Shown: positions 1 to 64,000 of the stretch, piece by piece
How positions within the stretch are numbered: the stretch's first letter is position 1
Layout: each line of letters begins with the position of its first letter
IMG/VR virus record: IMGVR_UViG_3300024308_000016
Location: 124,001 to 188,000 of that record
Length of the DNA stretch: 64,000 nucleotides
Strand: one strand, 5' to 3'
Source: a virus
Translations under genes and position numbers: made by a program
Notes under the pieces: model-generated
Seen by the model: only the letters and a program-made list of their open reading frames with translations
What the model was told of the DNA's origin: nothing
Databases searched by the model: none

Positions 1-22
1 TAACAGCCTGGCATAGGGACCT

Positions 23-68
23 GTCCCGAGCTCCCGGCGGGGAGCTCAGGATGGGACTCTTTTTCTTT
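23..68 (+). terminator. Rho-independent-type terminator
   Basis: A perfect 8-bp stem (28-35 with 40-47, loop GGCG) is extended by an outer GTCCC/GGGAC pairing (23-27 with 53-57) and followed by a T-rich run at 58-68. It would end transcription of a plus-strand gene lying before the window; the TAA at bases 1-3 could be that gene's stop codon. It lies between convergent genes. Confidence 0.75.
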
Positions 69-436
69 TACCTTTGGGTATCAGGCAGGCGCAGCTTGTT
101 GCGGGCAGTCATGTACACGGAGGTAATAGCCTCCAGCACCTGGATATCGGGCAGCAGCACGTCCATGGACTGCCCCGAGTAGTCCGCTGGAGACTTCAGT
201 CCGTTCAACAGCATGATCACCCGGTGATACTTCGGAGGGATGGAGAAATGGGTCAGCACCGCGAAGAAGTCACCCCTGGCATTGTCGAGAATGCTGTCAG
301 GGATAGGCCGATACTCGGGGCGGCCGGCTCGCTTGAACCATTCCAGGTGAGAGTCCTGCACCTGGATCAGGTCTTTGTCAAAGTACAGCGTCGCATCTGT
401 ATTGAAGATGGAGCCTTGGAAGATTTTCATAGCCAT
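68..436 (-). CDS. Hypothetical protein (122 aa)
   Basis: A small minus-strand gene of unknown function. I chose the ATG at 436 (protein begins MAMKIFQ), with GGGA about 9 bases upstream; a TTG at 451 would add five residues. The product is soluble-looking, with no signal peptide, membrane segment or recognised motif. It is transcribed away from the RNA polymerase beta gene and converges on the terminator at 23-68. It could be a lone early gene, but nothing in the sequence assigns a role. Confidence 0.6.
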   Translation of the reverse strand: MAMKIFQGSIFNTDATLYFDKDLIQVQDSHLEWFKRAGRPEYRPIPDSILDNARGDFFAVLTHFSIPPKYHRVIMLLNGLKSPADYSGQSMDVLLPDIQVLEAITSVYMTARNKLRLPDTQR

Positions 437-462
437 AAGAGCTGTTCCCAATAATAAATAGG

Positions 463-476
463 CACTTACACTTTAC
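463..476 (+). promoter_or_regulatory. Repeated upstream motif CACTTACACTTTAC
   Basis: This 14-base string lies 50 bases before the RNAP beta gene. The same string occurs at 56607-56620, about 42 bases before another plus-strand gene, and both copies continue with a near-identical (T/C)TG. A looser version (CTACTTACCCTTTTAC) lies at 62643-62658, just before nrdA. A phage promoter element is inferred from position and repetition only; the site also lies in the divergent space upstream of the minus-strand gene at 68-436. Confidence 0.35.
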
Positions 477-525
477 TTGGAAACCACGTCAAAGGTTTTC
501 GAGTTTCACTTGAAAGGAAGAAGGT

Positions 526-2703
526 ATGGAGAATCTGGCAGCACAGATTATGCGTGGGGAGTTGCCGCCTCACCTGATCAATGAGCTGCGTCCTGAGTTC
601 GTGGGCGTACACGCCCTGAATCCGGGACTCGCCAGTAACAGCCCATCTCGCTCGACGATGATGAGCTCGCACATCTCTCAGCATTTGGTGACCGAGCACA
701 TGGATATTCCGCTGACCATAGCGGGACCCGAGGTGGAGTACAGCAAATACACCACTGCCAGCCGCATACCCTGCGACTGTACTGTGTTCGACACCATCGA
801 CCGCTATCCGCGCGGCATGAGCGAGAACTCTCTGAAGTTCAATCCGGAAACCCTGGTGTTTTACTGCGATGAAAACACCGGCGAGTACAACTTCATCAGT
901 GTGCCCTACCACGTCAGCCTGCATCAGTATTTCGGCTATAAGAATGTCAAAACTGATGCCATCAACCGATTGACGCCAGGCGCCTTCCTCAAAGAAGGCA
1001 CCGTGTTGGCCGATACACCCGGTAATGTGGGTAAGTTCTATACCGCGACGACCAACCTGAACGTGATGCTGGCCTCGGACGCCGGTGTGGCTGAGGACGG
1101 CATCATCGCATGTCGGGAGTCGTTGGACAAGCTCGCCTACAAGGTGTACGAAAAGCGAACAGCCTCCGTGGGTCTGAAGAAGTTCCCTGTGAACATCGGC
1201 GGGCCCGACGAGTACAAGTGCTTTTACGACATCGGTGACGAAGTTCCCATCTCCGGGGAATTGATGTACCTGCGCGAATATGTGCCGGGCTTGTCGCCCG
1301 TCATGATGAGTCGCAGGGCCACCCGAGAGGTGGACTATACGTTCGACGAAATTGTCTATGCGCGCCAAGGTGCCGTGGGCAAGGTCGTCGACATCCAAGT
1401 CATCGGCAATGCGGACACCATCCGCGCACTGCCGACGGAAATGACTGCGCAGTTCGAGAAGTATCGGCAAGCCGGTATTCGCTTCAATAAAGCGATCCTC
1501 GAGTTGGAAAAGCGCATGATCCGGGACAGTCGCCAACGCTTTGGCACTGAGTATCCCAAGATCAACTCTGCCTTGCAGCGCCTGTTGGTAGACGCTCGTG
1601 CGTTGACTAACCATGACGAAGCTCGCATGGGTAAGAGCCTGCAGCTTCTGATGAACCGAAATGTGCTCGACGAGTATCAAATCGAGTTCACGATCGAGTA
1701 CACCATTGTTCCCGATATCGGGTTCAAACTGACCAGTATTTCGGGCGATAAGGGAGTGATCACCTCGATCCTTCCCAAAAGCCAAATGCCTCGTGATGCC
1801 GACGGAAACATCGCCGATCTCGTCATGGCCCCAGATGGCACTGTAGCGCGGACCAACTATGCGCGCGGCTACCTCATGTATCTGGGTGGCGCTGCCCGCG
1901 ACATGAGCAAGAGACTGTACACGATGACCGGGCTTGATGCGCGCTGCTCGCCTGATGACGTCGAGTACATGGATGACGGACGCTTCAACCACGTGTGGTC
2001 GACGCTTATCCGTTACTACGACTGCATCCATCCCGACTTTGCGAAGGATATGGATGATCTGTCACCAGCAGACAAGCGCACTCATATCTTCGAGTGCTTG
2101 GAGGCGGGAGTGATCAACTTCCGGGATATCGCGTGTCCCAAGCCTTTGCCTGTCGCTGTCATGGACCTGGAGGCCATGTTCCCACAGACCTTCGGGCCTG
2201 TGACACATCAGCTGATCAACGCCGGTGTCACCGAAACCACCGTCAACGCCGTGCGCATCGCACCGCTGCCAATCATGCTGCTGGACAAAACCACTGACGA
2301 CACCCTGGTAGCAGCTACAGCCGCTCATGGTGCTTTTGGTGTTCTTACCAAGCACAACCAGACTGACCGGTACTCCAAGCCGTGGAAGGATTCTCCTCCA
2401 CGAGCACAAGGCGAGTCCGAGAACCGGACATACGCTACCCACTCCATGAGTCCGGAGATGGTAGCGGAGATGATGGACCGCTCCAACAACCCAGCTGTGC
2501 AGCTGGAGATGGTGCGCCAAATCGTCAACAGCGAGACCCCGGGATATATCGAGGACATCGTCGATCGAGACAAGTTCCCTCTCGGCAGCCCCAAGCCTCT
2601 GGAGTTGATGCACAACTTCTTCCAGTGCTACGGTGTGCGCTTCAGGTATGTGGCAGAAGACATGCGTGAAGTTATTAGGGATCACGTCAATACGATGCAT
2701 TGA
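526..2703 (+). CDS. RNA polymerase beta subunit, C-terminal part
   Basis: This is the C-terminal portion of a multi-subunit RNA polymerase beta chain, as in the split polymerases of phiKZ-like phages. Residues 187-198 (GVAEDGIIACRE) match the bacterial GYNFEDAI...SE block. Residues 401-445 (starting KLTSISGDKGVI, then ILPKSQMP and DLVMAPDGTVARTN) match the GRHGNKGV block, whose lysine contacts the nascent RNA and NTP end. Residues 609-635 resemble the clamp-connector region ending ...QQPLGGKAQFGGQR. The ATG at 526 is preceded by GGAAGAAGG. The beta N-terminal part is not recognised in the window, so it should be a separate gene. The beta' C-terminal gene follows after 17 bases, so the two are co-transcribed. 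Whether this belongs to the virion-packaged or the non-virion enzyme cannot be told from sequence alone. Confidence 0.9.
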   Translation: MENLAAQIMRGELPPHLINELRPEFVGVHALNPGLASNSPSRSTMMSSHISQHLVTEHMDIPLTIAGPEVEYSKYTTASRIPCDCTVFDTIDRYPRGMSENSLKFNPETLVFYCDENTGEYNFISVPYHVSLHQYFGYKNVKTDAINRLTPGAFLKEGTVLADTPGNVGKFYTATTNLNVMLASDAGVAEDGIIACRESLDKLAYKVYEKRTASVGLKKFPVNIGGPDEYKCFYDIGDEVPISGELMYLREYVPGLSPVMMSRRATREVDYTFDEIVYARQGAVGKVVDIQVIGNADTIRALPTEMTAQFEKYRQAGIRFNKAILELEKRMIRDSRQRFGTEYPKINSALQRLLVDARALTNHDEARMGKSLQLLMNRNVLDEYQIEFTIEYTIVPDIGFKLTSISGDKGVITSILPKSQMPRDADGNIADLVMAPDGTVARTNYARGYLMYLGGAARDMSKRLYTMTGLDARCSPDDVEYMDDGRFNHVWSTLIRYYDCIHPDFAKDMDDLSPADKRTHIFECLEAGVINFRDIACPKPLPVAVMDLEAMFPQTFGPVTHQLINAGVTETTVNAVRIAPLPIMLLDKTTDDTLVAATAAHGAFGVLTKHNQTDRYSKPWKDSPPRAQGESENRTYATHSMSPEMVAEMMDRSNNPAVQLEMVRQIVNSETPGYIEDIVDRDKFPLGSPKPLELMHNFFQCYGVRFRYVAEDMREVIRDHVNTMH

Positions 2704-2720
2704 TAAACAAGAGAGCCTAA

Positions 2721-4760
2721 ATGTCGAATATCGCGAAAGCACGGGATTTCATTCACATGGATCCCGAGGAAGTGCTGAGTTATCCTAAGCGTTTCCAGAT
2801 GGAGTTTGACAATGGCGAGATCCGGGAAGTGCAGCGCAAGCTGACGTGGGCATCGATGTTCGCGTGGCGTATCTTGAGGAAGTTCCCCGGCACTCCGGTA
2901 CTTCCCGATCACCACTTCCAGTTTATCCTCGATGGCAAGAACCTGCAGTCGAGCACTCATAACAAGTGCGCGTCTAACATCTTCAAGACCATCGTGGGCG
3001 ACGGATTTATCTCGCCGGAAGATCGAGAGGTCTTCCAATACGAGGTGCAATGCTTCGTCAATGACCTGTACAACGGGTTGCGGGAGAAGTCGGGTCGACA
3101 CCTTCAGACCATCGACATCGTGGACTGTATCAAAGTGATGATGCACCCACCAGTGCTCGAAGCCTGGGTAAATGCAGAATCCACCCCTCGTGGGGTGGAC
3201 GCAGTAAACACCGTCATCAAGGATTCGATCTACAAGGACAAGGAGCTCAAGTACAACGGCATGGCCATGGCTATGCGTAGTGGCTCCGTCAAGGCCAACC
3301 AGGTCTACCAATCGGTGGGCGTTCGCGGTTTCCCGAAAGAGATCGATGGACGCATCTACCGCACGATGATCTTGTCCAACTACGTGTTTGGCATCACGAA
3401 CTTATATGAGTTCGCCGCTGACTCTCGTGGTTCGGCTGAGCACTTGATGGCCACTGAGAGCCCCTTGCAGGATTCGGAATACTTCTCCCGGCGCCTGCAG
3501 CTGCAAACGTGTGTGCTCGAGCGTATCGAGTATACTGACTGCGGCACGTCCAAGACCATCCCCTGGCTTGTCAAGCCGTCGGCCTACGACGAGTCCTCGG
3601 GTGATTTCTATCCAGGCGATCTGAAGTTCATGATCGGCAAGAAGTACATCGATCCCAAAACCGGTGGACTCAATACGATCTTCGGCTATGAAAAGCACCT
3701 GGAAGGCAAAACCATCCAAGTGCGTTCGGTGCTCACCTGTGAGCACTCCGACCCTCATGCCGTCTGTCAGGTCTGCTTCGGGATGACGGCCAACAACCAC
3801 TCCCGCTGGGCCAACGTGGGTGTGGTGGCCGCTACCACCATCGTGTCCAAGATCTCACAAAAGACCTTGTCTACCAAGCACCACATTGCATCGGGCCAGG
3901 GCTCGGGCATTGTGCTGAACTCGGCACTGAAGACCTACTTCCGGAGAGGTCCAAAGAACACCGACTATGTGCTGGAGAAAGATACGGCCACCTGGGGTCT
4001 CAAGCTCATCGTACCCAGAGATGGAGCACTGGGACTGGTGGACATCGAAAACATGGATGCCGATCTGGAAAAGCTCAACCCCGAGCGGATCACCGGCTTT
4101 GACATCATCCGGATGGTGGGCAAGAATCCTATCACCGGGGTGGAGTTCTCGGACTCGTTGACCGTGATGCAGGGCAACCGGATGGCGTCCATGAGCATCA
4201 AGCTGCTGCGCTATATCCAAAAGCACGGCAAGGAGATGGACAACCGCAACAACTTCGTGATCGACCTCAGGCACTGGGACTTCAACGATGTGCTGCTGAC
4301 GCTGCCTGACATTCAGGTGTCGTTCTCTGCGCACGGCAATGCGATCGCGGAAGTGATCGAGTCCAAGTTCTCCCAGATCTCGGAGCGCAACTCGGAAGAC
4401 GCACCTCTGCGTGTGCTCAACCAAGTGTTCGATATGGTCACTCCAAAGCTCGATGTGCCTTTTGTGGCATTCGAGTGCGTGGTCTATCCGTTGCAGGTTC
4501 CCCGACAAGGCAGTTACGCAATGAGTCGTGGGTCCCCCAACCCCGTGATGGGCATCGGCAAGGACCTGATCCTCAACCGCTCTATGGGCACAGCATGCGC
4601 TTACCAGGAATGGAAGTACAACATTCTGAGCCCTAAGAGCTACGTCAAGACCGGCAAACCCAGCACCGTGATGGATGTGTTCATCTGTCCGCGTGAGGTG
4701 GTCGCTGAGTTCAAGGCCCGTAAACTGGGACCTCACCGCATCAAGCGGCACGCTTTCTAA
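2721..4760 (+). CDS. RNA polymerase beta' subunit, C-terminal part
   Basis: This is the C-terminal portion of an RNAP beta' chain. Residues 184-222 (MAMRSGSVKANQVYQSVGVRG...) align with the funnel/rim block [21 protein letters not shown]. Residues 233-258 match the [22 protein letters not shown] block. All four zinc ligands are present: Cys274 (in TDCGT), Cys340, Cys349 and Cys352. The following segment (VGVVAATTIVSKISQKTLSTKHH, given here as residues about 366-388) aligns with the bridge/trigger region [22 protein letters not shown], although the normally invariant QSIGEPGTQ core is rewritten. The catalytic NADFDGD motif belongs to the N-terminal half and is absent, so another subunit must carry it. 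Lies 17 bases after beta-C and ends at a strong terminator. Confidence 0.9.
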   Translation: MSNIAKARDFIHMDPEEVLSYPKRFQMEFDNGEIREVQRKLTWASMFAWRILRKFPGTPVLPDHHFQFILDGKNLQSSTHNKCASNIFKTIVGDGFISPEDREVFQYEVQCFVNDLYNGLREKSGRHLQTIDIVDCIKVMMHPPVLEAWVNAESTPRGVDAVNTVIKDSIYKDKELKYNGMAMAMRSGSVKANQVYQSVGVRGFPKEIDGRIYRTMILSNYVFGITNLYEFAADSRGSAEHLMATESPLQDSEYFSRRLQLQTCVLERIEYTDCGTSKTIPWLVKPSAYDESSGDFYPGDLKFMIGKKYIDPKTGGLNTIFGYEKHLEGKTIQVRSVLTCEHSDPHAVCQVCFGMTANNHSRWANVGVVAATTIVSKISQKTLSTKHHIASGQGSGIVLNSALKTYFRRGPKNTDYVLEKDTATWGLKLIVPRDGALGLVDIENMDADLEKLNPERITGFDIIRMVGKNPITGVEFSDSLTVMQGNRMASMSIKLLRYIQKHGKEMDNRNNFVIDLRHWDFNDVLLTLPDIQVSFSAHGNAIAEVIESKFSQISERNSEDAPLRVLNQVFDMVTPKLDVPFVAFECVVYPLQVPRQGSYAMSRGSPNPVMGIGKDLILNRSMGTACAYQEWKYNILSPKSYVKTGKPSTVMDVFICPREVVAEFKARKLGPHRIKRHAF

Positions 4761-4767
4761 GCACCAC

Positions 4768-4814
4768 TGATCCTCGGAGAGCTTCGGCTCTCCGGGGGTC
4801 AGCTCTTTTCTTTT
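4768..4814 (+). terminator. Terminator after the RNAP genes
   Basis: A 15-bp stem (4768-4782 with 4787-4801, UUCG loop, a few mismatches) is followed by CTCTTTTCTTTT. TATG begins at 4813, directly at the end of the T run, in front of the helicase gene. Confidence 0.85.
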
Positions 4815-4861
4815 ATGACCCATGGAGGTTATCCACTGAGAGAATCTTTGAGGTAAACCGT

Positions 4862-7180
4862 ATGACTGTGACTGCTACTAAGCCCAGGAACCCATATGGA
4901 GAGCTCGCCATCTATTCCCACAGCTTCATCGTCAAGGGTCATTGTGACCGGGTGATCAAGGCCGCCCGCACGGTGCTTGATCGCTATAGCGAAAAGAAGT
5001 GGGAGAAGGTCAAAGTCGGAGACGGTGAGTTTGTCAACCGCCAAGTCATCGACAAGCGATACGGGACGGCGTTTCCCGATGGCGTCACTTTCCAGTTCCA
5101 CAAAGGGCAATTCAACGAATTCAAACAGCTGCTGCAGTCCATGGAGGTCTACATCGATGCCATGGACATCTACACAGCTCCTACCTACACGCCTCGAAAG
5201 GTGGAGTACGATCTTCGGGAAGGCCGGGTCCTTCGGGACTACCAAGACAATGCCAAGGAGTTTGCACGAGCCGACATCAGCTCGGGTGACCACTTCTCCA
5301 AACTGATCGCCATGCCCACGGGCACCGGCAAAGCTCTGAGTGCCGACACACTCATGGTCACCCGGGACAAGGGAGTGATCCCTTTAAAGGAAGTGATCGT
5401 GGGTGATGAGGTCATGGCGCCTGATGGCTCCTGGACTGTGGTGTTGGGTGTGTATCCCCAGGGGCTGAGGAAGTCCTGGACTGTCACGTTTTTGGACGGT
5501 CGCTCAGTGACATGCGATGCTGAGCATGACTGGGAAGTCATGAAGAATGGCTGTATGGACACCCAGGTGGTCAACACCGAACAGTTAGAAGAGCTGGTTC
5601 TCAGTGATCCGTACTGCGTGCCGTTCTTTGACCCACTGGTGTACTTCTCTGAGCGAGAGGACTACTACGAGGTCACGCAGGCGTTGGTGACAGCTGTGGA
5701 GCGCTCAGGCTTCATCCACGACGAGCAGTTGTACATCGACTGCCCGACTCCGGAAGCTGCCACTGCTTTGGTCGATCTTGCTCACTCCCTGGGTTCGATC
5801 GCAGCACTGAGTCAGATCCTTGCACAGGGCATGCAAGTGTTGGTGCACAATCGCTTCTTGGCCAAGACGCTGTATGAAGCGATCAATCCAGATCGCCGAG
5901 CAGGGATGACACAAGACGCCTACATCCGCAGGCAAACCAACATCACTGGAGTGCCGATCTCCCGTGTGGTGCCCGAGGATGTGTGTGACATGATCTGCAT
6001 CGAGGTCGATCACCATTCTCACCTGTTTGTGCTGGCCAACTTCATCGTCACCCACAATACCGTCACCAGCTGCGCCATCGCTGCTGAAGAAAAGACCCGC
6101 TGGCTCGTATCTGTATTGCCAAAGTACAAGGACAAGTGGGGCTCTGATGTGGTGGAGAACCTGAACCTCAAGCCCAAAGAGGTGATGATTGTAGAGAGCA
6201 CCGATCAGCTGCGTGGGCTGATTGACATGTGCAAGACCCACGGCACCAAGAAACTCCAACCCGTCATCGTTGTCACCTTGACTACGCTGGCGACATTTTT
6301 CAAGCTGTGGATGAAAGACCCGCAGGGCTGCATCGAGGACTATGGCTGTGAGCCTATGGACCTGTGGCGTATCTTGGACATCGGCACTGTGTCGGTGGAC
6401 GAAGCGCACGAGCACATCTACAGCATCTACTTGCTGGCGATGCACCTGCATGGACCCAAGTTCGTCTCCATGAGTGGCACCATGGTGGCGGAAGATCCCT
6501 TCGTTGAGATGATCCAGAAAATCATCTTCCCGATGGTCAAACGCTATGACCAAGTCAAGATGGGTAAGTACATCGACGTCGAGTTCCTGGGATTCTCCAT
6601 CAAGCGGGAATTCAGGCACAAGATCCGGTGCACGGCGTTCGGTAGAAACGACTACTCGCATGTGGAGTTCGAGAAGTCCATCATGCGCAACAAACTCGTC
6701 CTCAATGCCTGGCTCATCATGATCGAGGTCATGATCAGTTACAGCTACTACGACCGAAGGGTCAAGGGTGACAAGCTTGTCGTGTACGCCGCCACCACTG
6801 ACATGGTCAACATCTTGGTCAACCGCTTCAAGCAAACGTACCCGGATCTGGTGATCATGCGCTACGCCAAGACAGAAGGCGACAAGTACAAAAACATCCT
6901 GAGCGCCGACATCACGGGCTCAACGCTGCAGTCTTCTGGGACCGCGGTGGACATCCCCAATCTCATCACCGTCATCTGCACCACCATGGTCAACTCCGCC
7001 AGGACCAACTTGCAGATGCTGGGACGATTGCGGGATTTGGCCGGCAAGCAGATGAAGTGCCTGATGCCCTTTTGCAAGGACATCCCCAAGCACCGATCGT
7101 ACACGGCGTATCGAGCAGACTTGTTCCAAGACCGCTCTAAGTCCATCAAGACGTTCTACTACGACCGAGATCTCGGTTAA
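4862..7180 (+). CDS. SF2 DEAH-type helicase (UvsW-like) with intein
   Basis: An ATP-dependent DNA/RNA-unwinding enzyme of superfamily 2, most like phage T4 UvsW. Motif I is split: MPTGTGK (151-157) is followed by a 242-residue intein (158-399), and the P-loop threonine is Thr400. After splicing the host protein is 530 residues. Motif II is DEAH (513-516), motif III is SGT (538-540) and motif VI is QMLGRLR (718-724). About 150 residues precede the P-loop, as in UvsW, which has an N-terminal nucleic-acid-binding domain. T4 UvsW remodels recombination intermediates and stalled forks, so a role in replication and recombination is likely. Because the intein interrupts the ATP-binding loop, the helicase should be inactive until splicing. 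It is flanked by terminators, so it is probably its own transcription unit. Confidence 0.88.
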   Translation: MTVTATKPRNPYGELAIYSHSFIVKGHCDRVIKAARTVLDRYSEKKWEKVKVGDGEFVNRQVIDKRYGTAFPDGVTFQFHKGQFNEFKQLLQSMEVYIDAMDIYTAPTYTPRKVEYDLREGRVLRDYQDNAKEFARADISSGDHFSKLIAMPTGTGKALSADTLMVTRDKGVIPLKEVIVGDEVMAPDGSWTVVLGVYPQGLRKSWTVTFLDGRSVTCDAEHDWEVMKNGCMDTQVVNTEQLEELVLSDPYCVPFFDPLVYFSEREDYYEVTQALVTAVERSGFIHDEQLYIDCPTPEAATALVDLAHSLGSIAALSQILAQGMQVLVHNRFLAKTLYEAINPDRRAGMTQDAYIRRQTNITGVPISRVVPEDVCDMICIEVDHHSHLFVLANFIVTHNTVTSCAIAAEEKTRWLVSVLPKYKDKWGSDVVENLNLKPKEVMIVESTDQLRGLIDMCKTHGTKKLQPVIVVTLTTLATFFKLWMKDPQGCIEDYGCEPMDLWRILDIGTVSVDEAHEHIYSIYLLAMHLHGPKFVSMSGTMVAEDPFVEMIQKIIFPMVKRYDQVKMGKYIDVEFLGFSIKREFRHKIRCTAFGRNDYSHVEFEKSIMRNKLVLNAWLIMIEVMISYSYYDRRVKGDKLVVYAATTDMVNILVNRFKQTYPDLVIMRYAKTEGDKYKNILSADITGSTLQSSGTAVDIPNLITVICTTMVNSARTNLQMLGRLRDLAGKQMKCLMPFCKDIPKHRSYTAYRADLFQDRSKSIKTFYYDRDLG
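5333..6058 (+). other. Intein in the helicase P-loop, Ala at position 1
   Basis: An in-frame 242-residue protein intron between Lys157 and Thr400. Block A begins ALSADTLMV and continues with GVIPLKEVIVGDEVM. Block B is VTCDAEHDWEV. Blocks F/G end VLANFIVTHN, followed by Thr as the +1 extein residue. Position 1 is alanine (GCT at 5333), not the usual Cys or Ser, so the first N-S/N-O shift cannot occur and splicing must use a class 2 type direct attack by Thr+1, or fail. The middle (about intein residues 105-190, with ATALVDLAHSLG) looks like a degenerate LAGLIDADG endonuclease; no intact catalytic pair is visible. Confidence 0.88.
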
Positions 7181-7194
7181 CACAGCAAAAGCTC

Positions 7195-7241
7195 CCTCTC
7201 TCCAGCCGCAAGGCTGGAGAGAGGTAGAGCTCTTTTTTTTG
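7195..7241 (+). terminator. Strong, probably bidirectional terminator
   Basis: A perfect 13-bp stem (7195-7207 with 7212-7224, GCAA loop), extended by AGCTC/GAGCT, is followed by TCTTTTTTTT at 7231-7240. It separates the convergent helicase and RyR-protein genes. The A-run at 7187-7190 gives a short T-run for minus-strand transcripts. Confidence 0.88.
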
Positions 7242-7245
7242 TCCC

Positions 7246-7806
7246 TTATTGCAAAGGGATGCCGTAGACACGACTGATGTCGTTGTTGGTAGTGTTGATG
7301 CAAAAGTCCCGCACCCAGTTCACGTCCTGGTTGGTCTTCTCCCAAAGACGGGTGAAGTACGTGTCCGAACGCTCCATGTTGAAGGCGTCGTATGCTCTCA
7401 CCACCAAGTCCGAGATCTTGACGATCTCCCAGAGCGTGCCACCTGGCATCTTGGGGTTCAGGATCTGCGTGAGGCCGTTGATGTAAGTGGCGAAGAAGAT
7501 CTCGTACAGCTTGATGGGGTCAGGTAGATCACCCCAGCTGACGATGATCGGAGACTCCTTTTTGATGGGGTCGTACTTGTCACCGTGCGTCCATCCCTCG
7601 TTGATGAGATTGGAGTACCAGTGGTCGTGCATCTGAGGCGCTTTGGCGCCCGTCTGCATGCAATAGTCCGCCATCCCTGTGATCATGTTGCGCTGCCAGT
7701 AAGGCGTCTCTCCCCAGGTCTTCAAGTTGAAGGGATTGCCCGAGATGTCAGCGAACTGTTTAACAAAGCCGTAAGCCAGCTCCGTCATTGTAAAGAGGTT
7801 GCTCAT
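7246..7806 (-). CDS. RyR-domain protein
   Basis: A 186-residue protein with a RyR-repeat-like core at about residues 62-110: HDHWYSNLINEGWTHG followed by a Lys-rich turn, ESPIIVSWGDLPD and a closing helix. This follows the family pattern (HexW...GWxYGxxxD...KxHPxLxPwxxLP). Prokaryotic and phage RyR domains are known, but their ligands are mostly undefined; a nucleotide-derived ligand has been suggested because of their company in conflict systems. The ATG at 7806 follows TATATAAGGACCGC, giving AAGGA as ribosome-binding site. It is the last gene of the minus-strand block, downstream of the SLOG-like protein. The domain call rests on pattern recognition and needs a profile search. Confidence 0.6.
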   Translation of the reverse strand: MSNLFTMTELAYGFVKQFADISGNPFNLKTWGETPYWQRNMITGMADYCMQTGAKAPQMHDHWYSNLINEGWTHGDKYDPIKKESPIIVSWGDLPDPIKLYEIFFATYINGLTQILNPKMPGGTLWEIVKISDLVVRAYDAFNMERSDTYFTRLWEKTNQDVNWVRDFCINTTNNDISRVYGIPLQ

Positions 7807-7825
7807 ATGCGGTCCTTATATAGAC

Positions 7826-7860
7826 AGCGCCTACCGCCTCCTTGCGGAGGCGATAGGGCT
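7826..7860 (-). terminator. Intergenic hairpin without T-run
   Basis: CTACCGCCTCC (7831-7841) pairs with GGAGGCGATAG (7846-7856) around a TTGC loop, with one mismatch. It lies between two minus-strand genes. No T-run follows on the minus strand, so it may be an attenuator or RNA-processing hairpin rather than a full terminator. Confidence 0.5.
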
Positions 7861-7878
7861 ATCGGAGATGCCCTTGTA

Positions 7879-8910
7879 TTAGGGCTTGCTGGTCTTGAGT
7901 TCCTTCAGACGCGCGTTGTCGATGAAGTTGCGCAGGCGGCCCAGCGCTTCGATCGACAGACCAGTCTGTGCATCAGCGGGGATGGTCACATCACGGGCGT
8001 GATCGGAAGCACAGGCCATCAGCACGTTCATCAGGCGAGTGAAGAGGTTGAACTGCTCGGGAGAGCGGCTCCACTCCTGGCCGCCACGCATGGCGTACAG
8101 AGGCGAGAAGCAGTGGTTGCGGTACTCGCGGAAGTACATGATGGCGATGCGCCACAGGCGATCGAATTCCAGCACGGGAGCGGTTTCCACCAGCTCGTAC
8201 AGCTTCAGGTACAGGCCTTCCTGAGCTTTCCTGATTTGCTCGGGTGTGCGCGGCCGACGAGGGGCCATGTCCACCACGTACTGGTTCAGGAAGTTGATCA
8301 GGCGGATCGCTGTTGGCGTGCCGCGGGCCAGCTCGTTGTTCACCAGGCCGGTGAATTCAGCACTGGGCTGGAAGTTGGCCACGATGACTTCAGGGCTTTC
8401 AGCACGCTTGGCCTTCATGGCGCTGTGCGTGGCCACGCGGCTTTGGTACGAAGGAGGAGAGGTGGGCTCTTCCACCTTAGGTTGCACGAGGGCAGGGGCC
8501 GGAGGCAGCGTGGTTTTGACTTCAGGCACAGCCAGCGTGGGTTCGGGGATGGCTGCGGCGCGCTCGGACGCTTCCACTTGGGTGGAGGGCTCCAGAGCCA
8601 CACGCTGCACGTTCACCACATCGCCTTCAGCGATACCGGCGACTTCCACAACCAGCTTGGTGGCGCCAGGATCGGGGCGATCGACCTTGTCGTCGCCAGG
8701 CAGGCCAGCGGGCAGGTCAGCAGCAGGAGCGCCCAAGGCGCCTTCATCTTCGACCACGGCGGGGGCTGCCGCTTCTTCGGGCTTGGCAGCTTCAGCAGCG
8801 GCAGCTTCGTCACGCTGCTGGGCCAGTGCCAGGGGATCGAGCACTTCGGTTTCGTGGCTCTTTGCACGGCCAGTGAAGCTGGCTGCATCGGGGCGGTTCT
8901 TGCGAGACAT
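7879..8910 (-). CDS. Unknown protein with long Ala/Pro/Glu linker
   Basis: A 343-residue protein of unknown function. Residues about 30-165 are low-complexity Ala/Pro/Glu/Val sequence, probably disordered. The C-terminal 175 residues are a compact alpha-helical domain rich in aromatic residues and arginine (YFREYRNHCFSPLYAMRGG at its centre). There is no signal peptide or membrane segment. The ATG at 8910 lies 3 bases after the stop of the SLOG-like gene, with GGAG inside that gene's end, so the two are translationally coupled. The high-GC third positions and strong codon bias resemble the highly expressed capsid gene, hinting at an abundant protein. Confidence 0.75.
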   Translation of the reverse strand: MSRKNRPDAASFTGRAKSHETEVLDPLALAQQRDEAAAAEAAKPEEAAAPAVVEDEGALGAPAADLPAGLPGDDKVDRPDPGATKLVVEVAGIAEGDVVNVQRVALEPSTQVEASERAAAIPEPTLAVPEVKTTLPPAPALVQPKVEEPTSPPSYQSRVATHSAMKAKRAESPEVIVANFQPSAEFTGLVNNELARGTPTAIRLINFLNQYVVDMAPRRPRTPEQIRKAQEGLYLKLYELVETAPVLEFDRLWRIAIMYFREYRNHCFSPLYAMRGGQEWSRSPEQFNLFTRLMNVLMACASDHARDVTIPADAQTGLSIEALGRLRNFIDNARLKELKTSKP

Positions 8911-8913
8911 GGA

Positions 8914-9783
8914 TCAGTTCTCCAGGTATTGCTTCAGGCGCTGTACAGCGCCCGGGTTGTTGAGATTGAAGACCGGGATCTTCATGGCTTGGCTCAATGC
9001 GGCGGCCAGACCAGCTTGTTGGGACTTGGGTCCACGGGTTTGCACCGACTCGACACCATCGTCCGACCAAATGATGGTCAGCTGGGCAGGCTCCTTGCAG
9101 TTCTTGCCCAGCACCATGCGCGTGGTCTTGAACCAGAAGGCTTGCTGCTTTTCATTGATCGAGCCCCACTCGGGCACGAAGCGACGAGTGAACTCCTTGC
9201 ACTCGTCGCCGTTGAACGTCGAGAATGCAGGGATGAAGTTGCCTTGTTGGTCCTTGAACTTCCAGGGCAGGTACACTTCAGCGCCGCGGCCAGCGATCTG
9301 GTGCGCCATGTCGTCGAATCCCTTGCCTTGGGAGACGCGGATGATGTAGCCGTGTTGGCGCAGCAGTGCCACCACTTCCTGCACCATGGGAGGGATGTGA
9401 TCCCGGCCTTCGGTGTTGTAGTTGCCCGTGAGCACCGCAGCCTTGGGGAGCACCAGTGCTTCGAGTTGCTGAGGGGTCAGAGGCGGCTTTTGGAAACGAT
9501 TGCCACCGCCACCGAATCCGCCACCGCCGCCGTAGCCGCCACCTTGGGGACGACCACCACCGTAGCCGCCACCGCCTCCACCATAGCCCGAAGAAGGAGC
9601 AGGAGCTTGGTAGCTGGGGGCAGGTGCTTGGTAAGCAGGAGCAGCAGGTGCCGGTGCCTGCACTGGGGCCTGGGGAGTGAAGCCCTCGCTGAAACCAGCG
9701 GGAGCTGCGGAGAAACCTGCGGGGGCAGGTGCTGGGGCTGCGGGCGCACCACCAGAAGAGTAACCGTTGTAGTAGTCAGACAT
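8914..9783 (-). CDS. SLOG/DprA-like Rossmann protein with Gly-rich N-terminus
   Basis: Residues 1-100 are a low-complexity Ala/Pro/Tyr then Gly/Tyr/Arg tract (runs of GGGGGGYGGG type), like the tails of phase-separating RNA-binding proteins. Residues about 100-289 form a predicted Rossmann-type SLOG fold: a hydrophobic strand, then YIIRVSQGKGFDDMAHQIA (the position of the GGAxGxDxxA nucleotide loop of DprA relatives), then GAEVYLPWKF, then QLTIIWSDDGVE and IPVFNL strands near the end. SLOG proteins bind nucleotides or nucleotide-derived signals. Phage members of this family are common but of unknown function. The ligand and any role in phage DNA handling are not visible. It is coupled to the downstream 343-residue gene. 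Confidence 0.7.
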   Translation of the reverse strand: MSDYYNGYSSGGAPAAPAPAPAGFSAAPAGFSEGFTPQAPVQAPAPAAPAYQAPAPSYQAPAPSSGYGGGGGGYGGGRPQGGGYGGGGGFGGGGNRFQKPPLTPQQLEALVLPKAAVLTGNYNTEGRDHIPPMVQEVVALLRQHGYIIRVSQGKGFDDMAHQIAGRGAEVYLPWKFKDQQGNFIPAFSTFNGDECKEFTRRFVPEWGSINEKQQAFWFKTTRMVLGKNCKEPAQLTIIWSDDGVESVQTRGPKSQQAGLAAALSQAMKIPVFNLNNPGAVQRLKQYLEN

Positions 9784-9818
9784 GAGTGCTCCTTGAAATG
9801 CACCAGGGGAAAGAGACC

Positions 9819-9840
9819 GGATGAGGCCGAAGCCCCATCC
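9819..9840 (-). terminator. Small intergenic hairpin
   Basis: GGATGAGGC (9819-9827) and GCCCCATCC (9832-9840) form a 9-base-pair arm with one A-C mismatch and a CGAA loop, in the leader of the SLOG-like gene. There is no T-run on either strand. Confidence 0.4.
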
Positions 9841-9870
9841 GTATACATAGGCCTTCGTCGGCTTTTGGCA

Positions 9871-10092
9871 TCAGTGAAATCTAGCAGTCAAATACGGACG
9901 CATATAAGTCGCTGCCGCCTCCACGCTCCACTCGGCCCAGTCACGAGCGTAGGGAGCAGCTGGATGCAGACGAACAAGGTCTGACGCAAAACCTTGGTAG
10001 ATTGAGGTCAGCTCTTGAGAGGCTGTCTCGCATAAAATGCGATAAGCCGGTAGTTTTTCTACCTGATTACGTAAATAGCGTATCAAGATCAA
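9871..10092 (-). CDS. Possible small protein, TTG start
   Basis: A 73-residue ORF overlapping the last 26 bases of the second beta'-like gene. The only early starts are TTG codons (10092 or 10086), with AAGGT about 12 bases upstream. It is Arg/Ala-rich with an aromatic C-terminus and has no known motif. Overlap with the upstream gene suggests coupled translation, but the weak start makes it less certain than its neighbours. Confidence 0.4.
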   Translation of the reverse strand: MILIRYLRNQVEKLPAYRILCETASQELTSIYQGFASDLVRLHPAAPYARDWAEWSVEAAATYMRPYLTARFH

Positions 10093-11416
10093 AGTCGTTG
10101 ACCTTCAAAGCGTTGGTGTGCATGGCTTTCATGCGAGCTGCAAGGATAGCTGCGGAGATCTCGGTGAGCGGCAAAGCCACGCCCGTCTCATACCGAGCCA
10201 AAGCGTCACCTGCGCACGTCGAGCAGATACGTTCTCCTGGTGTTTTGCAGTACATGGGTGAGCGGGTGATCAGGGTCTGACCCAGGTACGCGCTCGTGTC
10301 TGCGTCCATGGGTACTTTGACTTGCTTGTTGCCGTAGATGATGGTGCGCCCTCGCAAGCTACCTACCAGCGACCGATCGTAGATGCGCTCCAGCCCCAAC
10401 TTGGAGCCACAATCACCTTGCACGATCACATAGTTGATAGCCGCATTGAGCATCTTCTTGGCAGCCACACCACCTTCCACGGTTTCTGCACCCCGGGAGA
10501 ACGAACCAGCACGAGCGCCATTGAAAGCTGCGACCAACTTGTCAGGCTGCCGGGGAATGCCCTCGGACAGGCTCTCGGTGATGGCGGTGATCTCACCCGC
10601 CTTGGCAAAGCCGCCTTCAGCACCCATGCCCAGGTACAGCTTCTTGCGTGAGTCGTTCAAGATCTTGCCAGATGTGAACTTCTTGAAGCTGGGGTCATCC
10701 TTGAGGTACTCGGCGTCATACGCTTTCAAGCGCTCCTCGTATTCAGCCAGCACAATGGGGTCGTTGAGTCGATCTCCGTACTCCTTGATGAGCTGTGCCT
10801 TGAACTTATCGATGCCCGTCGGAGGCATGATTGTCTTTTCGGTCAAAGCCACCGTAAACAACTCCATCACGGAGGCGAGTAGCTCAATGCCTTTGCTCAT
10901 GTTGTTGTTCTCGAACGCATAGATCGGTCCAGTAAAGTCCCGCTCCTTGATGGGTTCGAGTTGCTCGGGTGTGAGCGGTACATCGATGTTGTCGTAGTTG
11001 GGATCATTGGCCAGGCGAGGAGCGATCATTTTCTCGATGCCCGAGACGCTCACTTCGCCATTGATGTACGGCAGCTTGCCACCGAACACCTCCCAGATCA
11101 TGATGGCGTTGGTGATCAAGATCCCGAAGTCCGTCTCCACGGTACCTTCAATGTTCACCGCCCACGATTCATCGACCACCACCTTGTCCTGGGGAATGAA
11201 CAACGGGCCGCTTCCCGAGTAGTCGTCGATCTTGATCTTCTCGCCAGCCTCATCGAGAAAGAACAAACCTTGCATCTCCCGCATCGGGGTGTAGGGGTCA
11301 GTCGGCAGAGGCTGACCTGGAGGTTCGGCGAACTCGCTGAGATTACGGATGAGCCAATTGGCCTTCCGGTACAGCTTGTGCTTGAAGGCCAGTTTCAGAT
11401 ATTGGTTTTTCTTCAC
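10067..11416 (-). CDS. Second RNA polymerase beta'-like protein (C-terminal module)
   Basis: A 449-residue protein whose C-terminal 200 residues align with the beta' zinc-binding and bridge-helix region. Residues 299-320 (starting NGARAGSFSRGAETVEGG) match [18 protein letters not shown]. Cys336 (in QGDCGSKLGL) plus Cys390, Cys398 and Cys401 reproduce the four beta' zinc ligands. EISAAILAARMKAMHTNAL (419-437) occupies the position of [20 protein letters not shown]. It ends there, so it lacks the trigger loop and downstream parts, and it lacks NADFDGD. The N-terminal 200 residues are unlike any known beta' part to my eye. It may be a subunit of a second (for example virion-packaged) polymerase or a repurposed structural relative. 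It overlaps the upstream gene by ATGA. Confidence 0.7.
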   Translation of the reverse strand: MKKNQYLKLAFKHKLYRKANWLIRNLSEFAEPPGQPLPTDPYTPMREMQGLFFLDEAGEKIKIDDYSGSGPLFIPQDKVVVDESWAVNIEGTVETDFGILITNAIMIWEVFGGKLPYINGEVSVSGIEKMIAPRLANDPNYDNIDVPLTPEQLEPIKERDFTGPIYAFENNNMSKGIELLASVMELFTVALTEKTIMPPTGIDKFKAQLIKEYGDRLNDPIVLAEYEERLKAYDAEYLKDDPSFKKFTSGKILNDSRKKLYLGMGAEGGFAKAGEITAITESLSEGIPRQPDKLVAAFNGARAGSFSRGAETVEGGVAAKKMLNAAINYVIVQGDCGSKLGLERIYDRSLVGSLRGRTIIYGNKQVKVPMDADTSAYLGQTLITRSPMYCKTPGERICSTCAGDALARYETGVALPLTEISAAILAARMKAMHTNALKVNDFDLDTLFT

Positions 11417-12261
11417 GACTTATTGCCCTCACGGTGGCGGTGCAGCTTGTTGACCATCACACCGATGGTCGAACCCAGCCGAGATGCGGTAAACAGATCT
11501 GGCACCAAGTCGGCGCTGTACTCCTGGTACACTTGCATAGGATCCTTGACCCCATCACTGGAGTACAGCAGCAAAAACAGCAGCAGCTCCACCAGCGTAT
11601 TCTCGTCGGTGATCAGTTGCCTGAGCTCCTGGTACAGAGGCAAGTACAGTGAGAACTCCTCACCCGCGATGGCGTCTGAGTTCAAGATCACTCGTACACC
11701 AGCGTTGATACCAAACACCTCCTTGAACAGGCGCACGTATTCTTGCACCTGGGCATTGGCGGGCTCGGCTCGGTTGGTCTGGTTGTCTTCCTGGGTATAC
11801 AGGTACTGGCTGAGCATGGTGATGCAGATAGGGCGCACCTCCTGGAGCTCCGAGAGGATGGTGGGTACCGGCACATCGCTGAGCATGTTCATGATGGTCG
11901 CGATCTTCTCGTCATCTGTCATGAGGGACTCCAGCACCCGCAGGAAAGGTGTGGCGCAGTCGAGCTTTTGGACCATGTACAGGCAGCGCAGCATCATAGC
12001 TCGCGTGGCGAGCGTGGCTTCTTCGTGCACTTTGATGCCGTGGCGGTCGAGCAAGTAGTCTTGACCTTCCACAATACGGTTGGTCACCCCGTCTTGCATC
12101 GCCTCCGGACCCACGTACGATTCCATCATCAGCATGTTCTGTATATCGGCAAATGGATCGAGGTAATTGAATACCCGAAACAGGCCAAACGTCTGATAGA
12201 TATCCTCTTTGGCGTCTTCGCTGTAGACCGAGTTGATAAAGATATCGATAAGATCTTCCAT
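11413..12261 (-). CDS. Unknown helical protein upstream of beta'-like gene
   Basis: A 282-residue, mostly alpha-helical, acidic protein of unknown function. Its stop overlaps the start of the beta'-like gene by 4 bases (ATGA), so the two are translated together; a physical partnership is possible but unproven. The ATG at 12261 follows AAGGGG. It is the first gene of the minus-strand block and faces a divergent promoter region. No signal peptide, membrane segment or catalytic motif was seen. Confidence 0.75.
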   Translation of the reverse strand: MEDLIDIFINSVYSEDAKEDIYQTFGLFRVFNYLDPFADIQNMLMMESYVGPEAMQDGVTNRIVEGQDYLLDRHGIKVHEEATLATRAMMLRCLYMVQKLDCATPFLRVLESLMTDDEKIATIMNMLSDVPVPTILSELQEVRPICITMLSQYLYTQEDNQTNRAEPANAQVQEYVRLFKEVFGINAGVRVILNSDAIAGEEFSLYLPLYQELRQLITDENTLVELLLFLLLYSSDGVKDPMQVYQEYSADLVPDLFTASRLGSTIGVMVNKLHRHREGNKS

Positions 12262-12411
12262 GTAGACCCCTTAACACATATATAAAGAGCGCGCTATAGG
12301 CGCTAAACCATAAGATGGCTTTTCCCCTACTATAGGGTTGAATAACTATCAGCTGCCTCGATCATGTAGGGTAGATCCCTATCATTGACTCATCAACACC
12401 AAGAGGCTTTC
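12262..12411. promoter_or_regulatory. Divergent intergenic region with TAGGG inverted repeats
   Basis: 150 bases between divergent genes. It contains CCCTACTATAGGG (about 12325-12337, a palindrome), TAGGGTAGATCCCTA (about 12367-12381) and an AT-rich TATATAAAG near the minus-strand start. On the minus strand TATG occurs in CTTATGG and in TATATATGTG. Promoters for both directions are expected here. The TAGGG repeats could be operators; a related CCTATAATAGGG lies at about 47793-47804. Confidence 0.4.
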
Positions 12412-13023
12412 ATGCAAGTGTCCGGCATCCCTTCGTCTTTGCGCAACAAATATCCCCAGTTTCGGACAGGCGAAACCACCAAGCCTGTCGATCAACTCGC
12501 AGTCAATCTGCAGTACCAGAAAAAGGTCGCTGAGCTCACGGAAAAGCTTCAAAAGACCTCGCCCCTGTGGCCGATCCTGGGCGAGAACTTGGTGACGCTC
12601 ACCAATTTCAACGGTCATCTGAACCTGCGCCTCGATTTCCTGGACCTGGACAACCTGCGGTCCCGGGAAAAGGCCAACCTTCAGCTCGCTGAGTTCTTTT
12701 TCAAGCACTTCCAGACCCCCGAAGACTGGGCAGCCTACTCAGAGAACTATCGCAAGTTCATCGAAGATGACGAAAAAGTCTATGGCCACCATCCCGCCAA
12801 CCCCAAGATCTCCACACGGCTGGCTGGTGAGCTGCAGCTCAAAGGCGGCGACCGTTACTTTGTTCGCCAGGCATCGTACTCGCACCTGTTTCAGTACCTG
12901 CTCAACCGTGACCAGGCCACGTATGCCAACTTCCCCCAGGGCGAATGGGACTACCAGCTGGGTAAGATGAAGCACATCTACGTGGCTGTGTTCCGTGCCA
13001 CGCGTGAGTGGAACAAGTACTGA
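12412..13023 (+). CDS. Hypothetical protein (203 aa)
   Basis: Unknown function. I chose the ATG at 12412 (MQVSGIP) because AAGAGG sits 7 bases before it; an upstream ATG at 12385 lacks a ribosome-binding site. The protein is soluble, rich in aromatic and charged residues, with no recognised domain. It is the first gene of a plus-strand block of four (12.4-15.8 kb). Confidence 0.7.
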   Translation: MQVSGIPSSLRNKYPQFRTGETTKPVDQLAVNLQYQKKVAELTEKLQKTSPLWPILGENLVTLTNFNGHLNLRLDFLDLDNLRSREKANLQLAEFFFKHFQTPEDWAAYSENYRKFIEDDEKVYGHHPANPKISTRLAGELQLKGGDRYFVRQASYSHLFQYLLNRDQATYANFPQGEWDYQLGKMKHIYVAVFRATREWNKY

Positions 13024-13040
13024 TCATTCAAAAAAAGATA

Positions 13041-13067
13041 GGGACCTGTCCATAGATGGACAGTCCC
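13041..13067 (+). terminator. Palindromic intergenic hairpin
   Basis: CTGTCCAT (13046-13053) pairs perfectly with ATGGACAG (13056-13063), flanked by GGGA/TCCC. No T-run follows, so it may end or process the upstream transcript. Confidence 0.45.
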
Positions 13068-13108
13068 GCTTTCCGCATCCCCCTGTATACCTCTTCAAAG
13101 ACACTGTT

Positions 13109-13654
13109 ATGATTTCCACCAAACCGAAAAACACTGCGCAGCAGATCTATGACGGCTTCAAGGTCGGCTCCGGCGACAACTGGGACGAGCTGGCCAATGG
13201 CCAAGAGGAAAAGATCCGCGCGATCATCGCCGAAAGCTCCGTGGGCATCAAGACTGCCACCGACGACGTGGTCGCCGCCGGCCTGATCGACGAAGAATAC
13301 AACGTCATGGCGCGCGGCGTGATGCGCGACCTGCAGGACTTCGCTACGCGTTTCCAGATCCTGACCGAACGCCGCGGCGGCCGCACCGGTCCCACCAAGG
13401 ACGACAAGGACTACACCGACTACATGAACCTGGGCCTGGAATACGTGGCTCTGGACCAGGAAATGAGCGTGGTCTTGCCCATGGGTCTGGTGAACCTGGC
13501 CGAATACCAGGGCCGGGCCCAACGCGTCTTCCAAGAGCGTGAACTGGAAAAGGCCCAGGACGTGAATGTCATCACCGACGTGCAAATCAAAGAACCCAAG
13601 CCGGCACAAGAGCCGGCACCTGAAGCCGACACCGCCGAGGAAGCCCAGCAATGA
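13109..13654 (+). CDS. Hypothetical protein (181 aa)
   Basis: Unknown function. The start at 13109 (MISTKPKN) is the first ATG after the hairpin; longer ORF starts would run through it. The protein is acidic, with a central helical region (EYNVMARGVMRDLQDFATRF) and a Pro/Glu/Ala-rich tail. Codon bias is strong (GC third positions), as in the capsid gene, so it is probably abundant. It overlaps the next gene by ATGA at 13651-13654. Confidence 0.75.
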   Translation: MISTKPKNTAQQIYDGFKVGSGDNWDELANGQEEKIRAIIAESSVGIKTATDDVVAAGLIDEEYNVMARGVMRDLQDFATRFQILTERRGGRTGPTKDDKDYTDYMNLGLEYVALDQEMSVVLPMGLVNLAEYQGRAQRVFQERELEKAQDVNVITDVQIKEPKPAQEPAPEADTAEEAQQ

Positions 13655-15324
13655 GCGAGAACACCCATCTGCCCGAGATCCCGGAAGAAGATCCCTTCAA
13701 GCTCCAGGAATACGTGCCCGAACCCCCAACTGCTCCTCCCGTGTACCGTCCGGCCGCGCCTGGCCACGCGCCCGTGATCAGCTCCGCGCCTGAAGTGCCT
13801 CCGGCAGAACCCACAGCTGCACCCCAAGCGCCCCAAGCAGCAGCCCCGGTCAATCCCCGTGACCCTTTCCGCGCGATCGTGGACTCCCTGGCCAGCGGCG
13901 AGCCCGCTCGCGCCCAGATGGCACGCGACATGGTCTCCGACAAGCAAACGCCAGCCATCGAAAGCCTGCGTATGCCCTCGGCGGACATCCACCAGAACAC
14001 GGACCTGCTCAGCCGCTTCCCCAACATGACCAAGTCGGCCTCGGAAGACGACGCTGAATGGCTGTCGACCTTCATCGACGGCCTGCGCATGGTCTCGGCC
14101 AACCGCCAGTACCTGAATGCCCTCACCCGTGAAGGCTCCGACTGGCGCCAAGGTCTGTTCGACAACGGCGATGTCATTCGCTCGCAGATCCCGCGCTTTG
14201 CCCGTCCCAAGGGCGAGATGCTGACTGGCTCGTCAGCCATCCAGCACGCTGTCAGCTACCTGGGTCTGGGTGATACGTTCACTGCGGCCATGTGGAATTC
14301 CGGCTTCTGGGTGACGTTCACTCCGATGCCCGAAGTGGCGTGGCTGGAACTGAACCGTCTGCTGGGTGCTGAAGAAGTGCGTCTGGGCCGCAACAGCTAT
14401 GGTCTGGCCCACTCGGGTACCACGCAGCTGACGCAGGAGACGATCGTCAACTACGTGCTGCAGTTCGTGTACTCCACGTCGGTGAAGTCCAACGAGATGC
14501 CCGTGGCCTCCATCCCGCAGTACCTGTCGGTGCACGACATCAACTCGTTCCTGTGGGGCTTCGTGTGCGCCAACTTCCCCCACGGCTTCACCATCGAGCG
14601 CTCGTGCGTGGTCGACCCCACCCACTGCCGCAACAAGGTCGAAGAAACCCTGGAAATGCCTGAACTCCAGGTGGTGGACAACTCCGTGCTCGATACCGGC
14701 CTGCGCGCGCACATGCGCAAACGTCAACAAGGCTCCGTGCCTTTGCAAGCGGTGCTGGACTACCAGGAAAAGCTGGCTCTGAATACGCCTCAGGTCGTGG
14801 ACGTGCAGACGGGTTCGGGCAAGGTCGTCAAGATGACGCTTTCCCCGCCCACCGCTCTGCAAGCATTCGATATGAGCCACGCCCACGTGGACATGGTCAC
14901 TACAGCCGTGCAAAAGACCGTCACCCAGGACACGTCGCTGCGTGAGCGTCACATGGCCCTGAACGACTACTTCACCGCCACCGAGATGCGTATCTACCAG
15001 CACTGGGTCAAGTCAATCGAACTCGGCGATGGCAACATCGTGGAGAAGGAAGAAGACATCCAAAAGCTGCTGGGCACGTTCTCCAAGGACGCGACCATGC
15101 GCATGTCGTTCCTGGACGAGATCAGCAAGTACATCGACAAGTCGGTGGCCTCCATCATCGCCCTGTCGCCCATGGTGTGCAAGAAGTGCGGCGCAGACCA
15201 TTCCCGCAAGTCGGCCCACAACCCGGAACTGCGTGACGTCATCCCATTCGACATCACCCATGTTTTTTCGCTCCTCGCCGAGTTCAAAGCCCGGATGGTC
15301 CGCGCGAGGGCATCCATCGAGTAA
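13651..15324 (+). CDS. Large protein with Pro-rich N-terminus and CxxC; possible hub-assembly relative
   Basis: A 557-residue protein. Residues 1-75 are Pro/Ala-rich and disordered-looking, and a folded region follows. Near the C-terminus MVCKKCGADH is followed by DVIPFDITHVFSLL. The combination of a CxxC zinc knuckle and a hydrophobic end with Asp-Ile-x-x-x-Phe recalls T4-type baseplate hub assembly proteins (gp26/gp51 family), but those are about 210 residues, so the similarity is only suggestive. Codon bias is strong. It is translationally coupled to the preceding gene. A virion-assembly role is inference. Confidence 0.6.
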   Translation: MSENTHLPEIPEEDPFKLQEYVPEPPTAPPVYRPAAPGHAPVISSAPEVPPAEPTAAPQAPQAAAPVNPRDPFRAIVDSLASGEPARAQMARDMVSDKQTPAIESLRMPSADIHQNTDLLSRFPNMTKSASEDDAEWLSTFIDGLRMVSANRQYLNALTREGSDWRQGLFDNGDVIRSQIPRFARPKGEMLTGSSAIQHAVSYLGLGDTFTAAMWNSGFWVTFTPMPEVAWLELNRLLGAEEVRLGRNSYGLAHSGTTQLTQETIVNYVLQFVYSTSVKSNEMPVASIPQYLSVHDINSFLWGFVCANFPHGFTIERSCVVDPTHCRNKVEETLEMPELQVVDNSVLDTGLRAHMRKRQQGSVPLQAVLDYQEKLALNTPQVVDVQTGSGKVVKMTLSPPTALQAFDMSHAHVDMVTTAVQKTVTQDTSLRERHMALNDYFTATEMRIYQHWVKSIELGDGNIVEKEEDIQKLLGTFSKDATMRMSFLDEISKYIDKSVASIIALSPMVCKKCGADHSRKSAHNPELRDVIPFDITHVFSLLAEFKARMVRARASIE

Positions 15325-15380
15325 CTGCAGGCTTTTACCATCCTCTTGACGACGCATTCCACGAGAAGGTCGTCAAGAAT

Positions 15381-15815
15381 GTGAACCTGCAGGAATACCT
15401 GGAAGATATCCTGAGCCGCTTGAAGTTCTCCACCTATGCAGAGGCGGATCGCTATCTGAAGCTGCATTATGAGACGGTCTTCAAGATCCACGACCATAAC
15501 AAGGACTTCCAGACTACGGGAAAAGCATCTGTGACACTTCGGCACTCCGGGATGGGTGCCGGGGACTATGAAGTCATTGACAAGCTGCTTCCCGCATATA
15601 CTGACAACTTCATCCGTGAGGTCACGGATATGTCATTTGAACGCTACATCATGCTGCCCAGGCCCATGATGCATGCGTTTAACCGCAGGTGCAAGATCAT
15701 CCATGTCGAGCGCTTGAAGAAGGAAGATGAAGCTAAGGCCAAAGCCGAAGAGCAGCTCAGGCTGCTGATGGGAGGCAAGCTTCCCACAGGCGATCATCCT
15801 CGCACTCCGATGTGA
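15381..15815 (+). CDS. Hypothetical protein (144 aa), GTG start
   Basis: Starts at GTG 15381 (protein MNLQEYLEDIL), with GAGAAGG upstream. It is a small charged protein with a Lys/Glu/Ala helix near the C-terminus (KKEDEAKAKAEEQ), probably coiled coil. Function is unknown. It follows the 557-residue gene by 56 bases and closes the block before a hairpin. Confidence 0.65.
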   Translation: MNLQEYLEDILSRLKFSTYAEADRYLKLHYETVFKIHDHNKDFQTTGKASVTLRHSGMGAGDYEVIDKLLPAYTDNFIREVTDMSFERYIMLPRPMMHAFNRRCKIIHVERLKKEDEAKAKAEEQLRLLMGGKLPTGDHPRTPM

Positions 15816-15817
15816 CG

Positions 15818-15872
15818 CATAGCTACCTGTCCCAGAGCCCCCACTACGGGAGGCTCTGGGGCGGAGGCTATG
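15818..15872 (+). terminator. Hairpin followed by TATG
   Basis: CATAGC (15818-15823) pairs with GCTATG (15867-15872), and inside it CCCAGAGCC (15831-15839) pairs with GGCTCTGGG (15852-15860). The outer arm itself ends in TATG. There is no T-run. Confidence 0.55.
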
Positions 15873-16062
15873 TCTATCATTTGGTAAAATTGAATCAAGA
15901 CCACAGTTACGCAAGAAGGGGGCGTGCTTTGTAGAGGTGAGGCACTGGCTGCCTACGTGAGACTTTGCCTGTCGCACGTTTGGGGCTCATGCAGCTTCAT
16001 CGCCTCTATCTTTTTATCTAGTCATCTCCATCTTTGATCGTCTCCAGAGCAAAGACTTATCT

Positions 16063-16092
16063 CTACCACCGTCCCTTGCGGGGCGGTGGTAG
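16063..16092. terminator. Convergent terminator hairpin
   Basis: CTACCACCGTCCC (16063-16075) pairs with GGGGCGGTGGTAG (16080-16092) around a TTGC loop, with one G-T pair. It is followed by GGACCTTTTATG on the plus strand. It lies directly after the stop of the minus-strand polymerase gene, so it probably ends that transcript too. Confidence 0.65.
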
Positions 16093-16099
16093 GGACCTT

Positions 16100-17929
16100 T
16101 TATGCCTTTGGCTTCATTTGGTCCATGTCGTACATCGCCAGCCAGTCCATGAGCTTAGGAGCTTGGAACATGCGCGTTGTGTACTCGATGGCATTGGTTG
16201 GACCGAACACGAGGTTCAGATTGTTGCGGCGGAAGAACTCCTCGTCATATCCACCGATCTTGACCACTTCCTTACGGGTAGTGACCTTGGAGACGTTACC
16301 CACCTGAGTGCATGAGGGATAGCTGCTGACAGCATCGGAGTCATAGGTAAACGCCCGGATACCGGTAGTCACATATGGAGCATCAAACAACAGCTTCAGA
16401 CCAGGAGCTGAGAGATGCGAGCTCAGTGTGAGCACCCATCCCTTGCGACTGAGGGTGGGCGGAGCATTGTCCTCTTCTTCCTCCTCTTCGTCTTCGTCCT
16501 CATCATCGTCCCCGTATTCACTTTCCGGAAACTCCTCCTGGATAGGTGGCGCATCCTTGGCGTGTCCCACAGTTCCCACCATCTGACCGTGCTTCTCCAA
16601 TGCGAACACATAGAAGGAGTCACGCAGGCGTTTGGGTTGGGAGTTGCACTGATCGAAACTGGTAATGCCGGCCATACCAGGCAGTTTGTGGCTCAGATCT
16701 CGAGTGACCAGGTCCAGGAAGTTCATGGAGATGGTGTCGAACAATGCGTAGGCGATGTAGATCAACTTGTGGTTGGCCTGCATCTCCTGGTGCCAGCGCT
16801 CCTTGACATACATGTCCGCTGGTGCGTGGGTGAGCTTTCTTATCTTGCCGTCGAAGATCTTGTTCAAGATGAAGTCCAGCGCATAGGAGCGTTCTTCTTG
16901 CTCGCCTAACCGCAGTAGTCGAAATGCCGACATGGCGTCAACTATGGTAAAGCTAGCACTCAAGAACAGAAAGTGCCACTGGTCATATGGAGCCACCGGC
17001 TTGGCTTTGCCTGACGCTGCAACCTTCTTGGTCTGACCACGCTTATACCTGGCGATGCGGTAGTCCCAGGGGATCATGGGGTCGCACAAGATCTGACGGG
17101 GGTCAACTCCGGCTTTCTTGCAGGCATCGAGGACTTTGGTAACGTCAAAGTCCATGTTCCAGATGCTCATCCAGTCAGGCTTGCGGTCGTGGAACCACTT
17201 GAAGCTTTTCTCCACGATCTCGATCTCGGTATCCACCAGCTCGTACGTGATCTTCATGTCTGCGTACTCGATGGCCTGACCTGTCTTGTCGTGGAGGAAC
17301 TTCTTGAACTCCGGATCATGAGGGACATGGAGCTTCTTGAGCACGACAGCTTGGAACTGGCGCTCGAACTCTTCATCGCTCATGAAGTTCAGGAAGTCTC
17401 GCCGGATGATGGCGTGGGCTTCTGGCAGCATCGTCATCGTACCGATGATGATCTCCTCGGTGCCGTACAACACGTCAGTCTCTGTGTCAAAGGAGGCGTT
17501 CTTGTAGGCGCCGCGAACGATGTGCTTGTTGTCCTTTTGGTACAGCTCCCGATGCATGATGGCTGTAGAGGGCACATCGGCTGCATATATATAAGGAGAG
17601 CACAGCAGCTCTGACAGAGACTCTTTGGACCAGGGCCGACCGACAGCCGTGGCTACCACATTACGCAATGCCGACTGCGTGGTCATGATCACGTCCAGTC
17701 TATCGAGAGGCTCGTGCTCTTTCTTATCTTGGTAGGTGCGGTACATGGGCTTGAGAATGCCCACAGGACGCTTAAAGTCCTTTAAGATGCGCATGAACGG
17801 AGTGACAGAGCCGTCCTTCATATGCAGGTACTCTTTGATGAGGTGGTAGTCCTCTCCGTTCGGCCCGACGGGAAGATGCAGGCCAAAGCGCCACTCTCGG
17901 CCTAAGATGTCTTCCTTTTTGATTGCCAT
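16100..17929 (-). CDS. Family B DNA polymerase, N-terminal part (exonuclease and motif A)
   Basis: A 609-residue protein with the 3'-5' proofreading exonuclease motifs of family B polymerases: Exo I FDTET (Asp148, Glu150), Exo II NMDFD (Asn258-Asp262) and Exo III YALFD (Tyr394-Asp398). Polymerase motif A is at DAVSSYPS (532-539; canonical DxxSLYPS). The protein stops only 70 residues later. Motif B (KxxxNSxYG) and motif C (YGDTD) are missing, so it cannot polymerise alone; the palm/thumb half must be another gene, outside this window. Residues 467-488 are a run of about 20 Asp/Glu inserted before motif A. The start at 17929 has AAAGGAA upstream. The gene is divergent from the metallopeptidase gene and ends at a hairpin. 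Confidence 0.82.
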   Translation of the reverse strand: MAIKKEDILGREWRFGLHLPVGPNGEDYHLIKEYLHMKDGSVTPFMRILKDFKRPVGILKPMYRTYQDKKEHEPLDRLDVIMTTQSALRNVVATAVGRPWSKESLSELLCSPYIYAADVPSTAIMHRELYQKDNKHIVRGAYKNASFDTETDVLYGTEEIIIGTMTMLPEAHAIIRRDFLNFMSDEEFERQFQAVVLKKLHVPHDPEFKKFLHDKTGQAIEYADMKITYELVDTEIEIVEKSFKWFHDRKPDWMSIWNMDFDVTKVLDACKKAGVDPRQILCDPMIPWDYRIARYKRGQTKKVAASGKAKPVAPYDQWHFLFLSASFTIVDAMSAFRLLRLGEQEERSYALDFILNKIFDGKIRKLTHAPADMYVKERWHQEMQANHKLIYIAYALFDTISMNFLDLVTRDLSHKLPGMAGITSFDQCNSQPKRLRDSFYVFALEKHGQMVGTVGHAKDAPPIQEEFPESEYGDDDEDEDEEEEEEDNAPPTLSRKGWVLTLSSHLSAPGLKLLFDAPYVTTGIRAFTYDSDAVSSYPSCTQVGNVSKVTTRKEVVKIGGYDEEFFRRNNLNLVFGPTNAIEYTTRMFQAPKLMDWLAMYDMDQMKPKA

Positions 17930-18054
17930 GTCCAGTATTCCTTTGCTCTATATCTTATTGGCTCGGATATCCAGTGAGCCTCGTTCACGAGATGAACCTG
18001 CTTTCGGGTATTTCTACAAACTCTATTAACAAGCCTCTCTCAGGAGAATTCAAA

Positions 18055-19446
18055 ATGCGTCTGCCTCGTCGAACGTTCGTCGACACTCTCGAATCCCAGA
18101 TCGCCTCGACGTACAAGCGACCTGGCTTCATCATGACCCACGAGGTGCTGGCCTTCCAAAACAACGACAAGTTCGGCCCGGATATGGAGGCATTGTGCCA
18201 GAAGTACCAGGCACTTATCGAGAGCGGTGCCTCGGCCAAGGTGGTCGCTTCTGACAAGGCCCTGAGCGAGGAGTTCTCCAAACTCATCTTTGACCGCTTC
18301 GGCCTAAAGGTGGAGCTCAAGGCCAACAGCCATCTGGCCGCGGTGATTCCCAACTTCTTCGTGCCCAACAACCCCATCACCTCGGACTACTTCCGAAACT
18401 ACGCTGAAGGCACCAAGAACCTGCCTGGCGCCAAGGAGCTGGCCAAGATGGTGGACAAGAACTTGGGCACTGTCAGTCTGCAGGCTGCCCGCGTCACAGG
18501 TTGGTTCTCCGAGCAATCCAGCCCCATCTTTATCAACTTCCATGCGCTGTTCAAGACGTACAAGTTGAGCCCCGCAGAAGTCACCGGCATCATCTTGCAT
18601 GAGATAGGCCATGTCTTCAACGCCATCGCCTTCCTCAACCGCCAGCACACTACCAATCGCATCATCGCCGACATCGCTCAATATCTGGGTGAGAAAAAGG
18701 AAAAAGCTGATGTGGACTACGTGTATCGGGAGATCAAGAAGCTCGACGAAAACGCCAGCCGTGATATCGCCGAGGGCATGGTCTCAGGCAACGCTCCTGT
18801 CATGGGCGTGGCTCTGTATCGCCTGGCCGTCGGCACCATGGGCTCACTTCTTCCCGACGACACCTACGACCGTGTTCAATTTGAGGCCATGAGCGATGTG
18901 TTCGCTTCTCGCTTCGGATACGGGGAAGCGTTGGTGTCTGGTCTGGAGAAGTTCGAGCAAAGCTATCCCGAGATCAAGATGGAGGCGCAGCGCGCCACGT
19001 TCCTCACGTTCTCAGCGGTGATCGGCACGCTGTACATGATCAGCTCTCTGATCTTGCTGTCGGCAGGCTCCATTTTCCTGGGCGGCTATCTAGCCATCAT
19101 GGCTGCGTTGGTCATCCGAGTGCTGGGCATCGTCACGGGCTCCCGAGGCAAGTTCAAGATCTACGACTCCATCCGAGACCGCTACATGCGTATACGCCAC
19201 CAGATCGTGGAGAACATCAAGGACCCTGAGATCTCCAACGAGCTCAAACAAAACATGCTCGCCCAGATCGCGTCCATCGATGCTGTCATGGAACAAAAGC
19301 AAAACTCGTCCTTCATCATGGACTCCTTCATGGACCTGATCAATCCTGCTGATCGCCGTGCCAAGGCTGGTGTCCAAAACCAGCAAAAGGTCGAAGCCAT
19401 GATCGCCAACGACTTGTTCGTGCAAGCGGCCAAGCTGCGTACGTAA
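18055..19446 (+). CDS. M48-like membrane metallopeptidase
   Basis: A 463-residue protein with a zinc-protease signature HEIGH (His182, Glu183, His186). A third-ligand motif comes about 90 residues later (FEAMSDVFASRFGYG, Glu277), the arrangement of M48 peptidases such as HtpX. Two adjacent hydrophobic helices (about 315-337 and 340-360) should anchor it in a membrane, and a helical tail of about 100 residues follows. The ATG at 18055 has a perfect AGGAG; longer ORF starts lack one. The role is unknown: processing of host membrane proteins or of phage virion proteins are both possible. It is the first gene of a plus-strand trio and is followed by a GGGGC hairpin. Confidence 0.75.
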   Translation: MRLPRRTFVDTLESQIASTYKRPGFIMTHEVLAFQNNDKFGPDMEALCQKYQALIESGASAKVVASDKALSEEFSKLIFDRFGLKVELKANSHLAAVIPNFFVPNNPITSDYFRNYAEGTKNLPGAKELAKMVDKNLGTVSLQAARVTGWFSEQSSPIFINFHALFKTYKLSPAEVTGIILHEIGHVFNAIAFLNRQHTTNRIIADIAQYLGEKKEKADVDYVYREIKKLDENASRDIAEGMVSGNAPVMGVALYRLAVGTMGSLLPDDTYDRVQFEAMSDVFASRFGYGEALVSGLEKFEQSYPEIKMEAQRATFLTFSAVIGTLYMISSLILLSAGSIFLGGYLAIMAALVIRVLGIVTGSRGKFKIYDSIRDRYMRIRHQIVENIKDPEISNELKQNMLAQIASIDAVMEQKQNSSFIMDSFMDLINPADRRAKAGVQNQQKVEAMIANDLFVQAAKLRT

Positions 19447-19458
19447 ATACCGATCCTT

Positions 19459-19484
19459 GGGGCTTAACTGCCCCTTTGATCTTT
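19459..19484 (+). terminator. Weak terminator
   Basis: GGGGC (19459-19463) pairs with GCCCC (19470-19474), followed by TTTGATCTTTT. Confidence 0.5.
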
Positions 19485-19514
19485 TAGTCCCCCTTATACT
19501 GGAGTTACCTTCCC

Positions 19515-19997
19515 ATGCAAACCGCTTCCCCTGTCAATGGCCTGATGTTCAAACTGAACCAGGAAACCGTCGCCTATATCAACCAGCTGGTTGCCTCTGG
19601 TCGCAGCCGAGATCTGGAAGTGACGATCGCGCTGGCCATGGTTGCCTCCACGCTGCTGGCTGTGCCGTCGTCCCCTGTGCCCGATCCGGAAGCTTACTAC
19701 CGCTCGCAGGCGGGTGTGGCCTCCATCGATCTGGTCAGCTCCGTCAACTCCATGATGAGCGTGGACTACCGTCTGGCTCTGGAGCTGTGCCACAAGCTGT
19801 TCGCTCAACGCTACGAGATGGCCGCCATGCCCTTCCAGTCTTTCAGCATCGAGTGCAATGAGGGCGTGGAGTGCTTGTTTGGTCTGACCAAGCACCTGCC
19901 GGCATTCGTGCTCGAATGCATGTGCAAGAACTCCAAGACCATCGTGCGCCACTACCGTGCCCTGGAAGCGGTCAAGTGCGCGTTCACCAAGGAGTGA
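19515..19997 (+). CDS. Hypothetical protein (160 aa)
   Basis: Unknown function. The ATG at 19515 has GGAG 10 bases upstream. It is Cys-rich near the C-terminus (ECNEGVEC, LECMCKN), with a moderately hydrophobic helix at about 38-53 that is not clearly membrane-spanning. It precedes the next gene by 4 bases; that gene's AAGGAG lies in its last codons, so the two are coupled. Confidence 0.7.
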   Translation: MQTASPVNGLMFKLNQETVAYINQLVASGRSRDLEVTIALAMVASTLLAVPSSPVPDPEAYYRSQAGVASIDLVSSVNSMMSVDYRLALELCHKLFAQRYEMAAMPFQSFSIECNEGVECLFGLTKHLPAFVLECMCKNSKTIVRHYRALEAVKCAFTKE

Positions 19998-20001
19998 AGC
20001 C

Positions 20002-21174
20002 ATGAGCCTGAACAACTGGAAGCCCAACTCCACCATGACGCTGGAGGACCTGGGCCTGGAGAATACCCCGCCTGTAGCTACGGAAAACCAAAGCGAGGAC
20101 AACAAGCCTTTGGTGGACCCACCCCCCACTGATGCCCCGGAAGCCATCGTCAATACCGACATGCGGCCCGATGCATCCACGGACACGTCGCTCAACGACG
20201 ATGAGATCAAGGAGCTGCCCCAGTGGGCGGTGAAGATCAACTTGATCGAAGAAGACGGCAACAAGCTCGTGGACATGAAGAAGGTCCGCGAGGACATCGA
20301 GACAGGCGGGCAGATGAACCAAGGTGTGGCCGAGACGATCGATGCCACGTTCGAGAAGTTCCTGTCTCCCGCGCGTCCCGTGCAAGGCTTCACCAAGAAC
20401 GACTCCAAGGTCGGCCTCTCAGCTGCTCAGTTCTTCATGAAGCAAAAGTTCCAAGCTTCTCTGGAAGCGCTGGGTCAGCGGCTGGAAGAATACATCGAGG
20501 TGGAGATGCCCCAGCTGCAAGATCAGCTGCAGGTCCTCAAGAACGATCAGTGCCATGACGTCTACACCCAGGTGCGCAAGACCATCTCGGATGTGGAAGA
20601 CGCTTCCTGCAAGCTCGCTGACGCTACCATCGTTTTGCCCTTCCAGGACCAGCAGTTCATCAATATCTTGTGCGATGACCTGTACAACGTGGACATCGAC
20701 AAGCTCGAACAAAGCGTGCCCCTGGACCAAAAGTTCAGGGAAAGTTTCTCCCGGATGCAGACCATCTGGAAGACCACGCCCACCGTCCGCAACATGGTGG
20801 TGGCGTTCGAGCAGTCCGCGGACACCGACACAGACCCGGAAACGCTGATCGTCGGAGACACCAAAGGGACTTTGGCGTTTGGGCTCACGCTCACTCGCCT
20901 GATGAAGGCTTACTCCTCTCGTCATGCCGACATCTTGTATGAATCGGCGCTCGCACAGTCCAGGCTGCTGGAAGACCAGATGGCCAAGGAAACCTTGGAA
21001 ATCCAAAACTGCCAGCCCGACGACTATCGCAACGTGGACTTCATCGCGTCTCGCACCGATCAACTCGCCGCCATCACCAACAGCGCTGTGTCCATCAAGG
21101 GTGCGCTGGAGTCGGTGGCTGAGTTCTCCCGCTGCCTGTCGTGTGTGCTGTGCGCACTCGCCTGCCTTGAATAA
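20002..21174 (+). CDS. Hypothetical protein (390 aa)
   Basis: Unknown function. The start at 20002 (MSLNNWKP) is fixed by AAGGAG and by tight spacing to the previous gene. The first 75 residues are acidic, Pro-rich and probably disordered; the rest is helical and coiled-coil-like (QRLEEYIEVEMPQLQDQL). It ends in a Cys cluster (CLSCVLCALACLE). A virion or scaffold role is possible but not shown. It ends at the hairpin at 21186-21230. Confidence 0.7.
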   Translation: MSLNNWKPNSTMTLEDLGLENTPPVATENQSEDNKPLVDPPPTDAPEAIVNTDMRPDASTDTSLNDDEIKELPQWAVKINLIEEDGNKLVDMKKVREDIETGGQMNQGVAETIDATFEKFLSPARPVQGFTKNDSKVGLSAAQFFMKQKFQASLEALGQRLEEYIEVEMPQLQDQLQVLKNDQCHDVYTQVRKTISDVEDASCKLADATIVLPFQDQQFINILCDDLYNVDIDKLEQSVPLDQKFRESFSRMQTIWKTTPTVRNMVVAFEQSADTDTDPETLIVGDTKGTLAFGLTLTRLMKAYSSRHADILYESALAQSRLLEDQMAKETLEIQNCQPDDYRNVDFIASRTDQLAAITNSAVSIKGALESVAEFSRCLSCVLCALACLE

Positions 21175-21185
21175 GGCGCCATAAG

Positions 21186-21230
21186 CATACTCACCTACCA
21201 GAGCCCCACAAGGGCTCTGGTAGGGGTATG
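21186..21230. terminator. Convergent hairpin ending in GTATG
   Basis: CCTACCAGAGCCC (21194-21206) pairs perfectly with GGGCTCTGGTAGG (21212-21224). The base of the structure is CATAC/GTATG (21186-21190 with 21226-21230). There is no T-run. It separates convergent genes. Confidence 0.7.
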
Positions 21231-21240
21231 TGCCGTATGG

Positions 21241-24195
21241 CTACAGTTGATCGTCCACCGTGGGCTTGCGGCCTCGGTAGAAGTTCACCGTGACGTCTTC
21301 CCTGATGATGAAGGAGCCGTCTTGCTGGGCTTGCAAGATGCGTTTCAGGCAGAAACGATCTTCGTCCTTGAGCATATTGACCAGCTGCAAGTCCTGAGAG
21401 CCACCAAGGCCCTTGATGGACACAGCAGTGGCTACGTCACCGTACAGAGTCATCAGACCTGTAGAGGCTGTGGAGATCGCCACTTGCTGGGTAGAGATCC
21501 AGCTGTCCAGATACCGGATGGTCTTTTCCTCCAGGATCTGACGCTGCTCATTGTCGCGGTACACGTTGTCGGAGACGTACACGTCCACAGTCAGCGACTG
21601 GTCGGACTCCAAGCTCAGCTTGTTGCCCTCTCCGGTTTGCACGTTGATGATGCTCAGTTGGTTGGTGGGATAGAACAACACTTCCGTGCGCTCGAACGTG
21701 CGCTCGTTCAAGGTCATCATGTCCTTCAAGACCCAATTGACCACCACGTTGATGAATTCGGTGTTGTACTCCTTGAACGTCTCGTCCGTCACAAAGTAGT
21801 GACGGCCGTCCACGAAGAACATGTCGAACTCCCGGGTACCGACACGCGTGTAGTCCACCACCGGCTCACCGCCCTCTCGCACAGTCTCCCCGGCCCGGTG
21901 GGCATACATGATCTGCCCGTGTTCATCCCTGACCACCTCTCCTCGCTTGTACAGCAAATTGTAGTGGATCTTGCCATCGATGATCGAGATGCCAGAGCCC
22001 GTAGCTGGATCGATCTCATAGACGTCCTCCGGGTACTCCATGGGCACGTCGATAGTGTAGCGCTTGTATACCTCGGTGTCCGGGTAAGTGCGAGCGCGCG
22101 TCCACAGGCGTTTCAGGTAGTGGCCAAACGTCGCAGTGACCGTCTCGTGGGTGATGGCCGCCGATGGCGTGGGCAAGAACGTCAGCCCGATCATGTTTTG
22201 CGTAGCGTCGGGCTTGTAGATACCAGCCGGTATCGACGTGGTGGTGTGGAAGATGTGGATCTCCTGTTTCAGGTCCACCCACACCGGAGTCGGGATCTCC
22301 GAGTCGATCACACCGTTGGTCAGCTCGATCTGTTCGTTGGCGTCCAGGTCGTAGTTGGTGGTAAGCGTAAACGTGAAGATGCGCTCCCCGTCTTGAGTCC
22401 TTCCCGTTTGCACGCCGTTCCAGTACACGAAGCGACTGGAGTTCTTCAGTCGGATGCCGATCTGGGCATTGACTTCACTGTCTTCCAAGTTCTTGTAGTA
22501 CGAACCACTCTTGGTCTGGATGGTCAGCTGGTAGCCGTTGTCCAGTTTGGCCAAGTTGTACTGGCTGGTATTGACCACCAGCTGCAGTGTTGGGTTCTGG
22601 GTGATGAAGCTCAGATCAGTCGCTTTGGGGTCGTCGAGGTGGTAGGGCCGCAGCTCCAGCTCCAGGCCGGATGTGTCGACCACATAGTAGTAGGGCGAGT
22701 ACAGATACCGGTTCTTGTTGAGCAAGTTGGTCTTGGCCGTCGCTGTCATCACCTCGATGGCATCAACCTCTGCCTTGGTAAGGATCTTGATGATCCCTTC
22801 TTCGGAACGGTACAGGTTCTTGGACAAGAACGTAGTACGAGGCCCGTGGTTGATGATCCAGGGATGTGCCAGCTGGGATGGGTCGTCGGTCACATAGGTG
22901 GCGATGCCGATATTGGCCGATGTCATCAGGCGAGGATCGGACGGAGGAGGCAGACGCCGAGTGGCCAAGAAGATGCGGTCAGTGACCACATCCACGTGGG
23001 TGACCAGCTCAAAGCCCAGGTTCTCAGCAGCTGTCTTCATCTGCACGTTGGTGATCGGTACGTCAGGCTCGCCGACGGAGTTGTATATCACACGCTCGCG
23101 CATCTGGGTAAATGGGATCTCATCGGTGCCGCCGCTCATGGTGGCTGTGGAGATGAAAACAGCCGAGACGTGCAGCATCGCTGCTGTATAGGCGTTGGAG
23201 TCCTGGTTGGGATCGATGGGATTCATTTCCATCACGTAGTCGTTTGGCGAGTACGTCTCCATGCGGTATACAGCCGCACCCTTAGAGGTGTAGATGTCGA
23301 TGCGCAGCTCCCCCGTCAATCCCAGAGCGTTTTGGTAGATGGTCGGCAGCGATACCGTCAGCTCATTGCCCACCACCTTGAGCTTCATGGTCGGTGTAGT
23401 GGGATCATACACCGTAGGTGAATGGGTGGTGGCCATTTCCACCCAACCGTTGGTCAGCGATGAACGGTTCCAGCACCTGGCGTAGTAGAACTGGTCGGTG
23501 AACGGGATGGTGCGTGTGAAGTACTGACCCTGCTGGACGTTGCCAGAACTCGACGAGAAATCCACTTGCAGCATGGGTACCGTAAACCGGATCCAACGCT
23601 CAGCGGATGCTGGCTCGTTGATCAGCATGTACTCCAGCAAGTTGGTGGACAACTTTTGCAGGGGGCTCTCGATGGTGTTGTTGTACGTGATCTGGATGGA
23701 CTCCGAATCGAAGTACTTGATCTCGATCGGATACTGGAGCGTGAACTTCAGCGATCCCGCCACCGTGATCTGTGTGTCCCGAGGGATGGTGACCATCGAG
23801 TAGTCCAAGCCAGGTACCCGCACCATATGGGTTTGGAAGTCCGTAAAGCTCAGGTTGAACACGATCGGCACAGTCGCAGGAGAGCAAAACCGATTCAGGT
23901 ACTCCTTGTACGACATGTGGTTGTATAGCTGGGCGGGAGTCTCCGCCAGGATCGGGTATTGTTCCCGAAGCCCCGCGGTGTTCTCCATCACAGACGCCGA
24001 GTGGATGGAGGCGGCTGCTGACCACAGTGCTGCGATCGGGTTGGTCGCATCCACGAACTCCACCGTACCGCCCACGACCTCACTGATCATGTCCATGGAC
24101 GTCTGCAGCACCAACTGCGGGTTTCCCTTGGCAGCCATCACCTCCATCAGCATCGTGTTCAGGGGGATATTGCGCCGTGTTGGCAAATCAGCCAT
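21241..24195 (-). CDS. Probable baseplate wedge / virion structural protein (984 aa)
   Basis: A large beta-rich protein without signal peptide or enzyme motif. Its N-terminal 130 residues (VVGGTVEFVDATNPIAALW, then LREQYPILAETPAQLYNHMS) resemble the start of large baseplate wedge proteins of jumbo myoviruses (T4 gp6 type). This is recalled similarity, not a computed match. The ATG at 24195 has GGAG upstream and lies 5 bases after the stop of the companion gene, so the two form a minus-strand operon. Its size and context among virion genes support a structural role at the tail tip. Confidence 0.6.
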   Translation of the reverse strand: MADLPTRRNIPLNTMLMEVMAAKGNPQLVLQTSMDMISEVVGGTVEFVDATNPIAALWSAAASIHSASVMENTAGLREQYPILAETPAQLYNHMSYKEYLNRFCSPATVPIVFNLSFTDFQTHMVRVPGLDYSMVTIPRDTQITVAGSLKFTLQYPIEIKYFDSESIQITYNNTIESPLQKLSTNLLEYMLINEPASAERWIRFTVPMLQVDFSSSSGNVQQGQYFTRTIPFTDQFYYARCWNRSSLTNGWVEMATTHSPTVYDPTTPTMKLKVVGNELTVSLPTIYQNALGLTGELRIDIYTSKGAAVYRMETYSPNDYVMEMNPIDPNQDSNAYTAAMLHVSAVFISTATMSGGTDEIPFTQMRERVIYNSVGEPDVPITNVQMKTAAENLGFELVTHVDVVTDRIFLATRRLPPPSDPRLMTSANIGIATYVTDDPSQLAHPWIINHGPRTTFLSKNLYRSEEGIIKILTKAEVDAIEVMTATAKTNLLNKNRYLYSPYYYVVDTSGLELELRPYHLDDPKATDLSFITQNPTLQLVVNTSQYNLAKLDNGYQLTIQTKSGSYYKNLEDSEVNAQIGIRLKNSSRFVYWNGVQTGRTQDGERIFTFTLTTNYDLDANEQIELTNGVIDSEIPTPVWVDLKQEIHIFHTTTSIPAGIYKPDATQNMIGLTFLPTPSAAITHETVTATFGHYLKRLWTRARTYPDTEVYKRYTIDVPMEYPEDVYEIDPATGSGISIIDGKIHYNLLYKRGEVVRDEHGQIMYAHRAGETVREGGEPVVDYTRVGTREFDMFFVDGRHYFVTDETFKEYNTEFINVVVNWVLKDMMTLNERTFERTEVLFYPTNQLSIINVQTGEGNKLSLESDQSLTVDVYVSDNVYRDNEQRQILEEKTIRYLDSWISTQQVAISTASTGLMTLYGDVATAVSIKGLGGSQDLQLVNMLKDEDRFCLKRILQAQQDGSFIIREDVTVNFYRGRKPTVDDQL

Positions 24196-24200
24196 AATTG

Positions 24201-25292
24201 TTAATCTCCAGATTCAAGAGCATAGACACCAGAAGAGTTCATCGTCTCGACAATAACTCGGGAGCGAGACTCATAAACTTCGCGCTTGACCCACCATTCA
24301 AAGTGGTTGTTGTCAGGATTGATGCGGGGGTAACCCACACCACGAAAGAACCGTTGTGTCACCTTGGACAGCTTGACCATGGCACTGTCGCGGTTGCGGT
24401 CTCGCATACCCGGACAAAAAGCACACACGGTGCCATTGAAAGCATAGATCAAGATTGGATCCATGATGATAAAGCCGTCACATTCAAAACTGATGTTCAG
24501 GTCTTTATTTTGATCGGAAAACGGAGTCTCCCGATTGTAGTCCGCCGCCACCGCCACAGAGTTCGAAGACGGCAAAGCTGCGCCTGTAGCGAAGATCTTG
24601 GTGACGCGCTCTTTTTGAGCATCAAGCACGATGCGGTAGATGCGGGTGTTGGTGTCGATATAGTCGTACGCTTCGAAGTCCGCATAGGGGCGCAGCTCCC
24701 CAAGGGTGGATACCGCTGACATATAGTACATCCAGTAATGCATCAGCTTGATGGTCGGATCACCGAACACGTTGCGCACGTTAGCCGTTACCGTGTATTT
24801 GCCATTGTTGCGGATGTTGCCATTGGGTTGAGTTCGCATGCCATTGTAGACGTCCGCTTTGGAAGTCTGAAACGTCATGGTCTCTTCCGGAAACCCCGTG
24901 ATGGTATTCAGGTTGTTGGTGAGGAACGGAATGAATGGGTTGTCGTTTTGCACCAACGGTGTGGCGTACTTCCTGGCTTCCGTATTCAGATACCTGTAGC
25001 CTGCGCCCAGTCGTGGATCCAACAGGCACCGGATCATGTACTCTTCGGTCAGAGGGTTGTTGCTCAGCAAGTCATACATGTTGCGGCAATTTCGCAAATT
25101 GTCGGACTGCATATTGAGCTGAGGCCTCGTGAAAAACACGAAGCCTTGGTTCTCTTTGCTGCGGGGAATTGGTTGCGGAATCTGGGAGCTATCGATACCT
25201 GCGGCGTTCAGGCCGATTGCTTTATCTAATGATCCGATACCACTCGCTACAAAGAGATCGTCGATGGAATAATCTACGATGCTATCAGCCAT
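24201..25292 (-). CDS. Virion structural protein candidate (363 aa)
   Basis: Begins at ATG 25292 (MADSIVDYSIDD), with AAAGGGG upstream; the frame stays open further upstream but runs antisense to another gene. The N-terminal part contains GFVFFTRPQLNM, a pattern I associate with conserved virion proteins of jumbo myoviruses. The rest is beta-rich with many Asn and Tyr. It forms an operon with the 984-residue wedge candidate and is divergent from the gene at 25335. Confidence 0.6.
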   Translation of the reverse strand: MADSIVDYSIDDLFVASGIGSLDKAIGLNAAGIDSSQIPQPIPRSKENQGFVFFTRPQLNMQSDNLRNCRNMYDLLSNNPLTEEYMIRCLLDPRLGAGYRYLNTEARKYATPLVQNDNPFIPFLTNNLNTITGFPEETMTFQTSKADVYNGMRTQPNGNIRNNGKYTVTANVRNVFGDPTIKLMHYWMYYMSAVSTLGELRPYADFEAYDYIDTNTRIYRIVLDAQKERVTKIFATGAALPSSNSVAVAADYNRETPFSDQNKDLNISFECDGFIIMDPILIYAFNGTVCAFCPGMRDRNRDSAMVKLSKVTQRFFRGVGYPRINPDNNHFEWWVKREVYESRSRVIVETMNSSGVYALESGD

Positions 25293-25334
25293 GGCGAAAA
25301 TGCCCCTTTCACATTCCAAAATTGGAGAAACGTC

Positions 25335-26414
25335 GTGAACCTGAATATGATTTCGTCCGCCTTCCAGCAGCTGGTGAAGTTCTACAACCAAGCTCAGCGC
25401 TATATGGGCCTGTACAAGGACACGTCCTTGGCGGACTTGACGCGGCTGACCAAGGTCGAGCCGCTGGTGGTGATCTCGCGTGACTGCATGGGCCTGGACA
25501 TCATGCCCGACCTCATGCTGGGCACTCTCAACTATACGATCTCCGATTACACCCAGGCCACCGAGATCCTGGGCAAAGTCAAGGACATCCAGGTCATCAA
25601 GACACTGGACAAGCTCAACCCCAACCGTGACTCCACCGGCATGCTGCTGATGGCGGAGGTCTCCAACGAGTCCATGACTCCTGCGGCGCTGAGCTTTTCG
25701 CTGCCCACCGAGACCAACGAAAGCCGCACGCTTACGGTGGAAGCCCGTGACAACTCCGCTGACTCCACGGTGCTGGCTGTGGGCAAGCAAGTGAACGTGT
25801 CGATCGCCATCAACACCGCCAACGGCGAAGAGCGCGTGGTGCAAGTGCCCATCGCCTTCCGGCTGATCCCGCGCTACGTCTCCAGTCCGCAGGTACAGCG
25901 CATCATCGGCTATGGTGTCGACGACACTGGCCTGATCGCACGCTTTCAGCGCGCCCGAGATGGCGGCATCGCTCCGTTCATGGACTTCATCATGGCGCAG
26001 GACCTGATCCAGGAAAAGCGCAAGGCCATGATCCAAGACGATTCCCGCGTGCTGCAGGAGATCATGACTCGCGTGGCCACCAACAAGCGCTACGGGCTGC
26101 TGACCAACAATCCCTCGCTGGTGACCCTGAGCAACATCTTCGTGATCACCGAAAGCGAGCAAAAGGCCCTGGAGTCGAAGTTCGGCGGCTCCATGCAGTC
26201 TGCGGCTGTGCGCAACCGTATGTTCGAGAACGTCTCGGCCTCGACCATCATCGTCGTCAACCGTGCCTGGAACATGGTGTACTTCTACCAGCGCGGCTTC
26301 GACTCCCCCAGCGAGATCTCGTTCAAGGAGCTGAAGGTCGGCGCCTCCAAGGCGCCTGATCTGATGGACCAGCTCAAGAGCTTCAACCTGGGTATGCCGA
26401 TCTCGATGGCGTAA
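25335..26414 (+). CDS. Virion protein candidate (359 aa), GTG start
   Basis: Starts at GTG 25335, with GGAGAAA at a good distance; an internal ATG at 25347 is less well placed. Function is unknown. It has a helical first third, a beta-rich middle (TETNESRTLTVEARDNSAD) and a conserved-looking end with VNRAWNMVYFYQRGFDSP. Codon bias is strong. It opens a plus-strand virion block and ends at a strong terminator. Confidence 0.65.
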   Translation: MNLNMISSAFQQLVKFYNQAQRYMGLYKDTSLADLTRLTKVEPLVVISRDCMGLDIMPDLMLGTLNYTISDYTQATEILGKVKDIQVIKTLDKLNPNRDSTGMLLMAEVSNESMTPAALSFSLPTETNESRTLTVEARDNSADSTVLAVGKQVNVSIAINTANGEERVVQVPIAFRLIPRYVSSPQVQRIIGYGVDDTGLIARFQRARDGGIAPFMDFIMAQDLIQEKRKAMIQDDSRVLQEIMTRVATNKRYGLLTNNPSLVTLSNIFVITESEQKALESKFGGSMQSAAVRNRMFENVSASTIIVVNRAWNMVYFYQRGFDSPSEISFKELKVGASKAPDLMDQLKSFNLGMPISMA

Positions 26415-26435
26415 CCTTCGACCATAAGCTCTAAG

Positions 26436-26470
26436 CAGGTGCTGCGCAAGCAGCACCTGTTTCTTTTTTT
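26436..26470 (+). terminator. Strong terminator
   Basis: A perfect 10-bp stem CAGGTGCTGC/GCAGCACCTG (26436-26445 with 26450-26459) with GCAA loop is followed by TTTCTTTTTTT. Confidence 0.92.
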
Positions 26471-26496
26471 GTCTTACCTTCTAATTAGAGGCCATC

Positions 26497-27393
26497 ATGC
26501 TTGGAATCTTCGACTTCATCAAGAGTCTGTCTACCCGCATCGAGAAGAACACGCTGCTCGACGATGTGGACACCTCCATCCGGGAAATCAACAACTTCAC
26601 ACTGCCTGCGCTGCAAACGCTCGCTGAAGTCGAGAAGCTCACTCCCTTCACCAACGAGTTCGCCAAGAAAGCCGAGAATGGTCTGTACTCGGCCATTAAG
26701 TTCTCTCGCAAAGGCGGCAACTGGGTGCTCGATCTGCACGCCATGATCTCCAACGTGGGCATGAACCTGCAAAGCCTGCGCAAGATCGCCGACGATGCGC
26801 TGGAGCAAGACACGCTCAAGGATGCCATCACCGCCCGCGGCGCTCACGTCATCCGCGCAGCCTCGGCCATGAGCTTCCTCAGCCGCTATGCGTTCGAGAT
26901 GAGCGACTTCATCATGGCGCAGGAAGTGTCCTCGGTGGGTAAGGAAGCGGCTGACATCCCGCCCGCACAAGTCGAGTACATGAACAAGAAGCTCGACGAG
27001 TTCTTCCGGTTGCTGGCCGACTACTCCATCCCCAACAAGGACTTCATGAAGATCTTCGGGGATCTGCCCAGCATCTACCTGGACAAGGATGGCGAGAAGG
27101 CCAACTCCATGTTCTCGCGCATCGTTCTCGATCCGTTCAAGAACTCCATGAGCATGAGCGGCTTTCGCGGCAACCCCATTTACCACCTGCGGCTGCTGTG
27201 GACTGAATGGGAAGCCAAGCGCTACCACGCGGCCAAGGAGCGTCAGGTCATTCTGAACCTGCGCCTGATCCACCTGCGCAATCTGCAGGCCGACCAACCC
27301 AACATCCGCATCGAGCGCGAGATCGAAGGCGTGCAAAAGCGCCTGGACAACCTCGACCGCTGGATCCGTGATGTTGAACAATCCGTGGAGTGA
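26497..27393 (+). CDS. Helical virion-block protein (298 aa)
   Basis: Unknown function. Almost entirely alpha-helical, with long amphipathic segments and a coiled-coil C-terminus (NIRIEREIEGVQKRLDNL). The ATG at 26497 follows TTAGAGG. It is the first of three tightly linked genes (next starts 3 bases after its stop). An internal or neck virion role is plausible from context only. Confidence 0.65.
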   Translation: MLGIFDFIKSLSTRIEKNTLLDDVDTSIREINNFTLPALQTLAEVEKLTPFTNEFAKKAENGLYSAIKFSRKGGNWVLDLHAMISNVGMNLQSLRKIADDALEQDTLKDAITARGAHVIRAASAMSFLSRYAFEMSDFIMAQEVSSVGKEAADIPPAQVEYMNKKLDEFFRLLADYSIPNKDFMKIFGDLPSIYLDKDGEKANSMFSRIVLDPFKNSMSMSGFRGNPIYHLRLLWTEWEAKRYHAAKERQVILNLRLIHLRNLQADQPNIRIEREIEGVQKRLDNLDRWIRDVEQSVE

Positions 27394-27396
27394 CCG

Positions 27397-28017
27397 ATGA
27401 GCGTGCTCAAGTACCCGATCCTGCAGTCCGGTTTCGTGGCTTTCAGCGAGACCGGCCTGGTCAGGCCCAAGACCAGCCCTCCGACGTTCAGCGAGCAGAT
27501 CCTGTTTCGCCAAAAGAACCAGGAGTACGCTCCCTACTTCTACAGTGAGGACGTCACCAACGCCTTCAACGAGTGGCGGGGTATGCCGTACATCATCAAG
27601 AGCTTTGACTTCCAGGAAAAGATCCTGAAGCTCGCATTCGCCAGGTTCGGCCTGAACATCGGCGACTGGATGATGAACCAGTCCTACAAGCCGTCGTTCA
27701 CCTTCACGCACCGACAGTTCCTGGAGCTGATGCTGCCGTGGATGCAAAATGCAGACCTGGTGCAGGTCACTGACTCCAGCGAAGCACTGCGGTGGATCGG
27801 TATCATTGGCCCCTCCTCGGGTCACGAGGTGCTGTTCCCGCTGGGCGAGCTGTTGCAAAACCGTTTCGCCGGCGACACCTCCGTGATGCAGACCCAAGTG
27901 GCCGTGCGCAACTGGGTGCAGCATGAAGGCGGCTATGAAAGCCTCCTGACGTTTCTGTTCGCCATCTTCGGTGAGCGCACCAACCACATGCAGACGCCTC
28001 CGCGCTCTGTGAGCTGA
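27397..28017 (+). CDS. Hypothetical virion-block protein (206 aa)
   Basis: Unknown function. The start at 27397 lies 3 bases after the preceding stop, with TGGAG inside that gene's end. It is soluble and rich in aromatic residues (DWMMNQSYKPSFTFTHRQF). It is followed 13 bases later by the Asp-rich gene, so all three are likely co-transcribed. Confidence 0.65.
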   Translation: MSVLKYPILQSGFVAFSETGLVRPKTSPPTFSEQILFRQKNQEYAPYFYSEDVTNAFNEWRGMPYIIKSFDFQEKILKLAFARFGLNIGDWMMNQSYKPSFTFTHRQFLELMLPWMQNADLVQVTDSSEALRWIGIIGPSSGHEVLFPLGELLQNRFAGDTSVMQTQVAVRNWVQHEGGYESLLTFLFAIFGERTNHMQTPPRSVS

Positions 28018-28030
28018 CAGGGGACTCGCC

Positions 28031-29506
28031 ATGAGTGCCCGTCACTTCATCGCCACGTTCGAAGCCGAACTGGCGGTCAACAAGCTGGAGCAAGAAACGA
28101 TCGCCGCTGAAGGGGAATCCCCCAAGCAGTACGAGGAGTTCATCCAGCAAACGGAAGCCGAGGCGATCGAGAAAAAGGATGAGCTCGTCGAGGAGCAAAA
28201 GGAAGAAGATGAGTTCTCCGACCCAGATGCCGAGATGGGAGACGGCCAAGGTGGTGAGGGTGGTGATCAAGGCGATCCTGGCGACCTTGATGACTCTAGC
28301 GATCTTGGTGACAGTGGCGACAGCGATGGCGATAGTGGCGGCGAGGATGATCCGCAAGAGGTGGATGACGCCGACGCCATCGACGATGCCGAGGCACAAG
28401 CTGACCTCGCCGAAGAAAAAGCTGCCACCTCCGAAAACCTGAACGCCATCACCACGGGTCTGGGGCAGGCGGCATCCTTTGTGACCGCCTCTCTCAGCGA
28501 CCTGATGATGGGCCTAGGTCGTCTGGGTATCAAGTATACCCCGATCCTGGGCACTATGATGTACAAGGGCGTTATCTGGATGTTCTCGCGTACCGGCACG
28601 CTGCTATACCGCACCGGTGTGTCGATCGGCAAGTACATCGAGAGCAACTACAACTCAGCCACTCGACTCAGCGATCGCCTGGACAGCTGTATGGATCGCC
28701 TGAACGCGCTGGTGGAGAACTCCGTGCAGCGTCCCAAGGAGCCGTACCGCAACAAGGCCGTGATCAATCGCATCAAGGTGGGTAAGCGCCTGACCGTGGC
28801 CTACAACCTGGACCAAACCCGTACGGGCCTGGAGACGGTAATCAAATCTCTGGTGGAGGAGGCCAAGAATGGCTACAACATCATCGAAAAGCTCGCCGAG
28901 ACCAATCCCCACAATGGACCAAAGCACCTGGATGCTTTGCTGGAAGTCAACGCCAGCACACTCAAGGGTATGAGTCCCGGGTATGCGGATGGCTTCAAAG
29001 ATGACACAGGCTTGGTCCTGCAGTACAAGAGCGTGGATGTCTATCCAGGTGACATGGTCTTCATGCTCAATGCACCCCAGTGCCGCAACCGGGAGATGGA
29101 ATCCATCGCCCAGGCTTATCGAGAAGCCTCGTCTTTTTTGGCGGTCGACACTGCCTCCATCAAGCTCATCGAGCAGATGGACTATATGAGCCCCCATGAC
29201 CTGGTCAGGGTGGTGCAATCGGCTCGCCGGTTGGTGGAGATGATGAGATCCCTGGACTCCACGTACAAGGAGCTCCAAAAGGTCCAACCCTCTCTGGCAT
29301 ATAGTGTGAAGAAGTTGTTTCTTCAATTGGCCGATGACGAAGCGAAGACTCGTTTGTCTTCGTCGTATATCGAGCCGATGTATTTGCGGTCGTCACTCGC
29401 CTCCAGTGTGCTGATTCACGGCGTCATGGATTTGAATACTTATGTATCCAGATTGGTGGCAGCGAGCGTTCAGCTTGTCGAGGATCACATCCGGAAAATG
29501 TCCTAA
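28031..29506 (+). CDS. Asp/Glu/Gly-rich protein, probable internal virion protein (491 aa)
   Basis: Residues about 40-130 are extremely acidic and repetitive, with Gly-Asp and Asp-Ser repeats (GDSGDSDGDSGGEDDP). The remaining 350 residues are helical and more basic. Such an acidic N-terminal half before a folded basic part is typical of head proteins whose propeptide is removed by the prohead protease, but no cleavage has been shown. The codon bias shifts after about 28.8 kb. It is followed by 177 bases without a gene (29507-29683), where I see only a weak hairpin. Confidence 0.65.
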   Translation: MSARHFIATFEAELAVNKLEQETIAAEGESPKQYEEFIQQTEAEAIEKKDELVEEQKEEDEFSDPDAEMGDGQGGEGGDQGDPGDLDDSSDLGDSGDSDGDSGGEDDPQEVDDADAIDDAEAQADLAEEKAATSENLNAITTGLGQAASFVTASLSDLMMGLGRLGIKYTPILGTMMYKGVIWMFSRTGTLLYRTGVSIGKYIESNYNSATRLSDRLDSCMDRLNALVENSVQRPKEPYRNKAVINRIKVGKRLTVAYNLDQTRTGLETVIKSLVEEAKNGYNIIEKLAETNPHNGPKHLDALLEVNASTLKGMSPGYADGFKDDTGLVLQYKSVDVYPGDMVFMLNAPQCRNREMESIAQAYREASSFLAVDTASIKLIEQMDYMSPHDLVRVVQSARRLVEMMRSLDSTYKELQKVQPSLAYSVKKLFLQLADDEAKTRLSSSYIEPMYLRSSLASSVLIHGVMDLNTYVSRLVAASVQLVEDHIRKMS

Positions 29507-29683
29507 TCAGTTGGAACATTTGCCGACGCCCCAATCTGTGGAGTCTGCAAATGCCCTGAGAAGGCACCCCCTGGCGACCGCGATAGTTAGAAACATCCGT
29601 CAATTCGCTGGATCCCCCGCGACTGCCTGAGCTCCCCAGCTTGGGAATTTTGTCAAACCTTTCCCCTATCTTGGAGAAAACAC

Positions 29684-31000
29684 ATGTCGTTCAAACTCGG
29701 CGCAGCTGTCGCCACCATGGAAAATCTGTCCGAAGAAGGCGCTCTGGGCGCCACCGAGGACGCCCTCGAAGCCGCGGAAACCGCGGTCGACGTTGCTGAA
29801 GGCAACACCGAAGTCGTCGCTGAAGCCGGCGAGATCGACAACCTGGACACCGGCATCGAAGACGCCTTCGAAGCCGTCGACAAGGTCGAAGAGCTCAAGG
29901 ACATCGCCGAAGAAACCATGCAAGAAGGCGGCATGGACGAAGCCACCGCCAAGGCCGTGGAAGTCGCCCACGAATCCATCATGGCCGCCATCGGCATGAG
30001 CCACCGCCACAGCGGCCGCACCGACAGCCCCGTGCTGAGCACCGAGTCCTACCGCTCCGCTCAATCGCGCTCGGCCGCCACCAAGCTCACGATCGAAAAG
30101 CTGTCCGAATCGGCCGGCAAGATCATCGAGAACATCAAGCGCGCGCTGAAGCACGCCTGGAACATGGTGCAGAACTTCTTCGCCGGCATCATGCGCAACC
30201 GCGCCTTGATGGAAAAGCACCTGAACTCCCTGGATGCCAAGGTCAAGGGCATCGCTGCTGGTTCCACCATGAAGTCCGACAAGGTCAAGGGCGGCGCCAA
30301 TGGCATCCGCATCGACGGCAAGGCCGACGCCGACACCGCTTCCAAGGTCCTGCAGTCGGCCTCCAGCCTGCTGAGCGCATCGCAAACCGTGGCCGCTGAA
30401 GTGGGCAAGGCTTCGCTGAACGACGACGGCACCGCCGGCAAGTGGGTCGCCGACTTCGGCACCAAGCTGAGCACCGCCGTGCACCGTCTGGGCAACAACG
30501 GCAAGGCCGAAGGCAAGGACGCTTACGGCTATCTGGCTGGCGGCCGCGCGCTGGTCATCGATGGCGGCACCGATGAGCAGGCCGCTCGTGTGTCCATCGT
30601 CGAAGTGGGCAAGAAGGTCGAAGAAGCTTCGGCTCCTTCCATCGACCAGATGAAGCGCCTGGTCACCCAGGCCAAGACCGTGCTGAATGAACTGCGCGCC
30701 TACGAAAAGTCGATCGGCGACCTGCGCAAGGGCTCCGAGCTGGCCATCAAGGCCCTGGACCACGCCTCCAGCATGACGTCCAAGGCGCAAGACCCCGACG
30801 ACAAGGCCGCCACCGAAGCCGCTGGCAAGGCCCGTGACGGCGTCAAGAAGGCTGCTCGCACCGTGATCACCGCCATGAACAAGTTCGGCGGCCCGATCCC
30901 CGGCTCGGCATTCGCCGCTGTGAAGGCCACCGCCGACTACGTGACGGCCGGCGTCAACAACTACGGCGCGGCCGGCGAGAAGAAGGACGAGAAGAAGTAA
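29684..31000 (+). CDS. Probable cleaved internal head protein (438 aa)
   Basis: Residues 1-121 are acidic and helical, built from repeats of Glu/Ala/Asp. Ser119-Thr120-Glu121 followed by SYRSAQSRS fits the (S/A/G)-x-Glu cleavage rule of phiKZ-type prohead proteases and marks a sharp change from acidic propeptide to basic mature domain. The mature part is helical, Lys/Ala-rich and ends EKKDEKK. Codon bias is as extreme as in the capsid gene, indicating high expression. Together these suggest an abundant inner-body or DNA-associated head protein. The ATG at 29684 has TTGGAG upstream, and a near-perfect terminator follows. Confidence 0.65.
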   Translation: MSFKLGAAVATMENLSEEGALGATEDALEAAETAVDVAEGNTEVVAEAGEIDNLDTGIEDAFEAVDKVEELKDIAEETMQEGGMDEATAKAVEVAHESIMAAIGMSHRHSGRTDSPVLSTESYRSAQSRSAATKLTIEKLSESAGKIIENIKRALKHAWNMVQNFFAGIMRNRALMEKHLNSLDAKVKGIAAGSTMKSDKVKGGANGIRIDGKADADTASKVLQSASSLLSASQTVAAEVGKASLNDDGTAGKWVADFGTKLSTAVHRLGNNGKAEGKDAYGYLAGGRALVIDGGTDEQAARVSIVEVGKKVEEASAPSIDQMKRLVTQAKTVLNELRAYEKSIGDLRKGSELAIKALDHASSMTSKAQDPDDKAATEAAGKARDGVKKAARTVITAMNKFGGPIPGSAFAAVKATADYVTAGVNNYGAAGEKKDEKK

Positions 31001-31031
31001 TTCTTCAAAGCCTGACACTCAGCGATGACTG

Positions 31032-31074
31032 ATACTCCTCCCGGGCCTTCGGGCCTGGGAGGAGTATTTTTGTT
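31032..31074 (+). terminator. Strong terminator
   Basis: A 16-bp stem with one G-U pair (31032-31047 with 31052-31067, UUCG loop) ends in TTTTTGTTG. TATG occurs 40 bases later at 31108-31111, before the next gene. Confidence 0.92.
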
Positions 31075-31138
31075 GTCCTGTCTTCGGCAGACAGGGGCGA
31101 TCGTATCGTATGGTCCATCTTTTTATAGGGAGTCATGC

Positions 31139-32767
31139 ATGCCAGTGGTAAACATGTCGCTCAACAACACCTCTCAGTCCTTCGTTCGCCCTGTGGTGAT
31201 CGAGATCGTCAACCAGGTGATGGCAGCGACCAAGATAGACAAGAAGGTCCCCATCTTCTATGGCGGAGAGATGGGGCTGCAGCAAGCGGCAGGCTCTGGT
31301 GTTGACCAGGCCGATAATCGCCGAGCGCGCTTTGAGGCACTGCGCCGTATGGTGATTGAAGAAGAAGAGGTGTATGCTGAAGACCAGCATACTACCGACA
31401 TCGTGGGTAAGATCAACAACATCCCCATTTTTGCAGATCGTGCACTCGGTGTATACATCCTCCCCACCTACACCACCACAACCATGAACGTCAAGTTCAG
31501 GTACGAGACTCGCTCTAAGGAGGAGTGCCTTCGCTGGAGGCAGGAGATGACAATGAAGTACATGATGCTGCGCATCTCACTGATGCACCAGATCACGTAC
31601 TCGTATACACTACCTGAGCCTATCTGGGAGCTGGTGGAGAACATCTACGAATGCCGTGAAGCTGTCGCTGGCTACGGGGAGATGTTTGGGGAATACCTCA
31701 ACAAGTGCATGACCAACCGCCTCACCGTGATCGGCAATGAGAACGGTAAGAACCGGCAGTTCGCTGTTACTGAGCGTCAAGACCGTATCCAGGGCTTCTT
31801 TGACTTCACTACAGATCCTCACAAGCCTGAGTACGAGGGTGACAAGGGTGTGTGGGTGATCGAGTTCACTTACAGCTTCACCTACCAAAAGCCAGTCGGT
31901 GTGGACACCTGGTTTCCCATCATGGTGCACAACCAGTTCTTGAAGGACAAGTTCTTGGACTTCCAGCCCATGACGCTCACTCGTGATCCCTATATGCGGG
32001 ATATCCGGGATTGGTCGCTGGGGATGTTCGAGACAGGTCAGACTCTGGGCGTGATCAAGCCCCGTTACCCGTACTTGCGTATTCCGCAAGACGATGATTT
32101 CAACATCACCAACCCAAGCCCCGGCACTGGCACGTTCTTGCTGGTGTTGATGAAGCTGTCCGCCGATGGCGACAATACCTTCAACTTGAAGGAGCTCGGA
32201 GACACAGTGATCGATCCAGCTATCTTGAAGTGGCTGGAAGACGGGGAATGGAGGCACATCGGCAGGTTCGGCTCCTCCATCATCCAAGCGGAGGTCTACA
32301 AGAACGACCAACGACTGGCGGATCCTACCGTCTCGGTCGACAAAGACTTGAATGTGAAGCTACATGTGAAGATCGATCTGCGCTGCACTTATCGCGTCAG
32401 GTTCTCCCTGGTGACAGATCTGTCGTTCCTGCAGCTCGATGCATTCGAGCGCCTGCAGTGCCATCCCAAAGCGTTTGTCCGGATACTGGGAGCGATCAAC
32501 GAGCTGCTGTTGTACAGGTCGGACTTCCAAAGGCTGGGCAACCAGCAGCATATCTACCCGTGGCAGCTCACACGGGTCTACGAGGTGATCACGGGCACCC
32601 CAATCACCAACGGCTATGGAGGCTTTACCTCCGGCAGATGCCAGCCCAATTGGCAGGAGGGCTTTCTCGCTATCCCCGAGAAGGTAATCGAGCAAGCCCG
32701 GCGAGTACGCAAGAAACTCAAGACGGTGATGAACTACACCACCATCGCACACAGACAAGGAGAGTAA
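31139..32767 (+). CDS. Virion structural protein candidate (542 aa)
   Basis: Start at ATG 31139 (MPVVNMSL), with AGGGAG 6 bases before; starts further upstream would pass through the terminator. It is a mixed alpha/beta protein without enzyme motif and ends in a basic helix (EQARRVRKKLK). It is first in a five-gene run (31.1-39.1 kb) with gaps of 1-2 bases or overlaps, so the products probably assemble together. The order and sizes fit baseplate or tail-tip genes. Specific role unknown. Confidence 0.65.
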   Translation: MPVVNMSLNNTSQSFVRPVVIEIVNQVMAATKIDKKVPIFYGGEMGLQQAAGSGVDQADNRRARFEALRRMVIEEEEVYAEDQHTTDIVGKINNIPIFADRALGVYILPTYTTTTMNVKFRYETRSKEECLRWRQEMTMKYMMLRISLMHQITYSYTLPEPIWELVENIYECREAVAGYGEMFGEYLNKCMTNRLTVIGNENGKNRQFAVTERQDRIQGFFDFTTDPHKPEYEGDKGVWVIEFTYSFTYQKPVGVDTWFPIMVHNQFLKDKFLDFQPMTLTRDPYMRDIRDWSLGMFETGQTLGVIKPRYPYLRIPQDDDFNITNPSPGTGTFLLVLMKLSADGDNTFNLKELGDTVIDPAILKWLEDGEWRHIGRFGSSIIQAEVYKNDQRLADPTVSVDKDLNVKLHVKIDLRCTYRVRFSLVTDLSFLQLDAFERLQCHPKAFVRILGAINELLLYRSDFQRLGNQQHIYPWQLTRVYEVITGTPITNGYGGFTSGRCQPNWQEGFLAIPEKVIEQARRVRKKLKTVMNYTTIAHRQGE

Positions 32768-32768
32768 G

Positions 32769-34142
32769 ATGGCTATCGCTACACGCACGCCGGTCACCGA
32801 CGTGACGCCCAAGCCCACGATGCCCTATGCGTACACCGACAACTACAAAGGGTTGATGTACGATAACAACCATACTCCACTGGTGAGCCTGATCTCCTAC
32901 ATGGATGGCTCTCCGTGGACGGTGCAGTCGTACTTTCGGCAGAGCTTGGGCGAGCACAACGACCTGAAGATGCTCGACACAGTACTGGACGCAGAGTTCC
33001 AGGGCTACGAGCGGATCGACAAGCTGGAGATCCTCGTGGACACAGATCTGCAGTCCTCCAGCGATACTGTCCAGCAAGTGACCAAGACCAACGGCGCGGG
33101 TATGATCTACCCGTTCTTTGTTCCTAATGTCAATGACTATTTTATCGCGGTCACGGGCTTTCGGAACATGGGTCTGTTCCGGGTAACCAATGTCGACCGC
33201 CGTACCTTCCGTACGGACTCGGTGCACTACATCGAGTACACGATGGTTGGGTATCTGGACGATCTACCCAATGAAGCTGCCTCCTTGAAGGAGAAGACCG
33301 TGCGCACGTACGTTTTCTCCAGGGAGCGGCTGATGGAAGGGCTTGCCCCCATCCTGAAGACGGAGGTCTTCGAAGCCATAGGCGATCTGCGTTATGAGTA
33401 CGAGGCCATGGGTCGCTACTACCTTGACAACTTCCTTGACCGGGGAGCCAAGACGTTGATCTATCCGGGTCAGACCAACCACCGCATCTACGACCCATTT
33501 TTGGTGCAGTTCGTGATGCAGACGTTCAGCTACGACACGTTCGATGCCATCATCAACATGAAGCAGCTGAACAAGGATGGCAACCGGTATCTGGATCAGC
33601 CTCAGTTCTGGGATGTAATGATCAACCAAAACTGGGCAGAGCTCAAGTTCTGCAACCAGGTCATGGGCTTTGCCCGTACTGGTCAGTTCGATCCCAACAC
33701 GTACATCAAGAGCTTGGCCTTCCAGCGCGTGGACTATGTGGTGTTCCCGGATCAACCCGACATCTCCACGCGTTCGTATGACGATGAGCTCCCACTTCCC
33801 GTGGTCAAAGGCATCGCAGTCAAGACCACCAACGGCCGAGGCAAGACGCTCACTACCATCGAGAAGTCCTACTCGCTGGCCAACAAGCTCATCCCCAGCT
33901 ATCCCATGATCTTGGACGATGAACACTACGTGCTGTCCAAGAACTTCTATGACAACAAGGGAAGTGATCTGTCGCTGTTGGAGATCATGACACGCGACTA
34001 TATCCATCGCCGCACACTGGACCTCAAGCAGATCCTGCATATGGTCAAGCTGTATCCCTCCATGGAGAGGCTGGAGCAGTTTTACTATATCCCGATCCTG
34101 ATGACGCTGGTGCGCTACTTTGAAAAGAGTGCATACACATGA
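32769..34142 (+). CDS. Virion structural protein candidate (457 aa)
   Basis: The ATG at 32769 lies 1 base after the previous stop, with AAGGAG inside that gene's end. The protein is Tyr/Phe-rich with mixed alpha/beta content and no catalytic motif. It overlaps the next gene by 4 bases (ATGA at 34139). A tail or baseplate function is inferred from the cluster. Confidence 0.65.
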   Translation: MAIATRTPVTDVTPKPTMPYAYTDNYKGLMYDNNHTPLVSLISYMDGSPWTVQSYFRQSLGEHNDLKMLDTVLDAEFQGYERIDKLEILVDTDLQSSSDTVQQVTKTNGAGMIYPFFVPNVNDYFIAVTGFRNMGLFRVTNVDRRTFRTDSVHYIEYTMVGYLDDLPNEAASLKEKTVRTYVFSRERLMEGLAPILKTEVFEAIGDLRYEYEAMGRYYLDNFLDRGAKTLIYPGQTNHRIYDPFLVQFVMQTFSYDTFDAIINMKQLNKDGNRYLDQPQFWDVMINQNWAELKFCNQVMGFARTGQFDPNTYIKSLAFQRVDYVVFPDQPDISTRSYDDELPLPVVKGIAVKTTNGRGKTLTTIEKSYSLANKLIPSYPMILDDEHYVLSKNFYDNKGSDLSLLEIMTRDYIHRRTLDLKQILHMVKLYPSMERLEQFYYIPILMTLVRYFEKSAYT

Positions 34143-34759
34143 CCCAATCTCTGAGCAAGCAGCACCGAAACATCACCCGTATCTGGGTCGATCTGTATCG
34201 AGTGCTTGTACCCGCTGGCCGAGTCCGCTCCGTGGAGAGTCAACTCGGCCGGCCAGACCTTTTGACAGGTGACCGGCGTATCGATGATATGCAAGTCAAG
34301 GCGTTGACTCCCATCTACGTTACAATTGACGACATGGTGGAGTACTTCCGCGAGGGCACGGAAGTGCGCCTCACGAACGATCTGGACGCTGTCAAGATCT
34401 TCGACGCACTCATGGACCACGTGGGTTGCTGGAAGAGCGCACTGCAGACAGTCCTGAATGTGGGCGATGCTCCTGTAGAGGACCTGATCCTCATGGAGGA
34501 GTTTGCCGTGAGCATTTATGACATCGCCAAGTTCCGCATCTTCGAGGACAAGCGCGGTGATCTGATCCGCCGTATGAACAAGGGCTTCCGCCACTTTGGC
34601 GGTTTGCAGCGCACCACTACCTCGACACGCCGCCCAGCACCGGTCATGAAAGACAAGACCAACCTGGAAATCGATCAACTGCGCTACGAGCCCTCTCTGG
34701 ATGTGCTGCAGCGCGTAGCCGTGGAGCAAAGCATCAACCATGCCGATCGGGGATATTGA
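34139..34759 (+). CDS. Hypothetical virion-block protein (206 aa)
   Basis: Unknown function. Coupled to the preceding gene by an ATGA overlap, and its last 20 bases overlap the start of the next gene. It is basic and helical, with a Thr/Arg/Pro-rich segment near the C-terminus. Its central position in the cluster suggests a small baseplate or assembly component. Confidence 0.65.
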   Translation: MTQSLSKQHRNITRIWVDLYRVLVPAGRVRSVESQLGRPDLLTGDRRIDDMQVKALTPIYVTIDDMVEYFREGTEVRLTNDLDAVKIFDALMDHVGCWKSALQTVLNVGDAPVEDLILMEEFAVSIYDIAKFRIFEDKRGDLIRRMNKGFRHFGGLQRTTTSTRRPAPVMKDKTNLEIDQLRYEPSLDVLQRVAVEQSINHADRGY

Positions 34760-36143
34760 ATATACCCCACTATGGCAAGATGTAAAGGCCACCGTGTACT
34801 CGGGGCCTAAGCAAGTCAAGTTTGACTACTTTGTCATGGTGCATACCGAGCAAGGGGACTTCAATGTCTTCAAGCTCATCACGCTCGAAGACGAGTGTGA
34901 CTACGCCAATATGATCGGCTCCAACGTCAACTTGCAGTTCCAAGTGGGCCTGGGCGACTACCTGCTACGTCTGTATCCGTTTCGCGCCAACCTGGAGGTC
35001 AGTATCAAGAAAGTCCCACAACTGGAGACTGGAGGTACTGACATGGAGAAAGACGTCTCGGTAGTGCGCTACAAGGCAATCTTGAAGCCCGGCAAGAATG
35101 TGGAGCCCACCGGTACACGGATCACGGATCATGACTACCAGACACTGAATACATCCAACTTGGTTGATGTGTTTATCGAACTGCAAGACCGAAACTTTGA
35201 GCCTCTACGTCTGAAGACTTTCCCAGGTGGCACGTTCACCAATCTGACCGTCAAGGACATCATGACGGTGTGCGTGTTCGGAGAGTCCAAAAACGTACTG
35301 GTCGACGGCGCGGTGCCTGTGGATGGTATCGACATCGTGGAGCCTGACAACACCGCTCGTATCCCGTACTTGATCATGCCCAACATGAAAGCGGCCATGA
35401 TCCCTACATACCTGCAAGAGCGCTCGCTGGGTGTGTACAACGCGGGACTGGGCACCTTCTATCAACGGTACAAGGACAAGAGCTACTGGTACATCTACTC
35501 GCTGTTCAATCCTGAGCGGTTTGACGAGGACGTGGACCGGATGGTGTTCTTTGCGATGCCCAAGGAAAGGTTCCCAGGGATTGATCGCACCTATCGGCAA
35601 GAAGGCAAGATCACATATGTGGTAGTTACGGGAGACCGGGGTTACACGGACAGCGGGGACCTGACGGACGTCAACGAAGGTATCGGCTTTCGGATGCCCG
35701 ATGCCAACGCCATGATGAAAAAGCCTGTTGTCATGACAGAGCAAGGCCCCAAGGCTGACCGAGCACGGCTAAATACCGAAGTGGCTGGTAGAAAGCGCGC
35801 CGACGGAAACATCTTCGCGCCGGTGGTCACCAACTCCGCCAATCCGTACCGCCTCTACAGCCAGCTGGCTTGCCGCCAGCTCGCCCGAGTCGACGTGGTC
35901 TGGGAGAACTCTGATCCCGATCTCATCTACCCGGGCATGCCATGCAAGTATGTCTTCATGGACAAAGAAGAGTACAAAGAGCTCAAAGGCATCATCGTGT
36001 ACAAGTACTCCTGTCATTCATTGGTGGGGCGACCTGTCGTCTCAAGTACTTATCGCACCTCCACTCAAGTCACCATCATGCTGGAGCAGTTTATGGATCC
36101 TCCCCCGGAGCAGCCAACCATGAACGCCCCAGGAAAGTTCTAA
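34740..36143 (+). CDS. Possible baseplate hub protein (467 aa)
   Basis: A beta-rich protein. The C-terminal 80 residues run as short strands around PGMPCKYVFMDKEEY, then LKGIIVYKYSCHS and STQVTIMLEQF. This alternation (a Pro-Gly turn leading into a sheet, then a self-association strand) resembles the end of VgrG/gp27-like hub domains. That is a structural impression only. The start at 34740 overlaps the preceding gene by 20 bases, and it is followed 2 bases later by the duplicated membrane protein gene. Confidence 0.5.
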   Translation: MPIGDIEYTPLWQDVKATVYSGPKQVKFDYFVMVHTEQGDFNVFKLITLEDECDYANMIGSNVNLQFQVGLGDYLLRLYPFRANLEVSIKKVPQLETGGTDMEKDVSVVRYKAILKPGKNVEPTGTRITDHDYQTLNTSNLVDVFIELQDRNFEPLRLKTFPGGTFTNLTVKDIMTVCVFGESKNVLVDGAVPVDGIDIVEPDNTARIPYLIMPNMKAAMIPTYLQERSLGVYNAGLGTFYQRYKDKSYWYIYSLFNPERFDEDVDRMVFFAMPKERFPGIDRTYRQEGKITYVVVTGDRGYTDSGDLTDVNEGIGFRMPDANAMMKKPVVMTEQGPKADRARLNTEVAGRKRADGNIFAPVVTNSANPYRLYSQLACRQLARVDVVWENSDPDLIYPGMPCKYVFMDKEEYKELKGIIVYKYSCHSLVGRPVVSSTYRTSTQVTIMLEQFMDPPPEQPTMNAPGKF

Positions 36144-36145
36144 CT

Positions 36146-39061
36146 ATGAAAATCGGCACATTTGAAGACTTTGGCTCTGCGCCTCCATTGTCGCAGGCAG
36201 AACCCATCAACCCGACTCCGGGCATGGGTGTGGAGCAACCGGAGGTGATGCAAGTCACCATCCCCGAGCAAGACATCGACCGAGACACGGGCTTGCCTGT
36301 CACTATGCGCAATGCCGAATACGACAAGCTCACGGTGGACGTGTTCGACAATGCCATGCTGACGATGGAGGACGAGGAGTTTGACCTGCAGCAAAAGGTC
36401 CAGCAACTGAACTTGCTGCAAGATGCCTTCAACACCATCGAAGACACCGAGAACGTCTCGCCTGCCCAGGTACGTGCCATCGGCGTGCAGCTGTCGATGC
36501 TCGACAAGTACCTGCCCCGCGAAGACCGCCTCATCCGTGATGCTCATCTGGGGGGCGCCTCCGAGGACACAGTCAAGAACCGTGTGGTCACCCAAGAAGC
36601 GCTGGGCACTTCCATGAAGGTGCTGTTGCCGATCATCGCGGCCATCGGCGTGATGCTGGGCGGTCTGTACCTGTTCCTGCGCTCCAGGAAGGTGGCTGAC
36701 GCTCAAGCTTCACACAACGAGGCCGTCTTCAAGGCCATGCATCGGGAGGTCGACGCAGCTGTGCAAGGCGCCGCTGAAACCCTCATGCGGTCCCCCCTGG
36801 CCAAGGTGGCCAATGGCGACATGTCGGCTGTGCCGGGCATGAAGCAAGCCAGCGACAACCTGGACCGAGCGATCGAGCAGATCCAGCGAGAGCTGCAAGC
36901 TGCGAGTGTGGAGGCACAAGCTGCCCGCAAAGCGGCTGTAAAGATCGCCCGTGCCAAGGAGCGCCTGATCACCAAGCTGCAGCGCTACAATTTCATCCAG
37001 TCGACCGAGCTGGGCAAGAACGCTTTTGCGCAAGCTGCCAATGCTTATACCAAGTATGGGCAACTCGGCGAGATCGGTGAGGAGCTGGCTGCGACCATCA
37101 GCGATCTTCTCAAGCGAACCACCAAGGAGATGTCCGGTGGCTCCATCGATCCAGCCAAAGCTGGTGAGATCTCGGAAGCGCTCGGTGCTGCTTCCAGCAA
37201 AGCCATCAGCCGCATCAAGTCTGTGGGCATGTCCATGTCGGCCAGCCAGCTCGGATCGCTGATCGACGGTGCTGATCGCCAAAACCAGCTGGTGTGCTTT
37301 CCGATGTTCCCAGGCTCTGCTGGCCCCATCTTGGCGATCGGCGACTCCTCTGCCTCGTACGTCTCACCCAACCGTGACAACACGCCACCTGTGACGACTG
37401 CCGTGACGCTAATGGAGTACATCTCCATGCGCGCCAGTTTCAACTCCATCCCTGTGGCTACCCGCAAGGCGGAGAAGGAAGCCGAAGCTCGCGCCAAGGT
37501 GGGCAAGGATATCACGGAACTCGCTCGCAAGCTGCGCTCTATCGGCAACACCGACGAAGAGCGTGCCAACATCCGTGGCCTGGCGTCTCACCTGAACTCG
37601 GCGCGACAGATCATCACCATGCTGGACCGCACGTGGTTGGAGCTGTGTGCATGCGCCAACGGCCTGACTGATCTGGCCCACTCCTCGCTGGAGGTGGCCC
37701 GCATCACCAAGGAAGCGGCAAGTGCACCAGCTGCGAAAAAGCCTGATGCGCCGCAGCAGCCTACCACCGAGAGCCTGGATGCGGAGATCGCCTCCTTCGA
37801 GAGCCGCCAAACTCCGGTGCCAGTGGCCACTCACGAAGCCATGAGCGCCACAGCCGTGGGCGTGATCGCTGCAGTCATCGCTATGGCACTGGGTGCGCTC
37901 TTTGCGTTCCTGCGTGACAAGCAAATCGCCAAACGCCAATCAGCCACCATCAAGTTCACATTCACTCCTGTGAACTCCGACACTGGTGCCGCCAAGCAGC
38001 GTGCCAGCTCCACAGAGTTTGCCGACCAGATGGCCAGGGCCACTCGCATGCGTTCGGCCGAGTATGAGCGCAAGTGGAAGGAGACAATGGACCGGCTGGA
38101 CAAGACACTCAACGAGATGTATGAGGAAGCAAAACGTTCTGACGAGGAGACGACTCGTCGGTTCAAGGAAAGCCAAGCCGCTCAAGGCTCCAATGGCACT
38201 GCTTCCTCGGCCGATGAGATCCCGCCTCAAGCCGGCAAGGAAATGCTCAAGCTGCGCAAGACCCTGCAAAGCTTCAACTTCCAGGGGGAAGTGACGATCA
38301 AGAAGCAGGAGTTCGCAATTGCCATCCAGAACTACCAGGACTATTCGGCGCTGGCCACCATCGCTGAAGACCTGGGGGCTGCGGCGAAAGTCTCCTTGGA
38401 TCTGCTGGCCCGGGAGCTCACCGACGAGGGCATCACTCCGGAGGCCAACGACAAGATCACCCAGGGCCTGACCAAGGCGCTGATGCGTTCGCACGACGAG
38501 ATCAAATCCGTGGGCACTGCTATGAGTGTTTCCCAAGCCAAGGGTCTGATGACCCAAGCGGCCGGCGATCTGCAAGGCGGCACGTATGTGGTCTTCCCGT
38601 TGTTCCGGGGGTCTATCTCGGCGGCCATGAGCATCAGCGCCCGTGGAGAGGTCCATCCTGGTCATCTGAGCAAAGAAGGCAACGACGTCAACCCTGCTCT
38701 GCAGATGAACTTCGATGACTTCATGGCACTTAAGAGTCAGTTCGAGACCATTCCCAAGGCCACGGAAGCTGCTGAGCGCGCAGCTGAGGACCGAGCCCGT
38801 ATCGGCAAGTCCATCCAGCAAACGCTCCAGCGTCTGAAGAGCCACAAGCAGTTCTCCTCCGAGAACTCCAACATCCGCTCTATTGGCAAGCTGCTGACTG
38901 ACACCACCGCCACGCTTCGCCAGATCGACCAGTGCTGGCTCAAGCTGTGCGGAGATGCCAACCGGTTGGTGGAAGTGGCCTCTTTGGTCAAGGCCATCAC
39001 CACCAAGGGTGATAAGACCGCCCGTGGGGAAGACACCCCAATGGCTGACCGCGTCAACTGA
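36146..39061 (+). CDS. Two-unit duplicated transmembrane virion-block protein (971 aa)
   Basis: Start at ATG 36146 (MKIGTFED), with AGGAAAG upstream. An acidic N-terminal region (1-150) is followed by two homologous units. Each begins with a VxTxEA sequence and one transmembrane helix (about 157-178 and 568-590) ending FLR. A long Ala/Lys/Glu coiled coil follows, then IKSVGxxMSxSQ (about 357 and 786) and a hydrophobic strand region (CFPMFPGS / VFPLFRGS), and finally a helical segment with LxLCxxANxL. Both units keep order and spacing, so the gene arose by internal tandem duplication. Membrane helices in a tail-gene cluster suggest a protein delivered into the host envelope during DNA entry, or a tape-measure-like component. 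Function unproven. Confidence 0.75.
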   Translation: MKIGTFEDFGSAPPLSQAEPINPTPGMGVEQPEVMQVTIPEQDIDRDTGLPVTMRNAEYDKLTVDVFDNAMLTMEDEEFDLQQKVQQLNLLQDAFNTIEDTENVSPAQVRAIGVQLSMLDKYLPREDRLIRDAHLGGASEDTVKNRVVTQEALGTSMKVLLPIIAAIGVMLGGLYLFLRSRKVADAQASHNEAVFKAMHREVDAAVQGAAETLMRSPLAKVANGDMSAVPGMKQASDNLDRAIEQIQRELQAASVEAQAARKAAVKIARAKERLITKLQRYNFIQSTELGKNAFAQAANAYTKYGQLGEIGEELAATISDLLKRTTKEMSGGSIDPAKAGEISEALGAASSKAISRIKSVGMSMSASQLGSLIDGADRQNQLVCFPMFPGSAGPILAIGDSSASYVSPNRDNTPPVTTAVTLMEYISMRASFNSIPVATRKAEKEAEARAKVGKDITELARKLRSIGNTDEERANIRGLASHLNSARQIITMLDRTWLELCACANGLTDLAHSSLEVARITKEAASAPAAKKPDAPQQPTTESLDAEIASFESRQTPVPVATHEAMSATAVGVIAAVIAMALGALFAFLRDKQIAKRQSATIKFTFTPVNSDTGAAKQRASSTEFADQMARATRMRSAEYERKWKETMDRLDKTLNEMYEEAKRSDEETTRRFKESQAAQGSNGTASSADEIPPQAGKEMLKLRKTLQSFNFQGEVTIKKQEFAIAIQNYQDYSALATIAEDLGAAAKVSLDLLARELTDEGITPEANDKITQGLTKALMRSHDEIKSVGTAMSVSQAKGLMTQAAGDLQGGTYVVFPLFRGSISAAMSISARGEVHPGHLSKEGNDVNPALQMNFDDFMALKSQFETIPKATEAAERAAEDRARIGKSIQQTLQRLKSHKQFSSENSNIRSIGKLLTDTTATLRQIDQCWLKLCGDANRLVEVASLVKAITTKGDKTARGEDTPMADRVN

Positions 39062-39076
39062 CGCAACCGCTGCAAT

Positions 39077-39125
39077 CATACTCCTTACCATTTCCCCATA
39101 ACCGGGGAGATGGTGGGGAAGTATG
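39077..39125 (+). terminator. Hairpin ending in GTATG
   Basis: CATAC (39077-39081) pairs with GTATG (39121-39125), with ACCAT/ATGGT and TCCCC/GGGGA inside. There is no T-run; TATG at 39122-39125 is followed by AT-rich CTATATAAATC. Confidence 0.65.
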
Positions 39126-39223
39126 CTGCGCTATATAAATCCTACCAGTAATACTGATCTTTTCAAGATCCAATGGCCGAACACTGTTCATGTTTGGGTC
39201 TTTAACCCCTCTGGGAGGAATCC

Positions 39224-39655
39224 ATGGAACTTACCGAAAATGAATTCTTGATCTCCAGAGCTCTCTCGATCTACAACGAACAATATCACCGGGATATCAA
39301 AGTTGCCGATTGCGAGATCACCTCGATCCCCCATGACCCTCATAGCGATCGAGGCTACGAGATCACCACACCAACGAAAGACCAGTTCTTCCGCATCCAC
39401 TTCTACGTCAAGTTCACCAACAACGACCGCTCCGCCCCAGTGCGACTGGAGGTGACCCCTCCTTATGTGGTCGGTGCGCTGGGCGACGAAGTGTTTGTGG
39501 TGCGCTCTGGCATCGACGAGTGGTATCGCTCCTCGGGCATGTATCGGTTTACGCCGATCGTGCCGATGGATGTTCCTCCGGGCACCTTCATCACCGAGCG
39601 CGGCATTCCCTTCGTCACGGAGTACGAGGCTTTCCTCATCTCCGAAGCAGCGTAA
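39224..39655 (+). CDS. Hypothetical tail-block protein (143 aa)
   Basis: Unknown function. The ATG at 39224 follows GGGAGGAA. It is beta-rich, with a Pro/Gly turn-rich C-terminal half (VPPGTFITERGIPF). It is first of a three-gene run with gaps of 7-12 bases leading to the fibre-like coiled-coil protein, so a tail or fibre-attachment role is plausible. Confidence 0.6.
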   Translation: MELTENEFLISRALSIYNEQYHRDIKVADCEITSIPHDPHSDRGYEITTPTKDQFFRIHFYVKFTNNDRSAPVRLEVTPPYVVGALGDEVFVVRSGIDEWYRSSGMYRFTPIVPMDVPPGTFITERGIPFVTEYEAFLISEAA

Positions 39656-39667
39656 AGGAGCAGCTCC

Positions 39668-40123
39668 ATGGCCCTGCTTTACCCCTTCTCCGACAAGTTC
39701 AAGGAAGAGTTCTTCCCTGTGCTTGTGAAGGCGTTCAACGAGCAACGCGGCACGCGTCTTGACCCCAAAGAGTTTGAGATGCTGCTGTCGGTGCCTGTCA
39801 AGAAGGGCGACACCGTCGGCATCTTGATGGTCACCAAGCGTACGGACGACTTTCTGCGCTTTCGGGTGCGCCTGACTGGCTTCACGGATCTGACGACCGT
39901 GAGCAACTTCGTGATGCGACACGAAATGAACTTCGCCACCAGTTTGCTGGAGGTGTACTGGGAGACGAATGTCACGCTGGAGAAATCCAAGTTCCAAGAA
40001 CTGGGCGTGGCGATCCGTTCTCCCCTTTATCAACGCTGGCTCAACTCCGATCACATCCTGTACCTGGAAGATCGTGGCCGCCTGAAGACGGAGACCGGTG
40101 GCTTCGTCTTGACTCAAACCTGA
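39668..40123 (+). CDS. Hypothetical tail-block protein (151 aa)
   Basis: Unknown function. The ATG at 39668 has AAAGGAG upstream. It is an alpha/beta protein with a basic middle (FLRFRVRLTGF) and ends TGGFVLTQT. It lies between two tail-block genes. No motif was recognised. Confidence 0.6.
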   Translation: MALLYPFSDKFKEEFFPVLVKAFNEQRGTRLDPKEFEMLLSVPVKKGDTVGILMVTKRTDDFLRFRVRLTGFTDLTTVSNFVMRHEMNFATSLLEVYWETNVTLEKSKFQELGVAIRSPLYQRWLNSDHILYLEDRGRLKTETGGFVLTQT

Positions 40124-40130
40124 GGACATC

Positions 40131-41483
40131 ATGAGCGAAAATACAAAACCTCTGGCCGCAGAACTCGACGCTGATGTGGGTGTGGACCTGTCGATCTCCC
40201 AACTGCCCGAGCTGGCCAACTTCCGCGGCGGTGAGCTGGTGCACGTCGTCTCCAACGGCCGCGACTTCCGCATGGACGCGACCAAGTTCGCCGCTGAACT
40301 GGCGGGCTCCGAAGTGTCGATGTCGGACCTGAACAAGAAGGCCGACAAGACCACGGTGCAGGACATCGGCACTCAGCTGGCTCTGCTGGACGCCAAGAAG
40401 GCCAACAAGAGCGACCTCGACGCTCTGGCCATCACTGTCAGCGAGATGGATCTGGCCAAGGCCAGCCGTGACCAATTCCTGAGCGTGGAAGGCCGTGTCA
40501 ACGCCCTGGAAGTGCGCTCTGGCAACATCGAACGCAAGGCCACCGAACAAGGCGAGGAGATCTTCGCTCTGGGTCGCCGGGTCGCCGCTGTCGAGCTGAC
40601 GGTGCAAGCAGCCGCTACCACTGCCCAAAAGGGCGTGGACGATGCAGCCCGTGCGCAGATCAAGGCCAACCAGGCCGACGCCGCTGCTCAGGAAGCCCTG
40701 GGCTCTATCGCAGCCCAGACCTCCCGCATCGATGCACAAGCCACGACAATTTCCCGTATTGATGGGGAAACCGACACCAACCGTCGCAACATCACCAATG
40801 TCCAAAGCGAAGTCTCCGCTTTGGGAATCCGAATGGGATCTGCCGAGGTTGCACAAGCGCAACTGTCTTCCCGCGTTGCTACGGTCGAGGCCGAACTGCC
40901 CTCGTTCGTGAAGAAGGCTGATCTGGTCGCTACCAACGCCCGTGTGCAGACCAACACCGACGCCATCATCGCTCATGACGCGATGATCGCCACCAACCGC
41001 GTGGACATCGACAAGCTGCGTCTGGATCTGCTGACCATGCGCACTGAACTGGACGCCGTCGATGCTGACTTGCTGCTGCAAATCATCGCCCTGCAGGACA
41101 AGCTGGCGGCACTGACCACTCGCGTGGATCAGATCACCGCCGGTGGTGGCTCCATCATCCCCGCGGTATCGGTGATCGGCACGGTCTCCCAGCCTGGCGG
41201 CTACACGGGTAACAACTACTCGATGTCGATCGTCAACACGGTGACCAACAGCTACGGCAACCCGCTCAATGGGCTGATGTTCCATCTGGAGACCAAGCGT
41301 GGTGTCGGGAACTGGCAAAACGCTCGCTCGTCCCAGTTCACGGACCTGGACAGCGGCGCTTCCGTCCAATTCGACGTCACACTGCAGCCGGGCGAGACCA
41401 TCGAGTACCGCTGCGTGCTGCGTGACAAGTACCGTCCGGGCTGGGTGCACATCATCCGCACCTTCAGCTACACGGCTCTGTAA
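40131..41483 (+). CDS. Fibre-like coiled-coil protein with C-terminal beta domain (450 aa)
   Basis: Residues about 60-345 are one long heptad-type coiled coil (Ala, Asp, Ile/Leu and Val at regular spacing), typical of trimeric fibres or whiskers. After a Gly-rich hinge (TAGGGSIIP) the last 100 residues form an immunoglobulin-like beta domain (SIVNTVTNSYG..., LQPGETIEYRCVLRD). The N-terminus (1-60) probably attaches to the virion. The start at 40131 lies 7 bases after the preceding stop, with a GAGGACATC site. The likely role is a tail fibre or whisker that contacts the host or aids assembly. Confidence 0.7.
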   Translation: MSENTKPLAAELDADVGVDLSISQLPELANFRGGELVHVVSNGRDFRMDATKFAAELAGSEVSMSDLNKKADKTTVQDIGTQLALLDAKKANKSDLDALAITVSEMDLAKASRDQFLSVEGRVNALEVRSGNIERKATEQGEEIFALGRRVAAVELTVQAAATTAQKGVDDAARAQIKANQADAAAQEALGSIAAQTSRIDAQATTISRIDGETDTNRRNITNVQSEVSALGIRMGSAEVAQAQLSSRVATVEAELPSFVKKADLVATNARVQTNTDAIIAHDAMIATNRVDIDKLRLDLLTMRTELDAVDADLLLQIIALQDKLAALTTRVDQITAGGGSIIPAVSVIGTVSQPGGYTGNNYSMSIVNTVTNSYGNPLNGLMFHLETKRGVGNWQNARSSQFTDLDSGASVQFDVTLQPGETIEYRCVLRDKYRPGWVHIIRTFSYTAL

Positions 41484-41564
41484 CTGGAACTACATCGGGT
41501 TTTGTTTAATTTCGATTGATCCATTGGAGATCCTTATCCGAAGTGACCGAAACCCGACGTCTAG

Positions 41565-41568
41565 TATG
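41565..41568 (+). promoter_or_regulatory. TATG before the permuted-papain gene
   Basis: CTAGTATGTCGG lies 15-20 bases before the ATG at 41583, in a gap that also holds an 8-bp inverted repeat (TCGGGTTT 41495-41502 with AAACCCGA 41550-41557). TATG is the reported core of phiKZ late promoters; four bases alone prove nothing. Confidence 0.3.
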
Positions 41569-41582
41569 TCGGAACAAGCAGT

Positions 41583-42122
41583 ATGAGTTGTAATAGTCGA
41601 GATGATATCAAAACTGGCGACTTGCTGGCGTGGTCTGATTACTCGAAAGAGCACAGTACGTTTTGGTTGAAGTTGGTCCGCCTAGCGACGATGTCCGAGT
41701 TTGGGCACGTCTCTGTGGCTTGGCGCCAGGGCGAGCAGCTCTTTCACGTGGAGGCAGTGATGCCTTTCATCCGTGTAGTGCCTGTGCCTGAAGGTGAGTC
41801 CTTCTTCTACATCCCTATGTCCCGTTTTCTGAAGACGCCGCCCAGGATGTCAGAGTTCTTCTCTGACAAGATCGGGCAGCGCTACAGCGTGCTGGATGCG
41901 GTCAAAGCCTATCTCGGTATAGCGACGCAACGCGACAACAACTGGCAGTGTGCAGAGTTGTCTAATGCGTTCTACGCTGAGCATGGTGTGGATCTGGGAT
42001 CTAAGGCTATGACGCCTTCTCGGGTTGTTTATGCTGCGCTCGATGAGTGCGGCGCATCGTTGATGAGGATCAACGCCATAAAGTCCTGTTCTATAGGCAA
42101 GGAGTCGAATACAAATGGCTGA
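41583..42122 (+). CDS. Permuted NlpC/P60 (YiiX-like) cysteine hydrolase
   Basis: A 179-residue protein of the circularly permuted papain-fold group. IKTGDLLAWS (9-18) is the usual opening strand. His42 (in FGHVSV) and Glu57 (in HVEA) come before Cys123 (in NWQCAELSN), the reversed His-then-Cys order of that group. Members hydrolyse amide or ester bonds in lipids, cell-wall peptides or modified proteins. There is no signal peptide. It sits between the coiled-coil fibre gene and the fibre cassette and overlaps the next gene by 8 bases, so it may act on the host surface as part of the virion, or on fibre maturation. Confidence 0.7.
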   Translation: MSCNSRDDIKTGDLLAWSDYSKEHSTFWLKLVRLATMSEFGHVSVAWRQGEQLFHVEAVMPFIRVVPVPEGESFFYIPMSRFLKTPPRMSEFFSDKIGQRYSVLDAVKAYLGIATQRDNNWQCAELSNAFYAEHGVDLGSKAMTPSRVVYAALDECGASLMRINAIKSCSIGKESNTNG

Positions 42123-42690
42123 CGCAAAGCAAACCATTCGACGGGTCAACATGCTTCCTGGCACTCTGGAGGCCAACACGATGTACATCGTGAAGGCGCC
42201 TGGTGCTTTGGAAGCCGATCTCGTCTTCACCGGCAGCGACCCCACGGTCAATGCTAGCACCATCTCCCGGATGTCGATCGAGCAGATCGTCGGCACTGCG
42301 GTGGATGCAAGTACCTCCGTGTACTTCAAGCAGGCCTACGCCGACATGCTCAGTGATCGCCCCAAGGCCAATGCCCTGGTGTACGTCGCTGACACCACTG
42401 GTGACCCCACAGCGACCACGGCCAGCCGTGTGTACCTGTACAACAAGGCCACCAACACCTTCATGGGTTTTCCCAGCTCTGGCGGCGGCTCCTCGGACGT
42501 CACCTGGAACCAGATCCTGGGCAAACCCACGTCCACCCCCGCACAGATCGATCAAGCGGTCGCGCAGATGCATACCCACACCAACAAACAGGTGCTGGAT
42601 CTCATCGGCGAGAACGCTTCGCAAAAGCTCACGTTCCGTGGTGCTCAGGTCGACACCCCCTCGCCCGTGACGTTCACGGCGAACTGGTAA
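42115..42690 (+). CDS. Tail-fibre family protein (191 aa)
   Basis: N-terminal LPGTLEANTMYIVKAPGA resembles the start of the next fibre protein (LPEVANRKPSTLYIVKSAS). The middle has SDVTWNQILGKPTSTPAQI, a common phage fibre motif (VxWxxIxGKPT), followed by His/Thr-rich MHTHTNK. It ends ...FTANW; two following genes also end in Trp. The start at 42115 overlaps the hydrolase gene, with CAAGGAG upstream. It is a likely short fibre or fibre-base component. Confidence 0.65.
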   Translation: MADAKQTIRRVNMLPGTLEANTMYIVKAPGALEADLVFTGSDPTVNASTISRMSIEQIVGTAVDASTSVYFKQAYADMLSDRPKANALVYVADTTGDPTATTASRVYLYNKATNTFMGFPSSGGGSSDVTWNQILGKPTSTPAQIDQAVAQMHTHTNKQVLDLIGENASQKLTFRGAQVDTPSPVTFTANW

Positions 42691-42715
42691 TTTCTCGTTC
42701 TTTTAGGAGATAGAA

Positions 42716-43993
42716 ATGGCAAATCTGAATATCGAACGCCTGGTCGCGCTTCCCGAAGTCGCCAACCGCAAGCCCTCGACGCTGTACATCGTCAAGAGCG
42801 CCTCCAACGCCAACCTGGTGGACTTCTACGTCACTGGCTCGCTGGTCGAAGGTCAGCCCCTGGAGATCCGCCACGCGCTGAGCTCCCAGGACGTGCAGCA
42901 AGCGATCGACGAGGCCGTGGCCAACATCGACCCCGCCAGCCTGCCCGACATCCCTGGCTCCAAGATCATCTCGGAGATCAGCGTCAACACCACCGGCAAT
43001 GCAGCCACCGCCACCAAGGCCCTGACGGCGGACAGCGCCACCACGGCGGGCACCGCGGCCAAGGCCGATGAAGCCACTTCCCTGGCCCCTGGCGCCACCA
43101 TCAACGGCGTGCTGTTCACCGGCACCGCCGCCATCGTGGTCCCGGCTGTGGACACCGAAACGCCTCGCGTGCCCCAAACGGCCGTGGGCACCTCGGTCGC
43201 CCCCCTGGTGGACGGCAAGGTCCCCGTGCAGTTCATCCCGGCTGCCTTCGACAACATCAACACGTTCCCCACCAAGAGCGACTTCCCCGCTGAAGGTGCA
43301 CGTGACGTCATCTACATCTCCGAAGATGACAATGCGATGTATCGCTGGGCAGGCACCGAGTACATCCTGATCCCCACGGGTGCAGGCGGTACCGACACGG
43401 CTCTGAAGCTGGCCAACGCTCGTCAGATCCGTCTGTCGGGTGATGCCACCGGTCAAATCGTGGGCGCCACCGGCTTCGACGGCTCCGCTGACGTCACCAT
43501 CGAGGTGACGCTCAAGACCATCGAAGGCGCTGCCGGCACGGGCTCCAAGGTCACCGTCAACGAAAAGGGCCTCGTCACCGATGTGGAAGCCCTGACGGCT
43601 GCTGACATCCCTGACCTGCCTGGTTCCAAGATCACCTCCGCCCTGTCGGTGGACACCACCGGCAATGCTGCCACCGCCGACAAGCTTAAGACCCCCCGGA
43701 CCATCACGTTCGAAGGCGCTCTGAGCGGCACGGCCACGTTCGACGGCTCCGCTGATGTGACCGTGACCCTGTCGGGTTCCAGCACTGGCGTGACCCCGGG
43801 CGAATACACCAAGGTCACCGTCAACGCCGGCGGCCTGGTCACGGCTGGCGATCTGCTGACCCCGGCGGACATCCCCAACCTGCCCGGCTCCAAGATCACT
43901 TCCGATCTGACCGTGAACACCAGCGGCAAGGCCGCCACTGCCGGCGTCGCCGACACGGCCAAGGCCATCGAGCTGGCCGCTGCCGAGTGGTAA
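42716..43993 (+). CDS. Repeat-containing tail-fibre protein (425 aa)
   Basis: Three copies of a unit with consensus P-x-(L/I)-PGSKI-x-S-x-(L/I)-(S/T)-V-(N/D)-T-(T/S)-G-(N/K)-AATA occur at about residues 77-104, 298-325 and 387-415. Copies of a FDGSADVTxxxTL strand pair lie between them. These are typical beta-helical fibre repeats. The N-terminus matches that of the preceding protein (TLYIVK) and the C-terminus is LAAAEW. Codon bias is strong, implying many copies per virion. The ATG at 42716 has TTAGGAG upstream. Confidence 0.75.
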   Translation: MANLNIERLVALPEVANRKPSTLYIVKSASNANLVDFYVTGSLVEGQPLEIRHALSSQDVQQAIDEAVANIDPASLPDIPGSKIISEISVNTTGNAATATKALTADSATTAGTAAKADEATSLAPGATINGVLFTGTAAIVVPAVDTETPRVPQTAVGTSVAPLVDGKVPVQFIPAAFDNINTFPTKSDFPAEGARDVIYISEDDNAMYRWAGTEYILIPTGAGGTDTALKLANARQIRLSGDATGQIVGATGFDGSADVTIEVTLKTIEGAAGTGSKVTVNEKGLVTDVEALTAADIPDLPGSKITSALSVDTTGNAATADKLKTPRTITFEGALSGTATFDGSADVTVTLSGSSTGVTPGEYTKVTVNAGGLVTAGDLLTPADIPNLPGSKITSDLTVNTSGKAATAGVADTAKAIELAAAEW

Positions 43994-44035
43994 GCACTCG
44001 CGGCTGTTAGCAACCCACTACACGGAAGGATAGAT

Positions 44036-44524
44036 ATGACTCTCGTATCGCCTTCCGCGACTCGTGCCCGCGCCGGTGGCGCGCTCGCCCCTATGAAGTT
44101 CAGCGCTCTGCCGAAACTTCAGGTGGTGAGCGACGCCATCGAGCTGCCGGTCCTGTTCGCGGGAGAAAACTACACCATCGAAGCGGGTCTGTTCAAGACC
44201 ATCGTGACGAAGTCGACCATCGGCCTGGACAAGGTGGACAACACCTCCGACATGGCCAAGCCGATCTCCACGGCGACCCAGGCGGCCATCGATGAGCTGT
44301 TGGACCGCATCAACGAGAAGGCCAACCTCTCGGATCTGGGAGCTCTGGGCGCTCGCGTCGGCGCCAATGAGCGCAAGATCGCGGATCTGGAGCTGTTCAT
44401 GACGTCGGGTCTGATCCCAGCTGACCGCATCACTGGCCTGAACCCGGTGATCGATGCTCGCATCGACGCCAAGATCGACGGCATCGTGGCCCCCACGGTG
44501 TTCGCCGGTCCCAATGACTGGTAA
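44036..44524 (+). CDS. Small tail-fibre family protein (162 aa)
   Basis: Contains STIGLDKVDNTSDMAKPIST, the hallmark LxNVDNTSDxxKPxS sequence of phage tail fibres, followed by a coiled coil. Ends AGPNDW, like its two upstream neighbours. The ATG at 44036 has GGAAGGA upstream. It ends before a hairpin with TATG. Confidence 0.7.
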   Translation: MTLVSPSATRARAGGALAPMKFSALPKLQVVSDAIELPVLFAGENYTIEAGLFKTIVTKSTIGLDKVDNTSDMAKPISTATQAAIDELLDRINEKANLSDLGALGARVGANERKIADLELFMTSGLIPADRITGLNPVIDARIDAKIDGIVAPTVFAGPNDW

Positions 44525-44532
44525 GCAGTCCT

Positions 44533-44573
44533 AGATCCTCCAGGGGCCCCTTACGGGGCTCCTGGGGGCATCT
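44533..44573 (+). terminator. Hairpin followed by TATG
   Basis: AGATCCTCCAGGGGCCCC (44533-44550) pairs with GGGGCTCCTGGGGGCATCT (44555-44573) with small bulges. TATG follows at 44573-44576; there is no T-run. Confidence 0.65.
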
Positions 44574-44627
44574 ATGGTCGCAAATAAGATGGACTACAAA
44601 AGTCATCCTTAGAATTTTGGAGTATGT

Positions 44628-47096
44628 ATGGCACTTCCCATCTACCGTTACCCGTTGGACAGAACAGGCACCAACCGGGATAACCTGATCCTCAACGAGC
44701 CTCATACGCTCGCACCCAAGGCCCGTGTCACTGATGTACGCGTGGCCGCTCCCATCTACGGCCCGATGTACTCGGAGTCTGTGATCGTGGTCGATGCCAT
44801 CACCCGCCGCAAGCTGGACAAGGACATCGACTACAAGCTCACTGACCTGTTGCAAACGGCCACACTTCAATTCGCCAAGCCTGTCACCCAGTTTGTGGTG
44901 ATCGTCAATGGCACGGTCTCCAACGAGATCGAGCTCACCTACCAGTGTGTGGGCGGTAACTATCAAAACGATTCCACCGCCGTTATCCACGCCTACGAGA
45001 CGTTCCTGAATGATGCTCGTGCCGTGGACTGGGAAGACATCACCGGCAAACCCATCGAGTTCCCTCCTGGTCCACACATCCACTTGCTGGAAGACGTGAT
45101 CGGCTGGGGTCCCATGCTCTGGGCACTTGAGCGTGTGCGCGAAGCGATCTTGCTGAGTAACTCCTCGGTGTTCGAGAACTTCCTGGAGTGGTTCAAGTTC
45201 CGCCCTGTGGACTGGAACTTGGTGGTCAATCGCCCCACCACACTGGAAGGCTATGGCATCACCGATGCTGTGCACGTCTCGCGCCGTATCCGCACCATCA
45301 ACGGCATCATCGGGGGCGGCACACTCGCCCAGGACCTGACGCTGCAGCTGTCCACCACCGGCGTGACTGCTGGCACCTACGGCACGATGACCAAGTTCCC
45401 CACGTTCACGGTGGACGACCGCGGCCGCATCACCCAGGCAGCTGAGTTTGATCACAGCTTCCTGACACTGATCGACAAGCCCACAACGCTGGCGGGTTAC
45501 GGCATCACGGACGCGGTCAACCTGTGGGGCCCGCAGACCATCACCGGTCAAAAGACCTTCACCCGGGAGATCATCCAGAAATCCACTGTCAATGCCACCG
45601 ATGCATACCGCACCGCTGACGCTGTCTATGGTGCGTTCTGGCGGATGGAGAACCAGCGCTTTTGGCTGCTGCTGACCGCCGACGGTGACCCACTGGGCGG
45701 CAACAATTCCTTCCGTCCGATGTGGGTCAACATGCCTACAGGCGAAGTGCACTTCGATACCAAGGTGTACGCCAGCGTCGGCATCGAAGGTAACGCATCG
45801 TCTGCGACCAAGCTGCAGACTGCTCGCTCTATCGCCACCAGTGGCGGCGCTACTGGTACTGCCACGCTGTTTGACGGCACTGCCAACATCATCATCCCGA
45901 TCACCGCTTTGGACGTCTCCAAGGTCAATGCAGGCGTGCTGCCTGGCACGTTCGGTGGCACAGGTATGAACGTCTTCACAGTGGGCAACTACTTTGTGGG
46001 CGAGACGCTCAACAAGATGAAGCAGGTGACCCCGGCGGAGCTGATGACAGATGTGGGTAAGACCCGCAAGATCATCGCGGGTATCGGCCTGCTCGGAGGC
46101 GGCGATCTGAGTGCAGATGTCACCGTGAGCATGGCGCCTCCTGGCACCCTGACCAACAAGACAGGCAACTCCGCCACAGCCACAGGCCACACCCACGCAC
46201 TGACAGCGGCGACTATGGTGGACGCTGGTATCGTTCGACTGGCCACCGATCAGGAAGTCAAGGACTTCACCGGCAATGGCGTGGTTACGGCCACTCAGCT
46301 CAAGAACGCTGCAGCTCCCGGCACTGTGATGCCTATCGTGGACGGCTCTCCTGGCTGGAACTATGCCGGCAAGATCGGTACTTCCACCAAGTATGCTCGT
46401 GAAGACCACGTCCACCCATCGGACATCAAGCTTCGCGGCAACCACAATGGCGCTGTTGTGGTTCCGGCAGGCGGCTATTACAACATACCCGTCAACTCCG
46501 TTGGCATGTTCTTGGTGTGTTTTGAAAACAGCTCCATCCAACTGCCGCATCCGAGCAACTTCACTGATGCAGATGCCGGTCTGTGTGTTCGCGCATATGT
46601 CCACGGCTACAACACCTCCGCGAAGGTGAACCTGCCTCTGGGATATGGGGGGTCGGGCTCGGAGAGCTATACATTCTTCTCCACGATTGCCATCATGCTG
46701 GTCAAGCGTGAGGACGGCCGTATGGGCTGGTTCACCACTGACGATGGACACACCATCTTCACAGACTCCCAGGATGCATACTACCAAAACCGCTGCTATA
46801 CCCGTCTGGGTAACCCGGCATGGGGGCACATCGCTGGACCCTACGGCATGGTCGGTGGGACGCTGTACAACGTCAGTGAAGGCGAATACACGTTCGAATA
46901 TCCCCACCTTCAGTCCCGTTGGATCAAGTACCAGGCATCGCGCGCTTTCATCAATGTCTCCAGCCAAAGCGGAACGTCCTATGTGGCGAACGTGCTGAGT
47001 CTGTCAACTTCTGCAGTTCGCTTTGAAATCAAGAAGGTGGCGGGCCCCGGTATCTGGGGAACCATGAACGCTTCGATCATTGTTTTTGGATGCTGA
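44628..47096 (+). CDS. Large tail-fibre protein (822 aa)
   Basis: The N-terminal 200 residues are a virion-attachment type domain. Fibre repeats follow: WNLVVNRPTTLEGYGITDAV and LIDKPTTLAGYGITDAV (the GKPTTLxGYGITDA repeat), ATGHTHALTAATMVDAGIVR and STKYAREDHVHPSD (the AxxDHxHP motif). The last 200 residues are a unique beta-rich tip, which probably carries receptor binding. The start at 44628 follows TTGGAGTATGT. It is the longest fibre gene here and is followed one base later by the likely chaperone. Confidence 0.8.
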   Translation: MALPIYRYPLDRTGTNRDNLILNEPHTLAPKARVTDVRVAAPIYGPMYSESVIVVDAITRRKLDKDIDYKLTDLLQTATLQFAKPVTQFVVIVNGTVSNEIELTYQCVGGNYQNDSTAVIHAYETFLNDARAVDWEDITGKPIEFPPGPHIHLLEDVIGWGPMLWALERVREAILLSNSSVFENFLEWFKFRPVDWNLVVNRPTTLEGYGITDAVHVSRRIRTINGIIGGGTLAQDLTLQLSTTGVTAGTYGTMTKFPTFTVDDRGRITQAAEFDHSFLTLIDKPTTLAGYGITDAVNLWGPQTITGQKTFTREIIQKSTVNATDAYRTADAVYGAFWRMENQRFWLLLTADGDPLGGNNSFRPMWVNMPTGEVHFDTKVYASVGIEGNASSATKLQTARSIATSGGATGTATLFDGTANIIIPITALDVSKVNAGVLPGTFGGTGMNVFTVGNYFVGETLNKMKQVTPAELMTDVGKTRKIIAGIGLLGGGDLSADVTVSMAPPGTLTNKTGNSATATGHTHALTAATMVDAGIVRLATDQEVKDFTGNGVVTATQLKNAAAPGTVMPIVDGSPGWNYAGKIGTSTKYAREDHVHPSDIKLRGNHNGAVVVPAGGYYNIPVNSVGMFLVCFENSSIQLPHPSNFTDADAGLCVRAYVHGYNTSAKVNLPLGYGGSGSESYTFFSTIAIMLVKREDGRMGWFTTDDGHTIFTDSQDAYYQNRCYTRLGNPAWGHIAGPYGMVGGTLYNVSEGEYTFEYPHLQSRWIKYQASRAFINVSSQSGTSYVANVLSLSTSAVRFEIKKVAGPGIWGTMNASIIVFGC

Positions 47097-47097
47097 T

Positions 47098-47754
47098 ATG
47101 ACTGACCAAACCCCTACCCAAGAGCTGGACATCAACATGGACGATCTCCAATTGGTGGATCCCAAGAACACGGGCTTCACTGACCCGGAGTTCATGATGT
47201 TCCATGCTCCCACCCTGGCGTTCTACAATCCACTTGTCGACACTGATATCCCGGAAGACTGTGTCCAAGTGCCGATGATCGAAGTGAATGCGATCTTCAA
47301 TAAGCTCGACGGCCTGACCGAGCTGTGCGCAGATGAGGATGGCTACCCCACCATCCGCCAGACGACTACGCTCAGTGAAGACAAGATCCGTGCACAGATG
47401 CAGCAAACACTCACCAATCACTACGAGATCCAGATCAAGGAACCTGTGGTGATCGAGGGTGTCAAGATGCCGCCAACTGTGGAGGAGATGAACAAGTTTG
47501 TCACCTTCCTCACGATGGCTCAGTTCACGGACGAGCAGACGATGGACTACCAGGCCACCGACGGCTGGGTCAAGCTGGAGATCGAAGCTGTCAGGCGCAT
47601 CGTCAAGGAGATGCGTAAGTGGCAGATCGCCTACACCGAGGAGTACAAGCGCCTGCAGCAGACCATCGATCAACACATCGCTGACTGCCACGGCATCTTC
47701 CGTCTCATGTACAACTACAAGTACGAACCCAATTGGCCCACTGAGGTCAAGTAA
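47098..47754 (+). CDS. Possible tail-fibre assembly chaperone (218 aa)
   Basis: The ATG at 47098 lies one base after the fibre stop. An acidic N-terminal half is followed by a helical C-terminal half (VKLEIEAVRRIVKEMRKWQ, then a coiled coil). A gene with this helical end directly after the tip-bearing fibre gene is usually a trimerisation chaperone, but I recognise no conserved chaperone signature, so the role rests on position. Confidence 0.5.
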   Translation: MTDQTPTQELDINMDDLQLVDPKNTGFTDPEFMMFHAPTLAFYNPLVDTDIPEDCVQVPMIEVNAIFNKLDGLTELCADEDGYPTIRQTTTLSEDKIRAQMQQTLTNHYEIQIKEPVVIEGVKMPPTVEEMNKFVTFLTMAQFTDEQTMDYQATDGWVKLEIEAVRRIVKEMRKWQIAYTEEYKRLQQTIDQHIADCHGIFRLMYNYKYEPNWPTEVK

Positions 47755-47854
47755 GTGGTCTTTCTATAAGTGCTATAGATCCAGTAGTAAGTACCTATAA
47801 TAGGGTACTACTATTGGGTTTATGGTATTGTCTTTGTTATCAGGAGAATCTGTT
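47755..47854 (+). promoter_or_regulatory. Intergenic region with TATAAT and inverted repeat
   Basis: AGTACCTATAATAGGGTACT (about 47789-47808) is an inverted repeat around TATAAT, followed by TTTATGG at 47819-47825. It could be a host-type -10 element, an operator or a phage promoter before the lysis genes; no clear -35 box is seen. Confidence 0.35.
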
Positions 47855-48175
47855 ATGCGTTATCGTTTCGTATTCATGGCCATCACCCTCACTCTGGGCT
47901 TTGGTCTTCTGGTGCTGTCCACACCTGGCTTGAACATCATCCAGATGGATGTGGGCGCTGACACACTGAGCAAGCTCATGCGCTTGTTCTTCGGCCTGAT
48001 GTCTGTGGGCATCTTCCACATCTCTCGCAAGGCACTGTTCGACTACATCGATGTCAGTGCGCTACTCGCGCAAGCAATAAAAGAGCCTACTGGAGCAGGA
48101 TTGGCTTTTCTAGGCTTTGGTGTCTGGATGCTTGGTGTGTCTGTGATGTTTGCTGTTCTGGTTTCTTTGTTCTGA
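47855..48175 (+). CDS. Small membrane protein, candidate holin
   Basis: 106 residues with three hydrophobic segments (about 5-23, 42-58 and 81-104) separated by short charged turns. The ATG at 47855 has CAGGAG. It lies 55 bases before a secreted muramidase-type gene, the classical holin-endolysin arrangement. Three membrane helices fit class I holins, but no family signature is visible, so the call depends on size and neighbour. Confidence 0.55.
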   Translation: MRYRFVFMAITLTLGFGLLVLSTPGLNIIQMDVGADTLSKLMRLFFGLMSVGIFHISRKALFDYIDVSALLAQAIKEPTGAGLAFLGFGVWMLGVSVMFAVLVSLF

Positions 48176-48230
48176 TCTGTGGACTGGGGCCCCTGTATCC
48201 TTTCGGATACAGAGGTCTTGGAGTTTACTC

Positions 48231-48977
48231 ATGACATACAGACGACTGGTCAGTTTTGCATCACTGGTGCTGATGGCTCTATTGGTGACGATGTGCTCGC
48301 CAGTGGCGGCCCAAGATCCCAAAACGTACATCCACCCACGAGCCAAAGCCCTGCTGCCTGAGGTAGGCGCGGAGATCGAGCGATTGTTCCCCACACTCCC
48401 CAAGTGGGAGTATGTGCCCGGCCTCATCGAGCACGAGTCGTGCGTGACCCTCAGAGCCGCCAAGTGCTGGAACTCTACCTCCGAGCTCAAGACAAGTCGA
48501 GAGCAGGGCGTAGGGTTGGGCCAGCTTACCCGAGCATGGGACAAGATAGGCAACTTGCGCTTTGACAACTTGGACGTACTCAGAAAGCGCTACCCCTCGG
48601 AGATGGGGCAGGCGGATTGGGCTACTTTCAAGGACAGGCCCGATCTTCAGATCCGAGGGATCCTTCTGATGCTCAAGGAGGATTACAACTACTTCGCCTT
48701 CATCAAGGACGAAGAGTTGCGACTGCAGATGACGGACTCCGCCTACAATGGCGGAAGGCGCGATGCTCAGCGCGCTCGGGAAGTCTGCGGCATGACCAAA
48801 GGCTGCAATCCCAATCGCTGGTTTGGCAATATCGAAAACCACTGTGTCAAGTCCAAGGTGGCCAATCCTGGCTATGGCGGCAGAAATGCCTGCGACATTA
48901 ACAATGGACATGTCCGTGATGTGTTCTTGATTCGAATGGGCAAGTTCAAGCCTTATATGGACGCCATGCGTGAATAA
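48231..48977 (+). CDS. Secreted lysozyme/transglycosylase-type endolysin
   Basis: A 248-residue protein with a signal sequence (basic MTYRR, hydrophobic 8-21, VAAQ cleavage region about 28). A lysozyme-superfamily core follows: GLIEHES with catalytic Glu69 (or Glu67), EQGVGLGQLTRAW (91-103, the Gly-x-x-Gln block of SLT-type transglycosylases) and SAYNGG downstream. It should cleave the peptidoglycan glycan backbone in the periplasm. Export by a host pathway suggests lysis timing by membrane depolarisation rather than only by a pore. Six or more Cys in the mature part could form disulfides. The start at 48231 has TTGGAG. Confidence 0.75.
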   Translation: MTYRRLVSFASLVLMALLVTMCSPVAAQDPKTYIHPRAKALLPEVGAEIERLFPTLPKWEYVPGLIEHESCVTLRAAKCWNSTSELKTSREQGVGLGQLTRAWDKIGNLRFDNLDVLRKRYPSEMGQADWATFKDRPDLQIRGILLMLKEDYNYFAFIKDEELRLQMTDSAYNGGRRDAQRAREVCGMTKGCNPNRWFGNIENHCVKSKVANPGYGGRNACDINNGHVRDVFLIRMGKFKPYMDAMRE

Positions 48978-48980
48978 CGC

Positions 48981-49039
48981 CATACACTCCCTCTCCCAGA
49001 CCCTCGCGGGCCTGGGGGATGGGAAGTATGTTTTCTTTT
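48981..49039 (+). terminator. Terminator with GTATG and T-run
   Basis: CATAC...GTATG base (48981-48985 with 49026-49030) with an inner CTCCCAGaCCC/GGGcCTGGGgG stem and TCGC loop, followed by TTTTCTTTT. Confidence 0.75.
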
Positions 49040-49088
49040 GAGTCTATGGGTCGATCCAATGACCATCGTTTCTAACAAAGGAGTTGCC

Positions 49089-49718
49089 ATGGTACTCAGA
49101 CTACTTGAGCATCCAGGTCCCACCTCCAGGTACTACGACTTCAATCACCGCTACAGACTCACAGCAGGCGGCGTGTTCGTGTTCGGTTCAAATCTAGCCG
49201 GCAGACACGGCAAGGGAGCAGCGCTGGAGGCCAAACAAGTGTACGGCGCACATTACGGCGTCGGCAAAGGCTTCACCGGCATGAGTTTTGCTATACCGAC
49301 CAAAGACCAGGATCTGAGGATCTTGTCTCTCACCGAGATCGAGCAGCATATCCGAGACTTTGTGTGGGCGTCCGAAGCCTGTGATATGGACAACCGACCC
49401 TTGTGGTTTTACGTCACTCCTGTAGGTACTGGTCTGGCTCAGTACTCTCACGAGCAAATCGCTCCCATGTTTCAGGGAGTCAGCAATTGCTGGCTACCCG
49501 ATATCTGGAGACCTTACTTAGGTTCCCATCCCTCTGTCTACTTATCTCGACAACTATGCCCGCAGATCCCCGATACGACGAAGCCAAATCCGGAGTCATC
49601 GCAGCTGATGCTCCCTATGGATGCCACAACAGAGAGCGCCCCATCTACGGAGCCCCAGTCACCTCCAAGCACGTCAGCTGGCCTTACAAGTTCTCCACCG
49701 AGTGCAGATATGACATGA
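49089..49718 (+). CDS. Macro-like domain protein
   Basis: Residues about 22-150 match a widespread phage/bacterial family related to macro domains: GGVFVFGSNLAGRHGKGAAL (22-41, the strand and Gly-rich loop where macro domains bind ADP-ribose), then SFAIPTKDQDL and FYVTPVGTGLAQYSHEQIAPMF. The last 60 residues are Ser/Pro/Thr-rich and disordered, and the 49556 gene overlaps this part. Macro domains bind or hydrolyse ADP-ribose compounds; here the ligand is unknown. The ATG at 49089 has AAAGGAG upstream. Confidence 0.7.
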   Translation: MVLRLLEHPGPTSRYYDFNHRYRLTAGGVFVFGSNLAGRHGKGAALEAKQVYGAHYGVGKGFTGMSFAIPTKDQDLRILSLTEIEQHIRDFVWASEACDMDNRPLWFYVTPVGTGLAQYSHEQIAPMFQGVSNCWLPDIWRPYLGSHPSVYLSRQLCPQIPDTTKPNPESSQLMLPMDATTESAPSTEPQSPPSTSAGLTSSPPSADMT

Positions 49719-49792
49719 GTCAGACGGATGCAAGGTGCTCCGGCTGCCGTCACCAGCACATCAACGCCTCTTGGCATAAGGAAACACCATGA
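49556..49792 (+). CDS. Small Cys-rich protein overlapping the macro-like gene
   Basis: 78 residues (MPADPRYDE start). Cys at CHNRERP and a C-x10-C-x2-C with nearby His (CSGCRHQH) suggest a small zinc-binding fold. It overlaps the previous gene by 163 bases in another frame. Its stop overlaps the next start as ATGA (49789-49792), which supports it being translated. No clear ribosome-binding site precedes 49556, so the exact start is uncertain. Confidence 0.5.
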   Translation: MPADPRYDEAKSGVIAADAPYGCHNRERPIYGAPVTSKHVSWPYKFSTECRYDMSQTDARCSGCRHQHINASWHKETP

Positions 49793-50307
49793 CCTCGCGA
49801 ACATCTTTCAGTGACTATCCCTATCACCGCATGTCGGGATGCAACTACGAGCCGGGCATCCCTACTGTGGGTAGTGTGATGGAATCGCCCATCGGGCGCA
49901 TCATCCGGGAGAAGGCCAAAGAAGAAAGTGAGCGCATCAACCGCAACATCCAGGACCTGGTCTATATGCCGGTGTCCGCTGATATCAAGCTTGCGCAGCG
50001 TCGCTCCGACGACCCGCTCATCAACCTGTACAACGATGCCAAGGCGATGATCGAAGATCGCGCGATCTTGAAGCCCCGGCTACTGGGCATCGAGGACAAG
50101 GGCGACGAAGTCACGTACGTCTACCATCTGAACGTTGATGACGCCAAGGAGCTCGACACCTGCACAATGGCGGTCATCATGTTTCGCACCAAGATACGGG
50201 CGATCTACCAAAAAGCCCACGACGCCGCACAGGACGCCAGGCGCGCCACTGTGATCGTCGTCACCTCCGAAGATACTGCCCGCGAATGGCTCGCTGGCAA
50301 TAAGTAA
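49789..50307 (+). CDS. Hypothetical protein (172 aa)
   Basis: Unknown function. Coupled by ATGA to the Cys-rich ORF, with AAGGAAA upstream. The helical N-terminal half has a charged segment (REKAKEESERINRNIQDL); the C-terminal half is alpha/beta. No motif recognised. Confidence 0.65.
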   Translation: MTSRTSFSDYPYHRMSGCNYEPGIPTVGSVMESPIGRIIREKAKEESERINRNIQDLVYMPVSADIKLAQRRSDDPLINLYNDAKAMIEDRAILKPRLLGIEDKGDEVTYVYHLNVDDAKELDTCTMAVIMFRTKIRAIYQKAHDAAQDARRATVIVVTSEDTAREWLAGNK

Positions 50308-50322
50308 TCCCGGAGACAAGAA

Positions 50323-51000
50323 ATGCGTCACAAAATCAAAATCGACTCCAACGAGAATCTCCAACGTCTGATAGAAGCAGCGTCTGCTGAGCTGCTAAAG
50401 AGACAGGTTCAAGTGGTGTCAGGCACAGTCTTGTCTTTGTTCGGGACCTACTGCGATGAAAACGATGGGATCTTACCTGTCGTTAACATCCACCTGAAGC
50501 ACACCTACCAAGATAGTGATCGAGAGCTGCTGTTGACTATGAGGGCAGAAGTGGAGCGAATACTCGCTCACTTTACGGCATCTCCGATATGCTGCGGTAT
50601 GGTGGGGCCAAACAGTTTTTCTGGTGTGGGTCACGGCATGGACTATTTGTCCATGGTGACTCCGTCAGATCCCAAAGCGTCACTTGGGACTATACTGGCA
50701 CAGGAGATGAACTGCCACCACATGGCGAACTATCTGCTGCGCTGCACCAACGGGCTTTTGAAGCTTGCTGAGCATGCCCATAAATGCGCGGGCTTGCTCT
50801 ATGAACCCCAGATACTGGAGTTTCGCGCTATCCCCCTGGCCTCGCATCCTACACGCAAGGTACAGATCGAAGTCCAAGTGCCCGAAGGCGTCACCATCAG
50901 TCACCCGGTGGCCAAACTGTGGTTCACGGACACGTTTTTCAATTCCACTTTCATCCGTAAAGTGGCTGCTTTGTACAAGTTCACGATAAGGAAGGCTTGA
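50323..51000 (+). CDS. Hypothetical protein (225 aa)
   Basis: Unknown function. The ATG at 50323 has CGGAGACAAG upstream. It has several Cys/His residues (PICCGM, NCHHMANYLLRC, HAHKCAG) that could bind metal. Codon choice is less biased than in the virion genes. It is followed one base later by the next gene. Confidence 0.6.
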   Translation: MRHKIKIDSNENLQRLIEAASAELLKRQVQVVSGTVLSLFGTYCDENDGILPVVNIHLKHTYQDSDRELLLTMRAEVERILAHFTASPICCGMVGPNSFSGVGHGMDYLSMVTPSDPKASLGTILAQEMNCHHMANYLLRCTNGLLKLAEHAHKCAGLLYEPQILEFRAIPLASHPTRKVQIEVQVPEGVTISHPVAKLWFTDTFFNSTFIRKVAALYKFTIRKA

Positions 51001-51001
51001 C

Positions 51002-51469
51002 ATGTCCTTTTGGCCCGCTTCTTCCCCCAGTGCTGCCCGATGCCTGGGGGATTTGATGGAAATGACCGGACTTCGCCGCAATCCTCCGACTCCCAAGCGT
51101 GAGCCGGTCTCTGCGCTCAGGCCCAAGATCAATCCCGACACCATTTGTCTCAATACACTCAGGCAAGTGTTGCTGGAAGATCAAAAGCTGCTCGCCGGCA
51201 ACCCCATCGTCAAGCAGGTGATTGATCGCTATGTGGACATTGTCCAGAATGTCGATGAAAACGGCTACAACAAAGCTCCCATCGAGCCGACTGTGTCGTT
51301 TCGCACCTGGATCAACGACCTGACGGTCGGACATCTGGAGCGTGTCCGCAAAAAGCGTCAAAAGCTCAAGTACCGTCAAGAGCGCAAGACCCGTGAAAAG
51401 CAAGCCAAGAGCTTGGGCAAGGCCAAGTTCGACAAAACCCAACGAAAGCGCACCAATGTCAATAGCTAG
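51002..51469 (+). CDS. Hypothetical basic protein (155 aa)
   Basis: Unknown function. The start at 51002 lies one base after the preceding stop, with AAGGAAGG in that gene's end. The C-terminal 45 residues are strongly basic (RVRKKRQKLKYRQERKTREK), suggesting nucleic-acid binding. It overlaps the thymidylate kinase gene by 14 bases. Confidence 0.65.
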   Translation: MSFWPASSPSAARCLGDLMEMTGLRRNPPTPKREPVSALRPKINPDTICLNTLRQVLLEDQKLLAGNPIVKQVIDRYVDIVQNVDENGYNKAPIEPTVSFRTWINDLTVGHLERVRKKRQKLKYRQERKTREKQAKSLGKAKFDKTQRKRTNVNS

Positions 51470-52262
51470 TGTCCTGGGCAAAGTGCCTGTATACGTGAAT
51501 GTGAACACCACGGCACGCGCCAAGACCTCCAAGGGCTTTTACGTCGTTGTGGAAGGGATCGATGGCTCCGGAAAAACGGAGCTGGTCGACACCATGACCA
51601 GTCGGATGACGTTTTTGGTGCCTGGCCATCAAGGCAAGGCCCTGAAGGTGCGTCAACCCGGCGGCTCCGTGTACGCGGAGTCTATCCGCAACACGTGCAG
51701 GCAGGCAAAGGTCGACAACTTCACCCAGACACTGGTGTATGGTTCGGCTCTGTACGATACGTACTCCACCGTGATAAAGCCGTACCTGGAAGATGACGGC
51801 ATCGTCATCGCTGATCGGGGCTTCAACACCTTGTTCGCCTACCAGGGCTTGTACGGCAAGACCAGCTCGCTGATCATCGCCATGCTGCGGGAGATCCACC
51901 GCTATCGGGCGCCTGATCTGACGATCTATCTGTCGCTGCCCCTGGAAGAATCCCTCAAAAGGACCGGGGCTAATCGACCAGGCCAAGATGATGACCGTTA
52001 CGCTGCCCAGGATCTGGAGCAAAAGCGCAAGCTCAAAGCGTACTACGATCTGCTGCATGGCGTGGATACGGGGGTCAAGGAAGTTTTGACCAACGAGGAG
52101 TATCAGTGGGCGAAGATCGCCATACACAACTACCTGGATCTGGACGATCGCATCCGCTGGTCGATGCCGCGGCCTGCACCTGTCGTCATCGACGCCATGC
52201 AGACTCGCGAACAGATCCAGGCTCAGGTTTACAAAGTCATCAGTTCTGAATTGGAGAAATAA
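51456..52262 (+). CDS. tmk: Thymidylate kinase (dTMP kinase)
   Basis: Phosphorylates dTMP to dTDP with ATP. The P-loop EGIDGSGKT is at residues 33-41, the RQPGG (RxPGG-type) dTMP-contact loop at about 63-67, and ADRGFNTLFAYQG supplies the DR(Y/F/H) motif. A lid with several Arg/Lys follows. At 268 residues it is longer than the usual 210, with an extra C-terminal segment. Start at ATG 51456 (MSIASVLG), inside the end of the preceding gene; the upstream site is weak (GAAAG), fitting translational coupling. Thymidylate synthase follows after 3 bases, so the pair makes dTTP precursors. Confidence 0.9.
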   Translation: MSIASVLGKVPVYVNVNTTARAKTSKGFYVVVEGIDGSGKTELVDTMTSRMTFLVPGHQGKALKVRQPGGSVYAESIRNTCRQAKVDNFTQTLVYGSALYDTYSTVIKPYLEDDGIVIADRGFNTLFAYQGLYGKTSSLIIAMLREIHRYRAPDLTIYLSLPLEESLKRTGANRPGQDDDRYAAQDLEQKRKLKAYYDLLHGVDTGVKEVLTNEEYQWAKIAIHNYLDLDDRIRWSMPRPAPVVIDAMQTREQIQAQVYKVISSELEK

Positions 52263-52265
52263 TCT

Positions 52266-53384
52266 ATGCAGCAATACCTGGCTGGCCTCAAGCATATCCT
52301 GGACAACGGCGTGATGCGCACCGATCGCACTGGCAAAGGCCGGCTGGGTGTTTTCTGCCCCCCGCAGGAACGCTATGACCTGCGTCTAGGGTTTCCCCTG
52401 GTCACCACTCGCCAGATCAACCCCATCGGCATGATCGATGAACTCCTGTGGTTCATCTTGGGCGATACCTCCATCAAGACCCTGAAAGCGTCGTACTTCT
52501 GGGATCGCTGGGCGCTGACCGAGGAACAGGCCCGGGACTTCATGACCCGCAAGAACATCGACCCCACGTCAGAGCGTGGCGCGGATGTCCTGCAGCGTGT
52601 GGGGACGATCGGCAACCTGTACGGCGTCAGCTGGCGCCATGCACCAGCGCCTGAAGGCTCCTTCAAGCCGTTTCGCCGTCCTGACCAGCTGCCCTCGGAC
52701 TTCATCGCCCAGCACATCCCGGTGTTCGGCAGTGACCCGGCCTTCCATTCAGGTCCAGACTTCCGCAGGTGGTTGGAGACCGAGACTGACTCGGGCGCTA
52801 CCAACAACCTGCGCTCCAGTGTGCTCAACCACCTCAACGAGCTGTACTGGAAGCAGACCGACCAGCTCAATGAGCTGATCGTCAACATCAAGGAGCGTCC
52901 CTACTCCTCGCGTCTGCGGGTGACAGCGATGCTGCCGCAGTACATGGCGTTCGAGGACTTCTCCATCGCCGACAACATCGCCGACGGCCGCGCAGCGTTG
53001 ACACCGTGCCACGCCATGTTCCAGTTCTACGTCAATCCGAACGGCCAGCGTGGACGCCAGGAACTGAGCATGTCGCTGACCATGACCAGCAACGACTACC
53101 CGGTCGGCCGTGTCTACAACATCGCCCAGTACGCTCTGCTGCTGTCGATGGTGGCCCAGGTCACTGACATGGTGCCCGCTGAGCTGATCGTCAACACCAA
53201 CGACGGTCACATCTATGCTGACCAGATCCCGTACGTGCGTGAGCAGATCGAGCGCGATCCAATGCCGTTGCCTACGTTGCGCCTGAACCCCGACATCAAG
53301 GACCTGTTCGCCTTCACCCGCAATGACATCTTGATCGATGGCTATACTAGCCACGGCAAGATCCCCTACCCCGTCGCCGTGTAA
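52266..53384 (+). CDS. thyA: Thymidylate synthase family enzyme
   Basis: Methylates dUMP using methylene-tetrahydrofolate. Visible features are DRTGKGR (Arg21), ELLWFILGD, NLYGVSWR, the catalytic TPCHAMFQFYV (Cys248), YNIAQYALL (Asn285, the pyrimidine-reading Asn) and HIYADQ. At 372 residues it is about 100 longer than the bacterial enzyme, with an insert around 125-185. Two phosphate-binding arginines are changed: the RR pair is Ser215-Arg216, and the QRS arginine is Thr274. Activity with an unusual nucleotide is therefore possible. Asn285 (not Asp) argues against dCMP hydroxymethylase. The start follows tmk by 3 bases, with TTGGAG in the tmk end. Confidence 0.88.
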   Translation: MQQYLAGLKHILDNGVMRTDRTGKGRLGVFCPPQERYDLRLGFPLVTTRQINPIGMIDELLWFILGDTSIKTLKASYFWDRWALTEEQARDFMTRKNIDPTSERGADVLQRVGTIGNLYGVSWRHAPAPEGSFKPFRRPDQLPSDFIAQHIPVFGSDPAFHSGPDFRRWLETETDSGATNNLRSSVLNHLNELYWKQTDQLNELIVNIKERPYSSRLRVTAMLPQYMAFEDFSIADNIADGRAALTPCHAMFQFYVNPNGQRGRQELSMSLTMTSNDYPVGRVYNIAQYALLLSMVAQVTDMVPAELIVNTNDGHIYADQIPYVREQIERDPMPLPTLRLNPDIKDLFAFTRNDILIDGYTSHGKIPYPVAV

Positions 53385-53397
53385 AAGGAGTATCACC

Positions 53398-53910
53398 ATG
53401 GCCACCAAGAAACCCGCAACAGCCAAGAAGGTGGCCAAGGCCACCACACCCGCTGATGAAAACAAGCCAGCAAAGCCGAATGCGAAGGTGGCGTCTGCTG
53501 CTGCGAAGGCTGCCAAGTCTGCCTCCAAAGCCAAGGATGCGCCCACCAAGGCAGCACCAGCCAAGCCCCGGGTGGGTGCTTCGATACAAGCACGTCCACC
53601 GAAGGCTGAGACCACTGCAGCGTCGGTGCTCGACCATCTGAAGCAGGCGATGGAAGAAGCCAAGATCGAACAGGTGCCCAAGGCAGAGCCTCTGCCTGAG
53701 CCGGTCGCACCTCTGCCCTGGGAAGACACCCCCACCTTCCCGGACATCAAGGACGACTTCAAGCCTGATCTGCGCTACCGTCCTGACAACCGGATCAGCC
53801 TGGGCGTGCAAGAAGCCCAAACGTCTGTCAACGGCAAGCTGATCTTTCGCCCCAATGCGCCGCGGCCCGCTTCTGAGCGCAAGGACGTGAAGTTCTTCTT
53901 CCGCAAGTAG
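53398..53910 (+). CDS. Ala/Lys/Pro-rich basic protein, histone H1-like N-terminus
   Basis: 170 residues. The first 75 are Lys/Ala/Pro with repeated AKxAxK-type spacing, as in histone H1 tails and bacterial H1-like proteins. The C-terminal half is a more ordered domain with DFKPDLRYRPDNRISLG. It probably binds DNA or RNA, perhaps compacting phage DNA. Start at ATG 53398 with AAAGGAG. It lies 13 bases after thyA and ends at the hairpin at 53920. Confidence 0.65.
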   Translation: MATKKPATAKKVAKATTPADENKPAKPNAKVASAAAKAAKSASKAKDAPTKAAPAKPRVGASIQARPPKAETTAASVLDHLKQAMEEAKIEQVPKAEPLPEPVAPLPWEDTPTFPDIKDDFKPDLRYRPDNRISLGVQEAQTSVNGKLIFRPNAPRPASERKDVKFFFRK

Positions 53911-53919
53911 CAGCCGCCG

Positions 53920-53970
53920 CATACTCCCAGAGGTCCCGTCATGGGGCCTCTGGGATGTATGTATGTTTTA
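53920..53970 (+). terminator. Hairpin ending in GTATG, then TATGTTTT
   Basis: CATAC (53920-53924) pairs with GTATG (53957-53961), with an inner CCCAGAGG/CCTCTGGG stem. It is followed by TATGTTTTA, so two TATG copies overlap here, about 65 bases before the radical SAM gene. Confidence 0.7.
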
Positions 53971-54027
53971 GGCATCACGCCAATTTAGTGTGAAGTACAC
54001 AACTGACCTTTTAAGGAGTGACCCATT

Positions 54028-54948
54028 ATGAATGAAGCGACAATTGTCTTGAAGTCCCAGATCGACCAATCCGTCAACACGGTCGATGCACGTGGGTTCG
54101 AGACTCGGTATGTCGAGCGTGACGAAGGCAAGACCGCCATCATCTATCTGTCGAGCCACGCTGGCTGCGACCGCGCCTGCCGGATGTGCTGGCTGACCCA
54201 GACCGGGCAGACCGATATGACACCAGCGACCATGGATGACTACCTGACTCAGGCAAGGGCGTCCCTGGAAGCGATGCAGGAACGTCGGGCAGCCTCTGGC
54301 CTGGGAGTGCCCGAGGTGGTGCATTTTAACTTCATGGCTCGGGGAGAGCCTATGAAGAACCCCGTCATCCGTGAGAAGTTCGACGAGTTGGCCTCTGCTC
54401 TGGAATCGGGCGTGGCTGCACTGGTCGATGGTTTTACCGGCCAGGTCAAGTTCAAGATCTCCACCATCATGACGGACATCTACGTCAAGGACAAGGATGG
54501 CACCTATCTGGATGGCATGAGCCAGCTGCCGTTCAACCGTTACAAGCCGGAAATCTACTACTCGCTGTACTCCATGAATCCGGAGTTCCGCAAGCGCTGG
54601 TTGCCCAAGGCCGAAGAACCGTTGGACGCACTGCGACTGTTGGCTGCCTACCGTGGCAAGGGCGGAGAGGTGCGCATCCATAGCGCTTTCATCGCCGGCC
54701 ACAACGATGACATGACGGACGTGGCCAAGATGGTGCATACCGTCAAGATGTATGGCTTCAAGAAGTTCAACATCGTACGCTTTAACTCCATCGATACCGA
54801 CAAGTGGGTGGAGACCGATGAGGAATACCTCGAAGGCATCAAGACGTTTATGGAATCGAAGGGCCTGGAAGTGCAGATGGTCTCCCGCGTGGGCACCGAT
54901 GTGGCAGCGAGTTGCGGCACCTTCGTATCTCCGGAGCAAGCACCGTGA
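54028..54948 (+). CDS. Radical SAM enzyme of the RlmN/Cfr type
   Basis: A 306-residue protein with the 4Fe-4S motif CDRACRMC (Cys47, Cys51, Cys54; CxxxCxxC), preceded by SSHAG as in RlmN (SSQVG). FMARGEP (102-108) is the GEP SAM-binding loop. ASCGTF near the end carries Cys296, the position of the methyl-carrying cysteine of RlmN (ACGQL). RlmN/Cfr methylate adenine C2 or C8 in 23S rRNA and tRNA. The other catalytic cysteine (RlmN Cys118) is Tyr40 here, so the outcome may differ. It lacks the N-terminal accessory domain of bacterial RlmN (about 380 residues). ATG at 54028 with AAGGAG. The next gene overlaps by GTGA. Confidence 0.82.
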   Translation: MNEATIVLKSQIDQSVNTVDARGFETRYVERDEGKTAIIYLSSHAGCDRACRMCWLTQTGQTDMTPATMDDYLTQARASLEAMQERRAASGLGVPEVVHFNFMARGEPMKNPVIREKFDELASALESGVAALVDGFTGQVKFKISTIMTDIYVKDKDGTYLDGMSQLPFNRYKPEIYYSLYSMNPEFRKRWLPKAEEPLDALRLLAAYRGKGGEVRIHSAFIAGHNDDMTDVAKMVHTVKMYGFKKFNIVRFNSIDTDKWVETDEEYLEGIKTFMESKGLEVQMVSRVGTDVAASCGTFVSPEQAP

Positions 54949-55370
54949 CTATGACCAGCTACCGTGCACCTACTATGGCACGCTACACAGCGAACCACAC
55001 CGAGGCTGACGGAAACCGGGGAGTATTGACCCTGGAAGATGTCAACAGCCGCCGAGTGCTCAGCACCAGCGAGTACGCTATCCGCATGGGAGGAGACCCT
55101 AAGCTGGTGACACTGACCATCACGTGTGCTACTTGGAAACGTGAGACAGCCACTGGTCCCTTCGTCCCCACTGATCACCGGGATGCGGAGTCCATCGCGG
55201 TCAACATCGTCGGCTACATCAAGGAAAACTGCCCGATCTCCGACAAGATCGAACGCCTGATGCTGATCAACACCCGTGTGGCCTGGACCCAGGACAAGGT
55301 ACCCGACATCATCAAGCGTGTACAGGCGATACTGCCTGGTATCACGGACTTCAAGTTCCATGGAGAGTGA
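54945..55370 (+). CDS. Hypothetical protein (141 aa), GTG start likely
   Basis: Unknown function. GTG at 54945 overlaps the radical SAM stop (GTGA) and has GGAG 8 bases upstream; an ATG at 54951 is the alternative but lies 14 bases from that site. It is a small alpha/beta protein without recognised motif. Co-translation with the radical SAM enzyme suggests a related role, but this is inference. Confidence 0.6.
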   Translation: MTMTSYRAPTMARYTANHTEADGNRGVLTLEDVNSRRVLSTSEYAIRMGGDPKLVTLTITCATWKRETATGPFVPTDHRDAESIAVNIVGYIKENCPISDKIERLMLINTRVAWTQDKVPDIIKRVQAILPGITDFKFHGE

Positions 55371-55371
55371 C

Positions 55372-56064
55372 ATGACCGAAGAAAAGAAACCAGCATCCAT
55401 CGAAGAGCTGACCGCAGCCTTCAAAAGCCGCATGGAAACCGCTGTCGACCAAGAAGCCGAGATCGTCAAGAAGATCGGCTTTGTGGTGAAGGTGGAATCC
55501 GGCGTGGCCTACACCAAGGAGCTGAAGATCGCGGGCAAGCCCTCCATGATCATCGGCTTCGCTGACCAGCGCTATCTGCACTCCCAGTACCTGGGAGAGA
55601 GCCTGGGTATCGCTGCGGGCAATGCCCAGCACGAAGGTGTGGTGCGCGCTACCTATGACCTGCACGTGATGCTGGACCTGGGCCTGGGCAATGAAGTCAA
55701 CCGCGTACCCCTGGCCAACCGGCTGATGAAGGTCTCCAATGAGCAGATCATTGCCCATATCGAGACCATGGGGCGAGGGCTGCTGCCCCAAGAGGGTATG
55801 GACGTGTATCTGATGCAGTTCGGGGATTACCAAAACCGACTGCCGGGCACCGAAGGCTATGAAGATGTCGGCCAGCTCGCTCCGATGACCGACGATGGCC
55901 TCATGGCCAAGTTCTTCGTGCCCAAGAAGGCACCTTCCAAAAAAGCACCCAGCCTCAACAACTGGCTGACCGGCTACAAGCCTGCAGTCCCGCCTGGCCT
56001 GACCTCCAGTGAACCTCATCCCGACACCGTCCAGACCACCGTCACCCCGGAGCAACCTCAATGA
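55372..56064 (+). CDS. Hypothetical protein (230 aa)
   Basis: Unknown function. The ATG at 55372 lies one base after the preceding stop, with TGGAG in front. It has a charged helical N-terminus, an alpha/beta middle and a Lys/Ser/Pro-rich tail (VPKKAPSKKAPSLNNW). It overlaps the next gene by ATGA (56061-56064). It is part of the four-gene radical SAM operon. Confidence 0.65.
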   Translation: MTEEKKPASIEELTAAFKSRMETAVDQEAEIVKKIGFVVKVESGVAYTKELKIAGKPSMIIGFADQRYLHSQYLGESLGIAAGNAQHEGVVRATYDLHVMLDLGLGNEVNRVPLANRLMKVSNEQIIAHIETMGRGLLPQEGMDVYLMQFGDYQNRLPGTEGYEDVGQLAPMTDDGLMAKFFVPKKAPSKKAPSLNNWLTGYKPAVPPGLTSSEPHPDTVQTTVTPEQPQ

Positions 56065-56528
56065 TCCCCGTTCAGCGCTTTGAAGATCCCAAGAGCCATC
56101 TGGTCAAGACCGCATCGACCATCGTCATCGGAGAGGGCGGCCATACCGTCCATACCCAGCGCCAAGACGGCCGTGGCTTTTACCTGGCTGTGCACTCCCA
56201 GCAGCTGTATCTGGGCGAGCTGATCGTGCACATCTACGACAAGCACGTCACTGCCCGCTGGGTGCCGTCCATGACACAGACCATGCTGTATATCCAGCAA
56301 ACCGGATCGAGCAATGGTGAACGCACGGACACAGCTACGTTGTACCGGGATCTGCTGGGCATGGTGAGGTTTTACCTGATCACCTACTACGGCTATCAGA
56401 TCCCCACTCCCAAGGACGGCCAAGAGCTCGATTTGCTGCTGCTGCGCAAAGTGCAAAGCTCCATCATCTTGCAGTCCAGTGCAGACACCGGACTGCACCT
56501 GGGCGTGGAAGTCGGCTACACCGACTGA
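56061..56528 (+). CDS. Hypothetical protein (155 aa)
   Basis: Unknown function. Coupled to the previous gene by ATGA. The N-terminal half is beta-rich (FYLAVHSQQLYLGELIVHIYD) and a helical end follows. It is the last gene of the radical SAM operon before the hairpin at 56540. Confidence 0.65.
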   Translation: MIPVQRFEDPKSHLVKTASTIVIGEGGHTVHTQRQDGRGFYLAVHSQQLYLGELIVHIYDKHVTARWVPSMTQTMLYIQQTGSSNGERTDTATLYRDLLGMVRFYLITYYGYQIPTPKDGQELDLLLLRKVQSSIILQSSADTGLHLGVEVGYTD

Positions 56529-56539
56529 CGCTATAGCGC

Positions 56540-56587
56540 CATACACTCATCTCCCAGACCCGCGAGGGTCTGGGAGATGAGGCATGT
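56540..56587 (+). terminator. Perfect 16-bp hairpin
   Basis: CTCATCTCCCAGACCC (56546-56561) pairs perfectly with GGGTCTGGGAGATGAG (56566-56581), with GCGA loop. There is no T-run; TATG lies at 56601-56604. Confidence 0.75.
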
Positions 56588-56606
56588 GTTTGTAAACAGT
56601 TATGGT

Positions 56607-56620
56607 CACTTACACTTTAC
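56607..56620 (+). promoter_or_regulatory. Second copy of CACTTACACTTTAC
   Basis: Identical to 463-476 over 14 bases and, like it, upstream of a plus-strand gene (ATG at 56662). TATG directly precedes it (56601-56604). Confidence 0.35.
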
Positions 56621-56661
56621 CTGAGCAGGAATAGGCCTACTCAGTTTTAGTGGAGGACTGT

Positions 56662-57156
56662 ATGTCTTCTTATCTGTCAGCGCCGATCATATCGTCATTG
56701 AGGACGAGTGATCCAACACCGAAGGCAATGACACGCAAGGACGTGTCTGCCCGTATAGCCAGTGGCAAATCTCCCGTAGACTCAGTCTACCAGTATGCCG
56801 TCAGTCTCGCTCACCGGTTCAAGAACCGTCTCAGTTACAAAGTCAAACGCGACTCAGTAACAGGGGAGCCTATATATCGAGTCCGTGGGCGAGAGCTCGC
56901 TCGATCGATGGGGCACTTCTTCAACGGGATCGAGGGCGTGATCGCAAATGGCGAGCTACACTACCTACACCCCAACCCGCACAATGGTGCGGACTTGAGC
57001 TTCGATCTGTATCGGTACGTATGTGACCAGACCAGTTTCGAAGACAGCGATGGAGAGCTAAGCCGCCGTATAGCGAACCTGGCTCCAGTCGAACGTAGCA
57101 TAATTCTTAACCCCCTGAGCCCGAGGGCTCAGGGGATCTCGAAGGCTACATGGTAA
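56662..57156 (+). CDS. Hypothetical protein (164 aa), C-terminus encoded by a hairpin
   Basis: Unknown function. ATG 56662 has GGAGG 5 bases upstream; a GTG at 56650 would place that site inside the gene. It is a basic protein with a central RFKNRLSYKVKRD segment. The last 16 codons run through a terminator-like hairpin (57112-57121 with 57126-57135, 10 bp), which elsewhere in this genome always lies after a stop codon. The original stop may have been lost by a recent mutation. It stands alone between hairpins. Confidence 0.6.
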   Translation: MSSYLSAPIISSLRTSDPTPKAMTRKDVSARIASGKSPVDSVYQYAVSLAHRFKNRLSYKVKRDSVTGEPIYRVRGRELARSMGHFFNGIEGVIANGELHYLHPNPHNGADLSFDLYRYVCDQTSFEDSDGELSRRIANLAPVERSIILNPLSPRAQGISKATW

Positions 57157-57191
57157 AAAACGAAGTCGATACCCCTAGGGGCTGAGCTTCG

Positions 57192-57220
57192 GAGAGACTG
57201 AATAATCACTTCAGTCTCTC
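57192..57220 (+). terminator. Intergenic hairpin
   Basis: A perfect 11-bp stem GAGAGACTGAA/TTCAGTCTCTC (57192-57202 with 57210-57220), loop TAATCAC. No T-run. AGGAGAT follows at 57254-57260, without a start codon. Confidence 0.5.
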
Positions 57221-57272
57221 TGCCAAAGAATGTATTGTATCAATCAATTTCATAGGAGATCATAAGCCACTA

Positions 57273-57316
57273 CCCCACTACCCTTGCGGGTAGTGGGGAG
57301 CAGTGCTCTTTTTTTT
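57273..57316. terminator. Strong convergent terminator
   Basis: CCCCACTACCC (57273-57283) pairs perfectly with GGGTAGTGGGG (57288-57298), TTGC loop, followed by CTCTTTTTTTTG. It also lies directly after the stop of the minus-strand helicase. Confidence 0.85.
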
Positions 57317-57319
57317 GTC

Positions 57320-58849
57320 TCAGAATCCGAAGATCGCAGCACTTTCGTTGCTGACCGCTCTTCCGATCCGCTTGACACCGATACACTCCATACCGATATC
57401 ATCGGGCACAGGCATCTTTCCCTTGAACGGCATGAAGAAGAACTTGTCGTCTTCATCCAAGATACCCGGGATACGGTGCTTGTCACGGCAAAACGCTTTG
57501 TAGGCCAGTCCGTCCTTCTTGACGATGTGCACGTAAAACGCGCCATCGAACTCTCGGTCCAGACCCTTGCAGTCTTGCCAGTAGCCCTTCATGGTGATGT
57601 AGGGCAGCAGTGTCTCATCAGTGACGACGCCTCGGGTGAGGTTACGAGCTTCTGTGGACAGCTGGTGAGGGGTCAGGAACAAGATGCCCCGGGAGCGGCA
57701 GAAGTTGCGTACTCGGCGAAACAGATCTTGCAGCTCCGTACCTGCGGGTCCTTGCCTGCAGCCAGTAGTCGGCATCATGGACAGATAGTCCACCATGAGC
57801 ACTTGCACATCGCACCCTTCAGACTCCAGCTTGTTGACGTAGTTGAACAAACTGCGAAACGTCCACTCCGAGGGGTTGACGTCAATCATGCGCACATCGT
57901 AGCCGGAGTCCACGAAGTGCTTGGAGACCACCCGCAAGATCTCGTCTGGTGCAACCGTCTTGGGGTCGATGTTGCCGCAGTCCGGATCGATGTTGACCAT
58001 GATGTCCTTGTACAGGTACTGGAAGTTAGTGGTCAGTGGATCTTCCATCGTGATGCGGGCAATCGTAGGCCGTTTGCCGGGTTTTCGGACAAAGGGCTTG
58101 TTGTACTGGGCGAACTGTCTGAACAGCGTCAGCATCGTACCGGTCTTGTCCATGTGGGGCAAAGCGCCCACCGCCCACGTCTCGCCTTCCCGAAAGCCAC
58201 CCTGGGTCATGATGTTGACCTTCTGGTGACCCGTCTTCCAGATACGGTCACCGCTATTGATCTCACCGATACGGTCAGTGATGACCTTAGCGGTCTCGAT
58301 CTGGTCGAACCTGACTTCATCGTTGACTGCGGCATCCTTCTCCACAGTCGTGTTGGTCATGCCTTCGAGCTCACCGAGCAGCGTCTGCAAAAACAGCTTG
58401 TGGTCGGAGATGTCGTCGTTCTTGAAGTTCCATTCCCCGGATGCTTTCCTCAGCAGCTGCCCGATCTTCTCTCTACTTATTAGAGCAGTGGCCTTGTACC
58501 TGAGGGCAGAGACAGATTTGAGGAGAGACAATCCTTCGAGCTTGGCATTGAGGCCTTTCTCCAGAGCCTGGTACCACTTGTCGTCATCGGCGACGTTGAT
58601 GCGCAGCCTGGCTAAGAGGTCGTCCTTTTGAAAGTACGTGACATCGGACGCTCGGCACATATCGACCACGGTCGCTTTAACGGAGTTGACGGCATCAGTT
58701 TCCGTCCCAGAGCCCAGATTCACCTCTGATACTTTGACTAAGTCAAGCAATTCCTTTATGAGTTCAGTGCTGACGCCGCCCTCGTCTTCGAGCAGACTTT
58801 CCCGATAAGCGAGGGTCACGCAGGTCGTCAGTGCTAACTTGTTGTCCAT
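57320..58849 (-). CDS. DnaB-like replicative helicase with altered P-loop
   Basis: A 509-residue RecA-fold ATPase of the DnaB/gp41 type, which unwinds DNA ahead of the phage polymerase. EGETWAVGALPHMDKTGTML (221-240) is the Walker A region, but the usual GKT is Asp234-Lys235-Thr236. MEDP (268-271) gives the catalytic Glu269 (SLEM in DnaB). VQVLMVDYLSMM carries Walker B Asp354 (IDYLQ), then ILFLTPHQLSTEAR (SQLSRxxE block) and DREFDGAFYVHIVK (ADVIxFLYR block). The N-terminal 190 residues are helical and may bind primase or the hexamer neighbour. The start at 58849 has CTGGAGAATCC. Single gene on the minus strand, divergent from the capsid operon. Confidence 0.82.
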   Translation of the reverse strand: MDNKLALTTCVTLAYRESLLEDEGGVSTELIKELLDLVKVSEVNLGSGTETDAVNSVKATVVDMCRASDVTYFQKDDLLARLRINVADDDKWYQALEKGLNAKLEGLSLLKSVSALRYKATALISREKIGQLLRKASGEWNFKNDDISDHKLFLQTLLGELEGMTNTTVEKDAAVNDEVRFDQIETAKVITDRIGEINSGDRIWKTGHQKVNIMTQGGFREGETWAVGALPHMDKTGTMLTLFRQFAQYNKPFVRKPGKRPTIARITMEDPLTTNFQYLYKDIMVNIDPDCGNIDPKTVAPDEILRVVSKHFVDSGYDVRMIDVNPSEWTFRSLFNYVNKLESEGCDVQVLMVDYLSMMPTTGCRQGPAGTELQDLFRRVRNFCRSRGILFLTPHQLSTEARNLTRGVVTDETLLPYITMKGYWQDCKGLDREFDGAFYVHIVKKDGLAYKAFCRDKHRIPGILDEDDKFFFMPFKGKMPVPDDIGMECIGVKRIGRAVSNESAAIFGF

Positions 58850-58975
58850 GGATTCTCCAGGGGGATTGGATTGATTTGTTGGTCCTACTGGGATCGACTC
58901 TAGTAGAGTTTTTCCCGTTCACATACCATGATGAACGATGAGAAAATATCGATTTATAGCCCTTAGGAGAGCCAA

Positions 58976-59632
58976 TTGAACACGATCGACCCGCCACAGA
59001 TCAAGCGCCCTTATATCAGCACTTTCATCATTCCCAGCTTTATCGTTGATGCGGCCCGCAAAGCCAACATCAATCTTATGGAACTCACCGACTACCGCAA
59101 GTTGCGCCAGGTGTGTTCCCTGGAAGATATCGCTGTGTTTGCGGCCATCCACGACAACGCCCGCGTCGGCGTGGCGCAGATGTCCACTTTGCCGCTGAGC
59201 ATTCTGATGGCTCGCACCGGTGCTCCCGAGAGGGAGGCCGAGGCCACTTTGACCGTGATGCCCAAGACCCAGGAAATCTTGGCCATCGCCCAAAGCTTCC
59301 TGAGCGAGCCCATCGGTGAGCATACTTATATGTTCACCCTGAACAAGCCCAAGGGGGTCGCAGAAGTTGTCACCAACACTGCGCCAGCAGCAACAATCGG
59401 AAACCCGCAGCAGCCGGCTCCCGATTTGCCATATCAACTGGAAACCATCGACACTAATGTCTTTATTATTGTTGGTCCTGGTTTTTCTACATATGTTGGG
59501 ACTTCTGGCCGCGGAGATACGGCGCAAGCATTTGTGCGTGATTTTATCAAGCACTGCAGCGCCGTCTTCGGGCCGGTTGAAGTCGCAAAGCACCCTCTGT
59601 TCGTCAATTTCCTCACTTCCCTCGCGGGCTAA
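58976..59632 (+). CDS. Hypothetical protein upstream of the capsid gene (218 aa), TTG start
   Basis: Starts at TTG 58976 with a perfect AGGAG 6 bases upstream. It has two apparent domains joined by a Pro/Ala/Asn linker (residues about 131-148). Function unknown. Codon bias is strong in the first part and weaker in the second half. It precedes the major capsid protein gene by 24 bases, so an accessory capsid or scaffold role is plausible. Confidence 0.65.
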   Translation: MNTIDPPQIKRPYISTFIIPSFIVDAARKANINLMELTDYRKLRQVCSLEDIAVFAAIHDNARVGVAQMSTLPLSILMARTGAPEREAEATLTVMPKTQEILAIAQSFLSEPIGEHTYMFTLNKPKGVAEVVTNTAPAATIGNPQQPAPDLPYQLETIDTNVFIIVGPGFSTYVGTSGRGDTAQAFVRDFIKHCSAVFGPVEVAKHPLFVNFLTSLAG

Positions 59633-59656
59633 CCCCGCTTAACCAGGAGATCCCCC

Positions 59657-61870
59657 GTGAACTTCAAAGATCTGATCTCGCCCAGCACCAGCGGGCACGA
59701 ACCGATGGCGATGCCCGCTCAGAAGGTGCGCCAAGCACTGCAGGGCAACCAGGCCATCTCCGTCACTGCCGCCAAGGCCGTGGTGAGCATGGAAAGCCGC
59801 GCCGGCATCCAAGGCGCTGAGCTCGAAAACCTGCACGCCCTGTCCAGCGACATCGGCACTTTCCTGGGCGAAATCAAGGACCGTCTGGTCAGCGCCAAGC
59901 CCAACAAGGAAGGCAAGCTGCCCTTCGGCACGATGACCCACGAATCCCGTGCGGCCGCGGCCATGACCGGTCTGATGATGGCCTCCGACACCTCCATGGG
60001 CGCTCTGCGCGCACAGACCCTGAAGGCGCCGGCCGGCGGCGAAGGCGTCACCGTGGTGAACTTCGAAGGCAAGGGCGGCTTCGACACTCGTCAGTACATC
60101 GTGACGACCGAAGCGTTCAAGAACTACGACCTGGACAACAGCCGCATCTTCTCGACGCTGTTCAACTACAGCATCGTCGACTTCGATGACTACATCCGCA
60201 CGTTCTGGCGCCCCGTCACCATGTCGCCCGACAGCTCCTTCGTCGAGCTGCTGGTCAACGTGCTGACCGTCTTCAACGGCTACGAACACCGCATCGACGG
60301 CGAACATCGCGACTGGATGCGTCACAACCTGGTCCGCGCCATCGCCGACCACACCATCCTGCACACGAACCTGACCGAAGCCATCCCCGTGGTGCGCCCC
60401 GAATCGGCCAAGTTCTTCATGGATCCCGCGGTCGTGCCGCCCACCGACATCATGCAAGCCGGCGACCTGCCCGTCACCACGGCTCCGCTGAAGTTCGGCG
60501 TGGAAAATGCCTCCCTGATCTCCCTGGCCTCTCCCGGCTGGCTGATCAAGACCGGCGCGCTGGACCAGCGTGACGGTATCGACCCCGGCGTCAAGATGGC
60601 CCGTGTGGTGATCGCGCTGGCCAACGACGTGCTGAGCTTCGATGTCAAGGGCCTGCCCGGCTCCGAGTTCAACGAAGCGCCCCAGGGCGACCGCCAGCTG
60701 ATCCAGCTGAACTGGGTCACCACCAGCTTCAAGGTGGACAAGGACACCCTGAACGCCGACGGCACGCCTCTGGCCGACCTGGCCATCGTCAAGACCGGCG
60801 AGTACGTGCTGCGCATCAAGATGAACATCACGCTGACGCTGAACATCGAAACCGGTGAACTGATCTCGAACGCCCAGAGCGCTTCGATCCGCTCGCTGGT
60901 GGACAAGGACGGCAACACCGTGGCGCCCACGGACGCGAACTACATCGCCATCCAGGCCGCTCTGGCCGGCAAGAAGGAAGCCGGCTTCGTGCTGGAAGCC
61001 TATCGCAACAACGAAGACCGTCGTCAACGTGGTCAGCTGATCAACATCCGCCAGTTCGCCGAGAACGTGGTCGTGCCCTGGCGCGATCCGATCGCTGCCG
61101 AGCGTCCCGCCCACGGCTCGACCGAGCAGGACACGGCTGACCTGACGGCCCTGATCTCCGCCACTCGCATCCGCATCCACAACGAAGGCGTGACCGCGCT
61201 GCTGGACGCTGAAGACGTGATCCGTGCCTCGGCCGTGGCTCCCGGTGAAGTGCCCAACTCCACCGAGATCCCCGTCTCGCTGGGCGTCGGCCGCTACTAC
61301 GTCATCCCGACGTACCACCACGAAGAGCTGGACATGCTCAAGATCGTGGACTCGCTGAAGTCCAGCGAGCGCGCCGCTGACATCCAAGCCGCCATCGTCG
61401 CCACGATGCGCAACCGCCTGGCACACGTCTACACGGACTCGCAGTACAAGGCCGCTCAAGACGCCCTGACCGGCGGCACCGGCAGCCGTCCCAAGGTGGC
61501 TGTGGTCTGTGACCCCGTGGTCGCTCGCTACATCATCGAGCCGGGTGAACTGCGCTCGCTGGTCGACTTCGAAATGATCGTGATCCCGATCCTGGACTTC
61601 CGTATGCGCGGCAAGCTGCGCATGGTGTTCGTCTCGGACGACGGCGGCACGGACGTGAACTACCTGAACTTCGGCTACCTCTTCTGGTCGCCCGAGCACG
61701 TTCTGGTGGCCAACATGAGCCGTACCGGCGCGTACAACCGCGAAACGCAGGTCAGCCCGCGCTATCGCTTCTACGTGGCCTGCCCGATCATGATCTCGCT
61801 GGACATCGTCCACATCGAGGAAGCGCTGGCCAAGATGCCGATCAACGTGGACAACAAGGACCGTCCGTAA
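59657..61870 (+). CDS. Major capsid protein, phiKZ-type
   Basis: A 737-residue protein close in length to phiKZ-type major capsid proteins (about 750). The C-terminal region with QAAQDALTGGTGSRPKV... (in part YKAAQDALTGGTGSRP), CDPVVARYI and DFRMRGKLRMVF matches the conserved core of that family. Extreme codon bias marks it as one of the most expressed genes. Starts at GTG 59657 with AGGAGA. The N-terminal 129 residues are helical and removable-looking; Gly127-Gly128-Glu129 fits the (S/A/G)-x-Glu prohead-protease site of phiKZ-like phages. Self-assembles into the icosahedral head (HK97-type fold). It ends at two hairpins. Confidence 0.88.
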   Translation: MNFKDLISPSTSGHEPMAMPAQKVRQALQGNQAISVTAAKAVVSMESRAGIQGAELENLHALSSDIGTFLGEIKDRLVSAKPNKEGKLPFGTMTHESRAAAAMTGLMMASDTSMGALRAQTLKAPAGGEGVTVVNFEGKGGFDTRQYIVTTEAFKNYDLDNSRIFSTLFNYSIVDFDDYIRTFWRPVTMSPDSSFVELLVNVLTVFNGYEHRIDGEHRDWMRHNLVRAIADHTILHTNLTEAIPVVRPESAKFFMDPAVVPPTDIMQAGDLPVTTAPLKFGVENASLISLASPGWLIKTGALDQRDGIDPGVKMARVVIALANDVLSFDVKGLPGSEFNEAPQGDRQLIQLNWVTTSFKVDKDTLNADGTPLADLAIVKTGEYVLRIKMNITLTLNIETGELISNAQSASIRSLVDKDGNTVAPTDANYIAIQAALAGKKEAGFVLEAYRNNEDRRQRGQLINIRQFAENVVVPWRDPIAAERPAHGSTEQDTADLTALISATRIRIHNEGVTALLDAEDVIRASAVAPGEVPNSTEIPVSLGVGRYYVIPTYHHEELDMLKIVDSLKSSERAADIQAAIVATMRNRLAHVYTDSQYKAAQDALTGGTGSRPKVAVVCDPVVARYIIEPGELRSLVDFEMIVIPILDFRMRGKLRMVFVSDDGGTDVNYLNFGYLFWSPEHVLVANMSRTGAYNRETQVSPRYRFYVACPIMISLDIVHIEEALAKMPINVDNKDRP

Positions 61871-61880
61871 TCGGCGGCGA

Positions 61881-61966
61881 CTGGGCCAAGTGGAGTTATT
61901 CGTAGCTCCCTGGCTCAGCCTGATAGATCCCCTCCCGGAGCTTCGGCTCTGGGAGGGGGTTTATGT
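61881..61966 (+). terminator. Double hairpin after the capsid gene, with TATG
   Basis: First hairpin: CTGGGCCA/TGGCTCAG with inner GGAG/CTCC (61881-61918). Second: a 13-bp stem with UUCG loop (61929-61941 with 61946-61958), followed by GTTTATGTTG, so TATG is at 61962-61965. Confidence 0.8.
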
Positions 61967-62031
61967 TGTCCTGTCATTTTTGAGCCTTGTGCTCTGATAG
62001 TGTGCCTAGATAAGAGGAGCTTATATCAATC

Positions 62032-62499
62032 ATGTCTAACCAACTTCATCAACACGGCTACGTCAACAAGACGCGGCCGTGTGTATCTGTGTTCTTGCGC
62101 AGTGCCGGGATTCCAGCTACTGCTCTGGGCTCGGTGTCGGGCGCCTCCTACAACACAGCTGTGGAAAAGTGGTTGCAATCGAACTGGACCACTAACTGGT
62201 ATGTGATCAACACGCTGGGCGAGGAACTCACTGCAACGGGCAATCGCTTCTTTCGCGTGGCGTGCTCCAGCAAAGCGTATCTGGGAGCAGCCAACGCCGT
62301 GGGTAAGTTCGCTGTGGCCAACCGCGACGCCATCGTCCATTTGTACTCCACACTGGGTGCTGGCGCGCAGATGGGTAACCATCCCGCTATCTCCAAGGCG
62401 TTCAACTCCATGAGCTATCCGGAGAGGAAAGCCATCATGCGCGCTAACCTCGCCAGGCTTGAGGAAGTGCCTCAGGACGAGCCTCCTGCTAACGGCTGA
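62032..62499 (+). CDS. Hypothetical protein (155 aa)
   Basis: Unknown function. The ATG at 62032 has AGAGGAGC upstream. It has an Ala/Gly-rich central helix (LGAANAVGKFAVANRDAIV) and a Pro/Glu tail. It stands alone between the capsid and nrdA genes. No motif recognised. Confidence 0.65.
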   Translation: MSNQLHQHGYVNKTRPCVSVFLRSAGIPATALGSVSGASYNTAVEKWLQSNWTTNWYVINTLGEELTATGNRFFRVACSSKAYLGAANAVGKFAVANRDAIVHLYSTLGAGAQMGNHPAISKAFNSMSYPERKAIMRANLARLEEVPQDEPPANG

Positions 62500-62661
62500 G
62501 CCAAGACACCAGCTCTAATAGAAAGCAGCACCTGTGCGTTCCTAGCAAGAGTATTTGGGCTCGAAACTATAGTTTGGGCACAGAGATTTTTGCCCTAATA
62601 GGCACACCGATTTCCCTCCATGTGAGCTCTTAGGAGCTTGCACTACTTACCCTTTTACACC
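62500..62661 (+). promoter_or_regulatory. Leader region of nrdA
   Basis: 162 bases with a perfect 12-base palindrome AAACTATAGTTT (62564-62575), a GGGCA/TGCCC inverted repeat (62576-62580 with 62591-62595), AGGAG at 62632-62636 and CTACTTACCCTTTTAC at 62643-62658, similar to the repeated motif at 463. A regulated promoter or leader is plausible; no known NrdR box or riboswitch was recognised. Confidence 0.35.
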
Positions 62662-64000
62662 ATGCAAGAAGCTAACAATTTCGACTCCCTGGCTGCCAAG
62701 ATCACTCCTGACGTGATGGCTATCCCTGAGGGCTACCAAGTCCTGCGCAGGGCTGGGGATGTCGTGGAGTTCCGGCCCAACAAGATCGCTATCGCCTTGG
62801 CCAAGGCGTTCATCGCTGTGCGTGGCAAGGAAGCCTGTGCGTCGGACTCCGTGCGCGACATCATCGTCGAGTGCACCAACCAAGCTGTGAAGGCGTTGGT
62901 TCGCTCGCGTCCAGCTGGCGGCACCATCCATATCGAAGACATCCAAGACAATGTGGAGCTGGCGCTCATGCGTGGCGGCCACCAGGACGTGGCCCGTGCG
63001 TACGTGCTGTACCGGGAAAAGCAGCACCAAGCCCGCCAACTGGAAGTCAAGCCCGAAGAAGCGGCCAAGCAATTCATCAGCGTCGAAGACGATGGCGTCA
63101 AGCAGTCTTTGGCCTTTGCAGCTATCCGTGGCGTGGTGGTGCGTGCCTGTAAGGGTCGTCCTTCCACCGACTCCGAAGCTATCGTCCAGGAAACCATCAA
63201 GAACCTGTACGAAGGCATGCAGTTGTCGGAAGTGTACCGCGCCATGATCTTGGCTGCGCGCACTCGCATCGAGCTCGACCCCGAGTACACGTACGTGACG
63301 GCGGCTCTCCTGATGGATACCATCGTGCGTGACAACTTCTCCAGCACTCAGTACTCCAGCATGCAAGAGCTGTATGAAGGTGTGTTCGCCTCCAGTCTCA
63401 AGGAAGGCGTGGAACACGGCTTGCTTGATCCGCGTCTGCTGCAGTTCAACCTACCGCTGCTGGCTTCGAGCTTGAAGGCTGACCGTGATGGCAAGTTCGA
63501 CTACCTTGGTCTGCAGACGCTGTATGACCGCTACTTCCTGCACATCAACAAGCGTCGCATCGAACTGCCCCAGACGTTCTTCATGCGCGTGGCCATGGGT
63601 CTGGCCATCGAAGAGCCGGCCGATACCCGCGATGCCGCGGCTCGCACGTTCTACGACACGCTGTCGTCGTTCGACTTCATGAGCTCCACACCAACGCTGT
63701 TCAACGCCGGCACCATGCGGCCCCAGCTGTCGTCGTGTTACCTGACCACCATCCCCGATAGCCTGGAAGGCATCTACGACGGCATGAAGGAAAATGCGCT
63801 GCTGTCCAAGTATGCGGGCGGCCTGGGCAACGACTGGACCAATGTGCGGGCTATGGGCGCACACATCAAGGGCACCAACGGTGAATCCCAAGGCGTGGTG
63901 CCGTTTCTGAAGGTGGCCAATGATACTGCCGTTGCGGTGAACCAAGGCGGCAAGCGCAAGGGTGCCATGTGCGCGTATCTGGAAAGCTGGCACCTGGACA
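62662..64000 (+). CDS. nrdA: Ribonucleoside-diphosphate reductase alpha subunit (partial)
   Basis: Class I ribonucleotide reductase large subunit, which makes dNDPs from NDPs. 446 residues are visible before the window end. An ATP-cone occupies about 15-110 (GDVVEFRPNKIAIALAKAF). The catalytic barrel begins with SSTPTLFNAGTMRPQLSSCYL (first redox Cys in SSCYL), followed by YAGGLGNDWTNVRA and NQGGKRKGAMCAYLESWHLD. The ATG at 62662 lacks a nearby ribosome-binding site; AGGAG lies 26 bases upstream, close to an in-frame TTG at 62638, so the start is uncertain. The remaining active-site Cys and the Tyr pair lie beyond 64000. With tmk and thyA it forms the phage dNTP supply. Confidence 0.92.
   Translation, partial: MQEANNFDSLAAKITPDVMAIPEGYQVLRRAGDVVEFRPNKIAIALAKAFIAVRGKEACASDSVRDIIVECTNQAVKALVRSRPAGGTIHIEDIQDNVELALMRGGHQDVARAYVLYREKQHQARQLEVKPEEAAKQFISVEDDGVKQSLAFAAIRGVVVRACKGRPSTDSEAIVQETIKNLYEGMQLSEVYRAMILAARTRIELDPEYTYVTAALLMDTIVRDNFSSTQYSSMQELYEGVFASSLKEGVEHGLLDPRLLQFNLPLLASSLKADRDGKFDYLGLQTLYDRYFLHINKRRIELPQTFFMRVAMGLAIEEPADTRDAAARTFYDTLSSFDFMSSTPTLFNAGTMRPQLSSCYLTTIPDSLEGIYDGMKENALLSKYAGGLGNDWTNVRAMGAHIKGTNGESQGVVPFLKVANDTAVAVNQGGKRKGAMCAYLESWHLD

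Follow-up and report, generated by a model that had tools for sequence, protein, structure and literature searches.

The insert at 5333-6058 of the stretch of DNA analysed here is most probably an intein of class 3. It interrupts the XPB/UvsW-like helicase of a jumbo phage at the classic P-loop position, the Lys/Thr bond of Walker A, and we put the probability of this reading at roughly 0.9. The stretch (the window) comprises 64,000 nucleotides and is part of a 272-kb virus record. A first-pass annotation made from the letters alone had already placed a 242-residue intein within the GTGK/T of a UvsW-like helicase (here and below a slash within a motif marks the insertion bond), and its coordinates, length, frame, junctions and 530-residue product were all correct. 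That annotation saw only two options for an intein beginning with Ala, namely a class 2, KlbA-type mechanism or a dead element, and in doing so missed a class 3 signature made up of W67, C222, T240 and Thr+1. The features are listed in Table 1.

Table 1. Features of the precursor gene and of the intein within it, in window positions.
Feature	Position	Strand	Basis or remark
Precursor ORF, 772 aa, XPB/UvsW-like SF2 helicase plus intein	4862..7180	+	PHROG, profile and fold matches
N-extein, 157 aa, C-terminal end ..PTGTGK, the first part of Walker A	4862..5332	+	
Intein, probably class 3, 242 aa, Ala1 ... THN	5333..6058	+	Alignments, profile, predicted fold
Intein residue 1, Ala (GCT), non-nucleophile	5333..5335	+	
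His65 (B:10), predicted to act as general base on the block F Cys	5525..5527	+	Invariant; role from PMC7664689
Trp67, B:12 (W of WCT)	5531..5533	+	Invariant
LAGLIDADG half-domain relic (one), intein residues about 98-205	5624..5947	+	Alignments, predicted fold
Cys222, F:4 (C of WCT), predicted first nucleophile	5996..5998	+	Invariant
Thr240 (G:5, T of WCT), His241 (G:6) and Asn242 (G:7, predicted to cyclise)	6050..6058	+	THN invariant
Thr+1 (G:8), ACC, predicted second branch point; Walker A Thr after splicing	6059..6061	+	T400 invariant
C-extein, 373 aa	6059..7177	+	Helicase motifs invariant
Walker B DEAH in the C-extein	6398-6409	+	
Motif VI QMLGRLR in the C-extein	7013-7033	+	

The N- and C-exteins together are one SF2 helicase of the XPB/UvsW-like type. 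PHROG profiles run against the precursor ORF placed the host in the DNA helicase family phrog_16 (2.3e-23), a profile built from intein-free homologues matched the XPB family (E 1.1e-11), and the fold of the exteins matched XPB/TFIIH as well as T4 UvsW (2oca, 1.3e-9). Further PHROG matches to "terminase", "primase" and "helicase loader" were rejected as indicators of host identity, as all of them lay inside the intein and were read as intein-to-intein matches. Walker A, the DExH box and motif VI were all present, and residues G154, G156, K157, T400, D513, E514, H516, Q718, R722 and R724 were invariant in alignments of precursor homologues. Two RNA-polymerase-subunit genes precede the ORF (PHROG E 8e-150 and 2e-136), with an RNA polymerase beta'-like gene (2721-4760) directly upstream, and the order of helicase after RNA polymerase subunit recurs in many related jumbo phages. 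We conclude that, without the intein, the two exteins make up an intact helicase.

The intein splits Walker A after the GTGK encoded at 5321-5332, and subtraction of its 242 residues from 772 predicts a spliced product of 530 aa. All 242 codons were open in frame, as was the case for none of 2000 shuffles of the same bases, and the precursor frame is open over 2316 nt, the codon use of both the intein and the exteins being phage-like. GC3, taken as a codon-use check for recent import, was 0.69 in the intein versus 0.73 in the background. By phmmer the intein resembled solved class 3 inteins and gp41-1 (E 6.7e-9 to 1e-4), with gp41-1 and the mycobacterial class 3 DnaB inteins as its best solved relatives, and an intein interrupts precisely this bond in ten named jumbo-phage homologues. 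In the intein profile search that the first-pass annotation had proposed, a profile of the family matched solved inteins (E 1.9e-18). No match above cut-off for the intein came from Pfam, NCBIfam or the Pfam generic splicing profile, such that standard annotation would overlook it. A single-sequence scan of viral contigs found no close relative of the intein, and no second intein of the family was found in its own, possibly incomplete, 272-kb record. In a tree of inteins (136 columns) it fell among other helicase-site inteins, in a grouping without starred support and on a long branch (1.64). Its N-terminal block has one extra residue, and the residue separating His65 from Trp67 is Asp66, a position occupied by Leu, Gln or Met in the other inteins compared.

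Inteins of class 3 can dispense with a nucleophile at residue 1 (mechanism and definition in PMC5222942, PMC7891396 and PMC7664689) and are recognised by Trp at B:12, Cys at F:4 and Thr at G:5 (WCT), usually together with Ser or Thr, rarely Cys, at +1 (PMC5222942, PMC7891396). The window intein has Trp, Cys and Thr at these positions and Thr at +1, and its first residue is Ala, not Cys, Ser or Thr; it was rejected as a class 1 intein proper on account of that residue. His65, Trp67, Cys222, Thr240, His241 and Asn242 were invariant when the window intein was aligned with the inteins that nine jumbo phages carry at this site (10 rows), and the identical list emerged from a 19-row alignment with 18 IMG/VR homologues, the two alignments sharing only a few copies of named phages. 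Cys218, of the sequence VCDM, was considered for F:4 and rejected, as the alignment puts F:4 at C222. Consistent with the assignment, the AF2 model has a HINT/intein fold with a confident splicing core (mean pLDDT 82 for the intein, higher in the core); its best mini-intein fold match was the class 3 M. smegmatis DnaB intein (target TM 0.84-0.86), and class 3 DnaB inteins were matched at target TM 0.80-0.86. Moreover, when the family profile was run on the PDB, the class 3 DnaB inteins 6rix, 6riy and 6bs8 scored 60-63 bits, and wild-type class 1 gp41-1 (6qaz) scored 56.4 bits versus 69.9 for 6riz, an engineered gp41-1 variant with class 3 residues (C1A, F65W, D107C).

The survey of the insertion site covered 87 distinct homologues of the helicase (75 IMG/VR sequences, 12 named phages and the window, with a few near-identical members between the sets), of which 32 have an intein at the Lys/Thr bond, 54 have none and one is a broken record. 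Among the 86 scorable helicases, every one of the 32 site inteins has HxW, Cys at -21 (F:4) and THN/T. Residue 1 was Ala in 25, Met in three, Ser in two, Leu in one and Val in one, never Cys, and such freedom to vary is expected of a residue that takes no part in splicing. Two inteins combine Ser1 with a full WCT, L036 (4274-5311) and L057 (4034-4807), and so hold class 1-like and class 3 nucleophiles together.

Alignments and model indicate that the window insert has an intein fold, the WCT, the block B His, the penultimate His, the terminal Asn and Thr+1, and from its sequence we conclude that it very probably splices. By analogy with class 3 biochemistry, Cys222, activated by His65/Thr240, would attack the Lys-Ala bond to form a first branched thioester, and Thr+1 would then acquire the N-extein by transesterification. 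Cyclisation of Asn242 would free the intein, and an O-N shift would leave the 530-aa helicase with a normal P-loop, GTGKT. Ala1 would be harmless because residue 1 takes no part in this proposed route. The helicase would be broken by imprecise removal of the intein or by a failure to splice, and this is probably why the intein persists. The first-pass annotation rightly read Ala (GCT) at residue 1 and held that an intein of this kind must avoid the class 1 route, and its view that blocks B and G look intact is borne out for H65, T240, H241 and N242. The direct attack by the +1 residue that it invoked does not fit, as in class 3 inteins the block F Cys attacks first, and Ala1 is the family norm, not an anomaly.

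One alternative is that the intein is splicing-dead and the helicase gene non-functional. The divergence of the element, seen in its long branch, Asp66 and dead endonuclease, is in keeping with such a loss, and WCT does not guarantee splicing, since gp41-1 with a grafted WCT barely spliced (PMC7664689). Every class 3 catalytic residue is nonetheless present, the frame is open throughout with phage-like codon use on both sides of each junction, and the helicase motifs are intact on both sides, so that neither part looks released from selection; we regard a dead intein as improbable. A class 2 intein of the KlbA type is less probable still: Ala1 lacks a nucleophile as that class requires, but the block F Cys and the full WCT are class 3-defining and invariant in all homologues, and the Cys+1 expected to make the first attack in class 2 (PMC7891396) is Thr in the window intein. 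The class 2 KlbA structure 2jnq (PMC7664689) was, moreover, absent from the profile matches and from the 50 best fold matches listed, where class 3 ranks high. Loss of the Cys1 codon from a class 1 intein, through a sequencing or assembly error at 5333, would agree with the predominance among known inteins of class 1, whose members carry a nucleophile at position 1 (PMC5222942), but is scarcely credible given that Ala occupies residue 1 in most inteins at the site and Cys in none. With the class 3 assignment, an Ala-1 intein in an ATPase active site turns from an apparent paradox into an ordinary, testable case in which Cys222 is named as the key residue.

The first-pass annotation was right that the endonuclease has decayed. 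An active LAGLIDADG enzyme has two motifs and their catalytic acids; the window intein lacks the first half-domain, and its second motif, ALVTAVERSGF versus LLxGLxDTDGT in active relatives, has lost the catalytic Asp. The relic retains helix-strand-helix elements in the model with modest confidence (block means about 57-80), and the top fold match of the predicted intein was PI-SceI. With only a half-domain and no catalytic acid, the element can probably no longer home. The 32 site inteins fall into size classes of 342-359 aa with LAGLIDADG motifs (10), 242-285 aa (15) and 143-203 aa (7), and comparison with these homologues suggests an ancestor that bore a two-motif LAGLIDADG homing endonuclease. 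The catalytic acid is also lost in the other mid-length inteins of the alignment, and those examined among the fifteen of 242-285 aa keep one LAGLIDADG half without it, a possible hint of some use for the relic. We consider it unlikely, however, that conditional splicing, for instance redox-sensitive splicing as reported for M. smegmatis DnaB inteins (PMC6195587), gates activation of the helicase during infection and that this role accounts for the retention of the catalytic Cys and of the endonuclease half.

Intein-free alleles at this site, which the first-pass annotation had suggested seeking in related phages, number 54 among the 87 homologues and run straight through the insertion bond. 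One of them is the window helicase's nearest relative (L014, 50% identical), which reads IPTGGGKTVTF versus MPTGTGK/TVTSC, and among Serratia phages BUCT660 has the intein and Moabite does not, with flanking coding DNA identical at 406 of 407 and 1104 of 1110 bases. Intein state changes at least 16 times on the helicase tree, and at least 14 of these changes are forced by well-supported branches. The near-identical flanks in BUCT660 and Moabite indicate that gain or precise loss was recent in some lineages. The view that the window insertion is old and fixed agrees with its dead endonuclease but not with an intein-free closest sequenced relative. We conclude that the helicase P-loop site shows repeated gain or loss, with both intact and decayed endonucleases.

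Two records contain breaks in this gene. The public record of Salmonella phage vB_SalM_SA002 (L008) shows the helicase as two ORFs owing to an interruption of the frame, whether real or a sequencing error, within Walker A and immediately ahead of the class 3 intein (about 1800-1870). The IMG copy of Serratia phage 2050HW (L040) differs from BUCT660 by one base in length in the intein endonuclease region (about 4863), which likewise splits the gene into two ORFs; if real, the arrangement could resemble a split class 3 intein, although a record error is more likely.

Numerous other phage ORFs carry members of the same intein family behind the GK of a motif resembling Walker A, ending THN/T or THN/S. 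L094-L173 are class 3 inteins after such a GK in many different phage ORFs, and the cross-matches of the PHROG profiles for terminase, primase and helicase loader seem to arise from the intein parts of these profiles. Pseudomonas phage EL has a second class 3 intein (L104) of about 366 aa, GK/A...THN/S, in another large ORF in addition to the one in its helicase. Among phage P-loop proteins, L072, L078 (4265-4693), L118 and L172 have class 3 inteins of only 138-144 aa in which WCT is complete, and these are candidate compact splicing tools; the first three sit in helicase homologues. Compact natural forms at the helicase site (143 aa) could interest protein engineers.

Both P-loop insertion and class 3 inteins are already documented in phages, and the window intein would be a divergent new member. 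No description of class 3 inteins at this helicase site was found in the literature searched, although one public record says "intein-containing". In jumbo phages that carry RNA polymerase genes, the P-loop of the XPB/UvsW-like helicase is by the present assignment a further conserved site of class 3 inteins, of which 1701 were counted by 2020, 82.5% with LAGLIDADG motifs (PMC7891396). The closest known systems are the SF2 helicase class 3 inteins of jumbo phages, including Pseudomonas EL gp40, Xanthomonas LucasX, Serratia BUCT660, Erwinia Rebecca, Vibrio VP4B, Aeromonas AerS_266 and others, which share the host gene, the Lys/Thr site, WCT, THN/T, mostly Ala1 and, usually, a helicase gene placed after an RNA polymerase subunit gene. 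They differ in that intein identity is 25-31% and several retain a two-motif LAGLIDADG endonuclease. The mycobacterial DnaB-1 class 3 inteins (MsmDnaBi1, 6bs8; MchDnaB1, 6rix/6riy) have the same fold, WCT and lack of an N-terminal nucleophile, but are DnaB-hosted mini-inteins of about 140 aa without an endonuclease relic. KlbA class 2 inteins have Ala1 in common with the window intein, but no block F nucleophile and Cys rather than Thr at +1 (PMC7891396, PMC5222942). Inteins of both class 1 and class 3 are reported in PMC5050341, and mycobacteriophage P-loop inteins such as TerL1-a, whose host gene is a terminase, resemble the window intein in their "classic" Walker A Lys/Thr insertion in a phage ATPase (PMC5050341).
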